Below the pieces are notes generated by a model. The model ran no database searches. It saw nothing but the letters and a program-made list of their open reading frames with translations, and was not told where the DNA came from. From the IMG/VR virus record IMGVR_UViG_3300045125_000158, positions 123,260-187,259 of that record: a DNA stretch of 64,000 bases. One strand, 5' to 3'. The translations under genes were made by a program, and so were the position numbers. Origin of the DNA: a virus. Positions 1-64,000 of this stretch are shown piece by piece; position 1 is the first letter of the stretch; each line of letters begins with the position of its first letter.

Positions 1-247
1 ACCTCTGTTTCCTCCTGTCATCTCGTGAGTTTTCTCACTTGTATAACCAAGCTCTTTTTCATGACCCATTTCGCCACCGCCAGCATCAAAAGCAGGTTTA
101 TTAGTTACAACCTCAAGACCCGCATCTGCTTTCGCCACCCATCAGCGCCTTTTTACCTGCCTCAGGCACTTTGGGCTTATTCATTTCGAACTTTCTTCAT
201 GACCCATAGTCTTGTGATCCTGCACCTTACCAGCAGCTGTCTTGCAC
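1..247 (-). CDS. Partial, frameshifted gene at the left edge
   Basis: I do not recognise this gene. Minus-strand reading gives protein-like segments in successive frames: one containing KTAAGKVQDHKTMGHEESSK, then MNKPKVPEAGKKA, then one with VVTNKPAFDAGGGEMGHEKE. MGHE occurs twice and the composition is polar, like the neighbouring virion gene. The frame changes look like sequencing indels. The start is uncertain (ATG near 199 or 184), and the gene runs off the window. By gene order it follows the large repeat protein. Confidence 0.4.
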
Positions 248-258
248 GTTCTTGAGAG

Positions 259-3200
259 TTACTTCTTTGCTTGCTTGATTTGTTTGCCCTGATTAGCAAG
301 AACTTGAAGTACATTACTGAGATCCAAATTTATTTCTCCGGTACTAGAAATCTTGCCTTTTCTGAAAACTTGTGCCACAGAAGCCTCCTTTTTAGCTTGC
401 TCTGTATCCTCTCCCTCATCTTCATCTCCCGTTTTCTTGAGGAAATCGGGTTTTGAATCATGAGCGTGATCATGATCTGCTGGCTCGTCTTTCTTATCAT
501 CATGCTCATGTTCATCATGCTCATGTTCCTCGCTCTCATGCTCTTCGTGCTCTTCTTCCTTGTCATGATCTTTATTGGTGTGACCTTTTGGCTTGTCACC
601 ATCATCATCGCCATCGTCCTCACCACACTCCTCGCATTCCTCATCCTCTGCATCTTCACTACTCATAGCAATTTCTTTCTCAGTTGTTGCAGAAGGAGGC
701 ATCCCAACATCAGTTGCTGCAGTTTCGGCTTCTGCAGATTCAAGTGCTGCTTCGCCCGATGGCAAATTGCCTACAGCCTCTTCAATTCCTTCAGTTGCTT
801 CTGCTGGCGTTTCAATTGCCTCGCCAACTGGCATTTCTTCACTCATAGGCTCGTGATGAGCTTCCTCTGATGGCTTCTCGCCCATAGCCTTACCCCCATA
901 GCCTTATCCAATGCTGCATCGAGATTCTCAAGAACATTTTGTGGCAACTCAATTGTTACCATATCGCCCTCTGGTAAACCCTCAGGCTTGGCAAATGGAT
1001 CTACTTCTTTCATATCCATTACGTCGGCTTCATCAGAAGCCTCTGGCATGGGAACCTCACCAACTGGGGCTTCTGGCTCTTCTTTGATTGGAGACATTTC
1101 CTCAATTGCATCAGCAGCGCGATCCTGAACTTCAGCGTATTTATTCTTCAACTGATCACAAACTATGCACGCTTCTTTCATGCTGAACTGTGCAGTCTTA
1201 ACAAAATCTTCTACACAGTTAACCATCTGATCTTCAACAGACCAAATCGAAGCTATCTTGATTGCAAGATCGTTGGCGTAAACTCCAGCTGTCGCAAGCT
1301 TCTTGCAAGCACATTCAGCAAGTGGCTTGCCCTCGCAAGGACCACTCATCGCAAGTGCATTCTCTCCAAATTTACGTGCAATCTTTTCGATGCATGTTTC
1401 GATTGGGAACTTGCTACCAAAACCAGCAGTCTTCTGCAATCCGGCTATAACATTATCTCTAGATGCGGTCTTAACCGTCTTGAACAAGCCTTTCTCGTTC
1501 ATGGCAAGAATTGTTTGCCCTTCTCAGTTAAAAGCATGCCATCAAAATCTTGTTCCGCAATTCCATGAGCTGAAAGTGCAGCGTTAAAAGATGCTTTTCT
1601 GCGATTGCATGTATCACACTCTCTTGTAAGAGGTATGGCATCATAACGCCATTCAGCAAATACAGCCTTCTTGCCACCCTTATCAACGCCAGCTACATGC
1701 ACCTCAAACTTTCTACCAGTATCTAGGCACATGAACGCATTACCCGCAAGCTTCATAGTGCTGTTATTGCCTGTGTAAGGGCTAACTGCGCCAAGGCTCC
1801 AAGTTTTACCCTCAGCCTTAGCAGCCTCTTGCGCAACCTTAATCATAGTGCTGTTGAGACGCGTCATAGCTGCAACAGGCATACTCTCTGGCTCCTTAGA
1901 CTCTGGCATTGCAAAGCCTTCGCCCTTATCTCCCTCTTCTTCTTCTTCTCACCGGAATCTAGAACGCTTGGATACTTAGTTATTGAAATATTTACCTTAA
2001 CATCAAACTCAGCCTTGCAATTATTGCAGCGGCACTTACCTTCAAGCACATCAACGTCGCTAGATCCGCATACTACGCAAACAGTTCCGGGTGGCTTGGG
2101 CTGCATATCGGTATCAGTTGCCTCATCTGCACCCTCCATTCCACCCATACCAGCTGCACCACCAGCGGCTGGAGCAGTAGACAAGGCCTCGGCCCCACCC
2201 ATACCACCCGCACCCGCGTTCATATCAGCGCCGCCCATCATGCCACCAGCTGCACCACCAGGAGCTGGAGTACCCATACCGCCAGCAGGACCGCCAAATT
2301 GTGCTTGCTTTAACATATTTTTCCTATTTTCTGAACGTGCTTTACGATTCATGCCAAACCTGTTCTCATAAGCTTCACCAAACTCTTCATCCATAGATTT
2401 CTCTTCCTCATCTGAAGAAACCGACATTTGTGCAACCTTGAATTGCGATTTGATTGCACTTGCAAATGCTCGCTTCTCGCTATCGGAGCAAATCGCCGTT
2501 TCCTTGCAATCCATTTCGAATGTGCCATTCTCAGCATTAATATCAACATTAGCAATCACAAATGGCTTGTTAATATGAGACTTAGCGAAACGATAGAGAG
2601 CCTTCATAAAAGCGTTACGGTCAGATGGATCTACTGTGACATCATCAGTCAAAGTTCCGCATACCTTGTAAAGACCATCATCTTCTTGTGAAGCTTCTAC
2701 AACATCAGAATCTTCAACATTCTGCGATGCAGTCTTAAATTGTGAATTTACCAATTTGCTGTAAGCAGTCTTCTCAATTTCAGTGCATATTGATTGATCT
2801 TTGCAATCCATTTCAAAAACGCCAGCCTCTTTATCAAGGCTTACATTTTCAATAATGAATGGCACATCAATATGACTTGAAGCAAATGCGTGTAATGCCT
2901 TCATGAAATTCTGACTTATTATCAGGATCAACAGTTACGTCATCAGAAAGCGTACCGCAAACCTTGTATAGGCCATCATCTGAACGATTCATTTCTGCAA
3001 ATGCACTGGCAAAAATATCTTCCTTGCTCATTGGATTGCTGTTTACTGCATTGGCAGAAGCAATCTTGATTTGAGCTTGAGATTCGGCTGAAGCAAATAC
3101 CTTATTATTTGATACCGCAAACTTGAGGGCATCAACAAAATCCTCAGCCTTATTATATCCTATATTATCACCCATGGCTGCGAGCATGCTATCAACTGGA

Positions 3201-3928
3201 TTGTCAATTGATACGCTGGCTAATTTATTAAAATAATTCTTACGATCAATATTGGCTTTTCTGGTCTCTACTTTATTTGGAGCAGCATTGACAAGAGTCA
3301 ACAAACCAGCCTTAATCTGTGCATATGGATTCACTGTCATCACATTTATAGCCTTAGATATGTCAGCAGGAGACAAGCCGTAGTTAGCAATAGCATCAAC
3401 AATCGTATTGGAAGCAGCCTTAATCAAGTCCTTAGCAGACGAAGCAACTCTTTCGCTATCTGTTTGTAGCGCAACTTTCTTTTGCGCATTTAATTGCGCT
3501 TGCGTAATAACTTCTGGAGCAACCCACTTGTGAGACTTCTGCAAGCTAGTCAATTGAGCCTGGGTGATTTGACTAGTGTAATCAGCTCCCAAGGTAGTCG
3601 ATACACGACGGCTCATTTCGTCCCACTGAGCTTCGGTAATAACTTCTGGGAAACTATTCCATCTTGCAAGATCACCTGCAAGAGCCGCAAGCTGAGCCTC
3701 GGTAATAACTTCAGCAGCTTTTCCGTGCTGCAATTGATTTGAATCGGAGGTAGTGTCCTTGAGTGGCTTGATGTCACCTTTGCCAGCTAACTGCGCTTCG
3801 GTTGTTACTGATACAAGAGTATCAGTTCGAGCATGTAGTGGGCCTGCATTATCTAATTGTTTCTGAGTAATAACTTCTTGCTGTGATGCCTCGGCAGCCG
3901 CTACTTTAGTTGTTTTGTTATCTGACAT
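259..3928 (-). CDS. Very large multi-domain virion-type protein with VITEAQL repeats and a duplicated domain
   Basis: Four overlapping reading frames (3928-2867, 2931-1864, 1909-1499, 1502-843/885-259) fit one protein of about 1,220 residues joined by single-base shifts. The N-terminus has six copies of a VITEAQL-type heptad. Then comes a domain containing DDGLYKVCGTL that occurs twice in tandem; the first shift falls inside copy one, and copy two reads through the equivalent point, which proves the joint. After a Gly/Met-rich linker there is a zinc-ribbon-like CVVCGSSDVD...CRCNNC. The C-terminal part is extremely acidic and His-rich. Hydrophobic-Lys-x-Ala-Gln/Ser peptides recur between segments (FKTASQ, FKVAQM, VKTAQF). 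By position after the head-protease candidate it may be scaffold- or capsid-related. The 1499/1502 joint is a clean ATGA overlap, so it could be a true gene boundary. Confidence 0.6.
2417..2995 (-). repeat. Tandem duplicated domain of about 95 residues
   Basis: Two adjacent copies share DDGLYKVCGTL(S/T)DDVTVDP, then FMKAL..FA.SHI..PF.I.NV, then FEMDCK...IC...EK.A, each ending in a SQFK(T/V)A(S/Q) peptide. The upstream copy is interrupted by an apparent single-base indel near 2900. Each copy conserves three Cys residues (in CGTL, DCK and IC). Confidence 0.8.
3494..3895 (-). repeat. Imperfect VITEAQL-coding repeats
   Basis: Six degenerate copies of a peptide of the form (E)VIT(E/Q)AQL lie at irregular spacing in the N-terminal third of the large virion protein. 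On the plus strand the shared core is close to gtaataacttc. The spacers between copies are unrelated in sequence, so this is a recurring binding-type motif rather than a simple tandem repeat. Confidence 0.75.
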
Positions 3929-3967
3929 GTTAACTCCTGATTCTTTTTGATATTGATTAAAAATAAT

Positions 3968-6683
3968 TTATGCAGCTTCCTGAGGATTAGTGGAAGCAAG
4001 TTTTACTATTTCATCGCCAAATTCTTCAGCTGATGCCCAACTAACAAGTTTATTTTCTTTCCATTTACCAACAACAAAACCGCTGCCTTCAACATTAGCA
4101 ACGGTCACACGTAAATTACCATTTGTATATTCGTATACGTTCTCGGTATTGGCCACTTCGCTACTCCTTTGTGCAAGCAAAACTATAGATCTTCGCAGTT
4201 CTGAGCTTACACGATCAAGCTTGTCATTTACATTCTGTGCATTCTTTAAAAATCCTTCTTAAATTCTAAAGAACTTTGCACAAAACTTGGTCTTGTCACT
4301 GAACCTAACCCGTCAAGACTAGATGTTTGAGCTGCCAGATGGACTCCTTGTTGGTGTAACATTTGTTGCTGGTGCTGACGAAGCCGCAGGCGTTGGCGCT
4401 TGCGTTACAGGCTGTCCTACTTGTGCTGGATTCATGACTTGCTGCGATTGACTTGTTGCAGGAACTTGCGATCCTCCACTTAGCATATTTCCTATTGCAA
4501 TTTCCTGTTCTGATGGAGAAGGTAATTGTCCATAACCCATTTCAGTTAATTCGTCAAGCAAACTTTGCACTTTAGCCATATGCTCTACAAGATCACTAGC
4601 ATAATCTAACTCAATTTGTTGTTTATGTGCCATCATAGAACGCGCAACATGCTCCATTAAATTCATAGCTTGTGACAGAGCTTGCAACTCCGATTTACCT
4701 GCTGTTTTTTCTAACGAACCTTCATTCATCGTATCAACAGTACCGGCAAGAGAAGACGCAACCTTTTGAGTTGTTGTATGTTTTCATGCCACTTTATTTT
4801 TGATAGCATCCACATCAAGAATATCACAAACTAAAACAATCATGACATGCTGGATTTACAACGAAGCTATCTTCAATAAATTTTATATCAAAGTTCCATT
4901 CATAAACTTTAGCTTCTTTTGTGCATCATTTCATGTTTATGACCTTTTTGCAATTATCAAGCGGGCAATCGTCTTCTGGTTTACTGCTACTTTCGTGATA
5001 CTTGCAATCATATTTGCCGCTTATTTTTCTATTTTTACCGTTTTGATGTGTGCGTACAATTATGGACGCTAGTATTATTAGCTACACTTAACTATGTGAT
5101 TCTGTTTCAAAATTATAAACACTCTCCGATATATTCAATATCTTCAACGGAATATAGAGAATGTTTAGCAAATTGACCATCATCTGTCCAAACATTGTCT
5201 AGTTTGGTGTATTCATAACTTAAGTGTGGCTACCTTGCTTGCCTTATCTCCACCTCCAAGCAAATTGCTTTAACTTGACTATTTTCAAAGATACTCGATA
5301 TATTTGCGACTCTTTCTCTCTATTTATTGGCCCACCTCTATTTACGTAACACTCATAGATGGCGATGCCCCAACAATCATAAGCAGTAGTATATTTGACT
5401 TGCTAATCCTCTACATGCAGAAGAACATGAAAGTTTTGTCTTATTGTCAATGTAACCATCGCCATCAACGCATGATAGCAATTGCTTTAAATTATCATTA
5501 GAAAGAGATAGCACATCCATATGATATTTTTCTTTTTTCTCTATGACACGCCTGGACATAGATTGACAATTATAATTCAGCAATTTTTCATTCCATAACC
5601 TAATTCTTGCTGTATTTTTTTGTGTATTCGTTCGAATAAACTTGCGGACATACATTGAAAAGTGATTTACAAATGTTTATTACATCATCTATGTAGTCTG
5701 TTTCTTCATTGGCAAATGTAATTTCAAAAGCTTTTATTTTGCCGTCTCTTTTTACTCTTGATCCTTCAGCTCCATAATAACCAAGAAGTCTTGCAAATTT
5801 TGCTTGTTGATCAGCTATTAAAATGTCCAAGCTCCATATTTTTCAAATAAAGAATTATCTTGAATTAAATTAGGTTTACAGGTGTAAAGTGTATGGTTGT
5901 CGGTTAAGTGATCCGCACAAACGAATCTATACTCACCTCTGCTAAAACCATAAATGGGTGGTTTTAGTACACAATAATTCTCCCTCGATAGCTCTTGATT
6001 TCAATGAAAGAATTTTTTCAGAAGCATTTCTTTTGAATAAATGTGTAACTTTAGTTTTGCTACCAAAAGCATCAACAACTTCGTCACCGACAACTATATC
6101 TTTGATCGGTTTGGTAGAAAGATCTGACATCAATATGGGAGTGTCACCAACAAAACAAAATTCATCTGCGGTGTGTGCTTTATTATGACAAATTGAACAT
6201 AAAGAGTATCCAACTTGCGCGTCATGCTAGTGCCATTAATGTATTTTTCTTCTATACCACGAGCTAATCTTGGATAGGCGGCTCTGTCTACCATGTTGAT
6301 GCAATATATGCCCTTTTACTTTCGTCGTACCAAGCGTGAACAACCTTACCACGAGCATTTTCAACATTATCATTTTGATGGTTCACAAAAACAGGAACAC
6401 CAATAAATGTATGTGCAGCTTTCTTAAGCTCACTTTCATTGAAGCAGTCACCGTTGTCATTTACTTCATTTGCTTTGATTGCAAAAACTTTTACGAATAA
6501 ATTATCAGGGTTATCTTTGACAGCCGCAGTCAAATCAAATCCGCCAAGATCAATTGTTTTGGTCTTGTCTAGTGAAGCTGTTTTAATTTTTGATGTGTTA
6601 TAAAATGACCATGAACCTTCAGTAGGAACGTGGAGTGGCTCAATTTCCATTTTAAAATCAAGTTTAGCTCTCTTCTCAAACAT
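3968..6683 (-). CDS. Head protein / prohead-protease candidate, interrupted by an intein
   Basis: The N-terminal extein starts at MFEKRAKLDFKMEIEPLHVP, with a GGGAG ribosome site upstream. It contains FVNHQNDNVENARGKVVHAW, then YPRLARGIEEKYINGTSM, and ends in the Cys/His cluster CSICHNKAHTADEF. After the intein it resumes with Cys, a WNFDIKFIEDSFVVNPACHD segment, and an Ala/Pro-rich tail ending ASTNPQEAA. Without the intein it is about 540 residues. This layout resembles phage head-maturation proteins, and the gene sits downstream of the portal, where a prohead protease is expected. I see no certain catalytic residues. At least six indels split the reading frame (joints near 6290, 6230, 4940, 4840, 4790, 4320). 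Confidence 0.55.
5059..6157 (-). other. Intein in the head protein (LAGLIDADG type)
   Basis: The intein begins at Cys in CFVGDTPILMSDLSTKPIKD and ends, after repairing indels, in VANNTSVHN followed by Cys of the C-extein. It is about 366 residues. Between the splicing blocks lies a LAGLIDADG endonuclease, with motif one in RLLGYYGAEGS and motif two in LLSCVDGDGYID. The fragments fall in several frames (6133-5942, 5830-5600, 5655-5377). It inserts directly before a Cys that completes a putative zinc cluster in the host protein. Confidence 0.85.
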
Positions 6684-6698
6684 TGATATGTTTCTCCC

Positions 6699-6714
6699 TA
6701 TCGTATATACGATA
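6699..6714. promoter_or_regulatory. 16-bp perfect palindrome upstream of the head-protein gene
   Basis: TATCGTATATACGATA is perfectly self-complementary. On the minus strand it lies immediately before the GGGAG ribosome site and ATG at 6683, in the 33-bp gap after the preceding gene. It could be an operator, an RNA hairpin affecting initiation, or chance. No poly-T follows, so it is not a classical terminator. Confidence 0.35.
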
Positions 6715-6716
6715 AA

Positions 6717-7926
6717 TTATTGTTTTTCCGGATTTTCAGGATTAACTGGTTTAGCTGGATTTTGCTGCATTTTTGGGGCTTCTTCTTTGTGCGGATTAAT
6801 TTCTTGCTCACCTTTAGATCTTTCAAAAAGCTTCTGTGCAACACCCGTACCTTTTGAAGGTGTCAGACCTGGTAATAAGTCAACCATTACCATTTCACCC
6901 GTTTCATCTTCTTCATAGGATGCACCCATGCCTGTAATCATGTTTTTCATAATAAGCAACGCTTCGTCAAAGGTGTCTGCTAAAGCCACGGTTCTCCATG
7001 GCGGCAATCTGTGCTTTCCTGTGGCTGTCATTCTTTCTGCAAATTGCCATCTATTAGAAGCTACTGTTTGTGTATAAACACCAAATTTAAGCCTATTTAC
7101 AATTTCTGGCTTGCCCTCCTCGGCAACATATTCATGCTTGGTAGTAAATATTCCGCCTCTTGTTTTTCCTGGTGCAACATTTCGTGGGCTTACAAAAAAT
7201 AGGTGACAATAAGAAAAATGTATAACCCTCAAGAGCCGTATGTGCAGACAGTAGCATCCCCACCCCTAGCAGCGACCTTATCATCTAAGTATTTTTTGAA
7301 TGCCTTCAACGCAGGAATTGAATAGGGATACTCTGGCGTGCCAGGCTTTGCGTTACGCAACTTTTCAAGCTGTTGCAGCGTCAAAAGCGTATACATATTT
7401 CCATTTTTCTTTCATTTCTGCAAAAGACATACCCTCAGCAGCAACATCAACATCAACGCTTTCTGCAGGCTTCACGCCATGCATTTTATTTAATTTCTCA
7501 GGTACGATCAAGTTTTCAATTTGTTCTTTTGACAGATAAACTTCATTACCCACAGGTAAAGCACCTGGTCCTGCAGAATATCTTGTCATTTTTTGTAGAT
7601 AAAATGCACCAGTTTCAGGCTCTGCAAATATCTTGAATACCTTTGCGTAAGTTACTGGATCGGTTTTTCTAAGATTTTCAGCTACATTACAGCTTTCAAG
7701 CTTCTGTATATCTATAGAATCGAGAGGTCCATTAATCACAACACAACTTCTACCAATATCTAATGGCTGCTTGAACCACTTTTTCTGCATCTGGGTAGCA
7801 ACTCCTGGTTCAAAAATTCTAAACTGCTCTCTGTTTCTTTCTCCATCAGGATCCATAAACCTACTGTCATCCTTCTATAACAAGAGTGAATCCATTTGCA
7901 ACAGGAGCAACTTTGTAGCCTGCCAT
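6717..7926 (-). CDS. Virion-module protein of unknown function
   Basis: I do not recognise the family. Two long frames (7856-7365 and 7232-6717) and a short N-terminal piece, MAGYKVAPVANGFTLVIEG, join by indels near 7870, 7365 and 7235 into one protein of about 400 residues. Segments include FRIFEPGVATQMQKKW, a Pro/Gly-rich RYSAGPGALPVGNEVYLSKE, and a charged Pro-rich tail ending NPENPEKQ. It sits between the portal cluster and the head-protein gene, which suggests a role in head or neck assembly. Confidence 0.6.
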
Positions 7927-7987
7927 TTATATAAGATTTTGATTCAACTTCTCTTGTATTATCAACAATTTCTCGTGTCTTTTGAAT

Positions 7988-8530
7988 TTAGAACTCTTTT
8001 ACGTTAAAAGGAAAGCCCTGATCTTGCAAATCCATATAGGCATATCCATAAATGCTAAACCAATGATCCGAGCCTATATTTTTATGGATAATAGTACCAG
8101 CAACATCTTTTGGCAAACGACTTACAAGCGTTTCTGTTTCTGGGTTAAGCTGAATGTTGTATTGATCAATAAACTTGGCGGTTTCAACAAGTGTAGGAAA
8201 ATTCTTTTCCAAATCCCCTAAAACCTCTGGTGTAACATGCGTATCTTTAGCAAAAGCTATTCTTATCATGCCAGCATAATTTCTTTTTTCTTGATCTGTA
8301 GTTAAATATTTTGCGAATTCATTATAGAATGAATCAATTTTTTGTGCAAGATTTTGTTTGATATCTTCTGGTAAATCTAGCATTTTTTGCTTAGCAGAAC
8401 TACGATTAAATATCTTAAACTTTAAACCATGCTCTTGGGTTCTTGTTTTTGTCCAAGAGCCACCAGTTGGAGGCATGTCTGCTATCTTAAGAATTTTATT
8501 GATCAGTTGTTTTGCTAATATATTTTTCAT
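7988..8530 (-). CDS. Hypothetical protein, 180 residues
   Basis: Intact frame. The N-terminus, KNILAKQLINKILKIADMPP, is basic and amphipathic, like other virion-module proteins here. The body is mixed alpha/beta with an acidic central helix and ends GFPFNVKEF. No recognisable catalytic motif. It lies in the portal-to-head-protein interval. Confidence 0.7.
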   Translation of the reverse strand: MKNILAKQLINKILKIADMPPTGGSWTKTRTQEHGLKFKIFNRSSAKQKMLDLPEDIKQNLAQKIDSFYNEFAKYLTTDQEKRNYAGMIRIAFAKDTHVTPEVLGDLEKNFPTLVETAKFIDQYNIQLNPETETLVSRLPKDVAGTIIHKNIGSDHWFSIYGYAYMDLQDQGFPFNVKEF

Positions 8531-8574
8531 GCTTTAACGTGCTCCGGAACCTCTGCATTCAATAAATCTTCTTT

Positions 8575-8970
8575 TTATATTGAGGTTGATTTTCTCGGAA
8601 TGGGTGTACCCCATCTTTTATTTGCGTATACAAGAGCTGCCTTAATATTGTGAAAATACTCACCATATGGACTATAAGTTTTAGTGTCTGGATCTTTCGT
8701 AAACTCTTCAATAGGTATTTTCTTAACACCTGCAAAATAAACCTTACCTAAATTTTTATGAACCGATGGACCTATAACAACATAGTAGATTGAATTTGTT
8801 GTATAATCATGACCTTCCCAACGATAATACGATCCAGCTCCTATTTGCTTTTCGAATCGTTTCTTCAATGGTTTTGATCTGGTACGATATGTTTCTTTCC
8901 ATATAATACCACGATCACGTATTCTTTTGCGACCCGCTTCTTTGTATAAATTGTATGGCTCCGTACTCAT
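8575..8970 (-). CDS. Hypothetical basic protein, 131 residues
   Basis: Intact frame starting MSTEPYNLYKEAGRKRIRDR, with an AAGGAAGG ribosome site just upstream. It is rich in Lys, Arg, Tyr and Gly (KKRFEKQIGAGSYYRWEGHD) and looks like a compact beta-rich domain. Its start overlaps the stop of a small upstream gene, so the two are probably co-translated. Confidence 0.7.
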   Translation of the reverse strand: MSTEPYNLYKEAGRKRIRDRGIIWKETYRTRSKPLKKRFEKQIGAGSYYRWEGHDYTTNSIYYVVIGPSVHKNLGKVYFAGVKKIPIEEFTKDPDTKTYSPYGEYFHNIKAALVYANKRWGTPIPRKSTSI

Positions 8971-9053
8971 CCTTCCTTCACCTCATTAACAATTTTACCA
9001 GCTAATATCAAGCATCCGTCGAACGGACTAAATTCAATAATTTTATAATTCAC
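8967..9053 (-). CDS. Very small ORF, 28 residues
   Basis: GTG-initiated; it encodes NYKIIEFSPFDGCLILAGK and a short charged tail. Its TGA overlaps the ATG of the next gene (ATGA). It fills the only gap between the portal stop and that gene, which is the main support. Function unknown. Confidence 0.4.
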   Translation of the reverse strand: MNYKIIEFSPFDGCLILAGKIVNEVKEG

Positions 9054-9079
9054 ATTTATTCCGCTTTCAGCCTTCTTAT

Positions 9080-12000
9080 TTATTGATTTTTTCTCTTTGC
9101 TGCACTTGCAATTTCTCTTTGTATTACAGTTGCAACTTTATCTATATGCTCATTTATTGCTTCTTCAGTAAACCTCACAACACGCCAACCCATGCTTGCA
9201 AGGTTATAATCTCTTTCTTTATCTTTTTGCTTATCTTCTGGTGATGAATGCCATTTCTGACCATCACATTCAATATCTATGCCTAACTCAGGCACAGCAA
9301 AATCCATAAGATAAAAATTAGATTTATTTTTGACTGGCTGTTTATACTGCGCAAATAATCTAAATGGCAATTGCATCGAAATCAAAGTGCGATACATTTT
9401 TGATTCTGGTTTAGTCAATTGAATTGTGGCCATCTTAGGTTGCACAATTTCTTTTTCTTCAATCTTTGGGGCTCTGCCTCTGCGGTATATCTTTCCACTA
9501 CCTGCCGCCGCCGCAGGCATCCCACCCGCAGGAGGTGCGCCTGCGCGCCTCCCATGCCCATGTCCATACCCGGCATACCACCGCCAGCAGCACCAGCTTC
9601 ACCCGGAGCCCCACCAGGCATACCGCCCGCACCACCTAAATCTGCAGGCATAGCTCCTGCGCCACCACCCATACCGCCTAGACCACCAAGACCGCCTAAG
9701 CCACCGCCTGCACCACCTGCACCGCCTGCCAACTGGCCTGATTGCATAGCATTAACTTGTTCGCTACGTATTCTTTCAATTTCAATGTCATAATCTAAAT
9801 CAAATTGTTCAAGCAAAGTCTGTTGCGATATAATACCACTCTGCTGTAATTGAATAAACATTTGCATTTGATTTGTATTGTCTCGCAAACGCAAATCATT
9901 CCACTTTACACGCGGATACATGTAAACTGTTTCTGCCGTATTCTTCTGTTTCTTCTTCATCAATAAAACCTTGCATCTTGGCTACAGGCAAAAATACGTG
10001 CTTCTCAATCCACTGTCCCAGTTCATTACGCCACGATTCAATTCTGCGAATCATTGTTTCAACACCAACCTGTGCAGAACTATATCCGGCCATTTCACCA
10101 TTCAACAATGTTTGATTTAACATCAAACCATCAAGAATTTCTTTACCTATAGCTTCCAATTCTTGCGTAATTTGATGTATCTTTCCGCTATTGCCGTGTA
10201 TTTGCAATTCTTCCATTCCTACGAGTAATGATGAAGCCAGAAGGAACAGTTACGCAATACAACTTTGCCGGTGTAATCAGACCGAGAAATATGTGACTAC
10301 GCACCTCGAATTTTGTATCAGTTCGATGTTCGGACCAATAAATTCTAAAAATATCTCGGCAATTTATATTTCTGCCATTTTCTTTTCTTGAATAAGATAT
10401 ATAACCTAGCTTTAGAAGAATTTCTTCGAAACTATTTGCTAATTCTTTAGATGTAGTTGTATATTTATATCTCGGTTTTTTGTTATCATGCCTTGCGCAA
10501 CCGTCACCAGCCATCAATGCATTATAAAGTATTTGCAATTTATCTTTTTGGCAAATCTCGTATCCAACGTGGAATTTTCTTTTCTTCCGAACGTGAACCA
10601 AACTCTTCTGCCATATAACGCGCAATTTTGACGTTGTTTATTGTGAAGTTACAGAAAGTATCGTTACCTCTATCATCCTCTGTCTCAGAGAAATTAGGAT
10701 ACACAAGCCCCACAACTTCTTTCATAGATGCATAAATTGGACTATGACGATTTTGTCCAATTGCACAAGCCTGAATTTTGCTTGTCTATTGCCAATCTCT
10801 TAGCTGTCTCCTCTCTCTAACTCCGCCTTCACTTAGATAGTAACCAACAAACTCAAGATAATCATCAAGAACTAAATATGCGCAAGCGGACTATCTCTGT
10901 ATGGCAGATTTGCAGGAATTCTACCTTTGCCATTCAACTCTGTCAACGAATTTGTCACCATGCTTGACATGTTGCGATAGTTCTTCTATCAAATTGCCAT
11001 TTCTTTCGACAAGCATTCTGTGATTAGGTGTCGCCACAAACATCCACGCCTCTCGAATTAAAGTTGATCATCTTTGTGGGTGTCTGATGATTTTAAAGTC
11101 ATATTGATGATATTGCTGTATTTGCTGCCATTGCATTTTTTGACCACTTTGCTTGTCATATGCAGCAACTATTACGTCTTTGTCAATATCCCTTCAACAG
11201 CTTCCAGCCATCAACAGTAAGTATTTCTGTTTGGTTCATCGCGACATGCCGTACCACTCATAGTCAAAGTGATTGTGCGTAACTATAGTTAAGTTAGGAT
11301 CATTGGCTACAGCCGCAAGTCGCGCAGAAGCGTCAGCAATTGCATCATCATCAGCTGGCCTATCATCACTACCTATCTTTACCACACGCACAGGCAAAAT
11401 TAATCGTTCTGCAACGATCCAGTTTGCTGTCATGAGTTTTGTTTTATAAGCTAAAATAGTAAACAAAGCGACGTATCAACGACTCACCGTATGTACCATA
11501 AGGCACGCCACCATGTTTCAAATGACTTGTTACTCGATTAGATAACAATATTGGCTTTTTTACCGAGAATTCTGCGGCTTTTAATATTTTCAGGTATTTG
11601 ATCGTACAGAAATTTAGGCTGTTTTGTTGCAATTACTCTCTGGATTTCCTCGTCTGGCAACAAAACTATTTGTGGCTCTTGCGAAATAGGAGTTTTCATA
11701 ACCTCAATCCAGTCAGGATTAAGAACAGTTATCTTAGATATAGTACCGTCAGCGTGATTGCAAACTTCGCCACTATCTTTATCTACTCCGCTTCCATGAC
11801 AGTGAGGGCAAGAAATTTCCGTCATCACAAAAACATCACCCAACAAAAATCGTTGGTGACTTATCATTCTACACCAGTACATCAAGTCTATTTTTTCTAC
11901 TAAACGCTCAAAATAACGTAATACGCTTTTCTTCTTGCACTCTAGCTTCATGCCGTTAATTGGAAATTGGCTATAAAAGTCGATACCAGCGGCAACTTTT

Positions 12001-12299
12001 GGTTCATTTTCATAATAGAATCTAGCCCATTGATATACTTCTTTTCTTTTACTTGCAATTTGCCAGTTTTGAGGCGTATGCAAAGGAGAAAAGAACATGG
12101 GCTGCGTCATAATAACATTAGCACCAGCACCAGCAAACTGTGCTGCTTTTGTAATAGGCACGCTTACAACGCTACTTGCTGTATAATTAGCATTGCTTGC
12201 ATCACTATTTTTTACGACTAAACCTTTTGCTGCCATAGCTTTTGCTGCCGTTTTCTTAGTAGGCAATTGCATTTTAATCGGTTTTTGATTTTCATCCAT
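9080..12299 (-). CDS. Portal protein with C-terminal DUF559/Vsr-like nuclease domain, interrupted by an intein
   Basis: The portal forms the dodecameric DNA channel at the head vertex. The N-terminal part (12299-11538) has WARFYYENEPKVAAGIDFYS and a zinc-type CPHCHGSG...C. It continues in other frames as HLKHGGVPYGTYGESLIRR, then KTKLMTANWIVAERLILPVR, IVTHNHFDYEWYG, and, after the intein, SGKIHQITQELEAIGKEILD. A long Gly/Ala/Met linker (about 9500-9740) leads, through one indel near 9520, into a terminal domain with YLMDFAVPELGIDIECDGQ, KWH, then GWRVVRFTEEAI, the pattern of DUF559/very-short-patch-repair-like nucleases. Length without the intein is about 720 residues. The portal assignment rests on these conserved blocks and on gene order after terL. 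Confidence 0.85.
10190..11249 (-). other. Intein in the portal protein
   Basis: The N-terminal splicing block reads TEILTVDGWKLLKG, then the B-block VATPNHRMLVERNG. A single recognisable LAGLIDADG-type motif, LYNALMAGDGCA, follows. The C-terminal block is KLYCVTVPSGFIITRRNG, ending after an indel in IHGN before Ser of the extein. The first residue, probably Cys before MS, is obscured by an indel near 11247. Length is about 350 residues. The N-terminal half (10740-11230) is heavily frame-broken. Confidence 0.8.
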
Positions 12300-12346
12300 A
12301 GCTTACCTCAGTCTTCTAATCCTAAATTTTCTGCCGAAGATTTTAT

Positions 12347-13922
12347 TTATGCGTCTAAATCTTCATCAACAGTTTCTGTTTCAACATGCGGATCAGAGTA
12401 TGTTTTACTAGGATTTATCGGTTTGATGTCTAAATTTGCTTGTGCAGATTTTTGTACGGATGGATTTATTAACACATCAGTAGGTCTTGCATCAATTGGT
12501 TTTTCCTTTTTCGCATCAGCCTGCTGCGGCTTAATCGTTGTAGGAACACCTCTTAATGAGCCATTGCAATTCTCGCAATGAGTAGCAATAGCTGAATTGG
12601 TAGAAAAACAGAAAGGACATGTTTTTTGTCCCTTCAGTTTTTCCTTTTTATATATACCTTTTGAAAGCGAGAACGGATCTTTAGACGCTGTTACTTTTTT
12701 TACAGTTTGACCACTCCAATCATAAAGATTGGATGGCTCATACTCCGTCTCTGTAGGCGAATAACCACGATCTTTTGCATGTTCCTTACGTGCTGCAGTC
12801 AACGCGCCTCAAACGTCGAAAATTCTGGCATATATGGACGACGCTTTTGTCCTGGCAACAATTGCAGATTATTACCTTCAGGAATGTTGCGATCAACTTC
12901 AAAACGCTTGTTGATATAACCGCCAACGTATTCACCCTTTTCATTGCGATAAGGACGCGAATACTTGTCCATAACGTTGCCACGCCAGAATGTATCAAAG
13001 TCAATCGCCTTATCATCAAAAATAAAGTTATGATCTCTGGCTCTTAACCACGTATGCCAATCACTAGCCAAGAAACCTACGTTACTCCACTGGCAGAATT
13101 CTCGCAATGATTCTGGACCGAAGTTTAAGAACTCGGTATGATGCTGCCCATTAAACTGAGCTTGCTTTTTAAGATTATAAGACTTCGCAGTCTTAACATT
13201 AACTGATTTAGCTGCTTGCTTAGCAAATGCTTTTATTTTGCTTTCAGCTTCTTTAATTACATTTTGTATAGAAGCTTTAGTATAAGTTGCTTTCACAGAT
13301 TCCACTCCTTCACCGCTTGGGCCTATAGCCTCATAAATGTCAGTCAAAATTCTTATTCTATCAACTTCGCTTCTATCGGGTTCAAAATATCTTTGTGCAG
13401 CATCTTTTACTGTCTCTTGCTTATCTACAGGAGACTGCGTAATTAAATTATTGATAAACATCGGGTCTTTTTCAGCGTCATCTTTTTTGCAATTCTTGCT
13501 CAAACATTTGCTTCAATTCATCAAAACTATTTACGCGAAACTCTTGTTCCTGAGTTGCTGGCTCCTGCGTTGGCTGATTTATTTCAGTCATTTCATTTTG
13601 TGGAGCAACTAAATTTGTGTCTATTTGAGAAATTTTTCGCAAATTATATGGCATTTTTGTTGACGCTGTAGCCAAAGCTTCTTCTACCTCAAACATCGTC
13701 TCCACAGTGTCTTGTCCTGTTTCTTTTGCTATTTGCTGCGTTTCATCCAATCCGTCTTTTAATTTTGTCAATTGATTTATTTGGCTTGCTGGTGTATCTG
13801 CGCGGATCCACCATAGGCTTGATTGTTTCCAGTTTTTTATTGAGATTATCACCTCAACAGCTGGATTACCAAGCGTTTGCGTAAGCTCTCACAGAAATTG
13901 GCAGATTGGAATTTATAGGCAT
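12347..13922 (-). CDS. Virion-module protein with zinc-ribbon tail
   Basis: Unrecognised family. Segments starting MPINSNLPISVRAYANAW (13922) and continuing in frames 13852-13478, 13503-12799 and 12802-12347 join at A-runs and one TTGAC joint into about 525 residues. The middle carries FNGQHHTEFLNFGPESLREF and WHTWLRARDHNF. The C-terminal part has a CPFCFSTNSAIATHCENC zinc ribbon and a polar tail. The start overlaps the upstream stop (TAATG). It is encoded directly upstream of the portal in transcription order. Confidence 0.6.
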
Positions 13923-14693
13923 TAAGATTCCTTATTTTGACTATTTAATGCATTGAACAATCTATCAACGGCATCATTGTGCATGCTTTTGTAGTTGCTA
14001 CTCTTGTTTTCGTCCATAAGAGCGTCTACTAATTTATCGGTTGCTTGTTTAGCTGTTTTTACTTGCTTTGTATTATGGACTTTGGCTTGCTTTACTTCTT
14101 TTCCTCGACCTTAGGATTTACTCTATTTTCCAAAGCTGTAAGTCTATCAAAATTAGTGTTCTCATCAAACATGCTGATTTTATTGGCAGGAATCCACCCT
14201 TTACCGCTGCTATTTGCGCTTACAGAATTGACGCTTGCAGACTTGTTAGTAATAACATCTTCTGCACCAAGTTTAGGAGCAAAACTTTGCTTATACTCTG
14301 CTTGTTTGAGTTGGCGAACTCTATCAGCTGATTCTTTTCAATTTGCGTTGTTTCTCTAGAAGATAGAGTGCCAGCAATTTTCTCAAGACTTGAAGCGTCC
14401 CATATTGTGTTTTTATTTGACGTATTGCCTTGACTCTTTGTTCCGCCATTATTGGTAATACCACCATCTACCGCACAGCGACTTGATCTTACGCTTGAAG
14501 AATTACGAGCAAGAGTATCTCCATAACGACTTTGTGCAGTTTTAGGCTCAGCCCAACTACGGTCTTTTTGTATAACTTTTTCCTGCTTCATTTCAGGTTG
14601 ACGCTCGTTCATTTCTTTACGATAGTCCTTTTTATCCTCATTATTGATAAACGAATTCAGAGAATTCAAATTCTGAGATTGCTTATGTAGCAT
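13922..14693 (-). CDS. Hypothetical polar protein of the virion module
   Basis: GGAGGAAAGC precedes ATG at 14693, so I choose MLHKQSQNLNSLN over the in-frame ATG 12 bases upstream. The protein is Lys/Gln/Ser/Asn-rich and low in hydrophobics. One indel near 14300 and another near 14105 move the frame to FAPKLGAEDVITNKSASVNS, then to KTAKQATDKLVDALMDENK. The stop TAA overlaps the next ATG. No known domain. Confidence 0.55.
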
Positions 14694-14750
14694 GCTTTCC
14701 TCCAAATCCCTCGTTTGACGAGAGAATTTATAATATTATTTTTACTTTCT

Positions 14751-15401
14751 TTAATAAACGTATTGTTGCGAATGAGCTGCTTTTTCTGACTGCGGATTAA
14801 GAACCTCATCCAATGAACTATCCGTAATAGTTTCTTGAGTTTTAGGCGCAATCTTAAAGGTAAACTTATAATTTGCTTTTGTGCCTTCAATAATTTGCAA
14901 AGTTAACTTTGTAACATTAAATTTGCCAGCAAATATTTTTAGCAATATCAACCGCTTTTTCCTGCTCAAGCGATTCGCCCTTAATTTCTGCAGGTAGAAT
15001 GAAAAAATCCGCTAGATCCTCCACCACCCATTACGTCTACATTTATATCAAACAGACCATTCTTTTTACCAAGTTTTATCTCGATACCCAGATCATGGCA
15101 ACAATTTATAATAGGCAGATCTCATATCTTGCCTATCTGTATTAGATTTTTTGCACATCTTTTGGGCGCAGAAAATAAGCTATCAAATTTATTTTTATTA
15201 AAACCAGACGGTTTATTACCTTTGCTTTCAGAAAGATCTCTTTTGCAAATCAGCAATAGGATTATAGTTTGATCCTATATCCTCTTGTTCAATTAATGGC
15301 CTAGATTCTGGTGATGCAGAATCTAAATCACCAATAGCATCATATTGCATGGATTTCTGAGCGGTCGTAATTTTACGTTTACCATTAGGAGATATACGCA
15401 T
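14751..15401 (-). CDS. Hypothetical protein, frameshifted
   Basis: The start MRISPNGKRKITTAQKSMQY continues through several indels (near 15235, 15180, 15115, 14995, 14950). Later parts read YKLLPDLGIEIKLGKKNGLF, then ILPAEIKGESLEQEKAVDIA, then FNVTKLTLQIIEGTKANYKF, ending HSQQYVY. The total is about 215 residues. Function unknown. The Gly-rich VMGGGGSSGF loop may link two small domains. Confidence 0.5.
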
Positions 15402-15417
15402 TATGCTCTCCCTTGTA

Positions 15418-15847
15418 TTACTTGTCAGCGAACATAGCCTCTACATACTCTGATGGATAAAGCTTCTTCCAATAAGCCTTCCACTCGCTCTTGGTTTTGG
15501 CATCAAGATTGGCAATCTTTACCATGTTGGTGGAATTTGCATAGCAAGCTTCTTTTTCTTCCTTTGGCTTTTCACCATCAGATTTAGCCCCATCAGGATG
15601 ACATTCGCCTTCCTTTTCTTTCTTGTCAATGATTTTTCTGCAGTTTTTCAGGCAACTTATCTTGCTTGCCCGTCTAGACACTCATCTGCGCCCTTTAACC
15701 TCTGCCTCTACAACCTTTGCAGTCACTGCTGAGGTATTTGCAGATGCTTGTTTTGCAATCTTGTTATTTGCATTAGCAATCTTTTCTATAAACTCTGCGA
15801 AATTTTGGGTCTTACCCGTTGATATCTTATTTTGTATAAAATTTCAT
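15418..15847 (-). CDS. Hypothetical Lys-rich protein
   Basis: AAGGAGCAAAGT precedes ATG at 15847. The N-terminus MKFYTQNKISTGK continues as NFAEFIEKIANANNKIAKQA, then shifts frame near 15690 into KIIDKKEKEGECHPDGAKSD. It ends WKAYWKKLYPSEYVEAMFAD. About 140 residues, helical and charged, with two Cys in the linker. Unrecognised. Confidence 0.5.
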
Positions 15848-15936
15848 ACTTTGCTCCTTATGAAAGCTGATTTTATTGTATTCATTACAAGAAATATTTT
15901 TCCTTCATTCAACTGTTATTAATTTTTATTACGCAT

Positions 15937-16301
15937 TCAGTCTACGTCATAACCTCCGAATTGCATTCCTCCAGGTGTCGTTGGGGTTCCAGGTGTAGTT
16001 GGGGTTCCAGGTGTGGTTGGAGCTGAAGGCATTTTTAGACCTATACTCTTAGCCAAATTAGTGCCAAAATTTTTGTCGGATCTCTGCTGCCAAATTGATT
16101 ATATGGGCAGTTGTTTGACGAGATTCTTTGCCTTTGGTATTAGCTATGACATTTATATTTGTATTTATTTGTTTTATTATTTCTGCTGCTAACTAAAGGC
16201 TTGACAGCCTGATTGATTGCTTGAGTGATGTTGGTTTTAAACTTATTATCTACTGACTTCATTAAATTAGCTAATTGTGTCATTTGTATTTTATTACTCA
16301 T
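15937..16301 (-). CDS. Hypothetical protein with TTPG repeats
   Basis: The start MSNKIQMTQLANLMKSVDNK overlaps the upstream stop (ATGA). The helical body shifts frame near 16165 to NTNINVIANTKGKESRQTTA. The tail contains three TTPG(T)P units encoded by a 15-nt imperfect repeat (15970-16018) and ends GGMQFGGYDVD. About 120 residues. Coiled-coil plus Pro/Gly tail suggests a small structural or chaperone-type virion protein, which is inference only. Confidence 0.5.
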
Positions 16302-16453
16302 AGCTGCAGCTTTAAGGTATTATCAATTTCTTGCACTATCATATTGAGAGCTTTGTCTCTTTTTTGAGGTAACGCAGCTTCTTTTATAAGTTCAACTTTG
16401 CTTGCTTTTTTCAAAACATTTTTCACAATATTTTCATTACCACAAATTTTCAC
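16298..16453 (-). CDS. Small hypothetical protein, about 51 residues
   Basis: TTGGAGCAAAAA precedes GTG at 16453, so I choose VKICGNENIVKNVLKKASKV rather than upstream starts that overlap the previous gene. The C-terminus NTLKLQL stops in ATGA with the next gene. It is helical and basic. Confidence 0.5.
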   Translation of the reverse strand: MKICGNENIVKNVLKKASKVELIKEAALPQKRDKALNMIVQEIDNTLKLQL

Positions 16454-16469
16454 TTTTTGCTCCAATAGT

Positions 16470-17611
16470 TTATGACATAAAGAAATCACGCAATGCTAAT
16501 TTACGATCCGATGGTAGTTTTTGTAAATATTGGGCAACAGCCACTCTACCAGGTTGTGTGGGTGTTGGACCTTTTCCAAATACATGATTCATAATTTCCA
16601 TAGCTACTGCTGGCTTAGCTTGGAATATATTCTTGATATTTGTTTCATCAGGAGTAGGACTGAAAGCCGCAGCAGCCGGGACGCGACCAGTGGCTGTGCT
16701 GATTCCATTTGCAATATTATTGGTCATATATTGCAATTGCTGCATTATCTTATCTACATCATCTTTGCTTCTTCCTAGCTGCATAATAGCCTCGCCCAGA
16801 GCCTTGTCTGTAGCTGCGTCCTTATTTATTTGCTTAAAATAGATTAGTGACTTCGACTGAGCAACAAACACAGCTTGCATTTGCTTTAACATAGCCTGGG
16901 TATTAGCAAGGCTTTTTTGTAGTGATGAAATACTTTTTTCCGCTTGATTGGCCATAGCGTCACCAGCTCTTCGATTTTTCCCTGCTTGACCTCTAAATTT
17001 ATCTACAAATTTACTAATGAAGTTTTGTGATTCTTTAAAGATTTTGCAATCCAGCATTCGCGGTTTTTATAGCACTGTTTATGTCTAATTTTTTGTTACT
17101 TAAAACATCGTTTATTTGACTATGTATCTGTGCATGCTTTCTAAGAACTAATATATCAACATCTGCTGTTTTAATTTGCTCGATACTATCAAATACAGCG
17201 GTTGGAAAATCTTTACCTTGATCAATATTTGCTGTTACCAAATTTACAAATTCTTTTGTGAAGAATATTGTCTCGACTCTTGAGTTGATGCGCTCTTAAT
17301 CAACTTACCATTTTCTGAAGCATATTTGTCCCACTTTGAACCATCATTATTTAATGACTCAACATATTCTTTCTGACACTCCATCCATACTTCTTGTGCT
17401 GCCATTTTTGGTTTTTCTGTTCTCTTGTGCCTATAGCAATTGCTCCAGCATCTACTATTGCGAACAGCATAACCTTGGAAACCCACGCATGCGCAGTTTT
17501 AATAAGCATTAAATCGCTTGCTACTTTATCTAATTGTAAAGCTTCTTGTACATTATTGTTTTTGTCAAGCTGCTCAGCCAATTCAATTAATGATTTGATA
17601 ACTGTTTCCAT
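16470..17611 (-). CDS. Hypothetical helical virion-module protein, about 380 residues
   Basis: GAGGATAAAT precedes METVIKSLIELAEQLDKNNN. Frames 17611-17351, 17486-17244, 17241-17035 and 17057-16470 join by indels. The second half is a long coiled coil (SISSLQKSLANTQAMLKQMQ) followed by an Ala/Pro linker and a final domain ending KLPSDRKLALRDFFMS. A short hydrophobic stretch, VMLFAIVDAGAIAIG, lies near residue 45. Length and coiled coil are compatible with a tail or neck component, but I cannot assign a family. Confidence 0.55.
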
Positions 17612-17714
17612 ATTTATCCTCTAAAATTGCAATCTTCCAACAAAATCGATTCTTATTGTTATTTGCCAGAAAAATTTACAAATCCTTTTTTTATTATACA
17701 ATTAATTTTATTGA

Positions 17715-18689
17715 TTATCTAACTACAAACTTGGGTTTAAATTGTCTACCTACAAAAGAAAACTCTTATATTCGCTAAGCGAAATGCACGTATTCCGCCT
17801 GCAGTTTCGTCGTATGTAACCAAAATTTGATGACTTGGCTCATTTTCTGGATGCGATACAAATCTACCATGCGGTTCAATATAGCGTGTTATAAGATTAT
17901 TACCTAACAACTGATTTTTACGTCTTTTTCTTGTTGTTTGATAACTTATTTTCACGACTTGCTGATTTTCTAGGCCCCAATTGAAAGCGTCAGACATATT
18001 ACTAAATCTTGGTATTTCTTTCTCAAGCTGATCTACCGACTTCGGCTCCAATTCTTTTATAGTCGGAGGCACGGTTGGTTCTATGCCTTCCTCTTCTTGT
18101 TTTTCTCTTTGTTCTTGAATGCTATCTTCAAGATACTGACCGATTTCATCTTGATCAAAACCGGAAGATTTCTGTAGCTGATCTTTCTTGGCTTTTTCTT
18201 CATCATAATATTTAAAATAATCTTCAAGAGTTGGATATTTTGCAACAATTTCATCTGTTACTTGTTAGTGTGCTTTTTATCTAATTTACTTTTACTTTTG
18301 TCATCTTTGACGAATTTTAAAGTTGCAAATACTTTTTATCACGATCCTTTTCAATCAATATTCGATCGCCTACACGTATACCATGATCTTCAAAAAATCC
18401 AAGATTAGTTTCAACTGCATACTTACATTTTTCAGTACTCTGCACGCTTTTTCTTGACAACGGCGTTATGATTTCTATATTTTTTATGACGCCTTCTTTG
18501 TCAACAAAAGCAATGTCTAAGGGAATGTACGTATTTTCTCCCAAAACTTAATTTTTGTGATGATCCAAATACAAATAACATACCATCGTTTTTAGCCATC
18601 TTTTTTACAAACATCAAACCTTTTGCTTGTAACTTCAGGAGTGTCAGCTATTTTAACATGTAAATTTATGGTACATTATTTATTGTCAT
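17715..18689 (-). CDS. DUF192-family domain fused to a WYL-like C-terminal domain
   Basis: After indels near 18670, 18610, 18545, 18320 and 18260, the N-terminal half matches the DUF192 pattern: ADTPEVTSKGLMFVKKMAKN, DGMLFVFGSSQ, NTYIPLDIAFVDKEGVIKNI, ETNLGFFEDHGIRVGDRI. A charged linker rich in Glu/Gln follows. The C-terminal part, VVKISYQTTRKRRKNQL, YIEPHG, QILVTYDETAGGIRAFRLAN, has the beta-rich shape of a WYL domain. Total about 320 residues. DUF192 proteins are usually free-standing and of unknown biochemical role. A WYL domain would suggest ligand or nucleic-acid binding. The fusion depends on indel repair. Confidence 0.6.
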
Positions 18690-18691
18690 AG

Positions 18692-19135
18692 TTATTCAAA
18701 ATATTTTATTTTACTTATCTCAAGTGAGTTGCAAATATAATCATAAACATCATCTTCTACATTTATGGCTATTATATTGAGATCTGAGCCTTCTTCGTTT
18801 CTATCAATAAACCTGCTATTCTGCCTAATCCAGCTTTCAATATGCATCTTGTTATTGCTTTTTTCTGCAACTTTTACATTTTTTGCTCAACATCAACATC
18901 TATTTTCTTGCTTGAGAAGTTGTACTTAAATTGCAAATTGGAATCCTGAAATGTACGCATCTTCTTATCTTTGATATCATACCAGAACAATTGCTGTTCA
19001 ATCTTTTTCTTTTGAACAATAGAGTTTTGTATTTCAAGATAAATAGTTTTCATATTTCATCTTATCGTACCAGCCAAGAAATTGATTATAACCTGCAGTT
19101 TTTTCCAAAGCAAAACTATTATCATTAAGTATCAT
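18692..19135 (-). CDS. Hypothetical protein, about 145 residues
   Basis: The start MILNDNSFALEKTAGYNQFL overlaps the upstream stop (TAATGA). Indels near 19035 and 18885 move the frame. Later parts read IVQKKKIEQQLFWYDIKDKK and MHIESWIRQNSRFIDRNEEG, ending SLEISKIKYFE. It carries the EKTAG peptide common in this phage's proteins. Unrecognised. Confidence 0.5.
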
Positions 19136-19410
19136 TACCTTAAGTGAGGCTGCGCTTTTTCGGTTATTTTTATATATTTACCATGCTCTTCTATCAAACC
19201 AGCAGATATCATTTTTGTAATATCAGCATTTGGTAAATTCGATGGTTTTTCAAATTTCCTGTTGGCGGTTTTGCCAGAATTATTCCATAAAGAATATAAA
19301 AAGTCTCCGGTCTTGTCATTTTTCCCGAGGTTGTTATTTTTGACATTTTGTAGAGCAGGCATAATCTGCAATAACATGTCCAATAAAGATTGTTGTGCTG
19401 TCTTTTTCAT
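19135..19410 (-). CDS. Small protein, winged-helix-like
   Basis: Intact 91-residue frame, MKKTAQQSLLDMLLQIMPAL to EKAQPHLR. The C-terminal 50 residues (LPNADITKMISAGLIEEHGK, YIKITEKAQ) read like a winged helix with a beta hairpin, as in small DNA-binding or assembly proteins. The first residues again contain KTAQ. Confidence 0.6.
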   Translation of the reverse strand: MKKTAQQSLLDMLLQIMPALQNVKNNNLGKNDKTGDFLYSLWNNSGKTANRKFEKPSNLPNADITKMISAGLIEEHGKYIKITEKAQPHLR

Positions 19411-19635
19411 TTAGTTCCTTATTCTGCTAGCTGGAAGATTCATTCCTGGCTTACGAAGTAACACTCTTATTTGATATTGCATATTTTCAAGTTCAGCAGC
19501 TTCGCCAGGAGTAATTGCAGTAAGAGAAGGTAATCGTAACAGTTTGAAATTACGAATGAGTTGCGTAACCATAGGATTCACAGGCGAATTGTAATTTTGC
19601 GCAATTTTTTTGATTGAAAAATAATTCATTTCCAT
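19411..19635 (-). CDS. Small hypothetical protein, 74 residues
   Basis: Intact. It begins MEMNYFSIKKIAQNYNSPVN, one of several unrelated proteins here with an N-terminal NYF-x-hydrophobic-K-x-A peptide. The remainder is helical and ends MNLPASRIRN. It abuts the next gene with no gap and overlaps the previous stop. Confidence 0.6.
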   Translation of the reverse strand: MEMNYFSIKKIAQNYNSPVNPMVTQLIRNFKLLRLPSLTAITPGEAAELENMQYQIRVLLRKPGMNLPASRIRN

Positions 19636-20377
19636 AGTAAATTCCTGTGAGGATACGGATTTTCACCCTCTTTACCCCAAAGATATGGCTCATTCCTAAT
19701 TTCACGCCAGTAGGTGCCATTATTGTTTAGTGGATCATTGTAGGTAGTAAAACCCTTAGTGTACCTTTATCTGTGATCGCAAATCTCTGCTTCTACCTCT
19801 TACTTCTTCATCAATCACTGACCAAGAAAAAACTCTCTTCCATAGGAAGATCAAGGTTGCTATAGGGGCCATGAACGCCTTTTGCTTCAGCCTTAAGCTT
19901 ATCAGAATTTTCATATGCCAAAATAAGTGACCGCAAATAAAGATTTTTGGTTACTAAGTGGGTTAGCCACTCTATGGCTAACTTATATTCTATAACTTTT
20001 GACATCACATTATATGAAAAAGTATTTATATCAGCACATAAAGCCATGCATAGAATCTTTTCTATATCTTTATAATTTTCAAGACCTGGATATAAGTCTA
20101 TTATTCTTTTCAAGCTTCCTGAAGTGAATTTATAAATATATTATCTACACCTTCGCTTGCTAGAGTTTCTTTGCAATTTCTATTTTTAAGCAAAGCTGCG
20201 AGATCATTCCATAATGTTTTGATTATATCATATGCTTTTTAGCTTTATTTTTATAATACTTACGTGCATCTTTTCAAATTAACAGTCAAAGAATCATTGA
20301 TAGTAACAGAATTATTCTGCACTACTATATTATGGATAAGCAATTCTTTGGCAATTTCATTACGCAAATCCACTCCT
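19626..20377 (-). CDS. Hypothetical protein, about 250 residues
   Basis: AAGGAG precedes a TTG start at 20377 (TTGCGTAATGAAATTGCC). The N-terminal helix RNEIAKELLIHNIVVQNNSV joins by indels near 20265 and 20120 to KRIIDLYPGLENYKDIEKIL and a long helical body, then near 19835 to SVIDEEVRGRSRDLRSQIKV, and finally to NNNGTYWREIRNEPYLWGKE. The stop overlaps the next ATG. Unrecognised. Confidence 0.5.
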
Positions 20378-20386
20378 TAGTTCACG

Positions 20387-20531
20387 ATTTTATTCTTAGA
20401 ACGCGCTACCATTTGTTTAGCACTAACTTTCTGGATATAAATTGGACCAATATCTAACGAGCTTTGCTTTGTCTCGCTTTCTCTTTTTTAACCCAATCTT
20501 TACTTACTTGTTTGCTGACAATTATTTTCAT
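20387..20531 (-). CDS. Small basic protein, about 48 residues
   Basis: MKIIVSKQVSKDWVKKEKAR, then after one indel SLDIGPIYIQKVSAKQMVAR, ending NKIVN. The start overlaps the upstream stop (ATGA). Strongly basic. Unrecognised. Confidence 0.45.
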
Positions 20532-21209
20532 TTTGTTTTACTCAAAATTTGTTTCTCTTGAATAACTTTCTGCAATTTTGTAAGTTTTTCCTTTTTTGTT
20601 CTTTATCAACAAATTTAATGGCGTCCTGTTCTTCCGAAATTTCCTGATCCGGCGGCTATTTTTAGTATCTGACTTTTGTCATCAAGTTTTTTTGCTGGCT
20701 CATGAATATGCATGTTTGCTGGAACTTTCTGACTTTGCATCACTCTCTTGCAGAGATTTTGGATCCTTAGCAATTTCTTTGATATTAATAACTTCATCCC
20801 GCTTCCTTGTTTTATTCGCTTTCTTAGCAGTACTTTGTTTCGAGTTTTTCTGCGAAACTTTATTAATATCTTTTACGGGTACAACTCTGGTGATAAGACC
20901 CTCTTTGACAAAGCTCTTAATTTCCTCACCACCAAGATGCTTATTATCAATAAAAAAGTCTGCTTAGATCTTACGTTTTGCCCCCAAGAAAAACTTAAAG
21001 TACAATTAGCAAGATTCTTATATTCAGTTAAATAATTATCTACTTGCGAGTTATCGCCTTGCAACAAACCCATGCGAATAAAATTTTGTACTTCACTGTT
21101 TTTGAATTGCTCGTCAGTAAGATCAACTTCTGCGTGTGGCTTTGAAAACCCCATATACCCCTGGGATTACTAAAGAACCTTTTATATTTGGCGATACTTT
21201 AAACATCAT
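20528..21209 (-). CDS. Hypothetical protein, about 225 residues
   Basis: AAGGAGCTGTAT precedes ATGATG at 21207-21209. MMFKVSPNIKGSLVIPGVYG continues through an indel near 21155 as KPHAEVDLTDEQFKNSEVQN, then near 20960 as FFIDNKHLGGEEIKSFVKEG, then a Lys-rich stretch and PANMHIHEPAKKLDDKSQIL. The last 20 residues appear as KLTKLQKVIQEKQILSKTK after another indel. An early basic globular domain and a coiled-coil tail are visible. Family unknown. Confidence 0.5.
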
Positions 21210-21219
21210 ATACAGCTCC

Positions 21220-21738
21220 TTAAATACTTCTTAATCTTACACGAAGGTCTTTCATTACGCCAACATGCGTATTGACATTATAAGGCTTTCTATCGTGTGG
21301 TTTGTCTTCGTTTTTATCGTCTAACATTCTTGTAACAGTACTATTTCGCCCTAATACTGAATCGCTACTAAAATCTCCACCCTGTCCTTCGTAATCGTCT
21401 TGCAAATCTATTCCGTAATCTGTGGTCAAACCCATACTGCTTGCGTTGCCCGTCTCAGATTGTGGCGTACCTTCAAATGTATCAAACAAAGGCACATCAC
21501 TAGGCCACTCTTTGTTATTACTAAAAGAAGAACCTCCACCAGGCATGCCTTGACTTTCAGGAGGATTATGCCCAGGTCTTAGCTTATCTACAGTATCCTC
21601 ACTACCAGGAACTCCAACTCGCTTGCGATATGGGTCTGTTCTCTCTGGAGCGTATGGATTAAAAGCTGTAGGTGGATCTCTTCTAGAAAATTTTTGCAAG
21701 TTAAAAGGGAACATCGGAACCTGATATCCTTGGGCCAT
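21220..21738 (-). CDS. Pro/Gly/Asp-rich hypothetical virion protein
   Basis: The frame starts MAQGYQVPMFPFNLQKFSRR and is polar, low in secondary structure, and rich in Gly, Pro, Asp and Ser, ending MKDLRVRLRSI. There is no clear ribosome site, and the frame overlaps the end of the preceding ORF by 38 bases. It may therefore be the C-terminal half of that protein displaced by an indel near 21740. Confidence 0.5.
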   Translation of the reverse strand: MAQGYQVPMFPFNLQKFSRRDPPTAFNPYAPERTDPYRKRVGVPGSEDTVDKLRPGHNPPESQGMPGGGSSFSNNKEWPSDVPLFDTFEGTPQSETGNASSMGLTTDYGIDLQDDYEGQGGDFSSDSVLGRNSTVTRMLDDKNEDKPHDRKPYNVNTHVGVMKDLRVRLRSI

Positions 21739-22669
21739 CAATACTGTCCGCTTTTGCAACACCTTCGTTATTGGGTTCTTCATCCAAATTCGGTTCTTCA
21801 TCCAATGGCTTACCTAGTCTAGATAACATCTGCGCCTCATCTTGACGCAACGGATCAACATCAACAGGATCAAATCCTTCTTTGGTTTTTACTGGGTCAG
21901 TCTCAGCCAATGCAACCAACATAGTTTCTTTATCTCTATTAATATTATTAACTAGCTCTTGTTCTTCGCTATTAATCTCTCTGTTTTCTGCACTTGCTTT
22001 TAAGTATATACCAAACAATAGCTTATCAGCTGTCTCAAGAGCTGCAACAATCTTTCTGTCTACTCTCTTATCTGGGAGACCAGCCTGATTTTCTATTGTA
22101 ATTTTTTTGTTGGCATTACTTCTATTCTCATAAGCATCGCTACTAGATGGCATTCCATCAAGATTCTTGAATCGCATAGGATTTGAATTAAGCTGACTGC
22201 CCTCTTGTGGAACATTCACCAAAACTTTAGTTGGCTCACCATCTAATTGCTTGTTTACATACTTGTCCCAAAATAATGTATCTGCTTTCTTGTTTGCTTT
22301 TGAAAAAGCATTACGCCACTTCTGGTCATACGCTTCACTAAGCATATTTATAGGCATCATAAGATACTTATCATCACCATCGCTAAACTGCCTATGAGGG
22401 AAGAGTGAAGAATCACTATCAGTTAGTGATCCTTCTGTTATTTTTTCTGCTTTCTTAGCCTTTTTTACGTACATCATCAAGCATGGCCTCATGAGTTTGC
22501 GGGCCATTCTTTAGTTCGCGTCTATCTTTTTCTAGATAAGTATTAAAATTGCTTACATACTTTTCATTATCCAAAGATAAATTATATTTTTCATTCATTT
22601 CAGGCAGAGCGGTTGACAATGGCATGACGCTCTGATTTACTTTTGTGCTTTTTTCAAATTAAAACTCAT
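21701..22669 (-). CDS. Hypothetical protein encoded just after terL
   Basis: GAGGAG precedes ATG at 22669 (MSFNLKKAQK). Indels near 22640 and 22460 join this to MPLSTALPEMNEKYNLSLDN and the long frame beginning ITEGSLTDSDSSLFPHRQFS. The body includes YDQKWRNAFSKANKKADTLF and ends with a duplicated LDEEPN (a 15-nt tandem repeat near 21785). About 320 residues. Function unknown; the position immediately downstream of terL suggests a packaging or head-completion accessory. Confidence 0.5.
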
Positions 22670-25600
22670 TTTAAACTCCTCTACGGGGATAAGATGCCGT
22701 TTTTCTAAATCGTGAGCAACTTTTCCACCAGACCCAATTCCATAAGGCACGCCCTGCATAGATCTCCACACAATATCGTTATTACCATTTACTGGTAAAT
22801 TAATCAATTTTCCTTGCGGCAATCTGTCAACTTCTTTTTTCAATACAATTATAACAAGCACCTGCTAAAGCGTCTACGATATCATCAGTTGTAACGTCTC
22901 CATCTCTTTTGGGGTATACTTTATATCCACTATTCAACCACTTTCGTTGTAAATTTTTCATTTCATTCTTTAGCAATAGATGATTAGGAATAAACAACTT
23001 CCTCTGAACAACTAATTGATATAAATTGTCATAAATAATGTTCTTATATCTTTTAGTAAACGGCGTCATCTTGGTAGGAACGCCTTTTTTACGTAATTTT
23101 TCAATGCTATAATGGCTATTAAAATGGTCATATGTCACAACTCCAAGACAAAAATCGAACGTTTAAACTTGCAACATATTCATCCACCTCGTCTATAAGT
23201 ATTGGCCTATTAGGAGCAGGACTCCAGTATTTAATATGATCTACTATTATTCGCCAATCCTTTTTCATGTTCTCTTTATCAAAATATACCTCTTTGTGGG
23301 CCATTACAAGAGCGTAATTGTGACTAGATGTCGCAGGATCTAAATGTGCAAAATAATAAACACCAGCTTTTCCATGATCAATTAATTTAAGCAACTTGTC
23401 GTTGAAACAGTCCTCAACTGCTTCTTCTGGAAAAAGTTTTCACCAGAAGTACCTGAGGAATTCTGCACCAAATTCCATTCTGAATTTTTCTTCAGGCATA
23501 CTTGGAAATGCAGCCATAAGGCCTTCTTTGCTCTGCATAGGGTTTACCTGCCATGTTGCAGCCTGACAAACTAATCTATGATCAACCTCTGCATGATTGA
23601 CATACAAATCGTAAAAAATACCTTCTTTGCCTCTTGGCGTACTCAAACATATGATTTTACCATCATATATCTTATCTACAATCTGTTTATTATCCTTATC
23701 AAGTACTGGTTCGCCTTTATCATCAACTTTAGGCACTTCACGTACATATGTTTTTACTGCAGGGGCAAGAGAGTTAAATATCGCATCACCAGAAGATGCA
23801 CCAGCCGTGTTTTTATAAAGTCCAATTTCGTCAAGCAACAAAACATAACATGATATACCTACTAGCGTGTCTGAGTTACTGTGACCGCTTTTGACAACTA
23901 TACTCCCAAGATTTGGCGCGAAAACCTTTTGATACGAGTTCTTCGTTTCTCTTTCTATCTTCTGGTGTTAAGAAATGTATACCATCCGAAGTTACACCCT
24001 CAGGCAATATTTTATCTCTAAAATATTCGCTTTGTAAAACTTTATCTTTGATTTCGCGAAGAGAATTTTTGCTTGCAGAAGAATTTGCAATTGTTAAAAT
24101 TGTGAATGGTGTAGCTGAACCCAAATTATAAATTTTATACGGATCTCCGCCAGGCAATTCTAACAACCTCATCGCTTCATACAACGCAATAATTGAACAC
24201 AAAAATCTTTGCCTGAATTTTTTACGATGGAATCCCTGACAAACAAAATTTTGCAAATGCTCTTGATCACTAACTTGTAAGTCAAATACTCTTTTTCATC
24301 AATTGATAGATTTTATTTTAGAAAATGAAACTTTCGCATGTCTCTTTGACACTTTGCATTTTTTATAAGATTGTCTATTAGATTATTTATATTACTGTTT
24401 CTTCCTATAAATCTAATTTCATCAAGAAAAGTTTTTATATGTCGATATTTTTTAAACTCTAGACAATATGATAAACAATCATAATTGTAAAGTTTTCCTT
24501 CTGTCTTTATTTTAGTTTTTTGCTTTCTTGTTCTAATCGTTGCTATTATTCCGAATTTTTGCAACAGTGCTTGCACGGCCTGCACTTGCGATTTATTTAT
24601 CGATGCAAAACCCACAGTCATATTTGCTTGGTTATTTTTTCTAAAATGATAAACCCATCCGTCACAGCTAAACAGGGATTTCAGATAAGCGGCCACAACA
24701 TTCTTGGGGCAATTAAATAATGCACTTGGCACGCACTTGTTGTGACTCGTTTTACCCATAAGATCGTGCTTTATTAGAAGTTTTACAAGATCGTTTTTAT
24801 CTCTTGTTGATATGTTTCTCTGCTTTTTTCTCATCAAAATAATTTAGAGTAACAAATTTTTTGGATCGTATTTTATAAGCATATTTTTTACTGTCAGCCT
24901 TAGTCCATGTATCCTTGATTAATTCGAGATTATCACTCAGATTATTCAAATGCTTTTACAAAATCTGCACGTATATCTTCGTTTTTTGCAGTAAAAAAAA
25001 CTGCTGCTTGAGAACAACAGCCATCACCTGTTATATATCCTAATATAGCAGCTTCATCCTCACTAATTGCATTTGAATTGCCAAAAAATGGAATTGATTC
25101 GGTTATTGCTATTCTATCACCAGTATTTAAATCTTTACACTCGATCCATCCCCTGTCAGTAAGCATCGGATGATTGTCTGTAACTTCTATTTCATGCCCT
25201 GTAGAAGATGTAATCTTGTAAACACTTCTTCGACCCTGCGGTATGACGCCGCAATTGTCCATCACAACCATTTTGTTTTGCGATTCATCGTATGTCCAAG
25301 AAGATACTATTTTCTGTTCTTCCCACGCCTGTTTAGAAGTAAATTTCTCACCTGTTCTAGCATCAATCAAAACGCCATCTTCAGAAATACAATTGTGGCA
25401 TATAAAACCATTTGCCACAAAATTTTGCAAGCTTTCATGTTCACTAACTTGAAGATCAAAAGTTCTTTTTGTACCTATTTTTTTGATTATTTTTACTGTC
25501 GCAAAAATTGGAGCTATCTAAATCATGCTCACCCTTAACATTCTGTTGAACAAGTTCGCTCTCATATGAATAATTAAGCAAACCAATTTCTTGTATAAAT

Positions 25601-26839
25601 GTTTTAACATGCACATTTTTATCAATTGTAATAATAAAACTAGAACGATATTTATCGAGCTTATTTTTAATCGTAGCAAATATGCCAAACCTTGACAGCA
25701 GATGCTGAATATGCTTAGCTAACAAAGAACTGTAAACTTTTAGTTCTAGCTTTGCTGTAAACTTTTTCCTTGCTTACAAATAAACACTGCATCACTACTA
25801 TATATTGCTCTCAAATATGTACTAATAATATTCTTAGATGAATTGAAAATACGCACAGGAACAAACTTTTTGACTTGGACTTTTGTTTTTTAATCCATTT
25901 TGAGCCAGTAAGTTTATAATATTTGTATCGTTGTCTAAATAATTTTTCATCGTATATAAATACGAGTACTTTCTTTCATCAAAAGATCGTATATTATGTT
26001 TATCTGCAAAATCTACAAGCATTTCTGTTTTTAGCGATTTCAAATTTGCTTTGAAATCATCATAAACAGCACCATCATACAGCGTTGTAGCTATATGTAT
26101 ACCCGTTGAATCAAAACTGTTACTGCATATATATCCTAATATAGCGGCTTGTGATTCTTGCAAATCAAAATTGTTACCAAAGAAAGGCTGTGATGCTGCA
26201 ATAGCAATCTTATCTTTTATTTTTAAGTCTTTTGAGTTTCTTCCATCCCTTATTTGTAAGCATTGGATGGTTTTCAGTTGCTTCTATCTCGTGACCAGAG
26301 TCAGTTTGTATCTTATAAACTTCACGCATACCTTGATATATCAAGTTTGAATTTGGCATGAGAGTCATGACTTTGTTTTTTCATCAAATGTCCACGCATC
26401 TAATGTTGTTTTCCAAAATTCCATAAATCGCCCAATCTCCAGATTCTGCCTGTTTTGGGTTCAACAATTTCACAATCTTCACTAAGGCATCTACGACCCC
26501 ATACTAAAACTAACTCTCTAAAATCATGCTTTGAATTCCATTTATCAATCAAGTTGCCTTTTTCAATAGAATTTAGAGAGTTTTTATTGATGAGATCAAT
26601 ATCTTCCTTACTAAGCGCAAGGTCTTCGTTACCTTGACTGCCTCTGTAGAAGCATTTTAAGAACTAATTTTTGTAGATCAAATAGCTTATATGGAAGTCC
26701 CAAATACTTTTTGTTATCCACAAACTCTAGGATACTAGGTATTTTTGTCAAAGACTTGCGAATCGTGCTGTATCTTTTCGCGAAGACCTTTGAACAATAG
26801 ATTATCATTAGTTTTTTTATTTTGTTTATCCTTAGCCAT
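22637..26839 (-). CDS. terL: Terminase large subunit with two tandem inteins
   Basis: The packaging ATPase-nuclease. Start MAKDKQNKKTNDNLLFKGLR at 26839. The N-extein runs through EFVDNKKYLGLPYKLFDLQK and RELVLVWGRR. After both inteins it resumes as SGKDF, rebuilding a Walker A GRRSGKD, then IALYEAMRLLELPGGDPYKI. The ATPase continues with LLLDEIGLYKNTAGASSGDA (Walker B DE) and LSTPRGKEGIFYDLY. The nuclease domain has FAHLDPATSSHNYALVMAHK, TYDHFNSHYSIEKLRKKG and DVTTDDIVDALAGAC, supplying Asp residues for two-metal catalysis. Length without inteins is about 640 residues, normal for TerL. Indels occur near 26730, 26650, 23870, 23440, 23135 and 22850. The end is 22637 or, if an A-run indel is corrected, about 22666 (EEFK stop overlapping the next ATG). 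Confidence 0.93.
24217..25391 (-). other. Intein 2 in terL (downstream of a tandem pair), endonuclease intact
   Basis: It starts at the Cys immediately after the terminal Asn of intein 1 (CISEDGVLIDARTGEKFTSK). The B-block is GHEIEVTDNHPMLTDRGW. LAGLIDADG motifs are present as ILGYITGDGCC and LKSLFSCDGWVY. After one indel it ends DSIVKN before Ser of the extein SGKDF. About 391 residues. It is clearly paralogous to intein 1 (shared SEDxxI start, PFFGN before motif one, DLQVS near the end). Confidence 0.88.
25392..26489 (-). other. Intein 1 in terL (upstream of a tandem pair), endonuclease motifs degenerate
   Basis: It starts at Cys in GRR|CLSEDCEIVEPKTGRIW. The B-block is HEIEATENHPMLTNKGW. 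It ends TFDLQVSEHESLQNFVANGF, then ICHN, directly followed by Cys. About 366 residues. The two LAGLIDADG-type positions read LGYICSNSF and LRAIYSSDAVF, lacking the usual Gly-Asp-Gly core, so the homing endonuclease is probably inactive. Splicing blocks look intact. Confidence 0.88.
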
Positions 26840-26841
26840 TT

Positions 26842-27372
26842 TTATCTCAAATCAGAGCCCTGCTTATATACGTACCAGACATTCCCGCCATCAATACTTA
26901 TAAACTTTAATATATCTACAGCCCCAGCCGTAGCACTTAAACTTATAGAAGCAGCACCAGGAGTTTTAAACGTTCCACTGAAATTTAATGAATGTCCTCC
27001 GGTAGACTGCGCCACCAATAAAGTCAATTCAAATGCTGCATCGTCATTCAAATTTGACAATATACTAAAGTAGTATTTCCTGTCAAAGTAATTTTTTGCA
27101 TGTTTCCAGCAGCTTGTACTTATTTGATATGTTGTAGCAATAGATCCAGCATTATTTGGTTTTATAAAATAACAATCTAATAAAGGCTTCTTGCAACTTG
27201 CTTTGTTGAAATCTACTGCAAAAGACGTTTCGCTTATTTGCATAGTTGTTTTGTGCCATTACCGCTATACAAGAATCGCAAATCAGAATCTATACCTAAA
27301 TTTGAATTATTCAAATAAAACAAATCATTATAAGATTGTGCTGGAGTTTTGCTGCCAAGATTATTGCTCATG
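26842..27372 (-). CDS. Small fibre- or decoration-type virion protein
   Basis: It starts MSNNLGSKTPAQSYNDLFYL at 27372. One indel near 27255 joins the remainder, NGTKTTMQISETSFAVDFNK. The second half is a beta-rich AFELTLLVAQSTGGHSLNFS, GTFKTPGAASISLSATAGAV, ending WYVYKQGSDLR. Ser/Thr/Gly-rich beta strands and about 176 residues fit a tail-fibre tip or head-decoration protein. The start of terL follows 2 bases after its stop. Confidence 0.6.
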
Positions 27373-27389
27373 GTTTTCCTTTTTACAAA

Positions 27390-27878
27390 TTAACCCAACC
27401 TATGAATTGATACTCCAAATCTATATCTGCCCAAGAGATTGTACAAATCGCCAAACCTACCTTTTGAGTCTCCTACTATAGTAATCGGATAACCAATCGA
27501 CTCGGATAGAACTGCATAAGTAAGCGGCACTGATATATATTGATCTATAAGAAATTGGTCTATAGTTTGATAACCATAAACAGAACCATACTGTGTTAAT
27601 ATATGATCATTTAATGATCTAATTGCATCAAAAATGGTTCTAGCATTATTAAAATGCTCAGTTATAATTAATGCATAGCTTTTTACTATACAATGATCAA
27701 GATCTATTCTTCTTGTTGCATCAGTATTTACATTTGCCTTCTGTAACTCCGTATGCATGTTATATAAATACTTGAGACTCGTGAGGCTTAGATCGTAAGC
27801 TTCAGATATAAACTCAGTTACAACGCGATAGTCATATGTCCCAATTCTACCAGTTACAGAAGTCATATTATTTTCCAA
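27390..27878 (-). CDS. Hypothetical structural protein, 162 residues
   Basis: Intact frame beginning MENNMTSVTGRIGTYDYRVV. A helical middle (SYALIITEHFNNARTIFDAI) is followed by YGSVYGYQTIDQFLIDQYIS and a Gly/Arg-rich end, RYRFGVSIHRLG. It abuts the upstream gene with no gap. Possibly a tail or baseplate component by position. Family not recognised. Confidence 0.65.
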   Translation of the reverse strand: MENNMTSVTGRIGTYDYRVVTEFISEAYDLSLTSLKYLYNMHTELQKANVNTDATRRIDLDHCIVKSYALIITEHFNNARTIFDAIRSLNDHILTQYGSVYGYQTIDQFLIDQYISVPLTYAVLSESIGYPITIVGDSKGRFGDLYNLLGRYRFGVSIHRLG

Positions 27879-29645
27879 TTAACGATATATAATCATTTCA
27901 AAATAACGCCAATCAAATGATTGTAACTCATCTATCTGTCGAAATCTAAACCAATAATATTCGCCTCTTTGCAACAATTCTGTGTCTTTGCAAACGTATT
28001 TTATTTTTTGCCCTACAAAATTACTTGTTATACCATTTGCAGAGAATGGCTTGTAATTACCATCCAAGATCTTCAAAATACCAATTCTGTACATCATCAA
28101 AAGTTTTCTTAATGAATATCTGTTGTCCCAAATCAAAATCATCGTAATATTTTGCTATCTCCAATTCCAAGATTGTAAAATCTAAAATCACCAGAATAAT
28201 GTTCCAAATCAGCAATAAATTCCCATGAACCTATTGTTCTTATATTTTCCAGCAGGTATAACAGCCTCATAATTGGCATCTATCTGCGTTTGTAATATAA
28301 TATCGCAAATCTTATTTTTAGTGTAACTGAGATAATCTCCAATTGTCGTGTAAGTTACATCATATTGTTTTCTATTCAGATCTGTAGCGTAGTTGAAAAA
28401 ATCTTTCACTACACGATAATAATCTGATCTCCAAGAAGTATCGTTGTACTTAATATAGAGATCATTAAATGGATATAATAAATCCTGAAGTACTTGAACG
28501 TCTGTTCCTCTTGCAATTTTGTTTCGCAAATTTTTTATTACATTACTTCTTCGATTATCAAAAATAATTGCTTTTGCAAGAATATCTTCCATATTCTGCC
28601 AAGACGTATCGATTGGCAAAAGATTAGATGTTTCAAAAGCTGTTGGAAACTGAAATACTTGCAAAGGGTCGCCAAAACAACAGAGGCTACTATCTAGATA
28701 TGGTTGCATAAAGAAAAGCCTCGCAACGTCGCTCCTCTATATAATGTATCCATAAAGGAGTTGGACGTAAAAATTCTTTGGCGTCGTCAGCCTTCATACT
28801 ACCAGCTGTAGCTATATAATCACTACGCAAAGCAAGAATAGGCCAAGTTCTACCAGCTATATTACGAACTGTTCTTGCTCCATCACTGTCAGCATTATAG
28901 AAAAAACCTCTTATATGCGCAGTTGTCTTAAAAAAACTTGTTGATCCTCTGTTGATTCCCCATCCCCAATAAAATGAGTCGTCTGACAAACCTGAGAAGA
29001 ACGGATCGCGATTGGCAGCAATTTGTACTGTTTTTCTTACAGGCGACCAATTCTACCTATAGTTATTTCCAAATTCAACTAAATCAGAAGTATATGATGA
29101 AGCCCCACTATATGTATAGTTAGAATATGCGTCAAGATAAAAAAGCACCACTAGCCAACAATCTTGAGTTTGTATTTTCTATGTTTTCCTAACCACCTTT
29201 CCACAACTGAATATTGGTCCATCTATTCTGCTACAAATCATAAAATTTATAGCATCGTCATCATTGAATCTTTTGAATATCTGTCTATTATATATTGGAT
29301 TTGTATTATTTCTTGCATAGCTAGATTGCATTCTACTCAGTCTACTTGTAGCTGAAACTATATTTTCACCATCATAGAAACCACCAGGAACGAATGGCAT
29401 CAACACAAAACCAAAAACATTTCTATTCACAAGAGTTCCGCTATTCATTGCTGCAAATATTGGCAACTCTACTTGTGTCTGAAAATCTGTATAATTTGCA
29501 AGTATTTCAACGTTAGAACATGGTATGGGTACTAACTGGTCATTATCTAAATTATGCAGTTTCTTATATTTTTGCGCAAAGAATAACTGTCACTGTCGTT
29601 ATTGCGATATATACAAATTAGATTTTCTTTTGCGAAATTGCCCAT
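27879..29645 (-). CDS. Virion structural protein of about 590 residues, frameshifted
   Basis: MGNFAKENLICIYRNNDSDS (29645) continues through indels near 29570, 29175, 29055, 28700, 28210, 28160 and 28080. Recognisable blocks: PIFAAMNSGTLVNRNVFGFV, LMPFVPGGFYDGENIVSATS, DDSFYWGWGINRGSTSFFKT, VRNIAGRTWPILALRSDYIA, DFFNYATDLNRKQYDVTYTT, ending SFDWRYFEMIIYR. Aromatic- and Asn-rich beta composition is typical of tail or baseplate proteins. It is the first gene after a terminator, so it probably opens the late virion operon. Confidence 0.6.
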
Positions 29646-29679
29646 TTATAATTTTGCCTAATATATAGATTATCGTACT

Positions 29680-29712
29680 AAAAAAAATACCATAGAATAT
29701 ATCTATGGTACT
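29680..29712 (-). terminator. Rho-independent terminator after dut
   Basis: On the minus strand TACCATAGA and TCTATGGTA form a 9-bp stem with a 5-base loop (29688-29710), followed by a run of T residues (complement of 29680-29687). It lies 33 bases downstream of the dut stop and before the next gene, so it separates the nucleotide-metabolism operon from the virion operon. Confidence 0.85.
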
Positions 29713-29744
29713 AAAAAAACATCGTTTTTACCTTTAGACAGAAA

Positions 29745-30218
29745 TCAAGTTCCTGTCGATCCAAAACCACCAGTCCCTCTATCAGATTCAGTCAAAGTAT
29801 CTACTATTACAAAATTCGCTTCCTCAGTTTTCCTAATTACTAATTGTGCAATTTTGTCACCTTTTTTATATTTATTGTAAATGTCTGGAACAATTAAATA
29901 ATCTTCATTATTAACTTCTGGTGCTATTGCTCGCAAGACAGCCTTGAATCTTACTAAAATTTCTCCTCGATACCCATTGTCAACTAAACCAATAGAATTT
30001 GCCAAAACTAGATCATATTTACTAATGCTGCTTCGTGGAAAAATTTCAATATGATAGCCTATATCTGGACATACACTCAGGCCAGTTCTATATTGTATAA
30101 ATCCTTCTTTGCTTACAACGCCATCATCAATTGCAACGATATCGTAACCAGCATCTGTTGCATTTGCTTTAGCAGGAATAACTGCATCCTCTGACAACTT
30201 CTTTACTTGTATATTCAT
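29745..30218 (-). CDS. dut: dUTP pyrophosphatase (trimeric dUTPase)
   Basis: It hydrolyses dUTP to dUMP and PPi, keeping uracil out of phage DNA and feeding thymidylate synthesis. All five motifs are visible: ATDAGYDI, PRSSIS, GLVDNGYRGEI, KGDKIAQLVI, RGTGGFGSTG. I choose ATG at 30218 (MNIQVKKLSEDAVIPAK) because AAGGAGAATGAG precedes it; an in-frame start at 30236 would overlap nrdJ. 157 residues, normal for the family. It lies 10 bases after nrdJ and would supply dUMP to the ThyX encoded upstream. Confidence 0.97.
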   Translation of the reverse strand: MNIQVKKLSEDAVIPAKANATDAGYDIVAIDDGVVSKEGFIQYRTGLSVCPDIGYHIEIFPRSSISKYDLVLANSIGLVDNGYRGEILVRFKAVLRAIAPEVNNEDYLIVPDIYNKYKKGDKIAQLVIRKTEEANFVIVDTLTESDRGTGGFGSTGT

Positions 30219-30228
30219 CTCATTCTCC

Positions 30229-33200
30229 TTAACCACACTTTGATCCGCCGCAATCCTTGCAAGTCAAACATCCTTCCATTCTTACGACATTCGCTCCGCC
30301 GCATGAAGAGCATTGAGAACCGGTAACCTTAGTTCCATCAGCTATATACTTTTTCAAAACTCTAGCCATAGCTTTACCAAAATTAGTCATGTCTCCCGGC
30401 GACTTCTCTAGCTGATCAACGATAAATGATATGTCGGAACCATGCCTCAAAGCCAAACTAATCATGCGTGTGATAACTGCCTGTTCGTCAGTAAGTAAAT
30501 CGCAAACATTTTCAACCTTTGACCCGTCCTCTGCATGCAACTCGTAATGTCCTCGTTTATTTTTGGTAAGAGTTCCTTTCTTTAGTGTTGTGATGCATCC
30601 GTTCTTACCCGCAAATACTTCGTACGGATGACCCTCAAGCATGCTAACAAGAACAAAGAAATCTTCACCACGAGATTTGATATGATGTATATCACAATCA
30701 AGAGTCTTGGGTCGCTTTGGAGCATTCGTCTTAGTAAGCGATTCCTTCTTCTTTTCAGTGTTTGATACAAGAACGCCAGTGCGACATCCGTCACGATATA
30801 CAGTAAATCCTTTGCAGCCAGCCTGCCATGCTTTCATGTAAACTTCTGCAACAACTTCTTGCGTTGCTTCGTTAGGCAAGTTACATGTTTTGCTAATAGC
30901 GTGATCAACCCATTTTTGAGCAACGCCCTGCAAATCTACGCTAGCAGCCCAATCTACGTCGTTGCTTGTTGCCTTGTAATAAGGTGACTCCTTGTAAAAT
31001 TCAAGATCTTCGGCAGTTGCTATGTTCTTAATTTGATTCGTCTGGAATTTCATATCCATTAGCGTCCATCCACGCCTTGAATTGATGATGGAATACTGGG
31101 AATTCTTGCCACTTATCTCCGTTCTGATCAACAAAATCAACTCGCACATTCTGGCCATCACCGGGATTTATTTTCTTACGACGCTTGTAGAAGACTAAAT
31201 ATGCTGGCTCGATACCAGAGGTGGTTTGGCGTAACTGTTGATACAGAACCCGTAAGGCGCAGTTGTTAGGTTAGCGATATTTCTGCGACCGTACTTGCTA
31301 TACAATTCATATACATCTGGTGCGGCATCCCAAATTCTTTGCAAATAAGGATGATTCTTTTCAAGCTTGTGATCAAAAATAGGGAATGCACCACGATCTT
31401 TGCCATCTTGCAACTAGAGCGATAAGAACCAACAGCAAGACTCTTATAAATCATTTCTGTAATCTCAATGCTCTCTTTGCTACCATATCGGACATTCAAA
31501 GCAGCAATAGCGTCACCTAGAGCAGTAATTCCAAGTCCCGTTCTACGCCCCTCAATACATGCCTTGCGTATGTTAAGCCACAACTCTTTTTCAACCAGTT
31601 TTACTTCATCAGATTCTGGATCGCTCTCTATTTTAGCTAATATTTTAGCAATCTGCTCTAATTCAAGGTCGATCATGTCGTCCATGAGTCTCTGTGCAAT
31701 TTCCGCCATTTGCTCAAGTTTTTTGATAATTAAACTTGGCATTTTTGTAAATTTATCTGTCTACAAAACTCAACAAATTAACGCACATAAGCCGGCACGA
31801 ATCTCTAGGACTTAAGATGATTTCGCCACAATTTTTGCTGCAAATCATATGCCATTCTTTTGCCATCTTTTTCATTTGACCAACCACCCATGTAGTAGTT
31901 ATTAAATTCATCAACTGTACCATTATAGACAATATCTTTGCCTAGGTATTCAACAGATTGGACACGATGATTGTGCTGCAAAGCTGCTGCTTTGAGTTCG
32001 GAAAAACTATAAAATCCGTTTTTAGTTCGCAATCTAAAAGATATCTTTTGAGTTCTACACTCGTTTTCCCACTCCTTAAGCAAAGGCTCTCGACACAAAG
32101 CCTGCTTGAGTTTTGTATAGATATCTAACTTGTCTTTTTTGTTTTTGTTAGCGTAATTATGATACGTTGCATTTATTGATTCTTTTCTGCGAATATTTAC
32201 ATTAGTAGTATTGTTAAGATAAATATTGCTGCAGCTCAGGCTACATACAGATTGCTCTCTATTGTAGTAATTTACAGCGTATGAATTTTTGCAGCATTTA
32301 CAATTCTTGATTACATAAACTTCAGATCCTTCGATGTAAGCTTCATAACCTTGCTCGATAGCCTTTCGATGAGTTTTAACTAAACGCGGATCAATATCGA
32401 TATCAGCAAAATTGAGAGCAAGAGCACATTCCTTTGCTAAATCCAAAATATTACCCAATTCAGAAGATCGATATGCGGTAAATGTTTGTGGCAAGTTGTT
32501 TTTCTTTGCGTACTCAATCCACTCAAGATGTGAAAATCTTGCTCCAACTTGCTTAGTAAGAATCATTGCGTGTTCTCTAATTTCATCATTGGTATAATTT
32601 TTGCGTTTCCATTTTTATCATTACTACAAGCCTCAGACATTACTTGTGAGTAAGCGGCAAATCTTTCTTTATCAGATTTGATCTTGTAGATGGGGGTTCG
32701 CTAATCCACGAATCATGTTGCCGTGATACTGTGCATGAGCATCCTTGTGCATGCTTTCTAAATTGCTCGGGTTATTATTCTTAGGATTATGATCCTTATG
32801 ATGCACATGATGATGCTTAGCTACTGGCCCATAATGATGTTCGAACACGTAACGATGCTCTGACTTTTTAAAATTAGAATTACTATTAGCGAGTATATAA
32901 TATAAAAGCTTATTGTTTGTAGACTTTTGGGTTGAGAATGCATCTACTATTGTTGACTCAGAATTTTCTTGCAATGTGCAAGCTGTCGCCATGTTTCAAA
33001 TTTTTTACTTCGACGAAATCACCAGTATTCAATAGCACTTTATGGTTGCCAGTAGTTTTAAATTCCGAACCATCATCCAAAACAACTTTATAAACATCCT
33101 CACTATGTCCAGTTATTCTTGGGTTACGCATTGTCCTTACAGCAATCCTGCCTTGATGATCGCAACAATAAACAGGCACATCTAAGCCTTCTTCCGCAAG

Positions 33201-34201
33201 CTTTTGTATTTCAACGAAACCACGTCCATCAGCGACAGCAATCTTGGTGTCACCCGTTACACAAGGATTAGTTGCTGTCGATGCGAAACCAAAATCCTTA
33301 TAAATATCAGATGGGGTATACTTCTGAGCGGTATCCCAAAATAAGCAGATCCTGGCTCGGCTGATTCCCAAGCAGCATGTATAATTTCTTTCCACAACTC
33401 TACTGCATCAACTTCTTGCCGCACTTTTGGATTGCTGGAATTTACTGGCCAACGTAATTCAACTTTGCTCTTATTCTTGACTGCATTCATAAATTCATCA
33501 GACAAGCGTATAGATATATTTGCTCCAGTGACTTTAGTTTTATCTTTCTTAATATTGATGAATGTGCGTATCTCAGGATGATGGCAAGATATTGTTAGCA
33601 TCAATGCCCCACGACGACCATTTTGCGCAACCTCACGGCAAGTATTACTAAATCGCTCCATAAATACGCCAATACCATCAGTAGTACGAGCTGCGTTCTT
33701 AGTAATGATTCCTTTCGGTCGAATGTGGCTGATATCAAATCCAACACCACCACGACGCTTCATAATTTGAGCTTGCTCTTGGTCTGTTTTTAATATTCCA
33801 CCATATGAGTCTTCAGGCGATGGTATCACGAAACAATTCGAACAGCTCTGTATTTGATAATCATTTCCAATAGCGCTCATAGGTGAGCCTTGAGGAATTA
33901 TCCACTGGAAATCCTTGAAATAGTTGCATATTTCTTCTTCACTCAATGCATTGCTATAATTCTTTTCTATTCTCGCAAATTCTTTTGCTAATCTTCTGTG
34001 CATTTCGTTTGGCGTTGGTTCTAAAATATTACCATTTTGGTCTCGCATAGCATACTTGCTTACGAAGACACTGGCTGCTAAATTGTCTCCGTCAAAATAT
34101 TCTAAACTCATTTTCATGGCCTCTTCATGAGTGTAGACGCTTTGACCTTTAGCTATATCTTGATTAGCATTTGCGAACGTTGTCATATTCAATTTCTCCA
34201 T
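30229..34201 (-). CDS. nrdJ: Class II (adenosylcobalamin-dependent) ribonucleotide reductase, intein-interrupted
   Basis: It reduces ribonucleotides to deoxyribonucleotides. N-extein: PSPEDSYGGILKTDQEQAQI, MKRRGGVGFDISHIRPKG, NGRRGALMLTISCHHPEIR. It reads into the intein at ATNP|C. After the intein: CGEIILSPRDSCRLMCVNL, the radical-site region, then EGRRTGLGITALGDAIAALN and YMKAWQAGCKGFTVYRDG. The C-terminus carries CSSCGG...CLTCKDCGGSKCG, a Cys-rich tail typical of NrdJ. About 845 residues without the intein. No small subunit gene is adjacent, in line with class II. Indels lie near 33350, 31760, 31430, 31215 and 31100. Confidence 0.92.
31831..33263 (-). other. Intein in nrdJ with an HNH-type endonuclease
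   Basis: It begins at Cys in TNP|CVTGDTKIAVADGRGFVE and has B-block FKTTGNHKVLLNTGDF. It ends HRVQSVEYLGKDIVYNGTVD, EFNNYYMGG and, after an indel, SKN before CGEI. It inserts before the conserved CGE of the reductase, a known intein site in this family. The inserted domain has RYVFEHHYGPVAKHHHVHHK and DHNPKNNNPSNLESMHKDAH, an HNH pattern, unlike the LAGLIDADG enzymes of the other inteins. About 475 residues. Confidence 0.88.
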
Positions 34202-34348
34202 TTTAATTTATTGGTAAACAGTATTTTCGGCTAAAAAAAATTCGTTCCTTCGACAATTATTTTTTTATTATTTTTGTGATGTCTATATGTGTGTTTTTAT
34301 ATTTTTATTCAAATATATTAGTGTTTTGTTATCTTTCGTCTATATTTT
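34202..34348. other. AT-rich intergenic region upstream of nrdJ
   Basis: About 150 bases, almost entirely A and T, with an 8-T run on the minus strand about 40 bases before the nrdJ start. No ORF is evident. It probably holds the nrdJ-dut promoter, but I see no convincing -35/-10 pair. Confidence 0.4.
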
Positions 34349-34546
34349 TTATTTTTGCTTTAATAAAAAATAATCAAATGATAGTAAATATTTACTCTTT
34401 GATGAAGGAGTTTTTTTCCTTCTGTTTCTTTTTATTTTAAGGTTTCTTTTTAGCCTTCTAAAAATTGGATTTGTTATGTATAGATTTTGCATTCTATCTT
34501 CATCGTCGTATTCTTCATAACCATCAGAGTAGTTGTAATCGTTCAT
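34349..34546 (-). CDS. Small hypothetical protein, 65 residues
   Basis: Acidic, Tyr-rich N-terminus (NDYNYSDGYEEYDDEDRMQN) followed by a strongly basic half (FRRLKRNLKIKRNRRKKTPS). The charge split resembles small nucleic-acid-binding phage proteins. Intact frame between nrdJ and the HNH gene. Confidence 0.5.
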   Translation of the reverse strand: MNDYNYSDGYEEYDDEDRMQNLYITNPIFRRLKRNLKIKRNRRKKTPSSKSKYLLSFDYFLLKQK

Positions 34547-34612
34547 ATTTCACTCAAATTATCGTAATTTCCAATGATCAATACAACAAGCAACACTGTC
34601 AATAAGAAAAAA

Positions 34613-35235
34613 TCATTGATCCACCCAACCGAATGGATTACCATCAAGAGTAATAAACTTCATCCACGACTTTGGAACATTTACGGTAGCCAACCTTGCA
34701 AATCTAGCAAAAATTGGACTCCATTTTGGTCTTTCAGGCTTTCTTAAAAGCTTTAAACCTGCTTCTTCGGGGGTTCTGTCTGCTTTTTTAGCATTGACTT
34801 CAAGCGAGCACATAACAAGATTTTCCCAAGTACTTTTTCCTCCTCTACTACGAGGAAGTATATGATCAATCGTTCCTGTTTCATAAGTGATTTTCTTACC
34901 TGAATATTGACAAGTATAATTATCTCTAATAAGTAGAATTTCTACGTGTCAACTCTAACTTCTCGCAAAGGAAATCTTTCATATTCTGTGAGCACTATAA
35001 CTTCTGGAACTTTGATTATAGTTCTTGAGGTTTTTATATGCTTGTCATGAAGAGACACTGGAATTTGCATCCAATCTTCAAAATTGAATAAACTAAACGT
35101 TTCAGTATCCAGAATAGAAGCTAAGCCTAGCATTGTTTTGCTAATAGCTTTCTTTACTGGAGTGATTGATATTGGTATCCAACTTTTGTTAAGAACAAGA
35201 GTTGGCAAACACATGACGCTTTTTTCTTGCAGCAT
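34613..35235 (-). CDS. HNH endonuclease-family protein
   Basis: The N-terminal beta domain CLPTLVLNKSWIPISITPVK, then VIVLTEYERFPLREVRVDT, joins by one indel near 34945 to LRDNYTCQYSGKKITYETGT, IDHILPRSRGGKSTWENLV and KKADRTPEEAGLKLLRKPER. The HNH core DHILPRSRGG...W.N is clear. The second Cys pair is incomplete (CQYSG, and MCSLEVN in place of CxxCN), so the usual zinc site may be lost. About 205 residues, standard for this HNH group. It could be a free-standing homing or restriction-like nuclease. Confidence 0.85.
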
Positions 35236-35297
35236 ATCAGGTTTCGTATGGTATTTGCAAATTGTTTATAAAAGAATTTATAAATCTTGGACTAGAT

Positions 35298-35773
35298 CTA
35301 CAACATGTATTTTATTTTACCGGCATATGAGGAAACTACCGAACTCATACTTTTTGCAACGTCTTCATACATAAGACCGCCTATACCGCATCCTAAACCA
35401 CATAAAGCAATAGATCTTACATTATTTTCTATGGCTAATTCCATAACTTTTTCTGTCAATTTAGGAACAACACCTATAGAGCATAAGCTTCCTGGATAAG
35501 TCATAGTAACTGCGTGATAAATATATTTGATTCCTCTACGCTTGAGCAAGCCAGAGTCTGTCGTGTAAACATCACCAGTTTGAAACGGACCTTTTTCAAT
35601 GATAACTTGCTCTACAATATCGTGTATGTTGGTACCATTTTTATCATTACTTTGACCTGCGGACCTTGCTATCGCTCCCGCTACTCCTGCCCCATAATTC
35701 CCAGTCCATTGGCTGCGCTGACAATTGCATCAATATTCTCAACTTTTGTAATATCACCAGCATACACTTTCAT
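35298..35773 (-). CDS. Macro-domain protein (ADP-ribose binding)
   Basis: AAGGAATAGAA precedes ATG at 35773. The N-terminus KVYAGDITKVENIDAIVSAA and, across one indel near 35690, ANGLGIMGAGVAGAI form the conserved macro-domain loop. Then HDIVEQVIIEKGPFQTGDVY, IKYIYHAVTMTYPG and SIALCGLGCGIGGLMYED complete the fold. About 158 residues. Macro domains bind or remove ADP-ribose; a phage copy could reverse host ADP-ribosylation or process NAD-derived signals, which is inference. It is the next gene after the sigma factor. Confidence 0.85.
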
Positions 35774-35782
35774 TTCTATTCC

Positions 35783-36594
35783 TTACGATTGCAACATAGA
35801 TTCTAAGTTAGCCATGTACTCGGGATTAAGCTGCACTCTTCTGTAATCTTTCAATTATTTTTGTATGCATCTGACTAATTCTTGATTCACTGTAACCTAT
35901 TCTATCAGCAATTTCTTTCATAGTCATATTTTCATAATAATGCATATGAATTATTTTTCTTTCGATTGGGATAAAATTGCGTCCCATCAATTTTTTAAAC
36001 ATTTCTTCCTTCAAAATAGCTTCTCTAGGTGAATCATCAAAAGATCTTATGCTTTCTATTTGTATTTCTTCAAATTCGTTTTCATCAGAACTATTAGTTG
36101 CATAAATGCTTAAACAGCCAACGGGGTTAGATTTAGATTTTATTTCTAAAAATCCTCAACCGTCATGCTCATATATTGAGCAAGCTCTTCGTCAGTTGGA
36201 ATTCTACCAAGATCTGTTTGTAGAGCTTGCGTTGCTTTTTGTATTTTACTATAACGCTGCCGAACCAAACGAGGCACCCAATCAACTTTTCGTATATTAT
36301 CTAAAATCGCACCACGTATACGATGTATAGCGTAGGTTTCAAATTTAATATTTAAAGTAGGATCAAATCGATCGACGGCATGGAAAAGTCCATCAGTCCC
36401 CCATTGCACAAAATCATCATAATCTACCTCTTTAATTTTTTTGCCATGTTATCGGCAACTTTAAATACAAGGTGATAATAAAGTTCTAAAAAGAAATTCC
36501 TTTCTAACTGATACTGGGGATCATCTTTTTTGCAAACGATTCTAGTTTCACAAAACTTCATCCAACGCATTTTGACATCTTCGGTATTCTGCAT
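35783..36594 (-). CDS. FliA-like (sigma-28 group) RNA polymerase sigma factor
   Basis: It starts MQNTEDVKMRWMKFCETRIV. One indel near 36430 leads to VDYDDFVQWGTDGLFHAVDR, FDPTLNIKFETYAIHRIRGA and ILDNIRKVDWVPRLVRQRYS (regions 2 and 3 of FliA/WhiG-type sigmas). Another near 36145 leads to region 4, HMHYYENMTMKEIADRIGYS, ESRISQMHTKIIERLQKS. A last indel near 35840 restores an ending, LNPEYMANLESMLQS. About 265 residues. It would redirect host RNA polymerase to phage promoters, most likely those of the late virion operon. Confidence 0.9.
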
Positions 36595-36674
36595 TTTTAC
36601 TCCTTATTTTCGACGTGCAAGCATAGATGCCATGTTTTTCACATGTACATTTAAATTTTATTAGTTATCTTTTT

Positions 36675-37610
36675 TTATGCCACTGATGGAGCTATGCCAA
36701 TGTTGTTTATCTTTTTAGCTTTATTTCTTATTTTTCTTACAATACTCATGGTACTATCAGACTGTATTACATGGGCTACTCCGGGCAAAACTTTATTTCC
36801 AAATATTTTTTCTCTCGAATCATTTGGTAAAAATGTTTTCACAACTTCTCCAGTATGTACAAGCTCACTAACTGCCTTATCTTGAGTCTTGATTTGCCAA
36901 GCCACGTAAATCACTGCTATTACAAAACCTATACCAAGCAAAACTAACGCTATCCAAGCAATATATTGCACATATATTGAGACAGCAACTGATACGCCAA
37001 GTGTAACTAGGCAACCGGCTGCTATAATAAAAGCTGTAGGCGTTTTGAAGAAAGCACCTATAACAAGACAAGCACCTATACCCACAACACAACAAACACT
37101 TATCCAAGCCATCATGGTTTTTAACAATTTTTGATTTGAACTTTCAAGCTCTTTTATTTTTTCTTGTAATTTTGCAATCTCGACCTGAGATTTCTGCGTA
37201 AAAGCAGTATACTCTTTTATTAAATTTTGTTGTTCTTCTAACTGAGTTTGCGTGTCTTTAAGTTTTTCTTCTGTAATTAAAAGAGTTGTTTTGTCATTCC
37301 GCAACCCTTGTGTTTCATCTTTTATGCCTTTGATATCGACTGCTATATTTTGTTTTTCTTCATCAGTTGATTTGTTTTCTATTGAATTTGTGTGTTTATC
37401 TATCGTATCGGCTTTTGCTCCTATACCAGATGCTACTTCACTTATCGTTTTGGATACTTCAGCTATTTTCTCTTTTTCTTTTTCAACGTTTGGTGTTTGC
37501 GGATTTTTTGCATTTGCTTTCTGAACAGAACTACAGGAACTCATGAAGACTACTGCAGACAGTAAAAAACAAACAACAATTGTATAATGACAAATTTTAT
37601 TCGAGATCAC
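36675..37610 (-). CDS. Lipoprotein-signal coiled-coil membrane protein, possible spanin
   Basis: The N-terminus has a basic start, a hydrophobic core TIVVCFLLSAVVFM and a lipobox-like SSC at residue 26. Residues 40-165 are charged and strongly coiled-coil. Three hydrophobic segments follow at about residues 168-190, 191-213 and 215-236. An acidic/basic tail ends NIGIAPSVA. An outer-membrane lipoprotein anchor plus coiled coil plus inner-membrane segment is the layout of a unimolecular spanin, but three membrane segments and a cytoplasmic tail are unusual, so this stays tentative. Intact frame. Confidence 0.6.
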   Translation of the reverse strand: MISNKICHYTIVVCFLLSAVVFMSSCSSVQKANAKNPQTPNVEKEKEKIAEVSKTISEVASGIGAKADTIDKHTNSIENKSTDEEKQNIAVDIKGIKDETQGLRNDKTTLLITEEKLKDTQTQLEEQQNLIKEYTAFTQKSQVEIAKLQEKIKELESSNQKLLKTMMAWISVCCVVGIGACLVIGAFFKTPTAFIIAAGCLVTLGVSVAVSIYVQYIAWIALVLLGIGFVIAVIYVAWQIKTQDKAVSELVHTGEVVKTFLPNDSREKIFGNKVLPGVAHVIQSDSTMSIVRKIRNKAKKINNIGIAPSVA

Positions 37611-37665
37611 GGCAAGAGTCCTTTCTATTGTTACTTAGTGACTTTTTCACATCATAAGTTATAGA

Positions 37666-37788
37666 TTAAAAGTCACAATACTTGAAGATTCGCTCATTAC
37701 CGATATACGTTGTTTTTGAGTATAATCCTACTTTTGTATTCTTTCTTTTTGTTTTTGGTTTTGAAAATCCAAAAAGATGTCTAATCAT
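37666..37788 (-). CDS. Small basic protein, 40 residues
   Basis: ATG at 37788 encodes MIRHLFGFSKPKTKRKNTKV and ends RIFKYCDF. It fills the gap between two membrane-protein genes in the same orientation. The upstream ribosome site is weak. Function unknown. Confidence 0.4.
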   Translation of the reverse strand: MIRHLFGFSKPKTKRKNTKVGLYSKTTYIGNERIFKYCDF

Positions 37789-37809
37789 ATTATTTTAATT
37801 TTATGAAGT

Positions 37810-38133
37810 TTACTGTTTTTGCGATGTTTCTAAGGAATTAAGAAAATCTATAACAAACCAAGTAAAACCCAACGTTATAATACCACTAAAAGGCCACATG
37901 AATATGTTTGTATACAAGAAATATAAAACAATTTCTCCAATTAAGGTTGTCCAAAAAGATGTGCAAACTGTGCAACTAAGCATATTTTTAAGGTTGTTAT
38001 TGATTTTGCCAAACAACCATATTATTGGTTTTTTAAAAAAAATAACTGGCCAATCGTCGCCTTTTTCCACAATAAGAATTGCTAATGAAAATCCAAATAA
38101 AACAGAGAGAAAAACATGTACTAATAACGCCAT
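37810..38133 (-). CDS. Small membrane protein with CTVCTSFW motif
   Basis: 107 residues with hydrophobic segments VHVFLSVLFGFSLAILIV, WTTLIGEIVLYFLYTNIF and PFSGIITLGFTWFVIDFL. The CTVCTSFW motif at the second segment recalls DUF1360-type phage/bacterial membrane proteins. It overlaps the upstream gene by 13 bases. Placed among lysis-type genes, it could be a holin or antiholin, but nothing proves this. Confidence 0.55.
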   Translation of the reverse strand: MALLVHVFLSVLFGFSLAILIVEKGDDWPVIFFKKPIIWLFGKINNNLKNMLSCTVCTSFWTTLIGEIVLYFLYTNIFMWPFSGIITLGFTWFVIDFLNSLETSQKQ

Positions 38134-38360
38134 TTTACAATCTCCTTGAAATCATACATGTAACGATAGCTATCTATGTATGACAATATTTCATCAAATC
38201 CACAAAACTCTTTTTTCTTGTTAACTGTTGATATTATGAATATGTATTCTTCATCGTATAATATAAAATCATGCTTTATATTTCTACTAATCAATAGATC
38301 ACTAATTAAAAAACTTTTTACATCTACATTCCCATAGAAAATGGCCGAATACTCACTCAT
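38121..38360 (-). CDS. Hypothetical protein, 79 residues
   Basis: Intact. MSEYSAIFYGNVDVKSFLIS to MYDFKEIVKWRY, a small alpha/beta domain rich in Tyr, Asp and Ile. It overlaps the stop of the upstream gene and the start of the downstream one, so the three are probably co-translated. Unrecognised. Confidence 0.6.
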   Translation of the reverse strand: MSEYSAIFYGNVDVKSFLISDLLISRNIKHDFILYDEEYIFIISTVNKKKEFCGFDEILSYIDSYRYMYDFKEIVKWRY

Positions 38361-38685
38361 GCCTTTTTTTTATTTTGCTTCGTTGCATTCTCAACTGCTG
38401 ATTGAATTATTTCCCACGCCGTTTTTCCGGCTGGATTTTCTTGATCAAATAGAACCTGATTGCTTTTGGTAATAATCATCGCTATTACAGTAACATACAA
38501 GAATTTATTTTGAGATTCAGTTATGCTGTACTTTTCCAAAAACCCCCACTCTACAAGTTCGTTATAAATTTTGAGAACTTCTCCTCCGATTGCTCGATCT
38601 GGTCTTTGCACGCTTCTTTAATTTGTTCATACATAATTACAGCTTTATCTACTGCCTTCATTTTGGAACTAAGTGTAATAGCCAT
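38357..38685 (-). CDS. Hypothetical helical protein, about 109 residues
   Basis: GGAGGCTTTTT precedes ATG at 38685. MAITLSSKMKAVDKAVIMYE joins by an indel near 38590 to GGEVLKIYNELVEWGFLEKY and VIAMIITKSNQVLFDQENPA, ending in a Lys-rich tail. First gene of the leftward group facing the rightward lysozyme-like gene. Unrecognised. Confidence 0.55.
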
Positions 38686-38712
38686 AAAAAGCCTCCAGTA
38701 ATTCAAAGTATC

Positions 38713-38730
38713 GTCAATTATTAAATTGAC
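38713..38730. promoter_or_regulatory. 18-bp inverted repeat between divergent genes
   Basis: GTCAATT-ATTA-AATTGAC is a perfect 7-bp inverted repeat with a 4-base spacer. It lies in the 120-bp region between the leftward gene starting at 38685 and the rightward gene starting at 38806. Each arm includes a TTGAC core that could serve as a -35 element, so an operator or two divergent promoters are both possible. Confidence 0.4.
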
Positions 38731-38805
38731 AATTTTGAAAAAAATCCTTCCACCAACTCCAAGGTTAGGAAACTTTATTGTCGTATACAAATATATGAAT
38801 AATAC

Positions 38806-39548
38806 ATGTTACAATCGAAAACTTTGGATGGTACAAAAGGCTTCTTTTCAAGATTTTTGCAATTAAAGAGGCTGATTTCAATTGGAAAGGCCCAGCGGCT
38901 GCAGCCGCAGGAGCCGCAGCAGGAGCGGCTGCTATTGGCTTAGGATCATTACTTTACAACCCCACACCAACCAAAACACCTACGCAAAAAGTTTCGCCTT
39001 ACACTCAAATAGGTCCTACGCATGAAGAAGACAATACTACTTCTAAATTGCAAAAGTATCGCCAAACGACACGAGTAAACAACAGTCTGTATCAGAGAAA
39101 ATAAAGCTACGCCTAATGATAAGGAATCAGACATGGACGCCATCATGTACGCCATACATATGATGGAATCTTCTGGTGGAATAAATAATAAACCTAGACA
39201 CGAGCCTGGTTTTCAAAAAAGATATGTAGAAAAATGTCTCACAGACAAGAAATTCCAAACACCACAATATCAATTTCGTGCGTGATTTAGTTAAAAAGCA
39301 CGGTAAAAAAGCAGCTGCAACAAGTTACGGTCCCTATCAAGTTATGCTTTTTGAAGCATGGAGAATTGGCTACAGAGTATCTCCAGAAGAACTTTCAGAT
39401 CCAGTAAAATCAAAAGAAATAGCTAAAGCCTATATTAAAAATACCTCATCCGGAAAGACTCCACCAAATATTTTTAAAATACAACGGAAGTCCCAACTAC
39501 GCGAAAAAAGCCATGACATATTATAATGCCTACAAGAAGAAACAATAA
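38806..39548 (+). CDS. Lysozyme/transglycosylase-like protein with N-terminal Ala-rich membrane segment
   Basis: A rightward gene in a leftward genome. MLQSKTLDGTKGFFSRFLQL joins by an indel near 38870 to ADFNWKGPAAAAAGAAAGAA and IGLGSLLYN (a membrane or signal-anchor segment), then a Thr/Pro linker. The catalytic-type domain reads AIMYAIHMMESSGGINNKPR (ESSGG, Glu as likely acid), then ATSYGPYQVMLFEAWRIGYR, and, after the last indel, NGSPNYAKKAMTYYNAYKKK. This pattern resembles lytic transglycosylase/lysozyme folds. About 245 residues. The N-terminal anchor suggests export of a SAR-type endolysin. Confidence 0.65.
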
Positions 39549-39549
39549 A

Positions 39550-40106
39550 ATCAAGATGTTTTTTGTCATTGATTGCTTTTGCTATATAAGCTGCTGCTAA
39601 TGCATCACTAGTCCTCTGTGTAGAACTTCTGAAAAATTTATATCTTCTCTTAACAAAACAGTTTTAATACTGCATTTGTCAACAATGCCGTGGTTTCCCG
39701 TGTTTTTGCGTAAATATTTCTTAAATTACGATGCTCGCCAAATGGAAAATTAATATTTTGACGCACACAATCATTATTGAGGCATTTTAAATCCCAATCA
39801 CCCCAAGTAAACCATATGCTGTTGTTTGTTTTTATATTATACGTATTATCAAAATAAAATATAAACTGTTCGATTACAATACTTAGATAATTTGCTTCGT
39901 CTATATGTTTTTGCTGTATTTTAGTAAGTTTCTTACAAAAAGGGAGATAAAATTGAATTTACTTTTGGTTTTACAAGACTTACTCCATGATTGTAAAATT
40001 GTAAAATTATCATCACACAAAACGATGCCAATATCAATAATTTCGTTCAAATCTTTTTCTTACTCACTTCCCAGCACGTAGCTTCAATATCCACAAAGAA
40101 AAACAT
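39550..40106 (-). CDS. DEDDh-family 3'-5' exonuclease
   Basis: MFFFVDIEATCWEVSKKK has the first DxE motif. LNEIIDIGIVLCDDNFTILQ, SWSKLVKPKVN and ILSPFCKKLTKIQQKHIDEA follow the ERI1/KapD-like pattern, then WFTWGDWDLKCLNNDC (motif II). The last motif is in EVLHRGTSDALAAAYIAKAI (His...Asp). About 185 residues with indels near 40055, 39945, 39700 and 39620. It degrades nucleic acid from the 3' end; the ERI1-like signature leaves an RNA substrate open. The C-terminal end, convergent with the lysozyme-like gene, is uncertain. Confidence 0.75.
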
Positions 40107-40111
40107 AAAAA

Positions 40112-40969
40112 TTACTCAATAGACTTTTGATACTCTAATAATAGATTATTAAGATCGCATTTGCGATTTTCCTCTACAAAGTGATGTCTATACTAGTTGC
40201 CAGCCTACAAAATTACCCTTGTATTCTTTAGATGCGATACAGGCATGCTCAGCAGGTGACCACTGCATTCCGCTTGAAGCTAATGCATCGTGCGGCTCTA
40301 TATCTTTTTCAACATTTATTTCACCAGTAATCGTAAGATAAGAGACGTTCTAGCAGCTCTAGCAACTGCAACTTTAAGTTTCGTTTGCAAAATCATAAAC
40401 CGCATCTATCTGATCTCCAAATGGTAAATGCCATCAGCCTGCCCCAATCACTTTCTTGAAGCTTATTAGATAAGTACTCTTGTAACATTAAAAAAGCAAG
40501 ATGCTGAAACTCAGGTTACGCGTCATATGCAATCTAAGTGAAGAAATTTTCCCACTCAGTAGCGGTTACCAACGTCGTCATCCACATGTAGGGCTCTAAA
40601 ATACGATTTACGACCTGCTTGTGAAGCCCAGCGTCTTTCAGCTTATTTGCATGCTCTACAGCCGATCGTACTGCATTTATCCAAGAGTTTTCTATCTTCT
40701 GCTTCAGCGTCACAAAAGAAACCGTGATCTTGCATGCTGCTTTTTCCATTTTTGCCCCAACGGATAGGCGTTGCAGGATTAATACTTACTTGTTCTATAA
40801 TTTTTTCAATGGGGAATAGCTCTACTACTTGCAGCGTTACGACTGAAAGCTCTATGCGTCGATATATTTCGGAGTGTATAAACCTTGGATATGTTAACAG
40901 AAAAGTTGTTACTCTGTTGTTTTCGGGATTTATGCTATCAGCAATAATCTTAGCTTCAAAGTTAGCCAT
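40112..40969 (-). CDS. thyX: Flavin-dependent thymidylate synthase
   Basis: It methylates dUMP to dTMP with folate, NADPH and FAD. Start MANFEAKIIADSINPENNRV with GGAG upstream. TTFLLTYPRFIHSEI leads, across an indel near 40860, into HRAFSRNAASSRAIP, the ThyX motif region. Then FPIEKIIEQVSINPATPIRW and, after further indels, WINAVRSAVEHANKLKDAGL, HKQVVNRILEPYMWMTTLV, and a C-terminal part with KVAVARAARTSYLTITGEIN and SSGMQWSPAEHACIASKEYK. About 285 residues. It completes the dUTP-dUMP-dTMP route with the dUTPase. Confidence 0.88.
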
Positions 40970-41075
40970 TTTACTCTCCATAACTAGTTTGATTTGATTT
41001 GAATAGATATCGTCTAATAAAATCAAGCTTTCCTTACTACCACAATTGTCTTACAAAAACCACAAAAAGAAAAGG

Positions 41076-41104
41076 TTGACGTAAATTTTTTCCGAAACTA
41101 CAAA
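41076..41104 (+). promoter_or_regulatory. Sigma-70-like promoter
   Basis: TTGACG (41076-41081), a 17-base spacer, and TACAAA (41099-41104), 25 bases before the ATG at 41130 of the rightward nucleotidyltransferase-like gene. Spacing is ideal and the -35 is near consensus; the -10 is moderate. Confidence 0.5.
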
Positions 41105-41129
41105 TGTAACTACTTTAGAAAGATATTAT

Positions 41130-41741
41130 ATGAAATGGTACGAAAAGCAATTCCAAAGATTAAAGATATAATTCCATCAATCACAGAAATGTGTAAACAT
41201 ATACATAAGCTTCCTAATGTTAAAAATGTTTATGCTTGGAGAATTTTGCTGAAAAATATAAATTCTTCAGAATCAAGAATTAAAAGATATTGACATTCTT
41301 ATAGAATCAAATTTCGATTCAGGTAGATCTTTTAGTCCATAGACAATAGTAATACCAGGTGCTTTAAAAATTGCAAAAAACAAATTAGAAGATTTAGGTT
41401 CAATCCTGACTGCTGTGAATTTTACCAAATCGTTATTGATGAACAAAGTAGCAACAATTGAAATTTGGGCTATTTCAGCTGACAATAAACTATTGCATTG
41501 GGGTCCTATATCAGAAACGCTAGAAGACTGGAATCAGCTTAAAGAAGCTGAAACAAAAGCAATAAACATGACTGGATCTCAACAAAAAGAAATCTTACAG
41601 TCAAATGAAGAAAATCGTAAAAAATGGCAACGAATATATGAAAACCATATTCAAGAATTCTCCCAAGGATGCCCACAAGGATGGTATGCCTCTCAAAATA
41701 ATATAGATAAAGTAATTGACAAAGCTGTAAAACTTTTTTGA
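41130..41741 (+). CDS. Nucleotidyltransferase-like protein
   Basis: MKWYEKQFQRLK joins by an indel near 41165 to DIIPSITEMCKHIHKLPNVK, then NVYAWG and EFAEKYKFFRIQELKDIDIL with a D-x-D (DIDIL) typical of minimal nucleotidyltransferases that read WGSFA...KDIDI. The rest, NKLEDLG...VNFTKSLLMNKVA and WAISADNKLLHWGPISETLE, is a phage-specific C-terminal domain ending NIDKVIDKAVKLF. The Gly-Ser dipeptide of the fold is not clear because an indel falls there. About 205 residues. Confidence 0.5.
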
Positions 41742-41742
41742 G

Positions 41743-41940
41743 TTAAAAAAAATCTAAGTTATTATCATTATATTGATCATCGTTTTTGCAAATAAATAAC
41801 TGTCTCCAATCTAAAAGCATAGATTCTTCATTTTCCTCGTAAATATAAAACAAAACTTCATCATTTATGTAACTCGCTAAGGTTTCATAATCCATGTATT
41901 GAGATGGCATTCTCAATGGTATTCTCTGTGATTCTGTCAC
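41743..41940 (-). CDS. Small acidic protein, 65 residues
   Basis: GTG at 41940 overlaps the TGA of the upstream small gene (GTGA). VTESQRIPLRMPSQYMDYET to DDQYNDNNLDFF, acidic and aromatic. Unrecognised. The tight overlap suggests co-translation, or one gene split by an indel. Confidence 0.5.
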   Translation of the reverse strand: MTESQRIPLRMPSQYMDYETLASYINDEVLFYIYEENEESMLLDWRQLFICKNDDQYNDNNLDFF

Positions 41941-42074
41941 CAAAATAACCTCTCATAAAGGTTGTGTACAATAGTAGAATTAGCAGATCCAACAAGGCTA
42001 TATCTATCTTTATCAATAGTTTCTTCACGAATATTGATTAAATTTTGTACAAATGCTTTTTGTGTTTTGTTCAT
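41937..42074 (-). CDS. Small hypothetical protein, 45 residues
   Basis: ATG at 42074 gives MNKTQKAFVQNLINIREETI and ends IVHNLYERLFW. Short, helical. Its stop overlaps the GTG of the next gene. Confidence 0.45.
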   Translation of the reverse strand: MNKTQKAFVQNLINIREETIDKDRYSLVGSANSTIVHNLYERLFW

Positions 42075-42418
42075 GTAATTACTTCCAATGTCTTAATTGT
42101 GTATATTGTTTTTTCCATAATAAATACTCGAATTTAAATTTATGTCGATTTTATAAAAAAATGAGCTATTTATAGTTTGTAAATATTTTAAAATCAACTC
42201 AAAATTTAATAGCAAAAATAATTCATGATATAAACAACACTAATACTATTTTCTATAGGCAACAAAAATATAAATATTACTAAGTGTGATAATTCTGTGA
42301 TAGAAACACAATAACAATATATCTACTAATTTTTATCTTATAAACAAAAAAATGATAATACTATTGACAATACTCGTAACGAAAATTTATTTTCAACCCA
42401 ATTCTATAGGTAGCAAAT
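42075..42418. other. AT-rich intergenic region between divergent genes
   Basis: About 340 bases, nearly all A/T, separating the leftward small genes from a rightward small gene. No ORF worth calling. It likely holds promoters for both directions; candidate -10 boxes are too numerous in such AT-rich DNA to choose one. Confidence 0.4.
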
Positions 42419-42683
42419 ATGAATTCCGTAGTTTCAGAAAGAGCCAAAACTAGATAAAAATCAATTCACTCACAAAATTGTTATTGATTGTAATCAAAAA
42501 ACTGTTTTACAGATTGAAAATCTTTGTAGATATTTTGAATTAACTCCAAATTCTCTTATTTTGCGAGGTCTTTGGATGTTGAATATGATTAAGGAAGTAG
42601 AATTATCTAATAAAAAAATCGGTATCATCACTTTGGATAACTCTAATATTGTAACTGATATATCACCAATAAATATTGTTTGA
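42419..42683 (+). CDS. Small rightward protein, possible ribbon-helix-helix DNA-binding type
   Basis: MNSVVS joins by an indel near 42445 to EPKLDKNQFTHKIVIDCNQK, TVLQIENLCRYFELTPNSLI, LRGLWMLNMIKEVELSNKKI and GIITLDNSNIVTDISPINIV. A short strand followed by two helices (NLCRYFELTPNSLILRGLWML) fits a ribbon-helix-helix fold. About 85 residues. Being rightward and next to a structured RNA candidate, it could be a regulator. Confidence 0.5.
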
Positions 42684-42800
42684 AATCTCAATATTGTCTT
42701 ATTTAAAATATCAGATATTCCTAAACTTATTTGTTATGAGAATTATATAAATATCGATTGTAAATGTAAATATAAATATAATAAAGAGTTGAAAATATTC

Positions 42801-42866
42801 GATTATTCGCAAACTCCTTCGTCGTTTGCGGAATACGAACTTCTCCGAAGACTCCGAAGTTCATAT
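42801..42866. repeat. Two adjacent hairpins
   Basis: Stem one: CGCAAAC (42808-42814) with GTTTGCG (42824-42830). Stem two: GAACTTC (42837-42843) with GAAGTTC (42856-42862), extendable with one mismatch. No strong T-run follows, so a terminator for the rightward small gene is possible but not certain. They could also belong to the structured RNA that begins about 70 bases on. Confidence 0.55.
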
Positions 42867-42934
42867 TCTTTGTAAAATCATTTCTTTTGTAAAAGTCAAG
42901 TTACATTTATTTTGGATATTGGATATTTGATATT

Positions 42935-43345
42935 GCGCTTACGCCGCACTCCCTTTCAGCCGGAAAGAATTTTGAGGAAAAAACTTTTTCTGGCCGAAAG
43001 ACAATTCCATGCGATATGCATGAAACGCTACTAAGTCGGTCTTCTTAAGGTCGGCGTTAATACTTAGTTCTCAATCAGTCACACCGTCTCTTTTACGCTA
43101 TCACAATAGAAAGGGAGCAACTATGGTGAACGCTAGACTTAATTACTTAAGTCATCATAGAGTATAAAGTAAGATATTTTATCTTTATACACCGCTTGTC
43201 AAGCAGTCTAGTACCTAGGCTCTAGACCCAAGCCTCGTCAATATTAAATGGTTATTGACCGACTCGATAAAATATGATCGAAACTGAGCAAATATCTACT
43301 CATGGAATCTGTTTGATCTACAGATTCGACCATATTTTTTGTTAA
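42935..43345 (+). ncRNA. Large structured noncoding RNA candidate, about 400 nt
   Basis: No convincing ORF on either strand, a higher GC content than the flanks, and dense complementary segments. A long-range 9-bp stem joins 42949-42957 (CTCCCTTTC) with 43109-43117 (GAAAGGGAG). Local stems: CATGC/GCATG near 43010; GACTTAA/TTAAGTC (43136-43153); GTATAAAG/CTTTATAC (43162-43190); GTCTAG/CTAGAC (43206-43227); GTCAATA/TATTGAC (43237-43259); a 14-bp stem with one mismatch, 43269-43282 with 43325-43338; and GAATCTGT/ACAGATTC inside it. The last stem ends in a T-run on the plus strand, which sets the strand. Size and setting recall large phage RNAs such as GOLLD or ROOL, but I cannot match a family by eye. 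Confidence 0.6.
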
Positions 43346-43348
43346 ACT

Positions 43349-43513
43349 TTAATGATTCACTTTAACGAATTGCAAGGGAGATTCTTTTTCACCTTTTTTA
43401 TCGTCACAAGAGCAGCATTTATTAGTGCAAGATTTTATTTCTTTATTATTCTGATAGAATGGCATGTGTTCGTCATCATCGTAGTATGGCTCGTTATTTT
43501 CAAGATTTGTCAT
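43349..43513 (-). CDS. Small Cys-containing protein, 54 residues
   Basis: AGGAGCAACT precedes ATG at 43513. MTNLENNEPYYDDDEHMPFY, then KSCTNKCCSCDDKKGEKES and a short tail. The cluster C-x3-CC-x-C may bind metal. Acidic first half. It is the last gene of the ATPase operon and stops 4 bases from the 3' end of the structured RNA candidate, which is convergent. Confidence 0.5.
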   Translation of the reverse strand: MTNLENNEPYYDDDEHMPFYQNNKEIKSCTNKCCSCDDKKGEKESPLQFVKVNH

Positions 43514-43554
43514 AGTTGCTCCTAATAAATTGAGTGCAAACGAGTATTAGTTCT

Positions 43555-44524
43555 TCAAAACTTCGCATCTTCCTTTTCTATATCGATTTTTTTGTAAGGC
43601 AACGATGAAATTCCAATGCAAACGTCCCAGACATACTCAGATACGAAATATTGCATTATTGTAACTTCTACGCCAGTCTTTCCTGTAATTGTTCTGTAAC
43701 TCGTTATAAGCCTATCAACAAGAACGTCTACTTCTTCTGGGCTCGTTATCCTATATTTTTTAAGAGGATACCTATAAGCTGGTATAAGACCCCTTTTGAG
43801 GAAAAAAATATCTTTCGATTTGCTTCTGTAATGATTTGCAAAAAAATCTGAATCGTTTTCTTGCAAAACTAAAAGCTCGTTCACGTTGTCGTCAAGATTC
43901 GTTCCGCCAAAAAAATGTTGAGTAACAACTATTTTGGGATCCTCAAAATCCAGAACTTCCGTATTATTTATTTTTACCAAAGCAGTATCATCAGATTTAT
44001 TGTTGTATTCTTCTAACAACATACACCATGAATGTATAGAATCCGTATTATTGCAATTTAGCTTTGTCGTACGAATATTAAGTTTTTTAATAGTTTCATC
44101 TTTTTGCAAAAGATTTATACCGCCGATGGCTACGTATCGTTTTCCGGTGCTCGTATCTACGTACTTGTATGCATATATTTTGACTAAGCTTTTATTCTCA
44201 TACTCTATTGCTTTTTTTACACTTTCGGATACAAGTTGATTACAATGCGAAAATGCAAGACAAAGCAAATCTACTAAATCGTCAATGCGATTGATCATAT
44301 CTTGCTTGCTTTGCATATTCAACGAAGGGAATATAAAAGCAGCCAGTATCGCAATTGTCGTTGATAAAATTTATGTTTTGTTCGAAATTAGCAAAGCCAA
44401 AAAAAGCTATATTCCTATCTAACGGGAAAGAAATATAACCAGAATCTGGTTTTTCACTGTCAATAATATTCAATTCGTAGTAGTAATTGTTTTTAGAACA
44501 TAGCGTCGTCGTATAGGTCTTCAT
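43555..44524 (-). CDS. Hypothetical protein of the ATPase operon, about 320 residues
   Basis: AAGGAAAAG precedes ATG at 44524 (MKTYTTTLCSKNNYYYELNI), overlapping the upstream stop. One indel near 44305 joins FVEYAKQ to DMINRIDDLVDLLCLAFSHC. The body includes IYAYKYVDTSTGKRYVAIGG, QHFFGGTNLDDNVNELLVLQ and IFFLKRGLIPAYRYPLKKYR. Mixed alpha/beta, no known motif. Operon position after the ATPase suggests a partner protein. Confidence 0.6.
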
Positions 44525-45070
44525 CTTTTCCTTCGGGTTGATCGATTGTGCTGGTAATTCCATACTCGTTCAACTCAAAATTGTCTATTGTGTTTGAAAC
44601 GTTTTTTCCACACACCGCAAGTAACAAGCATAAAGAACGCACAAAAAATTCTTGTGCTGGTAAATCTAAGTGTTCTAGCTCACAAATTTGAAAATACGTA
44701 CCTTCCGATTGACAACTGATTGTGTTGTCCTTTAAACATACCGCAATCGATTTTCTTTGCTTCAAGAAATCACATAAACTTTCACAAAAGACCAAATCGC
44801 TCTCTTGTGTTGAAACATTTATATTTGCTGATTTTAAAGATGCAATCACAAGATCTTGCAAGAAACTTGTGTTATGAAAACCTATACAACAAAATAAGAC
44901 AATTTTTTTCTGAGTTGGGCTTACAGAAAATCTTTGTCGACCCACTTATTTGATTTGTGCTGTAAGAAAATCTTTTCGTTGGAGAAAATTATATCTTTTG
45001 TATCGAAAAGATATTTAACGATTTGATCAACTACATGTTTGTTGAATTCGTGTATGGGTATTTTTTTCAT
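44493..45070 (-). CDS. Hypothetical protein downstream of the ATPase, about 190 residues
   Basis: ATG at 45070 (MKKIPIHEFNKHVVDQIVKY) lies 3 bases from the ATPase stop. An indel near 44935 joins NKWVDKDF to SPTQKKIVLFCCIGFHNTSF. The rest is SLCDFLKQRKSIAVCLKDNT and VRSLCLLLAVCGKNVSNTID, ending in a very acidic DEDLYDDAMF. Rich in Cys for a phage protein. Family unknown; likely translated with the ATPase. Confidence 0.55.
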
Positions 45071-45072
45071 GT

Positions 45073-46077
45073 TCAATCTATGAGTGGTTGACCTTTGATG
45101 ACAGGTATGTCGTACAGGCACTCGTTGCCATATATTTGACCAACATGTTCTATCATAATACCACTATGGCTAGTAACGATGAATTGTTTGTTTGGAAAAG
45201 AATCTAATATCGAATCAATCATTTTTTTGTGCCGTTTGAAGTAAACGTGCAGCTCTATATTATCTACCAGTACAATATCACTTCTATCTATGACGGTTGG
45301 GTCGCATAGGTTTCTCAAAAGTGTTGCTATCTTTTTTTCACCAGCACTCATTGACTTGTAGTGAACCTTGACATCACCTTTGTTTATGACAAAATCTTGA
45401 TAAAAACAAAATTCTTCATTTGCGACATTTGTTGTCAGAGCTGTATATATTTCTTGTTTTGTCAACAAAACATCTTGAGTTTTTATGGTTGTGTCTTTGA
45501 TGCTGGCATATGCAGCTAGAGCTTGCTTTAAAGCGTCTTTGTTTGCGTTTACGCCTTCTGCTGCGATTGGTTTCTCTAAGCAACAATCATACCCGTAAAT
45601 GGCTTTTGCGAGGGTTATAAATGTCTGGGATCTGTCTGTTGGTATTTGAAATTTAGCAGTGCTTAGTGGGTTGTCAGCATCAATAAATATTACGCTATCA
45701 CCTTTTCTGTCAACCAAATCATTTCTTACAACATCATCATTAATTATTTCTACATGATAATCTTTGATGCCATCTGAAAAAATTCCATGAATATGCATTT
45801 CATCTGTGTATTTTGTAAAACCAGCATAATTTGGGTCGTAGTCAGGATGAAACTGCAACTTACGTAAAAGCAAATTATCGTCTTCTGTGCTTCTCTTTAT
45901 GTACGCTTTTGCTCTACCAAGTAAAGTAATTGCGTTCAAAGCTGTGCTTTTACCGCAGCCGTTTGGGCCGAAAAACATATTTATAGGCTTATATATATTG
46001 TAATTTGTAAAATCAAAAGTAACTGGATCCTTAAATCCAGCGTAATTCTTCAAAAATAAAGATTTTATCTTTAGCAT
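45073..46077 (-). CDS. ABC/AAA15-type ATPase (SMC/OLD-like)
   Basis: MLKIKSLFLKNYAGFKDPVT is the usual start of SMC/RecF/OLD-like ATPases. Walker A is FGPNGCGKSTALNAI (about residue 36-50), the ABC signature is SMSAGEKKIATLLRNL, and Walker B is DIVLVDNIELHVYFKRH followed by the H-loop region FIVTSHSG. The residue after the Walker B Asp is Asn where a catalytic Glu is usual. 334 residues, intact. No nuclease domain is attached. It heads a four-gene leftward operon. It may be a repair, anti-defence or defence-type ATPase. Confidence 0.8.
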   Translation of the reverse strand: MLKIKSLFLKNYAGFKDPVTFDFTNYNIYKPINMFFGPNGCGKSTALNAITLLGRAKAYIKRSTEDDNLLLRKLQFHPDYDPNYAGFTKYTDEMHIHGIFSDGIKDYHVEIINDDVVRNDLVDRKGDSVIFIDADNPLSTAKFQIPTDRSQTFITLAKAIYGYDCCLEKPIAAEGVNANKDALKQALAAYASIKDTTIKTQDVLLTKQEIYTALTTNVANEEFCFYQDFVINKGDVKVHYKSMSAGEKKIATLLRNLCDPTVIDRSDIVLVDNIELHVYFKRHKKMIDSILDSFPNKQFIVTSHSGIMIEHVGQIYGNECLYDIPVIKGQPLID

Positions 46078-46114
46078 ATCTTACTCCATATAGATATGCT
46101 ATCGGCATTATTAA

Positions 46115-46631
46115 TTACAAACCAAAATTACTGTAATTCAATATCGTATCAATATTTTCGTTATAGAAAAACCATCCGATATACTGCTCATTGTAATAGC
46201 TGCATATTACTATGACAACATGCGTTGTCGCCCAGTCTATTTCTGGGCAATATTTACCATTGTATGTTGCGCTAGCGATATCATTTAGAATAATCCCATT
46301 TACCATGGAATCATAAGAAATATCAGCATAAGTCCATCCTGATTCCATCGCGCTATCGTATACAAATTGTATATTTTGTCCAGAATCTTTCAAAACTTTC
46401 ATAGCAGCACTTATGATTTTTTTGCTTGAAATAACATGAAGAGGATGTGACGTTACTTTTTGATTACTATTACGTAAAACATTCACATACGTCAAACGTG
46501 CATCATTTTGTAACTCAGCCGTTACGGAATCTTTAATTAAATGAATTTTTGTTTTGATACCACATAACTCAGTTGGAGTAAGAGCTGCCAATTCTTTCAC
46601 GTAGAGGACCAGGTAAAGATCTAAATTTCAT
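46115..46631 (-). CDS. Hypothetical protein, about 170 residues
   Basis: CGGAGAGTTGTA precedes ATG at 46631 (MKFRSLPGPL), which joins by an indel near 46603 to KELAALTPTELCGIKTKIHL. An alternative GTG start at 46600 needs no indel. The body includes LHVISSKKIISAAMKVLKDS and THVVIVICSYYNEQYIGWFF. Unrecognised. It is the first gene of the ATPase operon. Confidence 0.6.
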
Positions 46632-46717
46632 TACAACTCTCCGTATGGCAGATTTGTATATAATCGAAATTAATTTTAATAATTAAAAATGTACACTTTT
46701 TTTAGGGTATATTTTTA

Positions 46718-49700
46718 TTATTTCTTTTCATCTTCTGCTTCTGCTTCTTTTTGATTATTTTCAATAGCCTTAGCTATAATCTTTTGCATTTCTTGAATCT
46801 TCTGTGCTTCTGTCAAACCTGGATTTTCCATGATTGCGTCAAAATCTATATTCTGTTGCTGTGCATAATCTTCTATATCTTCAAGGGTTTGTGCGATATC
46901 TCCCTCGCCAAACAAAAATTCTTGGTCATTTTCTATTCCGCCCGCCTGTTTCAAATTTTTATTCAGTTCAATTTCTGCTGCTGCTCTTTGTTTTTCAAGA
47001 TCAACCATTTTTGCAGAATTTCCGCAAGACGCTTTTTGTCAGGTGCACTATTTAAACCACGTAAAATAATTTTCTGCGTATCATGATCAAGTTTTTGTAT
47101 TTGATCTGCTATTTCAATTTTGTTACGTACATAATCGTAGAAAATTTGATCTAAAGAACTTTGTTGGGGAGTGCCTTCTATAAGCATATAAAAAGTATTC
47201 ACGCCGGAAATATTATTAATTCTAAACGCTCTGCCTTCAGTTTGTTTTGCGGTTGAGGGAGACCAATCGAAATCATTCATGATAACATAACTTGCCGTAT
47301 TTTCCAAACTTAAACCTGTGCCACCCTTTTTAGCTGATATAACCATAGCACGCGACAAGCTATCTTGGTCCTTAAATTTTGCAACTTTATTTTGTATATT
47401 AGGGCCTTCATCGTTTTGACTAATTTTCAAAACTCTTTCTCCACCAAAAGCCGCTTCAATTTCAGGGTCGAATCCATCTTGCTCTCGCAAAAAAGTTTCA
47501 AGTTCTGCTTTGATCTTATTAACACAGCTTATGAAGTTAGAAAAAATTAAAACTTTATTGCCTTGTTCTGCCAAGATTTTTTAGCAAAGGCAACAGTAGC
47601 AGGCACTTTAAGATTAGCCATTTCAACGCGAGCATGAATCATAGCGGCAAGTTTTTCATGTGCTTCGCCATGGAGAAATGCATATTCGTAGCTTCGAACC
47701 ATAGTATCATATGCATCACCGTCTATTTGTTCTTTTGGTACATTACTTTTATCAACAATGTGATCTGGTAAATCGGGGTTTATGTCACGCATAGATCTGC
47801 TGAAAAATATACCAGATAGCACGAGTATTTTCTTTAGCTCGAACGCCTTATCTTGTACTTCTTCAAGCAATTCATCAATATTTGGCGATTGATAGCCTTT
47901 TTAATTTAAGTTTCTTTACATAACCTTTTTTGAATCTTCCTAAACTCATTTCGCCCAACGTATGACCTGTCAAGTTTAAAATATTATGAATGTCTCGCGG
48001 GTGTGTTGGCTACGGTTGTTGCCGATGCAGCCCACCTGAAAGGAACAGATTTTACAATCTCTTGTAAATTTATCGAGGCTGCAGTTTGGCTGTTTTTAAC
48101 TGTATGTGATTCATCTACGATTACTACTTCAAATTTCATGGTCAACAAAGTATTCATAATTGCACGAATACGATTTTTTTCGTACAAGTATCTACCTTCA
48201 AAATCTTTTTTATATTCCTTAGTGGTGATGTCATTTAGGATACTGACCAATATTTGAGTATGAAATTACTATCCAGTCAGCATTTTTAACAGCATCAGCA
48301 GTAAGGTCTTGACTAATAATATAGGGTATATCTTCAAGACCTTTTTGTCTCTCCATAGTGCATACAACTATTTTTTGAGGCGAAACTCCAAGCTTATTCA
48401 TACCTTCATTTGCCCATTGGAATTTCAGATTGTTCAGAGTTACTATAAGAACCTTTACCACCTTCTTTTACTCTCCTTACCTGCAGCAGTTAACGTTGAA
48501 AGAGTTTTTCCGGTTCCAGGATCGTCTCCTAATATTGCGCCATTTCTTTCGTATAACCATCTAACTCCGTATTTTTGTTGATCGAACAAAGTAATATCTG
48601 GCGTTACAACTTCTTTGATATCATCATAAAAAGCCTGATAATCAAAGCTTGGGTTACCATTTTCGTCTCTTGTTTGTTCCGTTACTTTTTGATATACTTG
48701 CTCGCCATCTTCGTCGTATACGGGCTCTCCTCGGCGTTAAGCATAGGTATGTAATGAGTTCGAAGCACCTCATAACCATCAAGGGTCGCAGTATATCATA
48801 AGGCGACCTTTGTACACGAGGCTTTTGTAAAAGCCCACTTTTTGTATTTCTATAAAAGCCTGTCTATATTCTGTAACGTCCCAGCCTGTGTTGCTTAATA
48901 TTTTGCCAAACTTATATAAATCATCATATTTTCCGTAAACAAAAAATCTGCCATTATGCCTATCATCTATAAGCATACCTTCGGGTTTTTCTCTGCGGTC
49001 TACAGGTATTTCCAAATTTGGACGAACAAGATCTTTTTCCATGTTAGCAAATGTTGGAAAGCTAAACCTTAAATAACTGTATAAATCCGTCATTAGATCT
49101 AAATCTCGTGGTGCTTCAATTTCAATATGCATTTTTGTTGTATTTGAAACATTACGAGCATGAATTACTTTACGGAAATCCGTAAAATACTCAGGGTTTT
49201 CTTGTAAAAATATTTTATAATTTTGTATTCTTTCGTCAAGTGCTGATGAGTTTATATTTTGCTGTTTAAGAATTGATGATAATTTTTCCAATTGTTCAGC
49301 AGGTACTTTTGTGCATAATAAATGCACCCTCTGTTCCGTCAAATTTAGAAGTTCCCGGTTCTAGATATGCACTTCTAGTAAAGTTCTCATCAATAAGTTT
49401 TGTTACTGTGTCTCTTATTTGTTTTGGCGTATTATTGCCGTCACTCTGACGCACTGCAATTCCAATTATATCTTTATTTGCACTTTTTTGATATGCTGCG
49501 TTTTTGAAATTCTGCAAAACAACTATGTCATAAGTGATAAGCTTTGTTCAGCCGCTTGCTGCATTTGTTGTTTCGATTGCACTAAGTAGGCCGCAAGAGG
49601 AGTTGTATCAAAGCCAAAAGCCGTTAATTTTTGCACTTAGATTTATGAACAAAACTGATAAATTTGATTGTACTATAATTACATTTTCTTTAGGCGATCT

Positions 49701-52700
49701 TCTTTTTAAGATATTCGCAACAGATCTTTTTCCTTTGTCATCTTTTGCCCAGCGGGGAATTATGTTATTTTTGTATTATCAGTTATAAATTTGTCAGCGA
49801 TAGATTCTAGTTGTTTATACTCGGATCTAGTCAAGTCAGGTAAATCAATAGAAACGTAAGGTCTAACGCCTACAGTCTCTGTTCCTACTATTTGAAGATT
49901 TCGTTTCTGGCCAGGGATTTTTTTCTTTGGTGCTTCTTTTGCGATATCTTGAGCATCATCTTCTGGTAGCTCAGGTAAGTCAAAATCGTTGTCAGGTTTA
50001 TCTGCTAATTTAAAGTAATTCTGTACATAAAAGTCTCCGGGACCTATCTTATTTTTGTGTATATTTACCATACCAACCGGTTGAGCTGACGTTTGTTGAT
50101 TCGTTCTTCTCTAGCTTTGAAGGCTGCGATTAAGCTATCATTATCTAAAAATCTAGGATCTAAAAATACGCCACGACGATTTGGGGTGCCATCAGCTAGT
50201 AGATAAAACTCGTCATTTGTTTGTGCTCGCATAATTGATTCAATAGCAGCATCAATATATCCAGCAACCGCCTCTGGTCTTTGTTTGAGACTTTCTGGCA
50301 GTGAATGCCATTCTTTCAATACAATTCTACGTTTATTTGGATTTGCCTGTATTCTATTTACTATGTAAGCATCCTGCAAAATCTGATTTTCTTGCAGCTG
50401 TGGCGGAAGATTCAAAAATGCTGCAGTGTTGCTTATAATCAATTTTCTAAATTTCTCGACATCAATATTAGCCTGACCAACTCCAATTTCTCTTATAAAA
50501 TCGGGATCTTCTAAAGCCGTTGGTCAAAAATCTTAGCAGACTCTGGTTTGCCTTTATATGCCACATAAAGTTTTTGCGCACCAAGTTTGAATATTTTGTC
50601 CTATAAGCAGCGTAGATTGAGTCGTCTCTTTTGAATTCAGGAGCGAATGTAGGGAAGTTCAAAATGTTTGCAAACAAAACGCCTTTGAGAATATCAATGG
50701 CTAATTTTGTAAATTTGTCTTTTCTTCGCATAATACCAGGCGCTAAAGCTCGCAAATACGATTCAATATATTCTTGAGTATACACCCTTTGCATAAGCGT
50801 TTGTTTTCTGCTTTCTGTTTTGGCGACATTTGGAGATTCAAGTATTTGACTTATCACTTTATTTTTCAGTGTTTCATAATTTTCTGGATCATCTAAGAAA
50901 TTTTCCATTGTATCTTGTGGCATTTCTCTAGAAACAAAACCCTCTTTTACTGCTGCGTTAATTGCTTCGTTGTTTGCAGCTTCCATAGCGGCAATAAATT
51001 CTGGATCTGCATTCAAATCTGCTGCGAAGTCTGCTATGATTTTCATCATTTCATTGTAATATGCACTGCTTGTGATTGCGGCATTTTTATCGGCTGCTGA
51101 TTTTTTAGACATACCAACAGCTCTACCTTTCCAAAATATTCCTGTACGCAGTTTTGCAAGAACAGCTTCTTTAAAAATTTCTTTACCCTCAGGATATATT
51201 TCCCAGTGCTGAGGCACTTTGGGCAATACATATTGCAAATAATTAGGATTATCTTTATAAGAATTAGCTAATCTTGCGTGTATGGACACTATAAATCTTG
51301 GATCTTTTATAACAAAGTCAGGCATTTCAGGAAATAGATCTGTTTGCATTTTTTCAACTGCAGCTAGAGCGTCAAGTCTATTGAGTTGTGCAATTTTTAT
51401 AGCCCATGCCTGTCTGCAAGCGTCTTGGAATATATCTTTTATTTGATCAAATTCTTTGTAAGCAGCAAATTGATTAAAGTCAACACGATTGTATAATTCA
51501 GGTTTTGTAATAATTAATTTAGCGAATTCATCAATTTCCGCCATATCAATTGTGCCGTCTTCTTGGAAGAAACTTTGATTAAGATTGCGTTCCTTTAATA
51601 ATTCTTCCCAGTGTCTTTTTGCGAAATATCCTGTAATTCTATCCTCCCAATTGTTTTTCTTTACGAATTGCAAAACTTCTCGCCAAAATTTTCGAGGAAC
51701 CTCACGATCGCCACCTAATTGGGGACCAGCAATTTCTGCTATTTTTTCGCCTTCAAAACGAATACCGACTTCAGCGGAGCCATTTACTATGTAAACATAA
51801 AAATCACCCGCGTTCAGATAAGGTATACCGTTTCTTTCACGAGTAGTGCACCAGTTCTGCGGTGTTGATAGTTCTGTACATTCGTCAAGATTTCTTTCAA
51901 ATACTTCATCAGTTGATAATTGTTTTCCGTTTTCATCAACTTCTGGTTGTAACTTATCTTTCCTTGGAAAGTGCCTCCATATACCGCCTTGATTCTTGTG
52001 TTTGGAAGCGGCTGCTCTTAATTTAGTAATTTCGAGCATGTGCTCTTTAAGCATTAACTGATATAAACCAGCAAAATCTTTATCTTTTACATATGATTTA
52101 TGAATTGCCTTTTGTACCATATCGACAGTAATTTTATTTTCTGCTTCTGGGTTTTCGTCGTTAAGTATTTGTGCTATTTGCTCGTAATTTTTGGATTCTT
52201 CATCATCTTTTTGTGGCATCAAAAGATTTTTAATTCTGTCTTTCAATGCTTTTGTTTTTAGCATATCTTCTTCATCCAGATTAGCATCACGCATAAAATT
52301 AAACATCGTACCAATAACAGCAGGGTTTGCTGGTAAAACTGGATTGAATGCGTTTTTCCTGACGTTCCAAGCATTTTGTCAAGTAGTGTATAAACGAAAG
52401 CCGGATTTTTGTCAAATAAGGGATGTTCTTTGAAGAATTCTATCCAAGTATCATACCCTGCTTTTTTAGTTTTATTTTTAAGAGTTAAGTATTGCTTTTC
52501 GCCTGCTATTGGATCTTGTAAAAAAACCGTATACGCACGAGCAAAATCAGCGTCTATTTCTTTAATTCTTTCAAAAGCAAATTGCGGATCGTCAAATTGC
52601 TTTCTTATTTCTTCATCATCAGTTTGTTTTTTGAGTTTTTTGATAAAATCATCTAAGTGTTTTTGCATATCTATTTCTTGACGAAATAGAGTTCCGTCTG

Positions 52701-53040
52701 GTTTGGCTTTTCCATCCGCACCTTTTTCGTAATCCACTTTGCTAATATCAACTTTTCTATATAGTTGAGGCAACGCAATTCGGCTGATCCAGTCATTGAT
52801 GTCTTGTTCTTTGTTCTCTGGCTTGATTCTAACTGTTATAGCTTTTGCTTCACCCTCAGGATCGTTTGGATCTTTGACGTTAATTTCGTACCCAGCCCAC
52901 GGTATGATTCTGTCACGATGTAATACGAAAAACTTTACAAAAGGATCTTTAATGCCAAATGTCTCTATTCTTCGCAAAGCGGAATTATCATAATGTTCTG
53001 CCGCTAATTTAAGAAGAAATCTTAATGTAAAGAAATTCAT
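46718..53040 (-). CDS. Giant SNF2-type helicase protein, about 2,100 residues
   Basis: Overlapping frames from 53040 to 46718 join by about ten indels and no true boundary is visible between them. The N-terminus MNFFTLRFLLKLAAEHYDNS is followed by about 900 helical residues, including a conserved-looking WCTTRERNGIPYLNAGDFYV, YIVNGSAEVGIRF block (51780-51870). The C-terminal helicase has Walker A GDDPGTGKTLSTL (near 48515), motif II VDESHTVKN (near 48100), SAT motif FRWAASATTVAN, motif V SAKKGGTGLSLE and motif VI QTEGRAFRI (near 47230), the SNF2/SF2 set. A coiled Glu-rich tail ends the protein. It may remodel or translocate DNA; its size and N-terminal peptide suggest packaging in the virion. 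Confidence 0.65.
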
Positions 53041-53143
53041 AAACCATCTCCAGCCAAAGCAAGTATAGAATAATTAATTTGCATATACATCAAAATTATA
53101 TAAAAACGCCAGACTTCCTCTGCAATAAAACAAATTGATGAAC

Positions 53144-53550
53144 TTATGACAGTTTTTTATAGTTTTTTGCAAACTCATCTTCTGTAACAGACCAGGTTTT
53201 AGATTTGTTTTGTATTTCATGCATTTTGTAAGTATTATCATTTTTCTTTTCGGCCATGTTAATTGCGTTTTCTGTAGGCTTATATAAACACCAAACCGAA
53301 TCTGTTGCTTTCTGTGTTTTTTTATATCTTTTATCGAAGCTTTTTTAGTTTCTGTCCAAATATTATTATCGTAATCTTTGCAAATCATCATGTCTTTACG
53401 AACTGATATTGTTTGATCTTCAAGTCTAAATCTATTGTTGCGGTCTAATAAATCATTTTCTTTAGCATCGTTGAAAGAAATAGCAAAAATGTTTCTAATT
53501 TTTTGCACTCGGAAAGATTTAGCATATTTATGTAAATTAAAATAATTCAT
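53144..53550 (-). CDS. Hypothetical protein, about 135 residues
   Basis: MNYFNLHKYAKSFRVQKIRN begins with the NYF-x-hydrophobic-K-x-A-type peptide. It continues as RFRLEDQTISVRKDMMICKD, and after an indel near 53310 as SVWCLYKPTENAINMAEKKN and KTWSVTEDEFAKNYKKLS. Beta-rich with a charged tail. It lies between the giant helicase and the J-domain gene. Confidence 0.55.
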
Positions 53551-53553
53551 ACA

Positions 53554-54252
53554 TTATCCGGTTACATCAACTCCGTGAATTAAATCTTCCATAAATTTTT
53601 TGCAATACTTATCGTTCCATGGCGATCCTTCGCAGTCGTAGGAGATATTCTTGTCTAAAACATTTTGTCCCTTAAGAAGGACCACCAACATTTTGTCTGG
53701 ATTACTTTCTAACATTGCAACGATAGCCGCTGTATTGTGCGGGTTGCCTCCGTTGCTATTCCAGTATCCAACAACTTTAGCGGCATATGGCAGAGATTCT
53801 TTGTTGGTCATAAAAGTTGCACCGTGTCTAAAGAAATATCCGTCATGTGCGTAAATCATCCATCTATCAACACTGCCACGCTCAATACTGTATTCGTATA
53901 TTGTCTTTTTAGCCCAATTTATATCATGTAAATCTTCATTTACTTCATTGTAGGAGCTTCTTCGATCTGTTTGCCACGGTGGCGTCACTGGAGCTTCACG
54001 TTGTTTGTATGAAAAATCCGTCCTACTTGATCTAGGCTTGGTAGTGCTAAGTATTTGATTTGCATCATTAAGATCAATAAATTTTTGTGTATCGCCACCC
54101 TGTTTGTCTGGATGTAGAATTTGCGCAAGTTCACGATATCTTTTGCGTATTTCTTCTGAAGTGGGCGTATGCGTAAATCCAAATATTTGCAAGGCTTCAT
54201 CATACGTAAACCTTGGCCTTGCTGCTAGTTTAACTTTTGTATACCAATTCAT
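53554..54252 (-). CDS. J-domain (DnaJ-like) protein
   Basis: Residues 12-70 form a J domain: RFTYDEALQIFGFTHTPTSE, EIRKRYRELAQILHPDKQGG (HPD tripeptide) and FIDLNDANQIL. A linker follows, then a second domain with YIYAHDGYFFRHG-type beta strands (WMIYAHDGYFFRHGATFMTN) and NTAAIVAMLESNPDKMLVVL, ending DLIHGVDVTG. 232 residues, intact. J domains stimulate host Hsp70 (DnaK). The N-terminus MNWYTKVKLAARPRF carries the shared peptide. It is 2 bases from the neighbouring genes on each side. Confidence 0.9.
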   Translation of the reverse strand: MNWYTKVKLAARPRFTYDEALQIFGFTHTPTSEEIRKRYRELAQILHPDKQGGDTQKFIDLNDANQILSTTKPRSSRTDFSYKQREAPVTPPWQTDRRSSYNEVNEDLHDINWAKKTIYEYSIERGSVDRWMIYAHDGYFFRHGATFMTNKESLPYAAKVVGYWNSNGGNPHNTAAIVAMLESNPDKMLVVLLKGQNVLDKNISYDCEGSPWNDKYCKKFMEDLIHGVDVTG

Positions 54253-54254
54253 AT

Positions 54255-57200
54255 TTATACTCTAAAATATTGTTGTGCTATGCCTTTGCCGAAAGATTCC
54301 GCCTGTGACTCAGAAGACTGAAACTGTCCTGTAGGAAATGTAGAGTGATAGTGTCTTTCGTGTTCGCTTTCGTGCGCTGCTGTTTCGGCTAATTGATTCA
54401 TAATATAAGCAGATATTTTATTTATTATATTGTTTTTTACATCGGGATCAATTTTTGCACCGTCCAATTGCGTTATAGATGGTAATGCTTGATTCTGGAT
54501 TGAACGTAATATTTTAGATATGTCAACATGAACAATTCCTGGTTCGGAACTTACATCAAGTCCAATTGCGTCTGCTCTAGATATGGGGCTGGTGTCTATA
54601 GTATGCACATTATTTTTTGTAAGAATGGGTTGTATTTTCATCAAAACTTGATTCATCAATTGACCGCCTCGTATGCTTACTCCTAGACCAGGAATATTAA
54701 ACGTTGCAGACATGCCAGAGCCTATGAGCTTGACAGAGCCTGGTTGTTTGAATTGCACATACTGTTGTATTTGCTGCGGCGTAAGCATTTGTGCTTTTTT
54801 GAACCAGCCATAAGTTTTTTGCATACTTGCTTCCTTTTGTTCAGTTTTTTGCTCTTGTGATAATACGTGCAGTTTTTTCATTGCTCTAGTAAGTCCTACA
54901 TATTTTGCATTTGCTTCCTGCGCTAGCTCTTCTTCAGTTTTTGCAAGTGGGCTTGGGAAATTTGAGGGATCGAAAAATACACGATCGAATTCCAAGCCTT
55001 TAGATCTATGTGCTGTAGTAAATGCTATATATTCATCTGGCGACTGCGATTTAATCAAATCCTCTTTATCTGGATCAAACATCATAAACTTGCTTTTCAG
55101 GTATTCCAAGAAGTCGAATCCTGTATTTATTTTTTTGCCAGTTTTCTTGTCAGTAAAATCATGTTGTTCAAGGTTTTCAATTACCTCTTTGATCAGTTGT
55201 TCCATTTTTTCTTTTTCATAGATTTGTGCTTTGAATTTTGCTTGATTACGGTATCTGTCAGCAAAAAGCTCTATTTGATTGCGAATTCTAAACAATAAAT
55301 ATTCTATATCTATGTTTGCGAGATACCTGCCAGATTTATCTTTTCTTTGACCCATCGGCGTAGTATTGTCTAATATGAAATTTTTAATATCACTAAACAG
55401 GTCTACGCCTATAATCATAAAGTTTACATCGTTTGATAAGCAGCGAAGAGCCTCATCAGTGAGTGATTTATTCGTTCGTGCAATAAATGCTGTAGACTCA
55501 GTAAATTTGCCATTTTCTTTGTATTCAGCAAAAATTGAAGCGAAAGCATCATCAGATTCTGTACCTTCAGTAACTTCTCCTTCGAAATCTAATCCAGCCA
55601 CAAGATCTTTAACGTGCGTATTATTTCTTACATATTCTATAATCTTCTTACCACTACGATAATTTGTTGGTAAAGTACGAATTACTCCGCCATTAGGCAT
55701 TGCTTCTATTGCTTTTGCTACATTATTGAAAGATTCAGAATCACTACCTCTGAATCTATAGATAGATTGGTTCGGATCGCCAACTGCAACTATTCTAGCA
55801 CCAGCATCCGATAGTTTCTTAAGCATGATAGATTGACAAGCATTGAAATCTTGCACTTCATCAGCAAGTACAACGTCGTACTTAGGAAATTGCATGCGGT
55901 CATTTATGCTTGTAAACCATAGAGTATCATTATGGTCCCGCATTTTATTTAATTCAGGAATATTGCATCTTCCTGGAATGCTGTAGTTTAGAGCTTTGTA
56001 TACTGCTTCTATTATTTGCAATCTATAGTCAGGTAATTCAACTTTAGCTTGACCACCAAAAAAGTCAGTCTCTTCTTTATGAACTAATTTGGTATTGATT
56101 GCATATTTTGTAATCAAATCTGATATTTTATTTCTTGCATCCCCATCAAGAGGCGATATTGCGTAATTTTTTGCAAGATTAGACAACATCAAAACTGTTG
56201 AATAGGCGAGGCCATGCAGGTTTGCTGGAATTCCAAGATTTTCACCAATGTCAGAATCGAACATCTTAGAAACAATTGAATTTATTTTGTCATGGATTCG
56301 TAATTCGAATGGAAGCTTTTGTGATTCTGGGCTACCCTTTAAGAATGTTGCTGTGCCAATATTATAGTCTTTTGCATTGCCCTGAAGTACTTGTCCCAAA
56401 AATGAATGGCTTGTCATGACATCAACGCCAGCAGGGAACTTTTCTTTGCTTTCAACTTGATTCTTTTTATTAAAAACCAAATACAACCATCGTTCATTAG
56501 GTTTTTTATAACTTGCGATATGCCTCAATACAGTTGTTTTTCCGCTACCAGCTAAAGCATTTATCATTATGTTTTCTTTAGTACCAATAAATGATTGTTC
56601 GATTTCTTTTTGATGCGTGCTTATTTTGTCTTCTGGAATTCTTCCTTTAATTACTGTTTTTTTATTGTCTGCTTTTTGATCTTCTTGCTTCTTGTGTTCT
56701 TCTGTTTCTTCTTGCGGGATCTTTTGCCTGTTCTTCTTGTTCAGGAATTTCTTTTTGCATATTTGCAAATATGCCAAATAAAGTGAGTGGATTATCTGCT
56801 AATATTTTTTGACCATTATCATCAAGGACTGATTTGAAATGTCTTTTCATCATTTCAACATCAAGAATTTCCGTGTTTTTATCTTCAGACATAATTAGCC
56901 AACTAGTACCAGCTTGATCAACTTTCATACATGCAAAAGGCTTATTGTCTCTATTGCTTGTTACAAGAACAAAGTTTTTTTGTCCGCCTGGTTGTGGTTT
57001 TGGTGCAGGTATATTTGGTTTGATTTCATCTGCTTTCGGCGGCTTGGTGCAGCAGGCTTGTTTTGTATTTGCGGTATTTGTACAACTAGGGCATCTTCTT
57101 GTCCTAATTCCGCATTTTCTAATTTGTTATACTCAGCAACGCTCATGCTGCTTTTGCAATTTTTTGCATGAAAATTTGAACAACCATAAAACTTGTGGCC

Positions 57201-57314
57201 AGTTGCTTTATTTGTGCGTTCAACCATGGTGCCGCCGCAACCTGGAACTTGGCATTTAACAGCTGCAGTTTTTACTAAAGATAAGATTTTTTTCGCAAAA
57301 TTGAAAGCTTTCAT
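54255..57314 (-). CDS. Topoisomerase-type zinc finger, UvrD/Rep-like helicase and HExxH domain in one protein
   Basis: Indels near 57040 and 56725 join three frames into about 1,020 residues. First a zinc finger: VKCQVPGCGGTMVERTNKAT, GHKFYGCSNFHAKNCKSS. Then an SF1A helicase: Walker A NALAGSGKTTVLRHIA, LADEVQDFNACQS (motif II), VGDPNQSIYRFRG (III), TNYRSGKKIIEYV (IV), TAHRSKGLEFDRVFFDP (V) and YVGLTRAMKKLHVLS (VI). Finally, after an internal TYGWFKKAQML peptide, a C-terminal domain containing AAHESEHERHYHS, an HExxH motif as in zinc metallopeptidases. The N-terminus MKAFNFAKKILSLVKTAAVK has the shared peptide. The domain mix suggests a virion-carried multi-enzyme cut after assembly. Confidence 0.8.
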
Positions 57315-57399
57315 AAATTCTCCTGCTTGATACCATATTTAATTTATCTTATTTTACGCAAAAGTCCTTGATTCAAAAGATATAAATAGTTGTTATTAT

Positions 57400-57430
57400 T
57401 AAAATAATAAAACCCCTTATGCAGGGGTCT
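57400..57430 (-). terminator. Rho-independent terminator
   Basis: On the minus strand ACCCC and GGGGT (57412-57428) form a GC-rich stem with a 7-base loop, followed by TTTATTATTTT. It lies about 110 bases downstream of the small membrane-protein gene ending at 57542 and before the zinc-finger helicase gene. Confidence 0.75.
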
Positions 57431-57541
57431 TATCGTTAGTTTGTAATTTTTGTGATGTTTCGTTCTATGTTTTAATTTCTGCTTTTGTTTTTTGCAAAAT
57501 TATTTGTATATCTTTGCAAATAAGAGATTTCAAAAGATCAA

Positions 57542-57838
57542 TTATTTTTGGGATTTGATTTCCTCAGCCAACGGTTTTAATTTGGCCATTATTGCATCAT
57601 AGTTTTTACGCTCTTCTGGCTTGAGTGAATCCATGGGATCCCATTGTAAAAGACCTTTACCTTTTAGATCATAAGGTGCATTCATTGCTTGATTTACAAG
57701 AGTTGTGGCTGCCACCCCAAGACCAATCAAAGCAGTTGCAACTAGTTTAGGACCGTATTTTTTTATAGCATTTGAGAGGCTCTGCATTATCGCTGCCTCT
57801 TTTTGCATTTTATATGATGCTGTCTTTATAACAATCAC
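57542..57838 (-). CDS. Small membrane-associated protein, about 98 residues
   Basis: AAGGAGTGCTAGC precedes GTG at 57838, so I take VIVIKTASYKMQKEAAIMQS as the start rather than an upstream ATG that overlaps the previous gene. One membrane segment, LVATALIGLGVAATTLV, is followed by MNAPYDLKGKGLLQWDPMDS and a charged tail, AKLKPLAEEIKSQK. Function unknown. Confidence 0.55.
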   Translation of the reverse strand: MIVIKTASYKMQKEAAIMQSLSNAIKKYGPKLVATALIGLGVAATTLVNQAMNAPYDLKGKGLLQWDPMDSLKPEERKNYDAIMAKLKPLAEEIKSQK

Positions 57839-57897
57839 GCTAGCACTCCTTTTTCTACAATAATCTTGATAATAGTTATAGGATTTGCACTCGCTAA

Positions 57898-59223
57898 TCA
57901 GCAATTCCATTTACGCAGTGCCTTGTTAATTCTGCTATCTGGATCTCTTGCTGTTTTCTTGCTTGTAAGCTTCTTCTTCATTCCCTTCATTCTAAGCGCA
58001 AAAAGACTTACGACGCTTCTTCCTTTTACCAGTTGGATTCTTTTCAGTTACTGGAGCCTTTAAGGTGTCCGCCAGTTGCTCTGTTATAGCTATCACGACC
58101 CTTTTGATTCAAGCCACCCTTTTGTTTTTCCTTCACTGCGTTGCCATGCTGGGGTTTTCTTGGCTTCTTTGCTCATAGCTGATTTTTGATGCATATAAGT
58201 GTCGTAGTCAAAACCTTCCGTTTCATCTAAAGACTCTTCCATGTCGAAATTAGGCATGTTCACATCGTCTTCAGAATTATACTCTTCGTCTTCTTGCTCA
58301 TACATGTCCTCATCATGATCATCATAATCTTCATCATCTTCAAAATCATCATCTTCTAACTCTTCCTCATCAGAATCTTCATCATAGAAATCGTCTTCAT
58401 CTTCTTCATCTATGTCATAATCTTCATCCTCATCCATGTCATCATGATCATTCTTCATGAAGAGATTTTCATACAAGTTATGGTCAAGATCAAAGTTTTC
58501 CGAATCTAGGTCAAAATGCTGTAATACCTCATCAACGTTTTGTTCTGTTATTGGCATTTCATATGCAAAGTCATGTTGTTTGCCATGGGGATCAACCGCG
58601 TGATAAGCAAATTCAACATTTCCCGTTGCATGGTGCTCGCCATCGTCATCCATGCTGTCGTGATGGTGAAAATCATGATGCGGATGATGACCATGACATT
58701 CTTCGCATTCCTCACCCTCTTGATGCTCAAGCTCTTCCTCTTCTTCTTCTCTTGCCCAATCATCGAAGCTAAAATTCTCACCCATAGCTGCGTGTTCTGG
58801 CTCGTTCAACTCATCTTGTGCCCATTCATCAAAGGTCATTACGCCATCTGCAAGACTGTCCTCGTGATGCTCTTCTTGTAACTCTTGATTTGCCCAATCT
58901 TCAAAACGTTTGACTAGCCGTTTTCTTTGTTTTCTTTTTACCTTTTACAGGAACGCAATTAGGTACTTCTTTGCCACCTTTACCTGGTTTGGTTCCAATC
59001 ATTTTGTAACCTTTCCAACAAGGGTCTTCGGTTTTCATTTTGTTTGCAGCGGTTCGAATATCTGCGTTTCGCCTCTTTGTTATCTACTGGCACACATATT
59101 TTGGCACTCTCTCGCCCGTTTTTATTTTTTGTCCCGATCATTTTATAACCCTTCCAGCAGGGGTCTTTGCCTTTCATTTTTAGCAGCTGTTTTGATTGAA
59201 AAATAATTTATCATGTTATTCAT
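57898..59223 (-). CDS. Acidic His-rich protein with duplicated WKGYKMIGTK and EW/DWA repeats and a basic C-terminal domain
   Basis: GGAG precedes MNNMINYFSIKTAAK (59223). Indels near 59175, 59060, 58915 and 58110 join the pieces. Two copies of DPCWKGYKMIGTK...CVPV come first, then three repeats of (T/S)F-(E/D)-x-WA (FEDWANQEL, FDEWAQDEL, FDDWAREEE). Next is a His-rich, metal-binding-type segment with EECEECHGHHPHH and a long Asp/Glu stretch. The C-terminal part, GRDSYNRATGGHLKAPVTEK, then a Lys/Arg-rich tail ending INKALRKWNC, has the SYNRATGG pattern I associate with DUF6321. About 440 residues, extreme charge separation. Role unknown; could bind DNA and divalent metal in the head. Confidence 0.55.
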
Positions 59224-59262
59224 ATAATTCTCCAAAATTTATCTGTGTTCCTTATAAATCAT

Positions 59263-59291
59263 ACTATACTGTTCGTATATAAACCCAGTAA
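59263..59291 (-). promoter_or_regulatory. Sigma-70-like promoter upstream of the acidic His-rich gene
   Basis: On the minus strand TTACTG (complement of 59286-59291), a 17-base spacer and TATAGT (complement of 59263-59268) lie about 40 bases before the ATG at 59223. Spacing is ideal; the -35 is weak. Confidence 0.4.
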
Positions 59292-59337
59292 TTATAGAAT
59301 GCAATTTTTCCTTTTTAATAAAACTAAAAAATTAACA

Positions 59338-59955
59338 TCATTCATATTCGGATAAAGTGGATTTTACGCGAGACATTAGCGATTTTAGATTATTATTACA
59401 TTCCTTTATAGTTTGCTTAAATGCATCATCCAAGAATTCAATCATTTTTCCATTCGAAGTTACTTGCAATAATTCAATCATAGTCTGTATCATGCCTTGA
59501 ATTGTTTGTATTACTTGAATAATGCCGATTTTGTCTGCAAATTCGAATATTTCATTTAGAACCGCCGTAGCTTCTTGATAGCCTAATTGAAGCATATCTC
59601 CTAGCTGTTCTATTTTAGTTTTTGCTTCTTGTATAAGGGCTGGCTTGTTATTAGCATCAACTGTCCATGAGTCATTATCTTTGAGCATCTGGAATATTTT
59701 CAACAACGTTGATTTGCATTCTTCGTCTAACGATTGTAATCTTTCAAATCTTACTCTCAAAGCTCGCATGTAGCCTTCGTGCCCTGGTCTCAATATGTTA
59801 GCCGTACCTTCTTGTAAAGCTTTTTCAAGATCATCTTGTATATTGTAATCTGGATCTTGTAGTTTTTTAATTGTTCCTGGAGCAAAAGTATAGGCAAACT
59901 TGCGTGTTGAATTTGCGGAATAATTTGATAAATTAAAATAGCGAATATTGTTCAT
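59338..59955 (-). CDS. Hypothetical helical protein, 205 residues
   Basis: Intact. MNNIRYFNLSNYSANSTRKF begins with an RYFNL peptide like its neighbours. Then AYTFAPGTIKKLQDPDYNIQ and a long all-helical region, including QTIQGMIQTMIELLQVTSNG. No known motif. A separate gene with its own start after the upstream stop. Confidence 0.65.
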   Translation of the reverse strand: MNNIRYFNLSNYSANSTRKFAYTFAPGTIKKLQDPDYNIQDDLEKALQEGTANILRPGHEGYMRALRVRFERLQSLDEECKSTLLKIFQMLKDNDSWTVDANNKPALIQEAKTKIEQLGDMLQLGYQEATAVLNEIFEFADKIGIIQVIQTIQGMIQTMIELLQVTSNGKMIEFLDDAFKQTIKECNNNLKSLMSRVKSTLSEYE

Positions 59956-59974
59956 TTTATTACCTTTTTTGCAA

Positions 59975-60400
59975 TTATATATTGCACCACTTATTCTTTT
60001 TCATATAATTTATTACATTTTGGATAGATTTCATAGGTGGCATAGTTTTTAGCATTTCGTTGTATCTTTCATGCAAACCAATCCAGTACCAAATATAACA
60101 ATTTCCAACTTTTACTGCCATTGCTCTTACATATTGCCCAACTTCTGCTGAATAAACCGGAATTGGTGATGGATTTTGACGTATTCTTTTTATGCTAGCT
60201 GTTTTTGGGTCAGAAGTCATAAATTTATAACCTCTGAGAGCTGATTTTTGATCTGCTTTCTGCAATTCAGCAAAATTATCAATAAATTCTTTGGTTTTGA
60301 AGTGACCAGAAAGCCCGGCTTCTCTAATCAGAAGATTTGCATACCATCCAGAGCTGTTATTTTCTGCAAAATTGATTGATTTACTGTAAATTTTATTCAT
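59975..60400 (-). CDS. Hypothetical protein, 141 residues
   Basis: Intact. MNKIYSKSINFAENNSSGWY, then GYKFMTSDPKTASIKRIRQN and VGNCYIWYWIGLHERYNEML, a small beta domain that could be a nucleic-acid- or peptide-binding fold. Unrecognised. Confidence 0.65.
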   Translation of the reverse strand: MNKIYSKSINFAENNSSGWYANLLIREAGLSGHFKTKEFIDNFAELQKADQKSALRGYKFMTSDPKTASIKRIRQNPSPIPVYSAEVGQYVRAMAVKVGNCYIWYWIGLHERYNEMLKTMPPMKSIQNVINYMKKNKWCNI

Positions 60401-60419
60401 AAATTGGCTTTTTTATCAG

Positions 60420-60693
60420 CGAAAACATAAAATCTATCTTTTTTTGCAAAAAAATCAGTTACTTATCCTCTAAATTGCTAAAACTTCATTTTTTTTCAGC
60501 AAAACTGAAATTTTACTGCGAAAAACAAGAAATTACACCAAAAATGAAAGTTTTTTGCAATTATTGTGCATTTTTACCGTATTTTTTCCTTGCGTATGCC
60601 ATCCAAAGTGAGAAAATATCATTTTATTTGCTTTTTCATCTCCAATTCTGGATTTTCATAGTCAGAAAAACGACTTAATCAGCCTTTTTCATA
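60420..60693 (-). CDS. Possible small frameshifted gene
   Basis: Protein-like segments SDYENPELEMKKQIK and LWMAYARKKYGKNAQ appear in different minus frames and would join by indels. ATG at 60693 (MKKAD) overlaps the upstream stop. The rest is AT-rich and unconvincing. Listed because the segment composition is unlike noncoding flanks. Confidence 0.25.
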
Positions 60694-60799
60694 GACGGGT
60701 AGAACAATTTTACGCAAATATTCCGAAAAAGGCATGCCAGAACGTTTAGCTTGTTGATAAAACTGCGGCTACGAATGCTTCAACTTCATATGGTTGCAT
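60679..60799 (-). CDS. Small protein, about 40 residues
   Basis: ATG at 60799 (MQPYEVEAFVA) joins by an indel near 60755 to QFYQQAKRSGMPFSEYLRKI and VLPVYEKG. A helix-turn-helix-sized peptide, possibly ribbon-helix-helix. GAGG lies upstream. Confidence 0.4.
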
Positions 60800-60809
60800 A
60801 AAAATAACC

Positions 60810-61238
60810 TCAATCCAGCTCCGCTAATACCTCGGGTGGAACGATATTTCTCTCGCATATTTCCAATATATTGTTTCATCTTTTCATTACAATCAAAATT
60901 TGCATAGCTTCTATTTCTAAATCCTGTACACCATAGCATGTGTATGTCACTAATTCGTGCCTTATCGTAGTTATTGTTTTAATATATATATGTCTTGCAG
61001 TAAATGTTGATATCATCGAATATGGTAACATTATTGTTGTTATACAAAAACTTCTACATCAAAGGTTGAGTCGCCTCGAAAAGATCCATGAACTACAACT
61101 TTTTTACACCGCATTTGTAATAGTGATAAAACAATGTAATTACAAGTTAAATATGAAAAATATTCCCTAATTTGCGATTTTGTCAGGTTGGAATGTTTGT
61201 TTATCAATAGCGTCTTGTAATAAATCTTCACACAGCAT
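60810..61238 (-). CDS. Hypothetical protein, frameshifted, about 140 residues
   Basis: AGGGG precedes ATG at 61238: MLCEDLLQDAIDKQTFQPDK. After an indel it reads REYFSYLTCNYIVLSLLQMR and KKVVVHGSFRGDSTFDVEVF, then NNNNVTIFDDINIYCKTYIY, ARISDIHMLWCTGFRNRSYA and ICERNIVPPEVLAELD. The middle, an alternation of strands with GSFRGDSTFD, may be a small enzyme fold, but I cannot name it. Confidence 0.45.
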
Positions 61239-61699
61239 AAAAACCCCTAAACTGGTCATCTAGCTTTAATTCGATTTCATTCTTTATTGCAACAATAAAC
61301 ATTCTAGCCAAACTTACGGCGATGCTCTCCGTATACATGCCCATGCTTGCAGCAACCTTGTAGTTGTGTGAATATATTTTTTCATTACTATAGACCTATC
61401 GCTTTTTGCAATAAAAACTTAACTTTACTCTTGCAAACCAGCCGTTTGCTTGTTTCATTTTTCCTAAAGTCCCAAGATCAATCATTTTGGTCTTTGTCTA
61501 CAAGCCACACTTGTATTGGAATATTAAAAAATTCATACTCGTTTTCTTTGTTTATGTTATCTCTATATCTTTGTGGTGCATTTTCTTGTGCAATTTCTTT
61601 GATCGCAGCTTTTGCTTGTTCTAAGAACGCTGAATTTACATAAAATGTAAGAGAATCTTTGCCGTATTGCATGTCTACATTTAAAACAGCATGCATCAA
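61228..61699 (-). CDS. Hypothetical protein, about 155 residues
   Basis: MMHAVLNVDMQYGKDSLTFY to IPIQVWLVDKDQ joins by an indel near 61485 to LGTLGKMKQANGWFARVKLS and, after another near 61395, to NYKVAASMGMYTESIAVSLA, ending DQFRGFYAV. The last 11 bases overlap the next gene. Unrecognised. Confidence 0.5.
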
Positions 61700-63523
61700 A
61701 CCGTTATCAAAGCCATTTTTTCGAGTATACTGGGACCAATCTTATTTGCTTCCTCTAAAATACTATCATTGTCAGGCTCCCAATCGCCTTCTTCACGACG
61801 AATTTTGCTTTGTCGCCACTCAATAAACCCGTCACGATATTCCTGATTGTTTTTAACAAATTCTACAACATCCGCATAATCTGCATTTATGTATTTTTCG
61901 CCTTCTTCTGACTCGAAAAAACCTATATCTTCTAAATAATCATCGCCATAAAAATATATATCTTCATTTACATCATCCTGATTTTCTCCATACGAGTCTG
62001 AAGGCCTTGGTGGCATGTCTTCGTATGCTTTTGATGAGGCATCATCATATAAACGTTGCCTGAACTTATCTTCATCAAACCAATCAAATTCTAATCTATC
62101 ATATTTTTTATATAAATATTCACCCAAGCCTTCAGTTCTACCCAGACTGACGAAGCCTCCGCCTTTGATTAAATCAACATACGCCTCATCAAAGTTGATT
62201 CGCAAACTCTTTTTTCTTTTTTCTTCTGCTATTTGCTTTTCTTGTAATTCTTCTTGTTCTTTTTTCTTGCGATTAACTTCTTGTACGTGCTTTGTTATCT
62301 GCTTAATAGCTTCATCGTATTCTTCTGGCAAATCTAATGCAGCAAGGTTTGGGCATATATCACGAGGTAAACTTGTAGAATGCGTTGGCGTCACCTTTCA
62401 TGGTTGCTTCGATTACGTTTTTTGCAAATTCATGCACCGACTCTAAATACTGCGAAACTTGTTTTTGATATCCCGCAGCCCCAAGTGCTTCTCGTACTGT
62501 TGGATCTAGTATCAACCTATGCAGAATCGAAGGTCCATTAGCTTGAAACTCCAACAATTCATAAAAGTAGTTTTCGTTCGAAAAATCAGACAAAAGACTG
62601 TCTAAATTATGCACGTCAATATTTTTTCGCGCAAAATATTAAACATAGTCTCATAATTAGCTAATTTTTTGGCATCCATTCGCAACATCATGGCATTTAT
62701 TTGCTGCACAAATGTACCAGCATGCTCAACAAAATCTTGTATTATTGGCGATTCTATCAAATTTACTTTTAACGTTTTTCTGTGGCGGAATTTCCTCATG
62801 CCACGAATTTACGATTCTACTCATTTCTGCATGTAAAGACGGATATTGACGCAAAACAGCATTAATAACATACTTGTAATAACCAAATACGTTTGTTCGA
62901 TTTTGCTTTTGCTCTAATTCGTGTAATTTGCCTTTTTCGCTAAAAACGGTTTTATTACCAGCTACATTTGAATTTATTATGTAGTATCGTGCTAGATTAT
63001 TGTCTATATATGGTTTGGCAAGATTTTCAAATGTTTGTAAAACAGATCTGATCATGTATTCCATGCTGTCAGGATAAGGTCCAGCAACAAGTGTAAATTC
63101 CTGACCAGAATAAAATCCTGTAACACCTTGCATCTCTTGTGTGCTGTCAGTTTTATTGTCTTTTTCTAATTTTACTTCTTCATCTGATTCGATTTTTGAT
63201 TGTTCTTCTTGAATTTTGTTTAGAGCGTTAAGTAGTGGATTGCCATCAACTTTAACTTTCTTAGACTCTAATTTGCTCAACGCTTGTTTTACTTGCGATA
63301 GAAACTGAATTTCTACTGCATCGCCAGATGTTCTATAATCTTTTGTAATTACGAGATAATTTGGATTATAAACTAAATTACCAGTCTTCAAGGCTAAAAC
63401 ACGTATCGTATAAGAATTGTATGCCTCGTCTGTGCCTAAGACAAATTGACTCATCAAGCGAGAGCTAGATGAGCCAACGACGAGTTCACCCCAAAAACCT
63501 GGTTGATATTCTATATTCCACAT
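61696..63523 (-). CDS. Hypothetical large protein, about 610 residues
   Basis: MWNIEYQPGFWGELVVGSSS (63523), a beta-rich N-terminus with YTIRVLALKTGNLVYNPNYL, then a charged coil and GFYSGQEFTLVAGPYPDSME. Frames 63523-62726, 62799-62602, 62614-62360 and 62394-61696 join by three indels. The second half is strongly acidic, with a coiled-coil Glu/Lys stretch (QEVNRKKKEQEELQEKQIAE). The gene is separated from the next by an ATGA-type overlap. Family not recognised. Confidence 0.6.
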
Positions 63524-63557
63524 ATGCTAATATTAGTATTTTTTTTCTTGTATCCTT

Positions 63558-63876
63558 TTATAATACATTTGGATATTTTAACCTTGCTCGCTTCATGTAT
63601 GTATCATATATTTCCGTAACCGCATCTTTGGCCGCTTCCTCATCGTTATGGTTTTGCACTAGTAAATTTGCAAAACAAAAGGCAAAAATTTCTGTTGCAA
63701 AATTTCAGATAATGACAAATTTTCATATTTAGTCTGTTGATGATATTCAGCTATATGCCTTCGATTTCACATTCTTGCAAATAGTAACCCTTCAGGTCTT
63801 TATTATATTGTACATATCCGCATGATATGTTTTATGCATCGACTGGTTTGCGTTCAAATTCATGTCGTAATGACAT
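63558..63876 (-). CDS. Hypothetical protein, about 105 residues
   Basis: MSLRHEFERKPVDA (63876) joins by indels near 63835, 63755 and 63680 to SCGYVQYNKDLKGYYLQECE, HQQTKYENLSLSEILQQKFL and FANLLVQNHNDEEAAKDAVT, ending KRARLKYPNVL. Helical, charged. Unrecognised; it is the first leftward gene after the upstream region at the window edge. Confidence 0.5.
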
Positions 63877-63879
63877 TGC

Positions 63880-64000
63880 TGTTGCAATATATAGCTTGTG
63901 TATATATTTACCTTGAAGCGGCGCAGCAACGCGAAAGCGTTTCCACGATAAATGCGAAAACGGTTAAACACCCAAATTCGGATTATCCGAACGAAGTACA
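63880..64000. other. Upstream region with two inverted repeats
   Basis: No ORF. AACGC-GAAA-GCGTT (near 63931) could form a tight hairpin, and TTCGGAT-T-ATCCGAA (near 63977) is a 7-bp inverted repeat about a single base. An AT-rich stretch with TATATATT boxes follows toward the gene start at 63876, suggesting a promoter region, but no spacing is convincing. Confidence 0.35.

Follow-up and report, generated by a model that had tools for sequence, protein, structure and literature searches.

Two inteins with no extein residue between them at the Walker A site of a phage terminase gene

The window (the whole stretch of DNA analysed here, 64,000 nucleotides) is the final 64 kb of a 187,259-base viral contig. 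It carries a terminase (TerL) gene interrupted by two inteins at a Walker-A-like motif (Table 1). The last Asn codon of intein 1 is followed directly by the Cys codon that opens intein 2, and the number of extein residues between ..FICHN and CISED is zero, both in the window and in a second contig, L008. Removal of both inteins yields GRRSGKDF, the same sequence as that found in intein-free relatives. An earlier note on this DNA had described two paralogous inteins at this site with nothing between them and a rebuilt GRRSGKD; the window and the L008 reading frame bear out this arrangement, and the boundaries that the note gave for both inteins and for the return of the terminase at SGKDF are exact. 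The host C-extein is related to annotated terminases of Streptomyces, Rhodococcus and other phages (22-25% identity over 89-100%, E down to 2e-23), and the GRRSGKD at the intein site is Walker-A-like, so that the protein is identified as a terminase by homology; no Pfam or PHROG family scored above its cut-off.

Table 1. Features of the interrupted TerL gene, in window coordinates
Feature	Position	Strand	Basis and remarks
TerL N-extein to intein site (..ELVLVWGRR)	26490..26660	-	tblastn with L008 N-extein, 70% identity over 26660-26490, E 2e-27; motif also in related TerL contigs
Intein 1 (CLSED...GFICHN)	25392..26489	-	class-1 splicing motifs kept; LAGLIDADG degenerate (SNS for GDG); orthologue of the L005/L006 single inteins and of L008 intein 1
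Zero-extein junction ..TGCCACAAT/TGTATTTCT..	25391..25392	-	last Asn codon of intein 1, then Cys1 codon of intein 2; L008 junction at 8782/8783, in one open frame
Intein 2 (CISEDG...FIVKN)	24217..25391	-	60% identity with intein 2 of L008; GDG and CDG retain the two LAGLIDADG catalytic Asp residues; Lys in place of the penultimate His
TerL C-extein (SGKDF.., from 24216)	22697..24216	-	three frame changes in window; tblastn with L008 C-extein, 63-81% identity, four segments

Frameshifts occur throughout the window (1-64000), intact open reading frames (ORFs) are few, and the gene calls for this record are consequently unreliable. The reading frame shifts several times within each of the two inteins and within the TerL extein; neither intein is a single open frame, and the earlier reading, which makes no mention of the frameshifts, had been pieced together across frames. 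Reassignment of stop codons was rejected as an explanation of the broken frames, since the pieces stayed unjoined when TAG or TGA was read as sense. A search of IMG/VR with the TerL C-extein returned four contigs (L005, L006, L007 and L008). L008 (IMG/VR 3300033067_002502) belongs to a different phage, with a TerL C-extein about 74% identical to that of the window, and its N-extein, intein 1, intein 2 and C-extein form one unbroken ORF of 1425 codons. The order is GRR, intein 1 (368 aa, ending ..GFICHN), intein 2 (396 aa, CISEDG..NYIVSN) and SGKDF. This unbroken ORF removes the doubt raised by the frameshifts of the window. The window assembly is rich in errors, and two alleles from a mixed population might have been joined in one contig; however, such a join should leave a repeated extein or a lost codon at the joint, neither of which is present, and the exact junction recurs in the unbroken ORF of a phage whose intein 2 is only 60% identical. 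The same junction in two separate assemblies of diverged phages argues strongly against an artefact, and we regard one as extremely improbable. L008 shows neither extein residues between the inteins nor a single intein only. We conclude that the zero-extein tandem inteins in TerL are real.

The GRR/S site was surveyed in 83 TerL contigs (68 IMG/VR contigs from a wider scan and 15 from a further scan). Of these, 68 have no insertion there and 15 do; in L090 and L190 the occupied site runs off the contig end, so that each counts as at least one intein. All 15 occupied sites have Ser at +1, and the site is empty in all seven relatives with Ala at this position (L107, L113, L123, L135, L136, L138 and L148), as the chemistry of splicing demands. 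GRRSGKDF is present without insertion in L055 and L056. Intein 1 alone is found at exactly GRR/SGKDF in two close relatives, represented by three contigs (L005, L006 and L007, the last identical to L006 over this stretch); several contigs have only an intein-2-like allele, and both inteins are found in L008 among the 83. Occupants resembling intein 1, with a decayed endonuclease, are those of L083/L008, L084/L005, L085/L006, L086 and the window, while those of a second lineage (lineage 2) retain intact LAGLIDADG residues (L102, L105, L106, L121, L134, L241 and, in part, L090). Two mini-inteins at GRR/S, of 188 aa (L150) and 154 aa (L146), are stages of endonuclease loss. The near-identical TerL genes of L241, with a lineage-2 intein, and L189, with an empty site, have flanking DNA identities of 92.5% and 97.1%, indicating that lineage 2 has moved recently at GRR/S. 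L086 has a lineage-1 intein and L090 a lineage-2 intein at this site, and their C-exteins are 76% identical in DNA; the two lineages are alternative occupants of GRR/S in near kin. The site, in the Walker A motif of this large-phage TerL family, is probably a hot spot for one class-1 intein family.

Intein 1 keeps C1, the block B TxxH motif (TDNH/TENH in the two inteins), the block F Asp and the terminal His-Asn (CHN), and its +1 residue in the tandem is Cys. The L008 copy scores 58.1 bits against PF14890 (Intein_splicing; cut-off, 35.8), whereas the intein fragments of the window score 22.8-26.9 bits because their frames are broken. The first endonuclease Asp is replaced (SNS, SGS) in 4 of 4 intein 1 copies and the second is kept in some. 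In the window, GYICSNS stands for GYITGDG, and the second Asp is present without its Gly (SSDA for SCDG). The earlier note had intein 1 losing both Gly-Asp-Gly cores; both contexts are indeed gone, but one catalytic Asp is lost and not both. Intein 1 thus lacks the two catalytic Asp residues that mark a LAGLIDADG enzyme, and its endonuclease is, by these motifs, dead.

Intein 2 keeps C1, the block B TxxH and the terminal Asn, and has Ser at +1. The L008 copy scores 47.6 bits against PF14890, over the same cut-off, and 62.0 bits, in two stretches, against LAGLIDADG_3, a family matched by both inteins. GYITGDG and LFSCDG are present in both copies, in agreement with the earlier note, so that both catalytic Asp residues are in place and the endonuclease looks intact. 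An AlphaFold model of intein 2 (pLDDT 83) matches the TliVMA, PI-PfuI and PI-SceI inteins, with E values of 8e-16 to 1e-8 for TliVMA and PI-SceI, and its Hint part lies 1.3 A from the Ssp DnaB intein. The penultimate His is absent from both copies, being replaced by Lys in the window (KN) and by Ser in L008 (SN). This block G residue is common in class-1 inteins and not obligatory. As the single mini-intein L150 also ends in Ser-Asn, the missing His is not peculiar to the tandem, and Gln occupies the usual block-F His position in nearly all alleles. Intein 1 has dN/dS (NG86) values of about 0.10-0.19 and intein 2 a value of 0.14, all rough because dS is near saturation; they indicate, at this rough level, purifying selection on both inteins.

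The two inteins belong to one family, occupy the same site, are similar in length and have C-terminal blocks in common, as might be expected if intein 1 had been copied head to tail, with the downstream copy keeping its endonuclease while the upstream copy decayed. However, the identity of intein 2 is 30-38% to the copies of intein 1 and 40-50% to single lineage-2 alleles at the same site in other TerL clades. In a maximum-likelihood tree, the two copies of intein 2 pair with each other (100/100) and are placed with the lineage-2 singles (100/99), while the intein 1 copies are placed with L086 (100/99). Approximately unbiased (AU) tests reject a grouping of intein 1 and intein 2 without the L086 allele (p_AU 0.0009), and reject outright a clade made up solely of both inteins from the double phages; a duplication that predates the branching of L086 is compatible with the data (p_AU 0.46). 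Neither the identity matrix nor the trees nor the AU tests place intein 2 nearest to intein 1, and we consider a tandem duplication unlikely. Of the two origins suggested in the earlier note, these data agree with a second invasion next to an intein already in place and not with a recent duplication of intein 1. In the TerL tree the window, L008, L005 and L006 form one clade (100/100), all with intein 1; hence, the simplest reading has intein 1 as the resident and intein 2 as the later arrival. Placing the two double phages, the window and L008, as sisters costs 4.4 log units (p_AU 0.11). As they are not clearly sisters, one gain of intein 2 followed by loss in L005/L006 and two separate gains are both possible.

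The absence of an extein has consequences for splicing. In the class-1 reaction, Cys1 attacks the carbonyl at -1, the N-extein is transferred to the +1 residue, and the final Asn undergoes cyclisation (PMC10663303). The inner Asn-Cys bond is a scissile bond twice over, C-terminal for intein 1 and N-terminal for intein 2, and it is the target of both the Asn cyclisation of the former and the N-S shift of the latter. Since this bond can serve one reaction at a time, splicing of the two inteins must be sequential, and the ordered splicing proposed in the earlier note is supported by this chemistry. An AlphaFold model of the whole tandem (pLDDT 50) is too poor for judging the geometry of the joint. 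Both inteins are predicted to splice, and either order is chemically legal. If intein 1 spliced first, Cys1 of intein 2 would act as the +1 nucleophile and the product would be GRR/intein 2/SGKD, the native context of the lineage-2 singles, from which intein 2 would then be excised to rebuild GRRSGKD. We lean somewhat towards this order: no catalytic residue is missing from intein 1, which also gains a Cys at +1, whereas intein 2 is preceded by Asn at -1 and its penultimate His is absent. The reverse order would give the ancestral precursor GRR-intein 1-SGKD, from which intein 1 would leave with Ser at +1, and intein 1 stands in exactly this context (HN/SGKD) in L005 and L006. It would, however, require intein 2 to start with Asn rather than Arg at -1 and without its penultimate His, and in some inteins the N-S shift is impeded by an Asn at -1. 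It is therefore the less probable course, albeit one to be taken seriously.

A different outcome is that the N-terminal half of intein 1 pairs with the C-terminal half of intein 2 and the two leave as a single unit, the inner sites lying idle. The outer Cys1 of intein 1, the Asn of intein 2 and the Ser at +1 are chemically sufficient for this, and two folded Hint domains might crowd the inner junction. Idle sites, however, would not be expected to persist, and the inner His-Asn/Cys junction, the TxxH of intein 2 and the block F Asp of intein 1 are kept in both doubles, even though the two doubles share only about 49% identity in intein 1 and 60% in intein 2. Moreover, either half taken singly matches a complete intein, and intein 1 occurs without a partner in close relatives. 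We hold such a composite to be quite improbable, and sequential splicing of two separate inteins is the reading that we retain.

Taken together, the evidence is best explained by a resident intein 1, a later insertion of intein 2 at its border with the C-extein and sequential splicing of the two, a history that we consider likely. Intein 1 would be an old allele that filled the site in this phage clade and then lost its endonuclease; intein 2, from the same family and with an intact endonuclease, would have entered precisely where intein 1 meets the C-extein. Of the original homing site, the right half persists at that border, but the left half is not rebuilt there (1-5 of 12 bases match, with about 2.5 expected by chance); hence, ordinary recognition of an empty site fails to explain the entry of intein 2. 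Its endonuclease may tolerate a single half-site or may cut nearby; alternatively, an allele with intein 1 may have undergone rare recombination with one carrying intein 2. The TliVMA intein cuts a second site beside its homing site (PMC8966425). Once formed, the pair could be copied as one gene-conversion tract, and intein 1 now probably hitch-hikes, at the DNA level, on the endonuclease of intein 2. Hitch-hiking of dead endonucleases on active neighbours has been described for phage introns (PMC10643990). More tentatively, the pair may have become a twin intein, in which the scissile bond is shared, Cys1 of intein 2 is the sole +1 residue of intein 1, the order of splicing is obligatory, and the two home as a unit: intein 1, its own endonuclease dead, would be carried by the active enzyme of intein 2, which would now target the edge of a site already filled. 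Filled sites are usually regarded as protected against a further intein from the same site family, and the tandem represents a way round this protection. It also sets, in nature, two splicing reactions in competition for a single peptide bond; their order, the competition and off-pathway cleavage are measurable in a standard E. coli reporter with mutations of one residue at a time. As empty, intein-1-only, intein-2-like-only and double alleles all occur in related phages, the steps of invasion are directly comparable.

Other examples were sought by several routes. In IMG/VR, L008 was the only real tandem obtained with the FICHNCI junction. A scan with intein 2 alone likewise gave L008 only. 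A scan with a generic HN/C..GDT junction, a pattern that would miss the CISED type and so gives a limited negative, had 26 matches in GTDB genomes and 2 in IMG/VR, none of them a tandem. In the intein-like matches (L162, L177 and L178) the HN lies within the extein. A scan of GTDB genomes with the TerL alignment found none. A literature search for tandem, adjacent, contiguous or double inteins, its scope stopping short of most subscription papers and of InBase, yielded no zero-extein pair. The suggestion in the earlier note that no such pair has been described thus holds for this literature and for these restricted GTDB and IMG/VR scans. Within this scope the zero-extein pair is a new arrangement; genes with several inteins are themselves common.

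The closest parallels differ in the spacing of the inteins or in their number per gene. The mycobacteriophage inteins TerL1-a and TerL1-b are likewise of class-1 type and lie in the Walker A/P-loop of TerL; their insertion sites are one residue apart and splicing and endonuclease activity have been demonstrated for some TerL inteins, and the passages on these sites make no mention of both in one protein or of a zero-extein pair (PMC5050341). The tandem described here, in contrast, lies at GRR/SGKD in a distant TerL group, with both inteins in one gene and nothing between them. Haloferax MCM-a and MCM-d also place two inteins in a gene and raise the questions of interplay between two endonucleases and of dead elements hitch-hiking on active ones, but they occupy distinct sites with extein between (PMC10643990). 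Two inteins lie 85 residues apart in Thermococcus kodakarensis PolB and 48 residues apart in Pyrococcus abyssi CDC21 (as cited in PMC8966425), compared with none here. The TerL of Delta-group crAss-like phages also has two inteins, but as three fragments with extein between, of the Hint-Hop type and in a recoded genome (PMC7886860). TliVMA and PhoVMA (PMC8966425; PDB 7qsu and 7qst) share the Hint and LAGLIDADG fold and provide active and degenerate alleles at one P-loop site, but with one allele per gene and in another host protein.

Inteins were also seen elsewhere. The INPHARED TerL inteins found by similarity (BS162P1, KLEB27-3, cr56_1 and Perkons) lie at other sites. Two TerL genes that are empty at the GRR/S-or-A site have an intein near the C-terminus, in the regions L136:799-2142 (DDV/CVVPET..SHN/CDCLAGACY) and L149:6001-7356 (DDM/CVLPET..VHN/CDALAGACY), and the TerL frames of L244 and L250 are similarly long. 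Within the window itself, at ~31850-33230 on the minus strand, an intein interrupts a ribonucleotide reductase large-subunit gene (FASTATNP/CVTGDTKI..); it contains an HNH-like HHHVHHKDHNPKNN stretch, and frameshifts blur its C-terminal border.

Follow-up and report, generated by a model that had tools for sequence, protein, structure and literature searches.

Positions 42935 to 43345 of the window, as we call the whole 64,000-nt stretch of DNA analysed (bases 123260–187259 of a 187,259-base virus record), lie beside an ATPase operon, where no gene is clearly recognizable, and raise the question of whether this DNA encodes a structured RNA, on which strand, and what such an RNA might do. A first-pass annotation had proposed here a structured RNA of about 400 nt, in a region described as free of ORFs and less AT-rich than its flanks. 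No listed ORF in the region exceeds 40 codons, but one of exactly 40 codons, the only one of at least 40, overlaps it (42912–43034, plus strand, TTG start). The G+C content of the region (0.35–0.405) does exceed that of positions 42000–42900 (0.19–0.275), and is barely above that of the genes on the other side. Its folding beats 100 of 100 dinucleotide shuffles on each strand (z −4.81 plus, −5.04 minus).

The window genes near the region are on the minus strand and include pieces of an SNF2-type helicase, an ATPase gene of the AAA_15/AAA_21 type (45073–46077, minus strand) and ORFs leading toward the RNA. The ATPase matches the AAA_15/AAA_21 and SMC_N models and no terminase model. In phi29-type packaging, an RNA forms a ring on the portal and acts together with the packaging ATPase. 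Two ORFs between the ATPase and the small ORF that adjoins the RNA (43349–43513, minus strand) have no family match. The SNF2-type helicase, a single ORF of 1043 aa in the related locus L002, is spread over at least five ORFs in the window (46963–48589); this and several other seemingly split genes suggest insertion or deletion errors in the window record. LAGLIDADG and Intein-splicing matches at 24313–25430 (the latter at 34.7 bits, just below the cut-off of 35.8) adjoin a terminase-like reading frame named by eye, and an intein-like sequence at 32910–33452 lies beside a ribonucleotide reductase frame, again by eye.

Homologues were sought through relatives of the window ATPase and then downstream of each relative. 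The ATPase query retrieved 20 loci, including L128 at 60% identity (contig of 333,623 bases). The window ATPase is 62% identical to that of L002–L004, three contigs of one phage (370,652, 494,120 and 36,040 bases); these are the same loci as L125–L127, are identical where compared and were counted once. The ATPases of L129, L130 and L131 share 40–44% identity (contigs of 71,727, 104,165 and 169,505 bases), and the other loci of the 20 share at most 43% over short stretches, or 23–29%. Downstream of each of the close ATPases comes a segment with no clearly recognizable gene, and this segment contains a homologue of the RNA as read on the minus strand of the window. The window and L002 RNAs are identical at 51 of 67 positions (E 9e-8 in a 1-kb comparison), and profile matches were obtained in L128 (5e-20), L129 (5e-4), L131 (1e-3) and L130 (1.8e-3), giving a family of six distinct sequences in eight records. 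In L002 and L128, an Asp-rich ORF occupies the position of the small ORF that adjoins the window RNA.

A covariance model, R1, was built from these six homologues over a core stretch of about 100 nt (43022–43121, minus strand; CGG..GACTG..CCGAC..AA, with stem PA), and the members used for building it score 83.8–96.3 bits. Across 14 whole records, R1 found one strong copy in each of seven, all with a close ATPase and two of them from the identical trio L002–L004; none of the seven remote-ATPase records (23–28% identity, several of them fragments) was matched at E up to 1, and two additional hits were weak (E 0.061 and 0.52) and no better than noise. A degenerate core pattern retrieved seven stretches from the viral collection, all of them in the family. 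Other patterns were less selective: the first was too loose (at least 120 stretches, best profile match among its loci E 0.26), the pattern GGTGACTGGCTGAAAGC gave six stretches, three from family members and three apparently coding, and a relaxed core pattern gave 12, of which four were family members and eight were chance matches by R1 (best 12.4 bits, E 0.63). Two stretches from bacterial genomes (22.4 and 11.3 bits), with stem PA broken in both, were also taken as chance. Among deposited phages, no match was found with any of the six RNA sequences as query (E limit 1 or 0.1; one search at E limit 1 gave just 27-base matches at E 0.6), nor with the ATPase of the window or of L129. The family thus far recovered belongs to a lineage of uncultivated, mostly very large phages, with contigs of up to 494 kb.

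The homologues bear out the proposal of a structured RNA, with stems that are kept by compensatory change. Stem PA (43030–43068, minus strand, pairing 43068–43062 with 43036–43030; +18 to +21 from the core) reads CTAAGT/ACTTAG in three sequences and GCTGGG/CCCAGC or GCCGGG/CCCGGC in the others. Both sides changed in five of its seven pairs, and 97.6% of cells pair. The identical seven pairs were predicted by RNAalifold, uninformed of PA, and at the fixed position shuffles matched PA in 0–3 of 500 in all six sequences. The second line of evidence is a pseudoknot, PK2, in which the loop of hairpin E8 pairs with a strand after hairpin PB. This pairing has 8–12 bp (G-U included) in all six sequences. 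It is formed in the window by CTCCCTTTC (43109–43117, minus strand; −29 to −34 from the core) and GAAAGGGAG (42949–42957, minus strand; +115 to +143), and by different letters in L129 (CGCTCTTCA/TGAAGAGCG), L130 (AACTCTTCA/TGAAGAGTT) and L131 (CACTTTTCA/TGAAAAGTG). PK2 is the best partner among 259–300 nt upstream. Dinucleotide shuffles of the 60 nt upstream reached it, per 1000, in 0 cases for the window, 36 for L002, 22 for L128, 1 for L129, 0 for L130 and 5 for L131.

In a hand table of nine helices, both sides changed in 27 of 50 pairs, and the cells comprise 246 Watson-Crick, 6 G-U, 0 A-C and 4 other. To choose these helices, all six sequences were inspected by eye and G-U was permitted; E3 and E4a are represented by three sequences and E5 by four, and E4b, the outer stem and E6 are excluded. 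Visual inspection also suggested a stem in L002 (AAGCAGTCA/TGACTGCTT) and L128 (AGCAGC/GCTGCT), but it was rejected, being incompatible with E8 in L002. From the covariation, 42935–43338 almost certainly encodes a conserved structured RNA, and the aligned sequences indicate at least one long-range pseudoknot, PK2. The individual stems of the first-pass annotation fared unevenly. The window alone can form its 9-bp long-range stem (GAGTCGGTC/GACCGACTT), the best partner in the five homologues offering 5–6 contiguous pairs, and this stem would compete with the conserved stem PA. Several of the stems it listed, and this one most of all, are not those that the homologues keep.

Watson-Crick covariation is equal on both strands and carries no strand information. 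The six G-U and zero A-C cells of the hand table are biased on this point because the helices were picked by eye with G-U allowed, and the strand call therefore rests on two other measures. When the best helix of Watson-Crick pairs only was taken within each fixed interval, the first unpaired cells beside these helices, read on the minus strand, comprised 15 G-U, 8 A-C and 45 other. Of 18 RNAalifold settings, which share data and are therefore not independent, 15 gave the better consensus total to the minus strand and three to the opposite one. In four of the six sequences (L002, L128, L129 and L130) the minus strand also has the lower fold z; in the window (−3.79 vs −3.66) and L131 (−2.01 vs −1.90) the plus strand does, by a small margin (60 shuffles each). 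The RNA is thus probably on the minus strand, on which the ATPase operon also runs. The first-pass annotation had by implication read the region the other way, toward a terminal 14-bp stem and a T-run. The same fold on the plus strand, with that stem and T-run at its 3′ end, would share all of the Watson-Crick covariation, is favoured by the window and L131 z values and by the three consensus settings, and coincides with a sub-threshold RAGATH-35 match over the L130 core (21.7 bits vs 38.9, E 0.13); set against the excess of G-U over A-C and the majority of settings and z values, it is improbable.

Read on the minus strand, the RNA begins with a variable 5′ domain (43269–43338), predicted to fold as a three-way junction. 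Its outer stem (43338–43327/43280–43269) is the 14-bp stem of the first-pass annotation, which lies in this 5′ domain if the minus strand is correct; no alignment of the domain to the homologues was achieved by eye. The hairpin E3 (43237–43259, minus strand; GTCAATA/TATTGAC) was found in the window, L002 and L128, with both-side changes in three of seven pairs, and was not identified in L129–L131. E4 (43206–43235, minus strand) is an H-type pseudoknot of AGGCT/AGCCT and GTCTAG/CTAGAC in the same three sequences only; its first stem is without any both-side change and its second is imperfect in L002 (5/7). The hairpin E5 (43194–43204, minus strand), named in the window, L002, L128 and L129, is GCTT/AAGC in the window, GCCC/GGGC in L002 and L129 and GCTC/GAGC in L128, and was matched by shuffles in 143 of 500 cases for the window, no better than chance, and in 25, 0 and 58 of 500 for L002, L128 and L129. 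E6 (43162–43190, minus strand; GTATAAAG/CTTTATAC) was recognized in homologues by eye only.

The more constant part follows. Hairpin E7 (43136–43153, minus strand; −63 to −70 from the core) has both-side changes in all five inner pairs across the six sequences, with shuffles matching in 3–43 of 500 at the fixed position. Hairpin E8 (43101–43129, minus strand; −40 to −48) was matched in 0–41 of 500, and its pyrimidine-rich loop contains the 5′ strand of PK2. A short outer stem of the core (43096–43099, minus strand, with 43027–43024) is weak, 65.2% of cells pairing and three to four pairs being present in the window, L129 and L131 only. Within the core, the strand CGGT (43083–43086, minus strand) pairs in the window with GCCG at 43055–43052 to form PK1, which is CGGC/GCCG in L128, CGGT/ACCG in L002, L129 and L130 and 3/4 pairs in L131; this putative pseudoknot is short (4 bp) and less firmly indicated, and is consistent among the homologues. 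The letters GACTG and CCGAC are invariant and lie outside the stems. Hairpin PB (42953–43000, minus strand; +74 to +101; CTTTCGGCC/GGCTGAAAG) overlaps PK2 with its final bases, and was matched by shuffles in 0–45 of 500 in five sequences and in 228 of 500 in L131, where it is no better than shuffles. Two tandem hairpins (42868–42831 and 42830–42808, minus strand) correspond to the pair that had been noted upstream of the RNA; they were indeed found, at 42808–42868, and become downstream elements if the minus strand is correct. They fold strongly in the window (z −4.26), L002 (−5.24), L128 (−5.27) and L131 (−6.76) and are absent as a strong fold in L129 (−0.40) and L130 (−0.67), and the stretch has no repeats elsewhere in the record of the window. 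They are possibly the 3′ part or end of the RNA, whose size is about 400 nt, or up to about 530 nt with them included.

The neighbouring genes vary in kind and polarity, so the RNA looks like a stand-alone unit. Relative to the minus-strand reading, the window and L002 have a convergent gene downstream of the RNA and L128–L131 a co-directional one, which is part of a deformylase (L128) or a small or unclassified ORF (L129–L131) that precedes a DNA-ligase-like gene named by eye. Neighbour polarity is equally variable if the RNA is read on the other strand. A cis-acting element, serving the next gene as 5′ leader or riboswitch or the ATPase operon as 3′ UTR structure, would fit the window, where the RNA begins close after the small ORF on the strand of the operon, and the co-directional genes of L128–L131. 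However, the downstream genes differ and are convergent in two loci, L129 and L130 have their upstream gene on the other strand, and a terminator-like hairpin isolates the RNA from the upstream gene in L002. By this mixed polarity, the RNA does not serve any single gene as its leader or 3′ UTR, and a cis-acting role is quite improbable. Promoter scans at the RNA loci were not above shuffles, and terminator-like sites exceeded shuffles in L002 only (3 vs 0.8), partly at the ends of neighbours. Two adjacent reading frames of the window (35826–36409) match sigma-70 regions 2, 3 and 4; these matches suggest a phage-encoded sigma factor, and the promoters of the phage may be of another type.

Some loci show rearrangements or mobile genes. 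In L128, the RNA lies together with the Asp-rich ORF and the first deformylase part on a segment (13727–15091) that is inverted relative to its surroundings, so that the RNA and its direct neighbours are turned together and the peptide deformylase gene is split. No long inverted repeat surrounds it (longest arms 16 nt), and therefore either a real inversion or an assembly fault may hold. A TnpB-like ORF lies just upstream of the RNA in L130 (15968–17131), and HNH-like reading frames lie about 1 kb or less from it in L128 (15141–15732); by these ORFs, all named by eye, mobile genes settle near the RNA locus. L129 and L131 each carry a tRNA gene (7840–7916 and 8714–8789, respectively) about 1.2 kb upstream of the ATPase and 4–5 kb from the RNA. 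Both tRNAs have an anticodon loop of unusual length (ARAGORN '???'), and their T-runs make an indel error possible. ARAGORN found no tRNA in L125, L128 and L130.

Rfam at curated cut-offs, searched with the whole window and L128–L131, returned nothing but two tRNAs, in L129 and L131, away from the RNA. Permissive scans were run on stretches of the window, L002 and L130. The lone sub-cut-off match in the window stretch, ceN61, lies over the small ORF. Sixteen such matches were obtained in the L002 stretch, the best of them, RsmY (E 0.0012, 24.2 bits vs 57), covering the Asp-rich ORF and its terminator, and three in L130, including RAGATH-35 on the opposite strand over the core. All were taken as chance. 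Neither ARAGORN nor Rfam placed a tmRNA or tRNA at the RNA position, and ARAGORN found no tRNA and no tmRNA in the 64-kb window. The suggestion of the first-pass annotation that the RNA matches no family and may be new, in the manner of the large ornate phage RNAs GOLLD and ROOL, is thus upheld, although it belongs to neither. Among the papers listed in a literature search, judged by titles and opening lines of abstracts, none named the RNA. The family is new, and its kind, the large pseudoknotted phage RNA, is already known.

GOLLD and ROOL are described as phage RNAs forming RNA-only cages of unknown purpose, with covarying loop-to-linker pairs of which some were proved to be intermolecular, between chains of the cage (PMC12286853). 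Our RNA resembles GOLLD in being a large pseudoknotted phage RNA, of unknown function in both cases, in loop-to-linker pairing revealed by covariation and, if on the minus strand, in a conserved 3′ region and a variable 5′ region (PMC12286853). The core, E7, E8 and PK2 are present in 6/6 sequences, and E3 and E4 in three. With about 400–530 nt it is shorter, many GOLLD RNAs exceeding 800 nt. GOLLD is often near tRNA islands, whereas the window contains no tRNA. With ROOL it has in common a complex secondary structure with several pseudoknots and a phage or prophage setting with no known protein partner (PMC12286853). Its multiple pseudoknots are PK2, strong in 6/6, and the weaker PK1 and E4. 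It is shorter than the 659-nt ROOL example, and lacks a tRNA island. GOLLD forms a 14-mer cage and ROOL an octameric one. OLE RNA is likewise large and ornate, RNA-RNA contacts being a feature of OLE in the same source (PMC12286853). The HEARO/omega RNAs of IscB and TnpB are also large structured RNAs, carried by mobile DNA, which the TnpB-like ORF of L130 and the HNH-like frames of L128 recall, but no IscB-, IsrB- or TnpB-type ORF was recognized by eye in the window, L002, L129 or L131. None of GOLLD, ROOL, OLE and HEARO matched as a covariance model in the Rfam searches described above. On the features examined, membership in GOLLD, ROOL, OLE, HEARO or tmRNA fails, with some general features in common.

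A large folded RNA kept at the same genome place in several phages very likely acts as an RNA. The structures could instead belong to DNA, as an origin, a packaging site or a recombination site with hairpins acting as DNA; this would agree with the good folding on both strands and the inverted RNA-bearing segment of L128, but compensatory change in long-range pseudoknots and a one-strand G-U excess are expected of RNA, and a DNA element is extremely improbable. A very divergent member of GOLLD, ROOL, RNase P, tmRNA, group I introns or HEARO/omega RNA would share the size class, the phage setting and the pseudoknots, and the HNH-like and TnpB-like ORFs would suit the last of these; since none of these classes reached the Rfam cut-off in the window or L128–L131 or appeared in the permissive scans of the window, L002 and L130 stretches, and ARAGORN gave no tmRNA, this is very improbable.

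The explanation that we favour, though with less than even confidence, is a conserved, stand-alone, pseudoknotted minus-strand RNA that may act as a scaffold. The RNA would be made during infection from a transcription unit of its own and would work in trans as a folded molecule, its hairpin loops and linkers pairing within one molecule or between copies, and such pairing would yield a compact or oligomeric RNA body hosting phage or host macromolecules. A scaffold as in GOLLD and ROOL is tentatively placed first among mechanisms because PK2, in which a hairpin loop pairs with a strand far from it, resembles their loop-to-linker pairs. Close behind comes a regulator that binds protein or RNA. 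Such a trans-acting regulatory or decoy RNA, binding a host or phage protein or other RNAs and changing expression without any scaffold, is a rather unlikely but serious candidate, for which a polymerase, a ribonuclease or a defence factor could be proposed, with similar reserve, as protein targets. The RNA looks stand-alone and single-copy, the genes named nearby (ATPase, phosphohydrolase, deformylase and helicase) include none that is structural, and the invariant GACTG and CCGAC outside the stems could be a binding site; however, the RNA is large and pseudoknot-rich for a simple regulator. The scaffold-like reading, for its part, has to accommodate that no promoter or terminator stood out, that the RNA is shorter than GOLLD and ROOL and without their tRNA island, that just six distinct sequences are available with E3 and E4 in three only, that PB in L131 and E5 in the window are matched by shuffles, that the nine tabulated helices were chosen by eye, and that fold energy gives no strand signal in the window or L131.

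To our knowledge, phages have so far yielded few large structured RNAs. More doubtful than the scaffold itself is the possibility that pairs of the PK2 type are contacts between copies, building an RNA-only or RNA-protein body during giant-phage infection. If this were true, the family would be a new class of large phage RNA beside GOLLD and ROOL, unrelated to them, with a chain smaller than theirs and without their link to tRNAs. An additional family, shorter than these two and unrelated to them, for which a core, compensatory changes and a search model are now at hand, offers a compact test of whether large phage RNAs function in a common manner. The family also means that conserved RNA genes overlooked by protein-based annotation are present in very large uncultivated phages.
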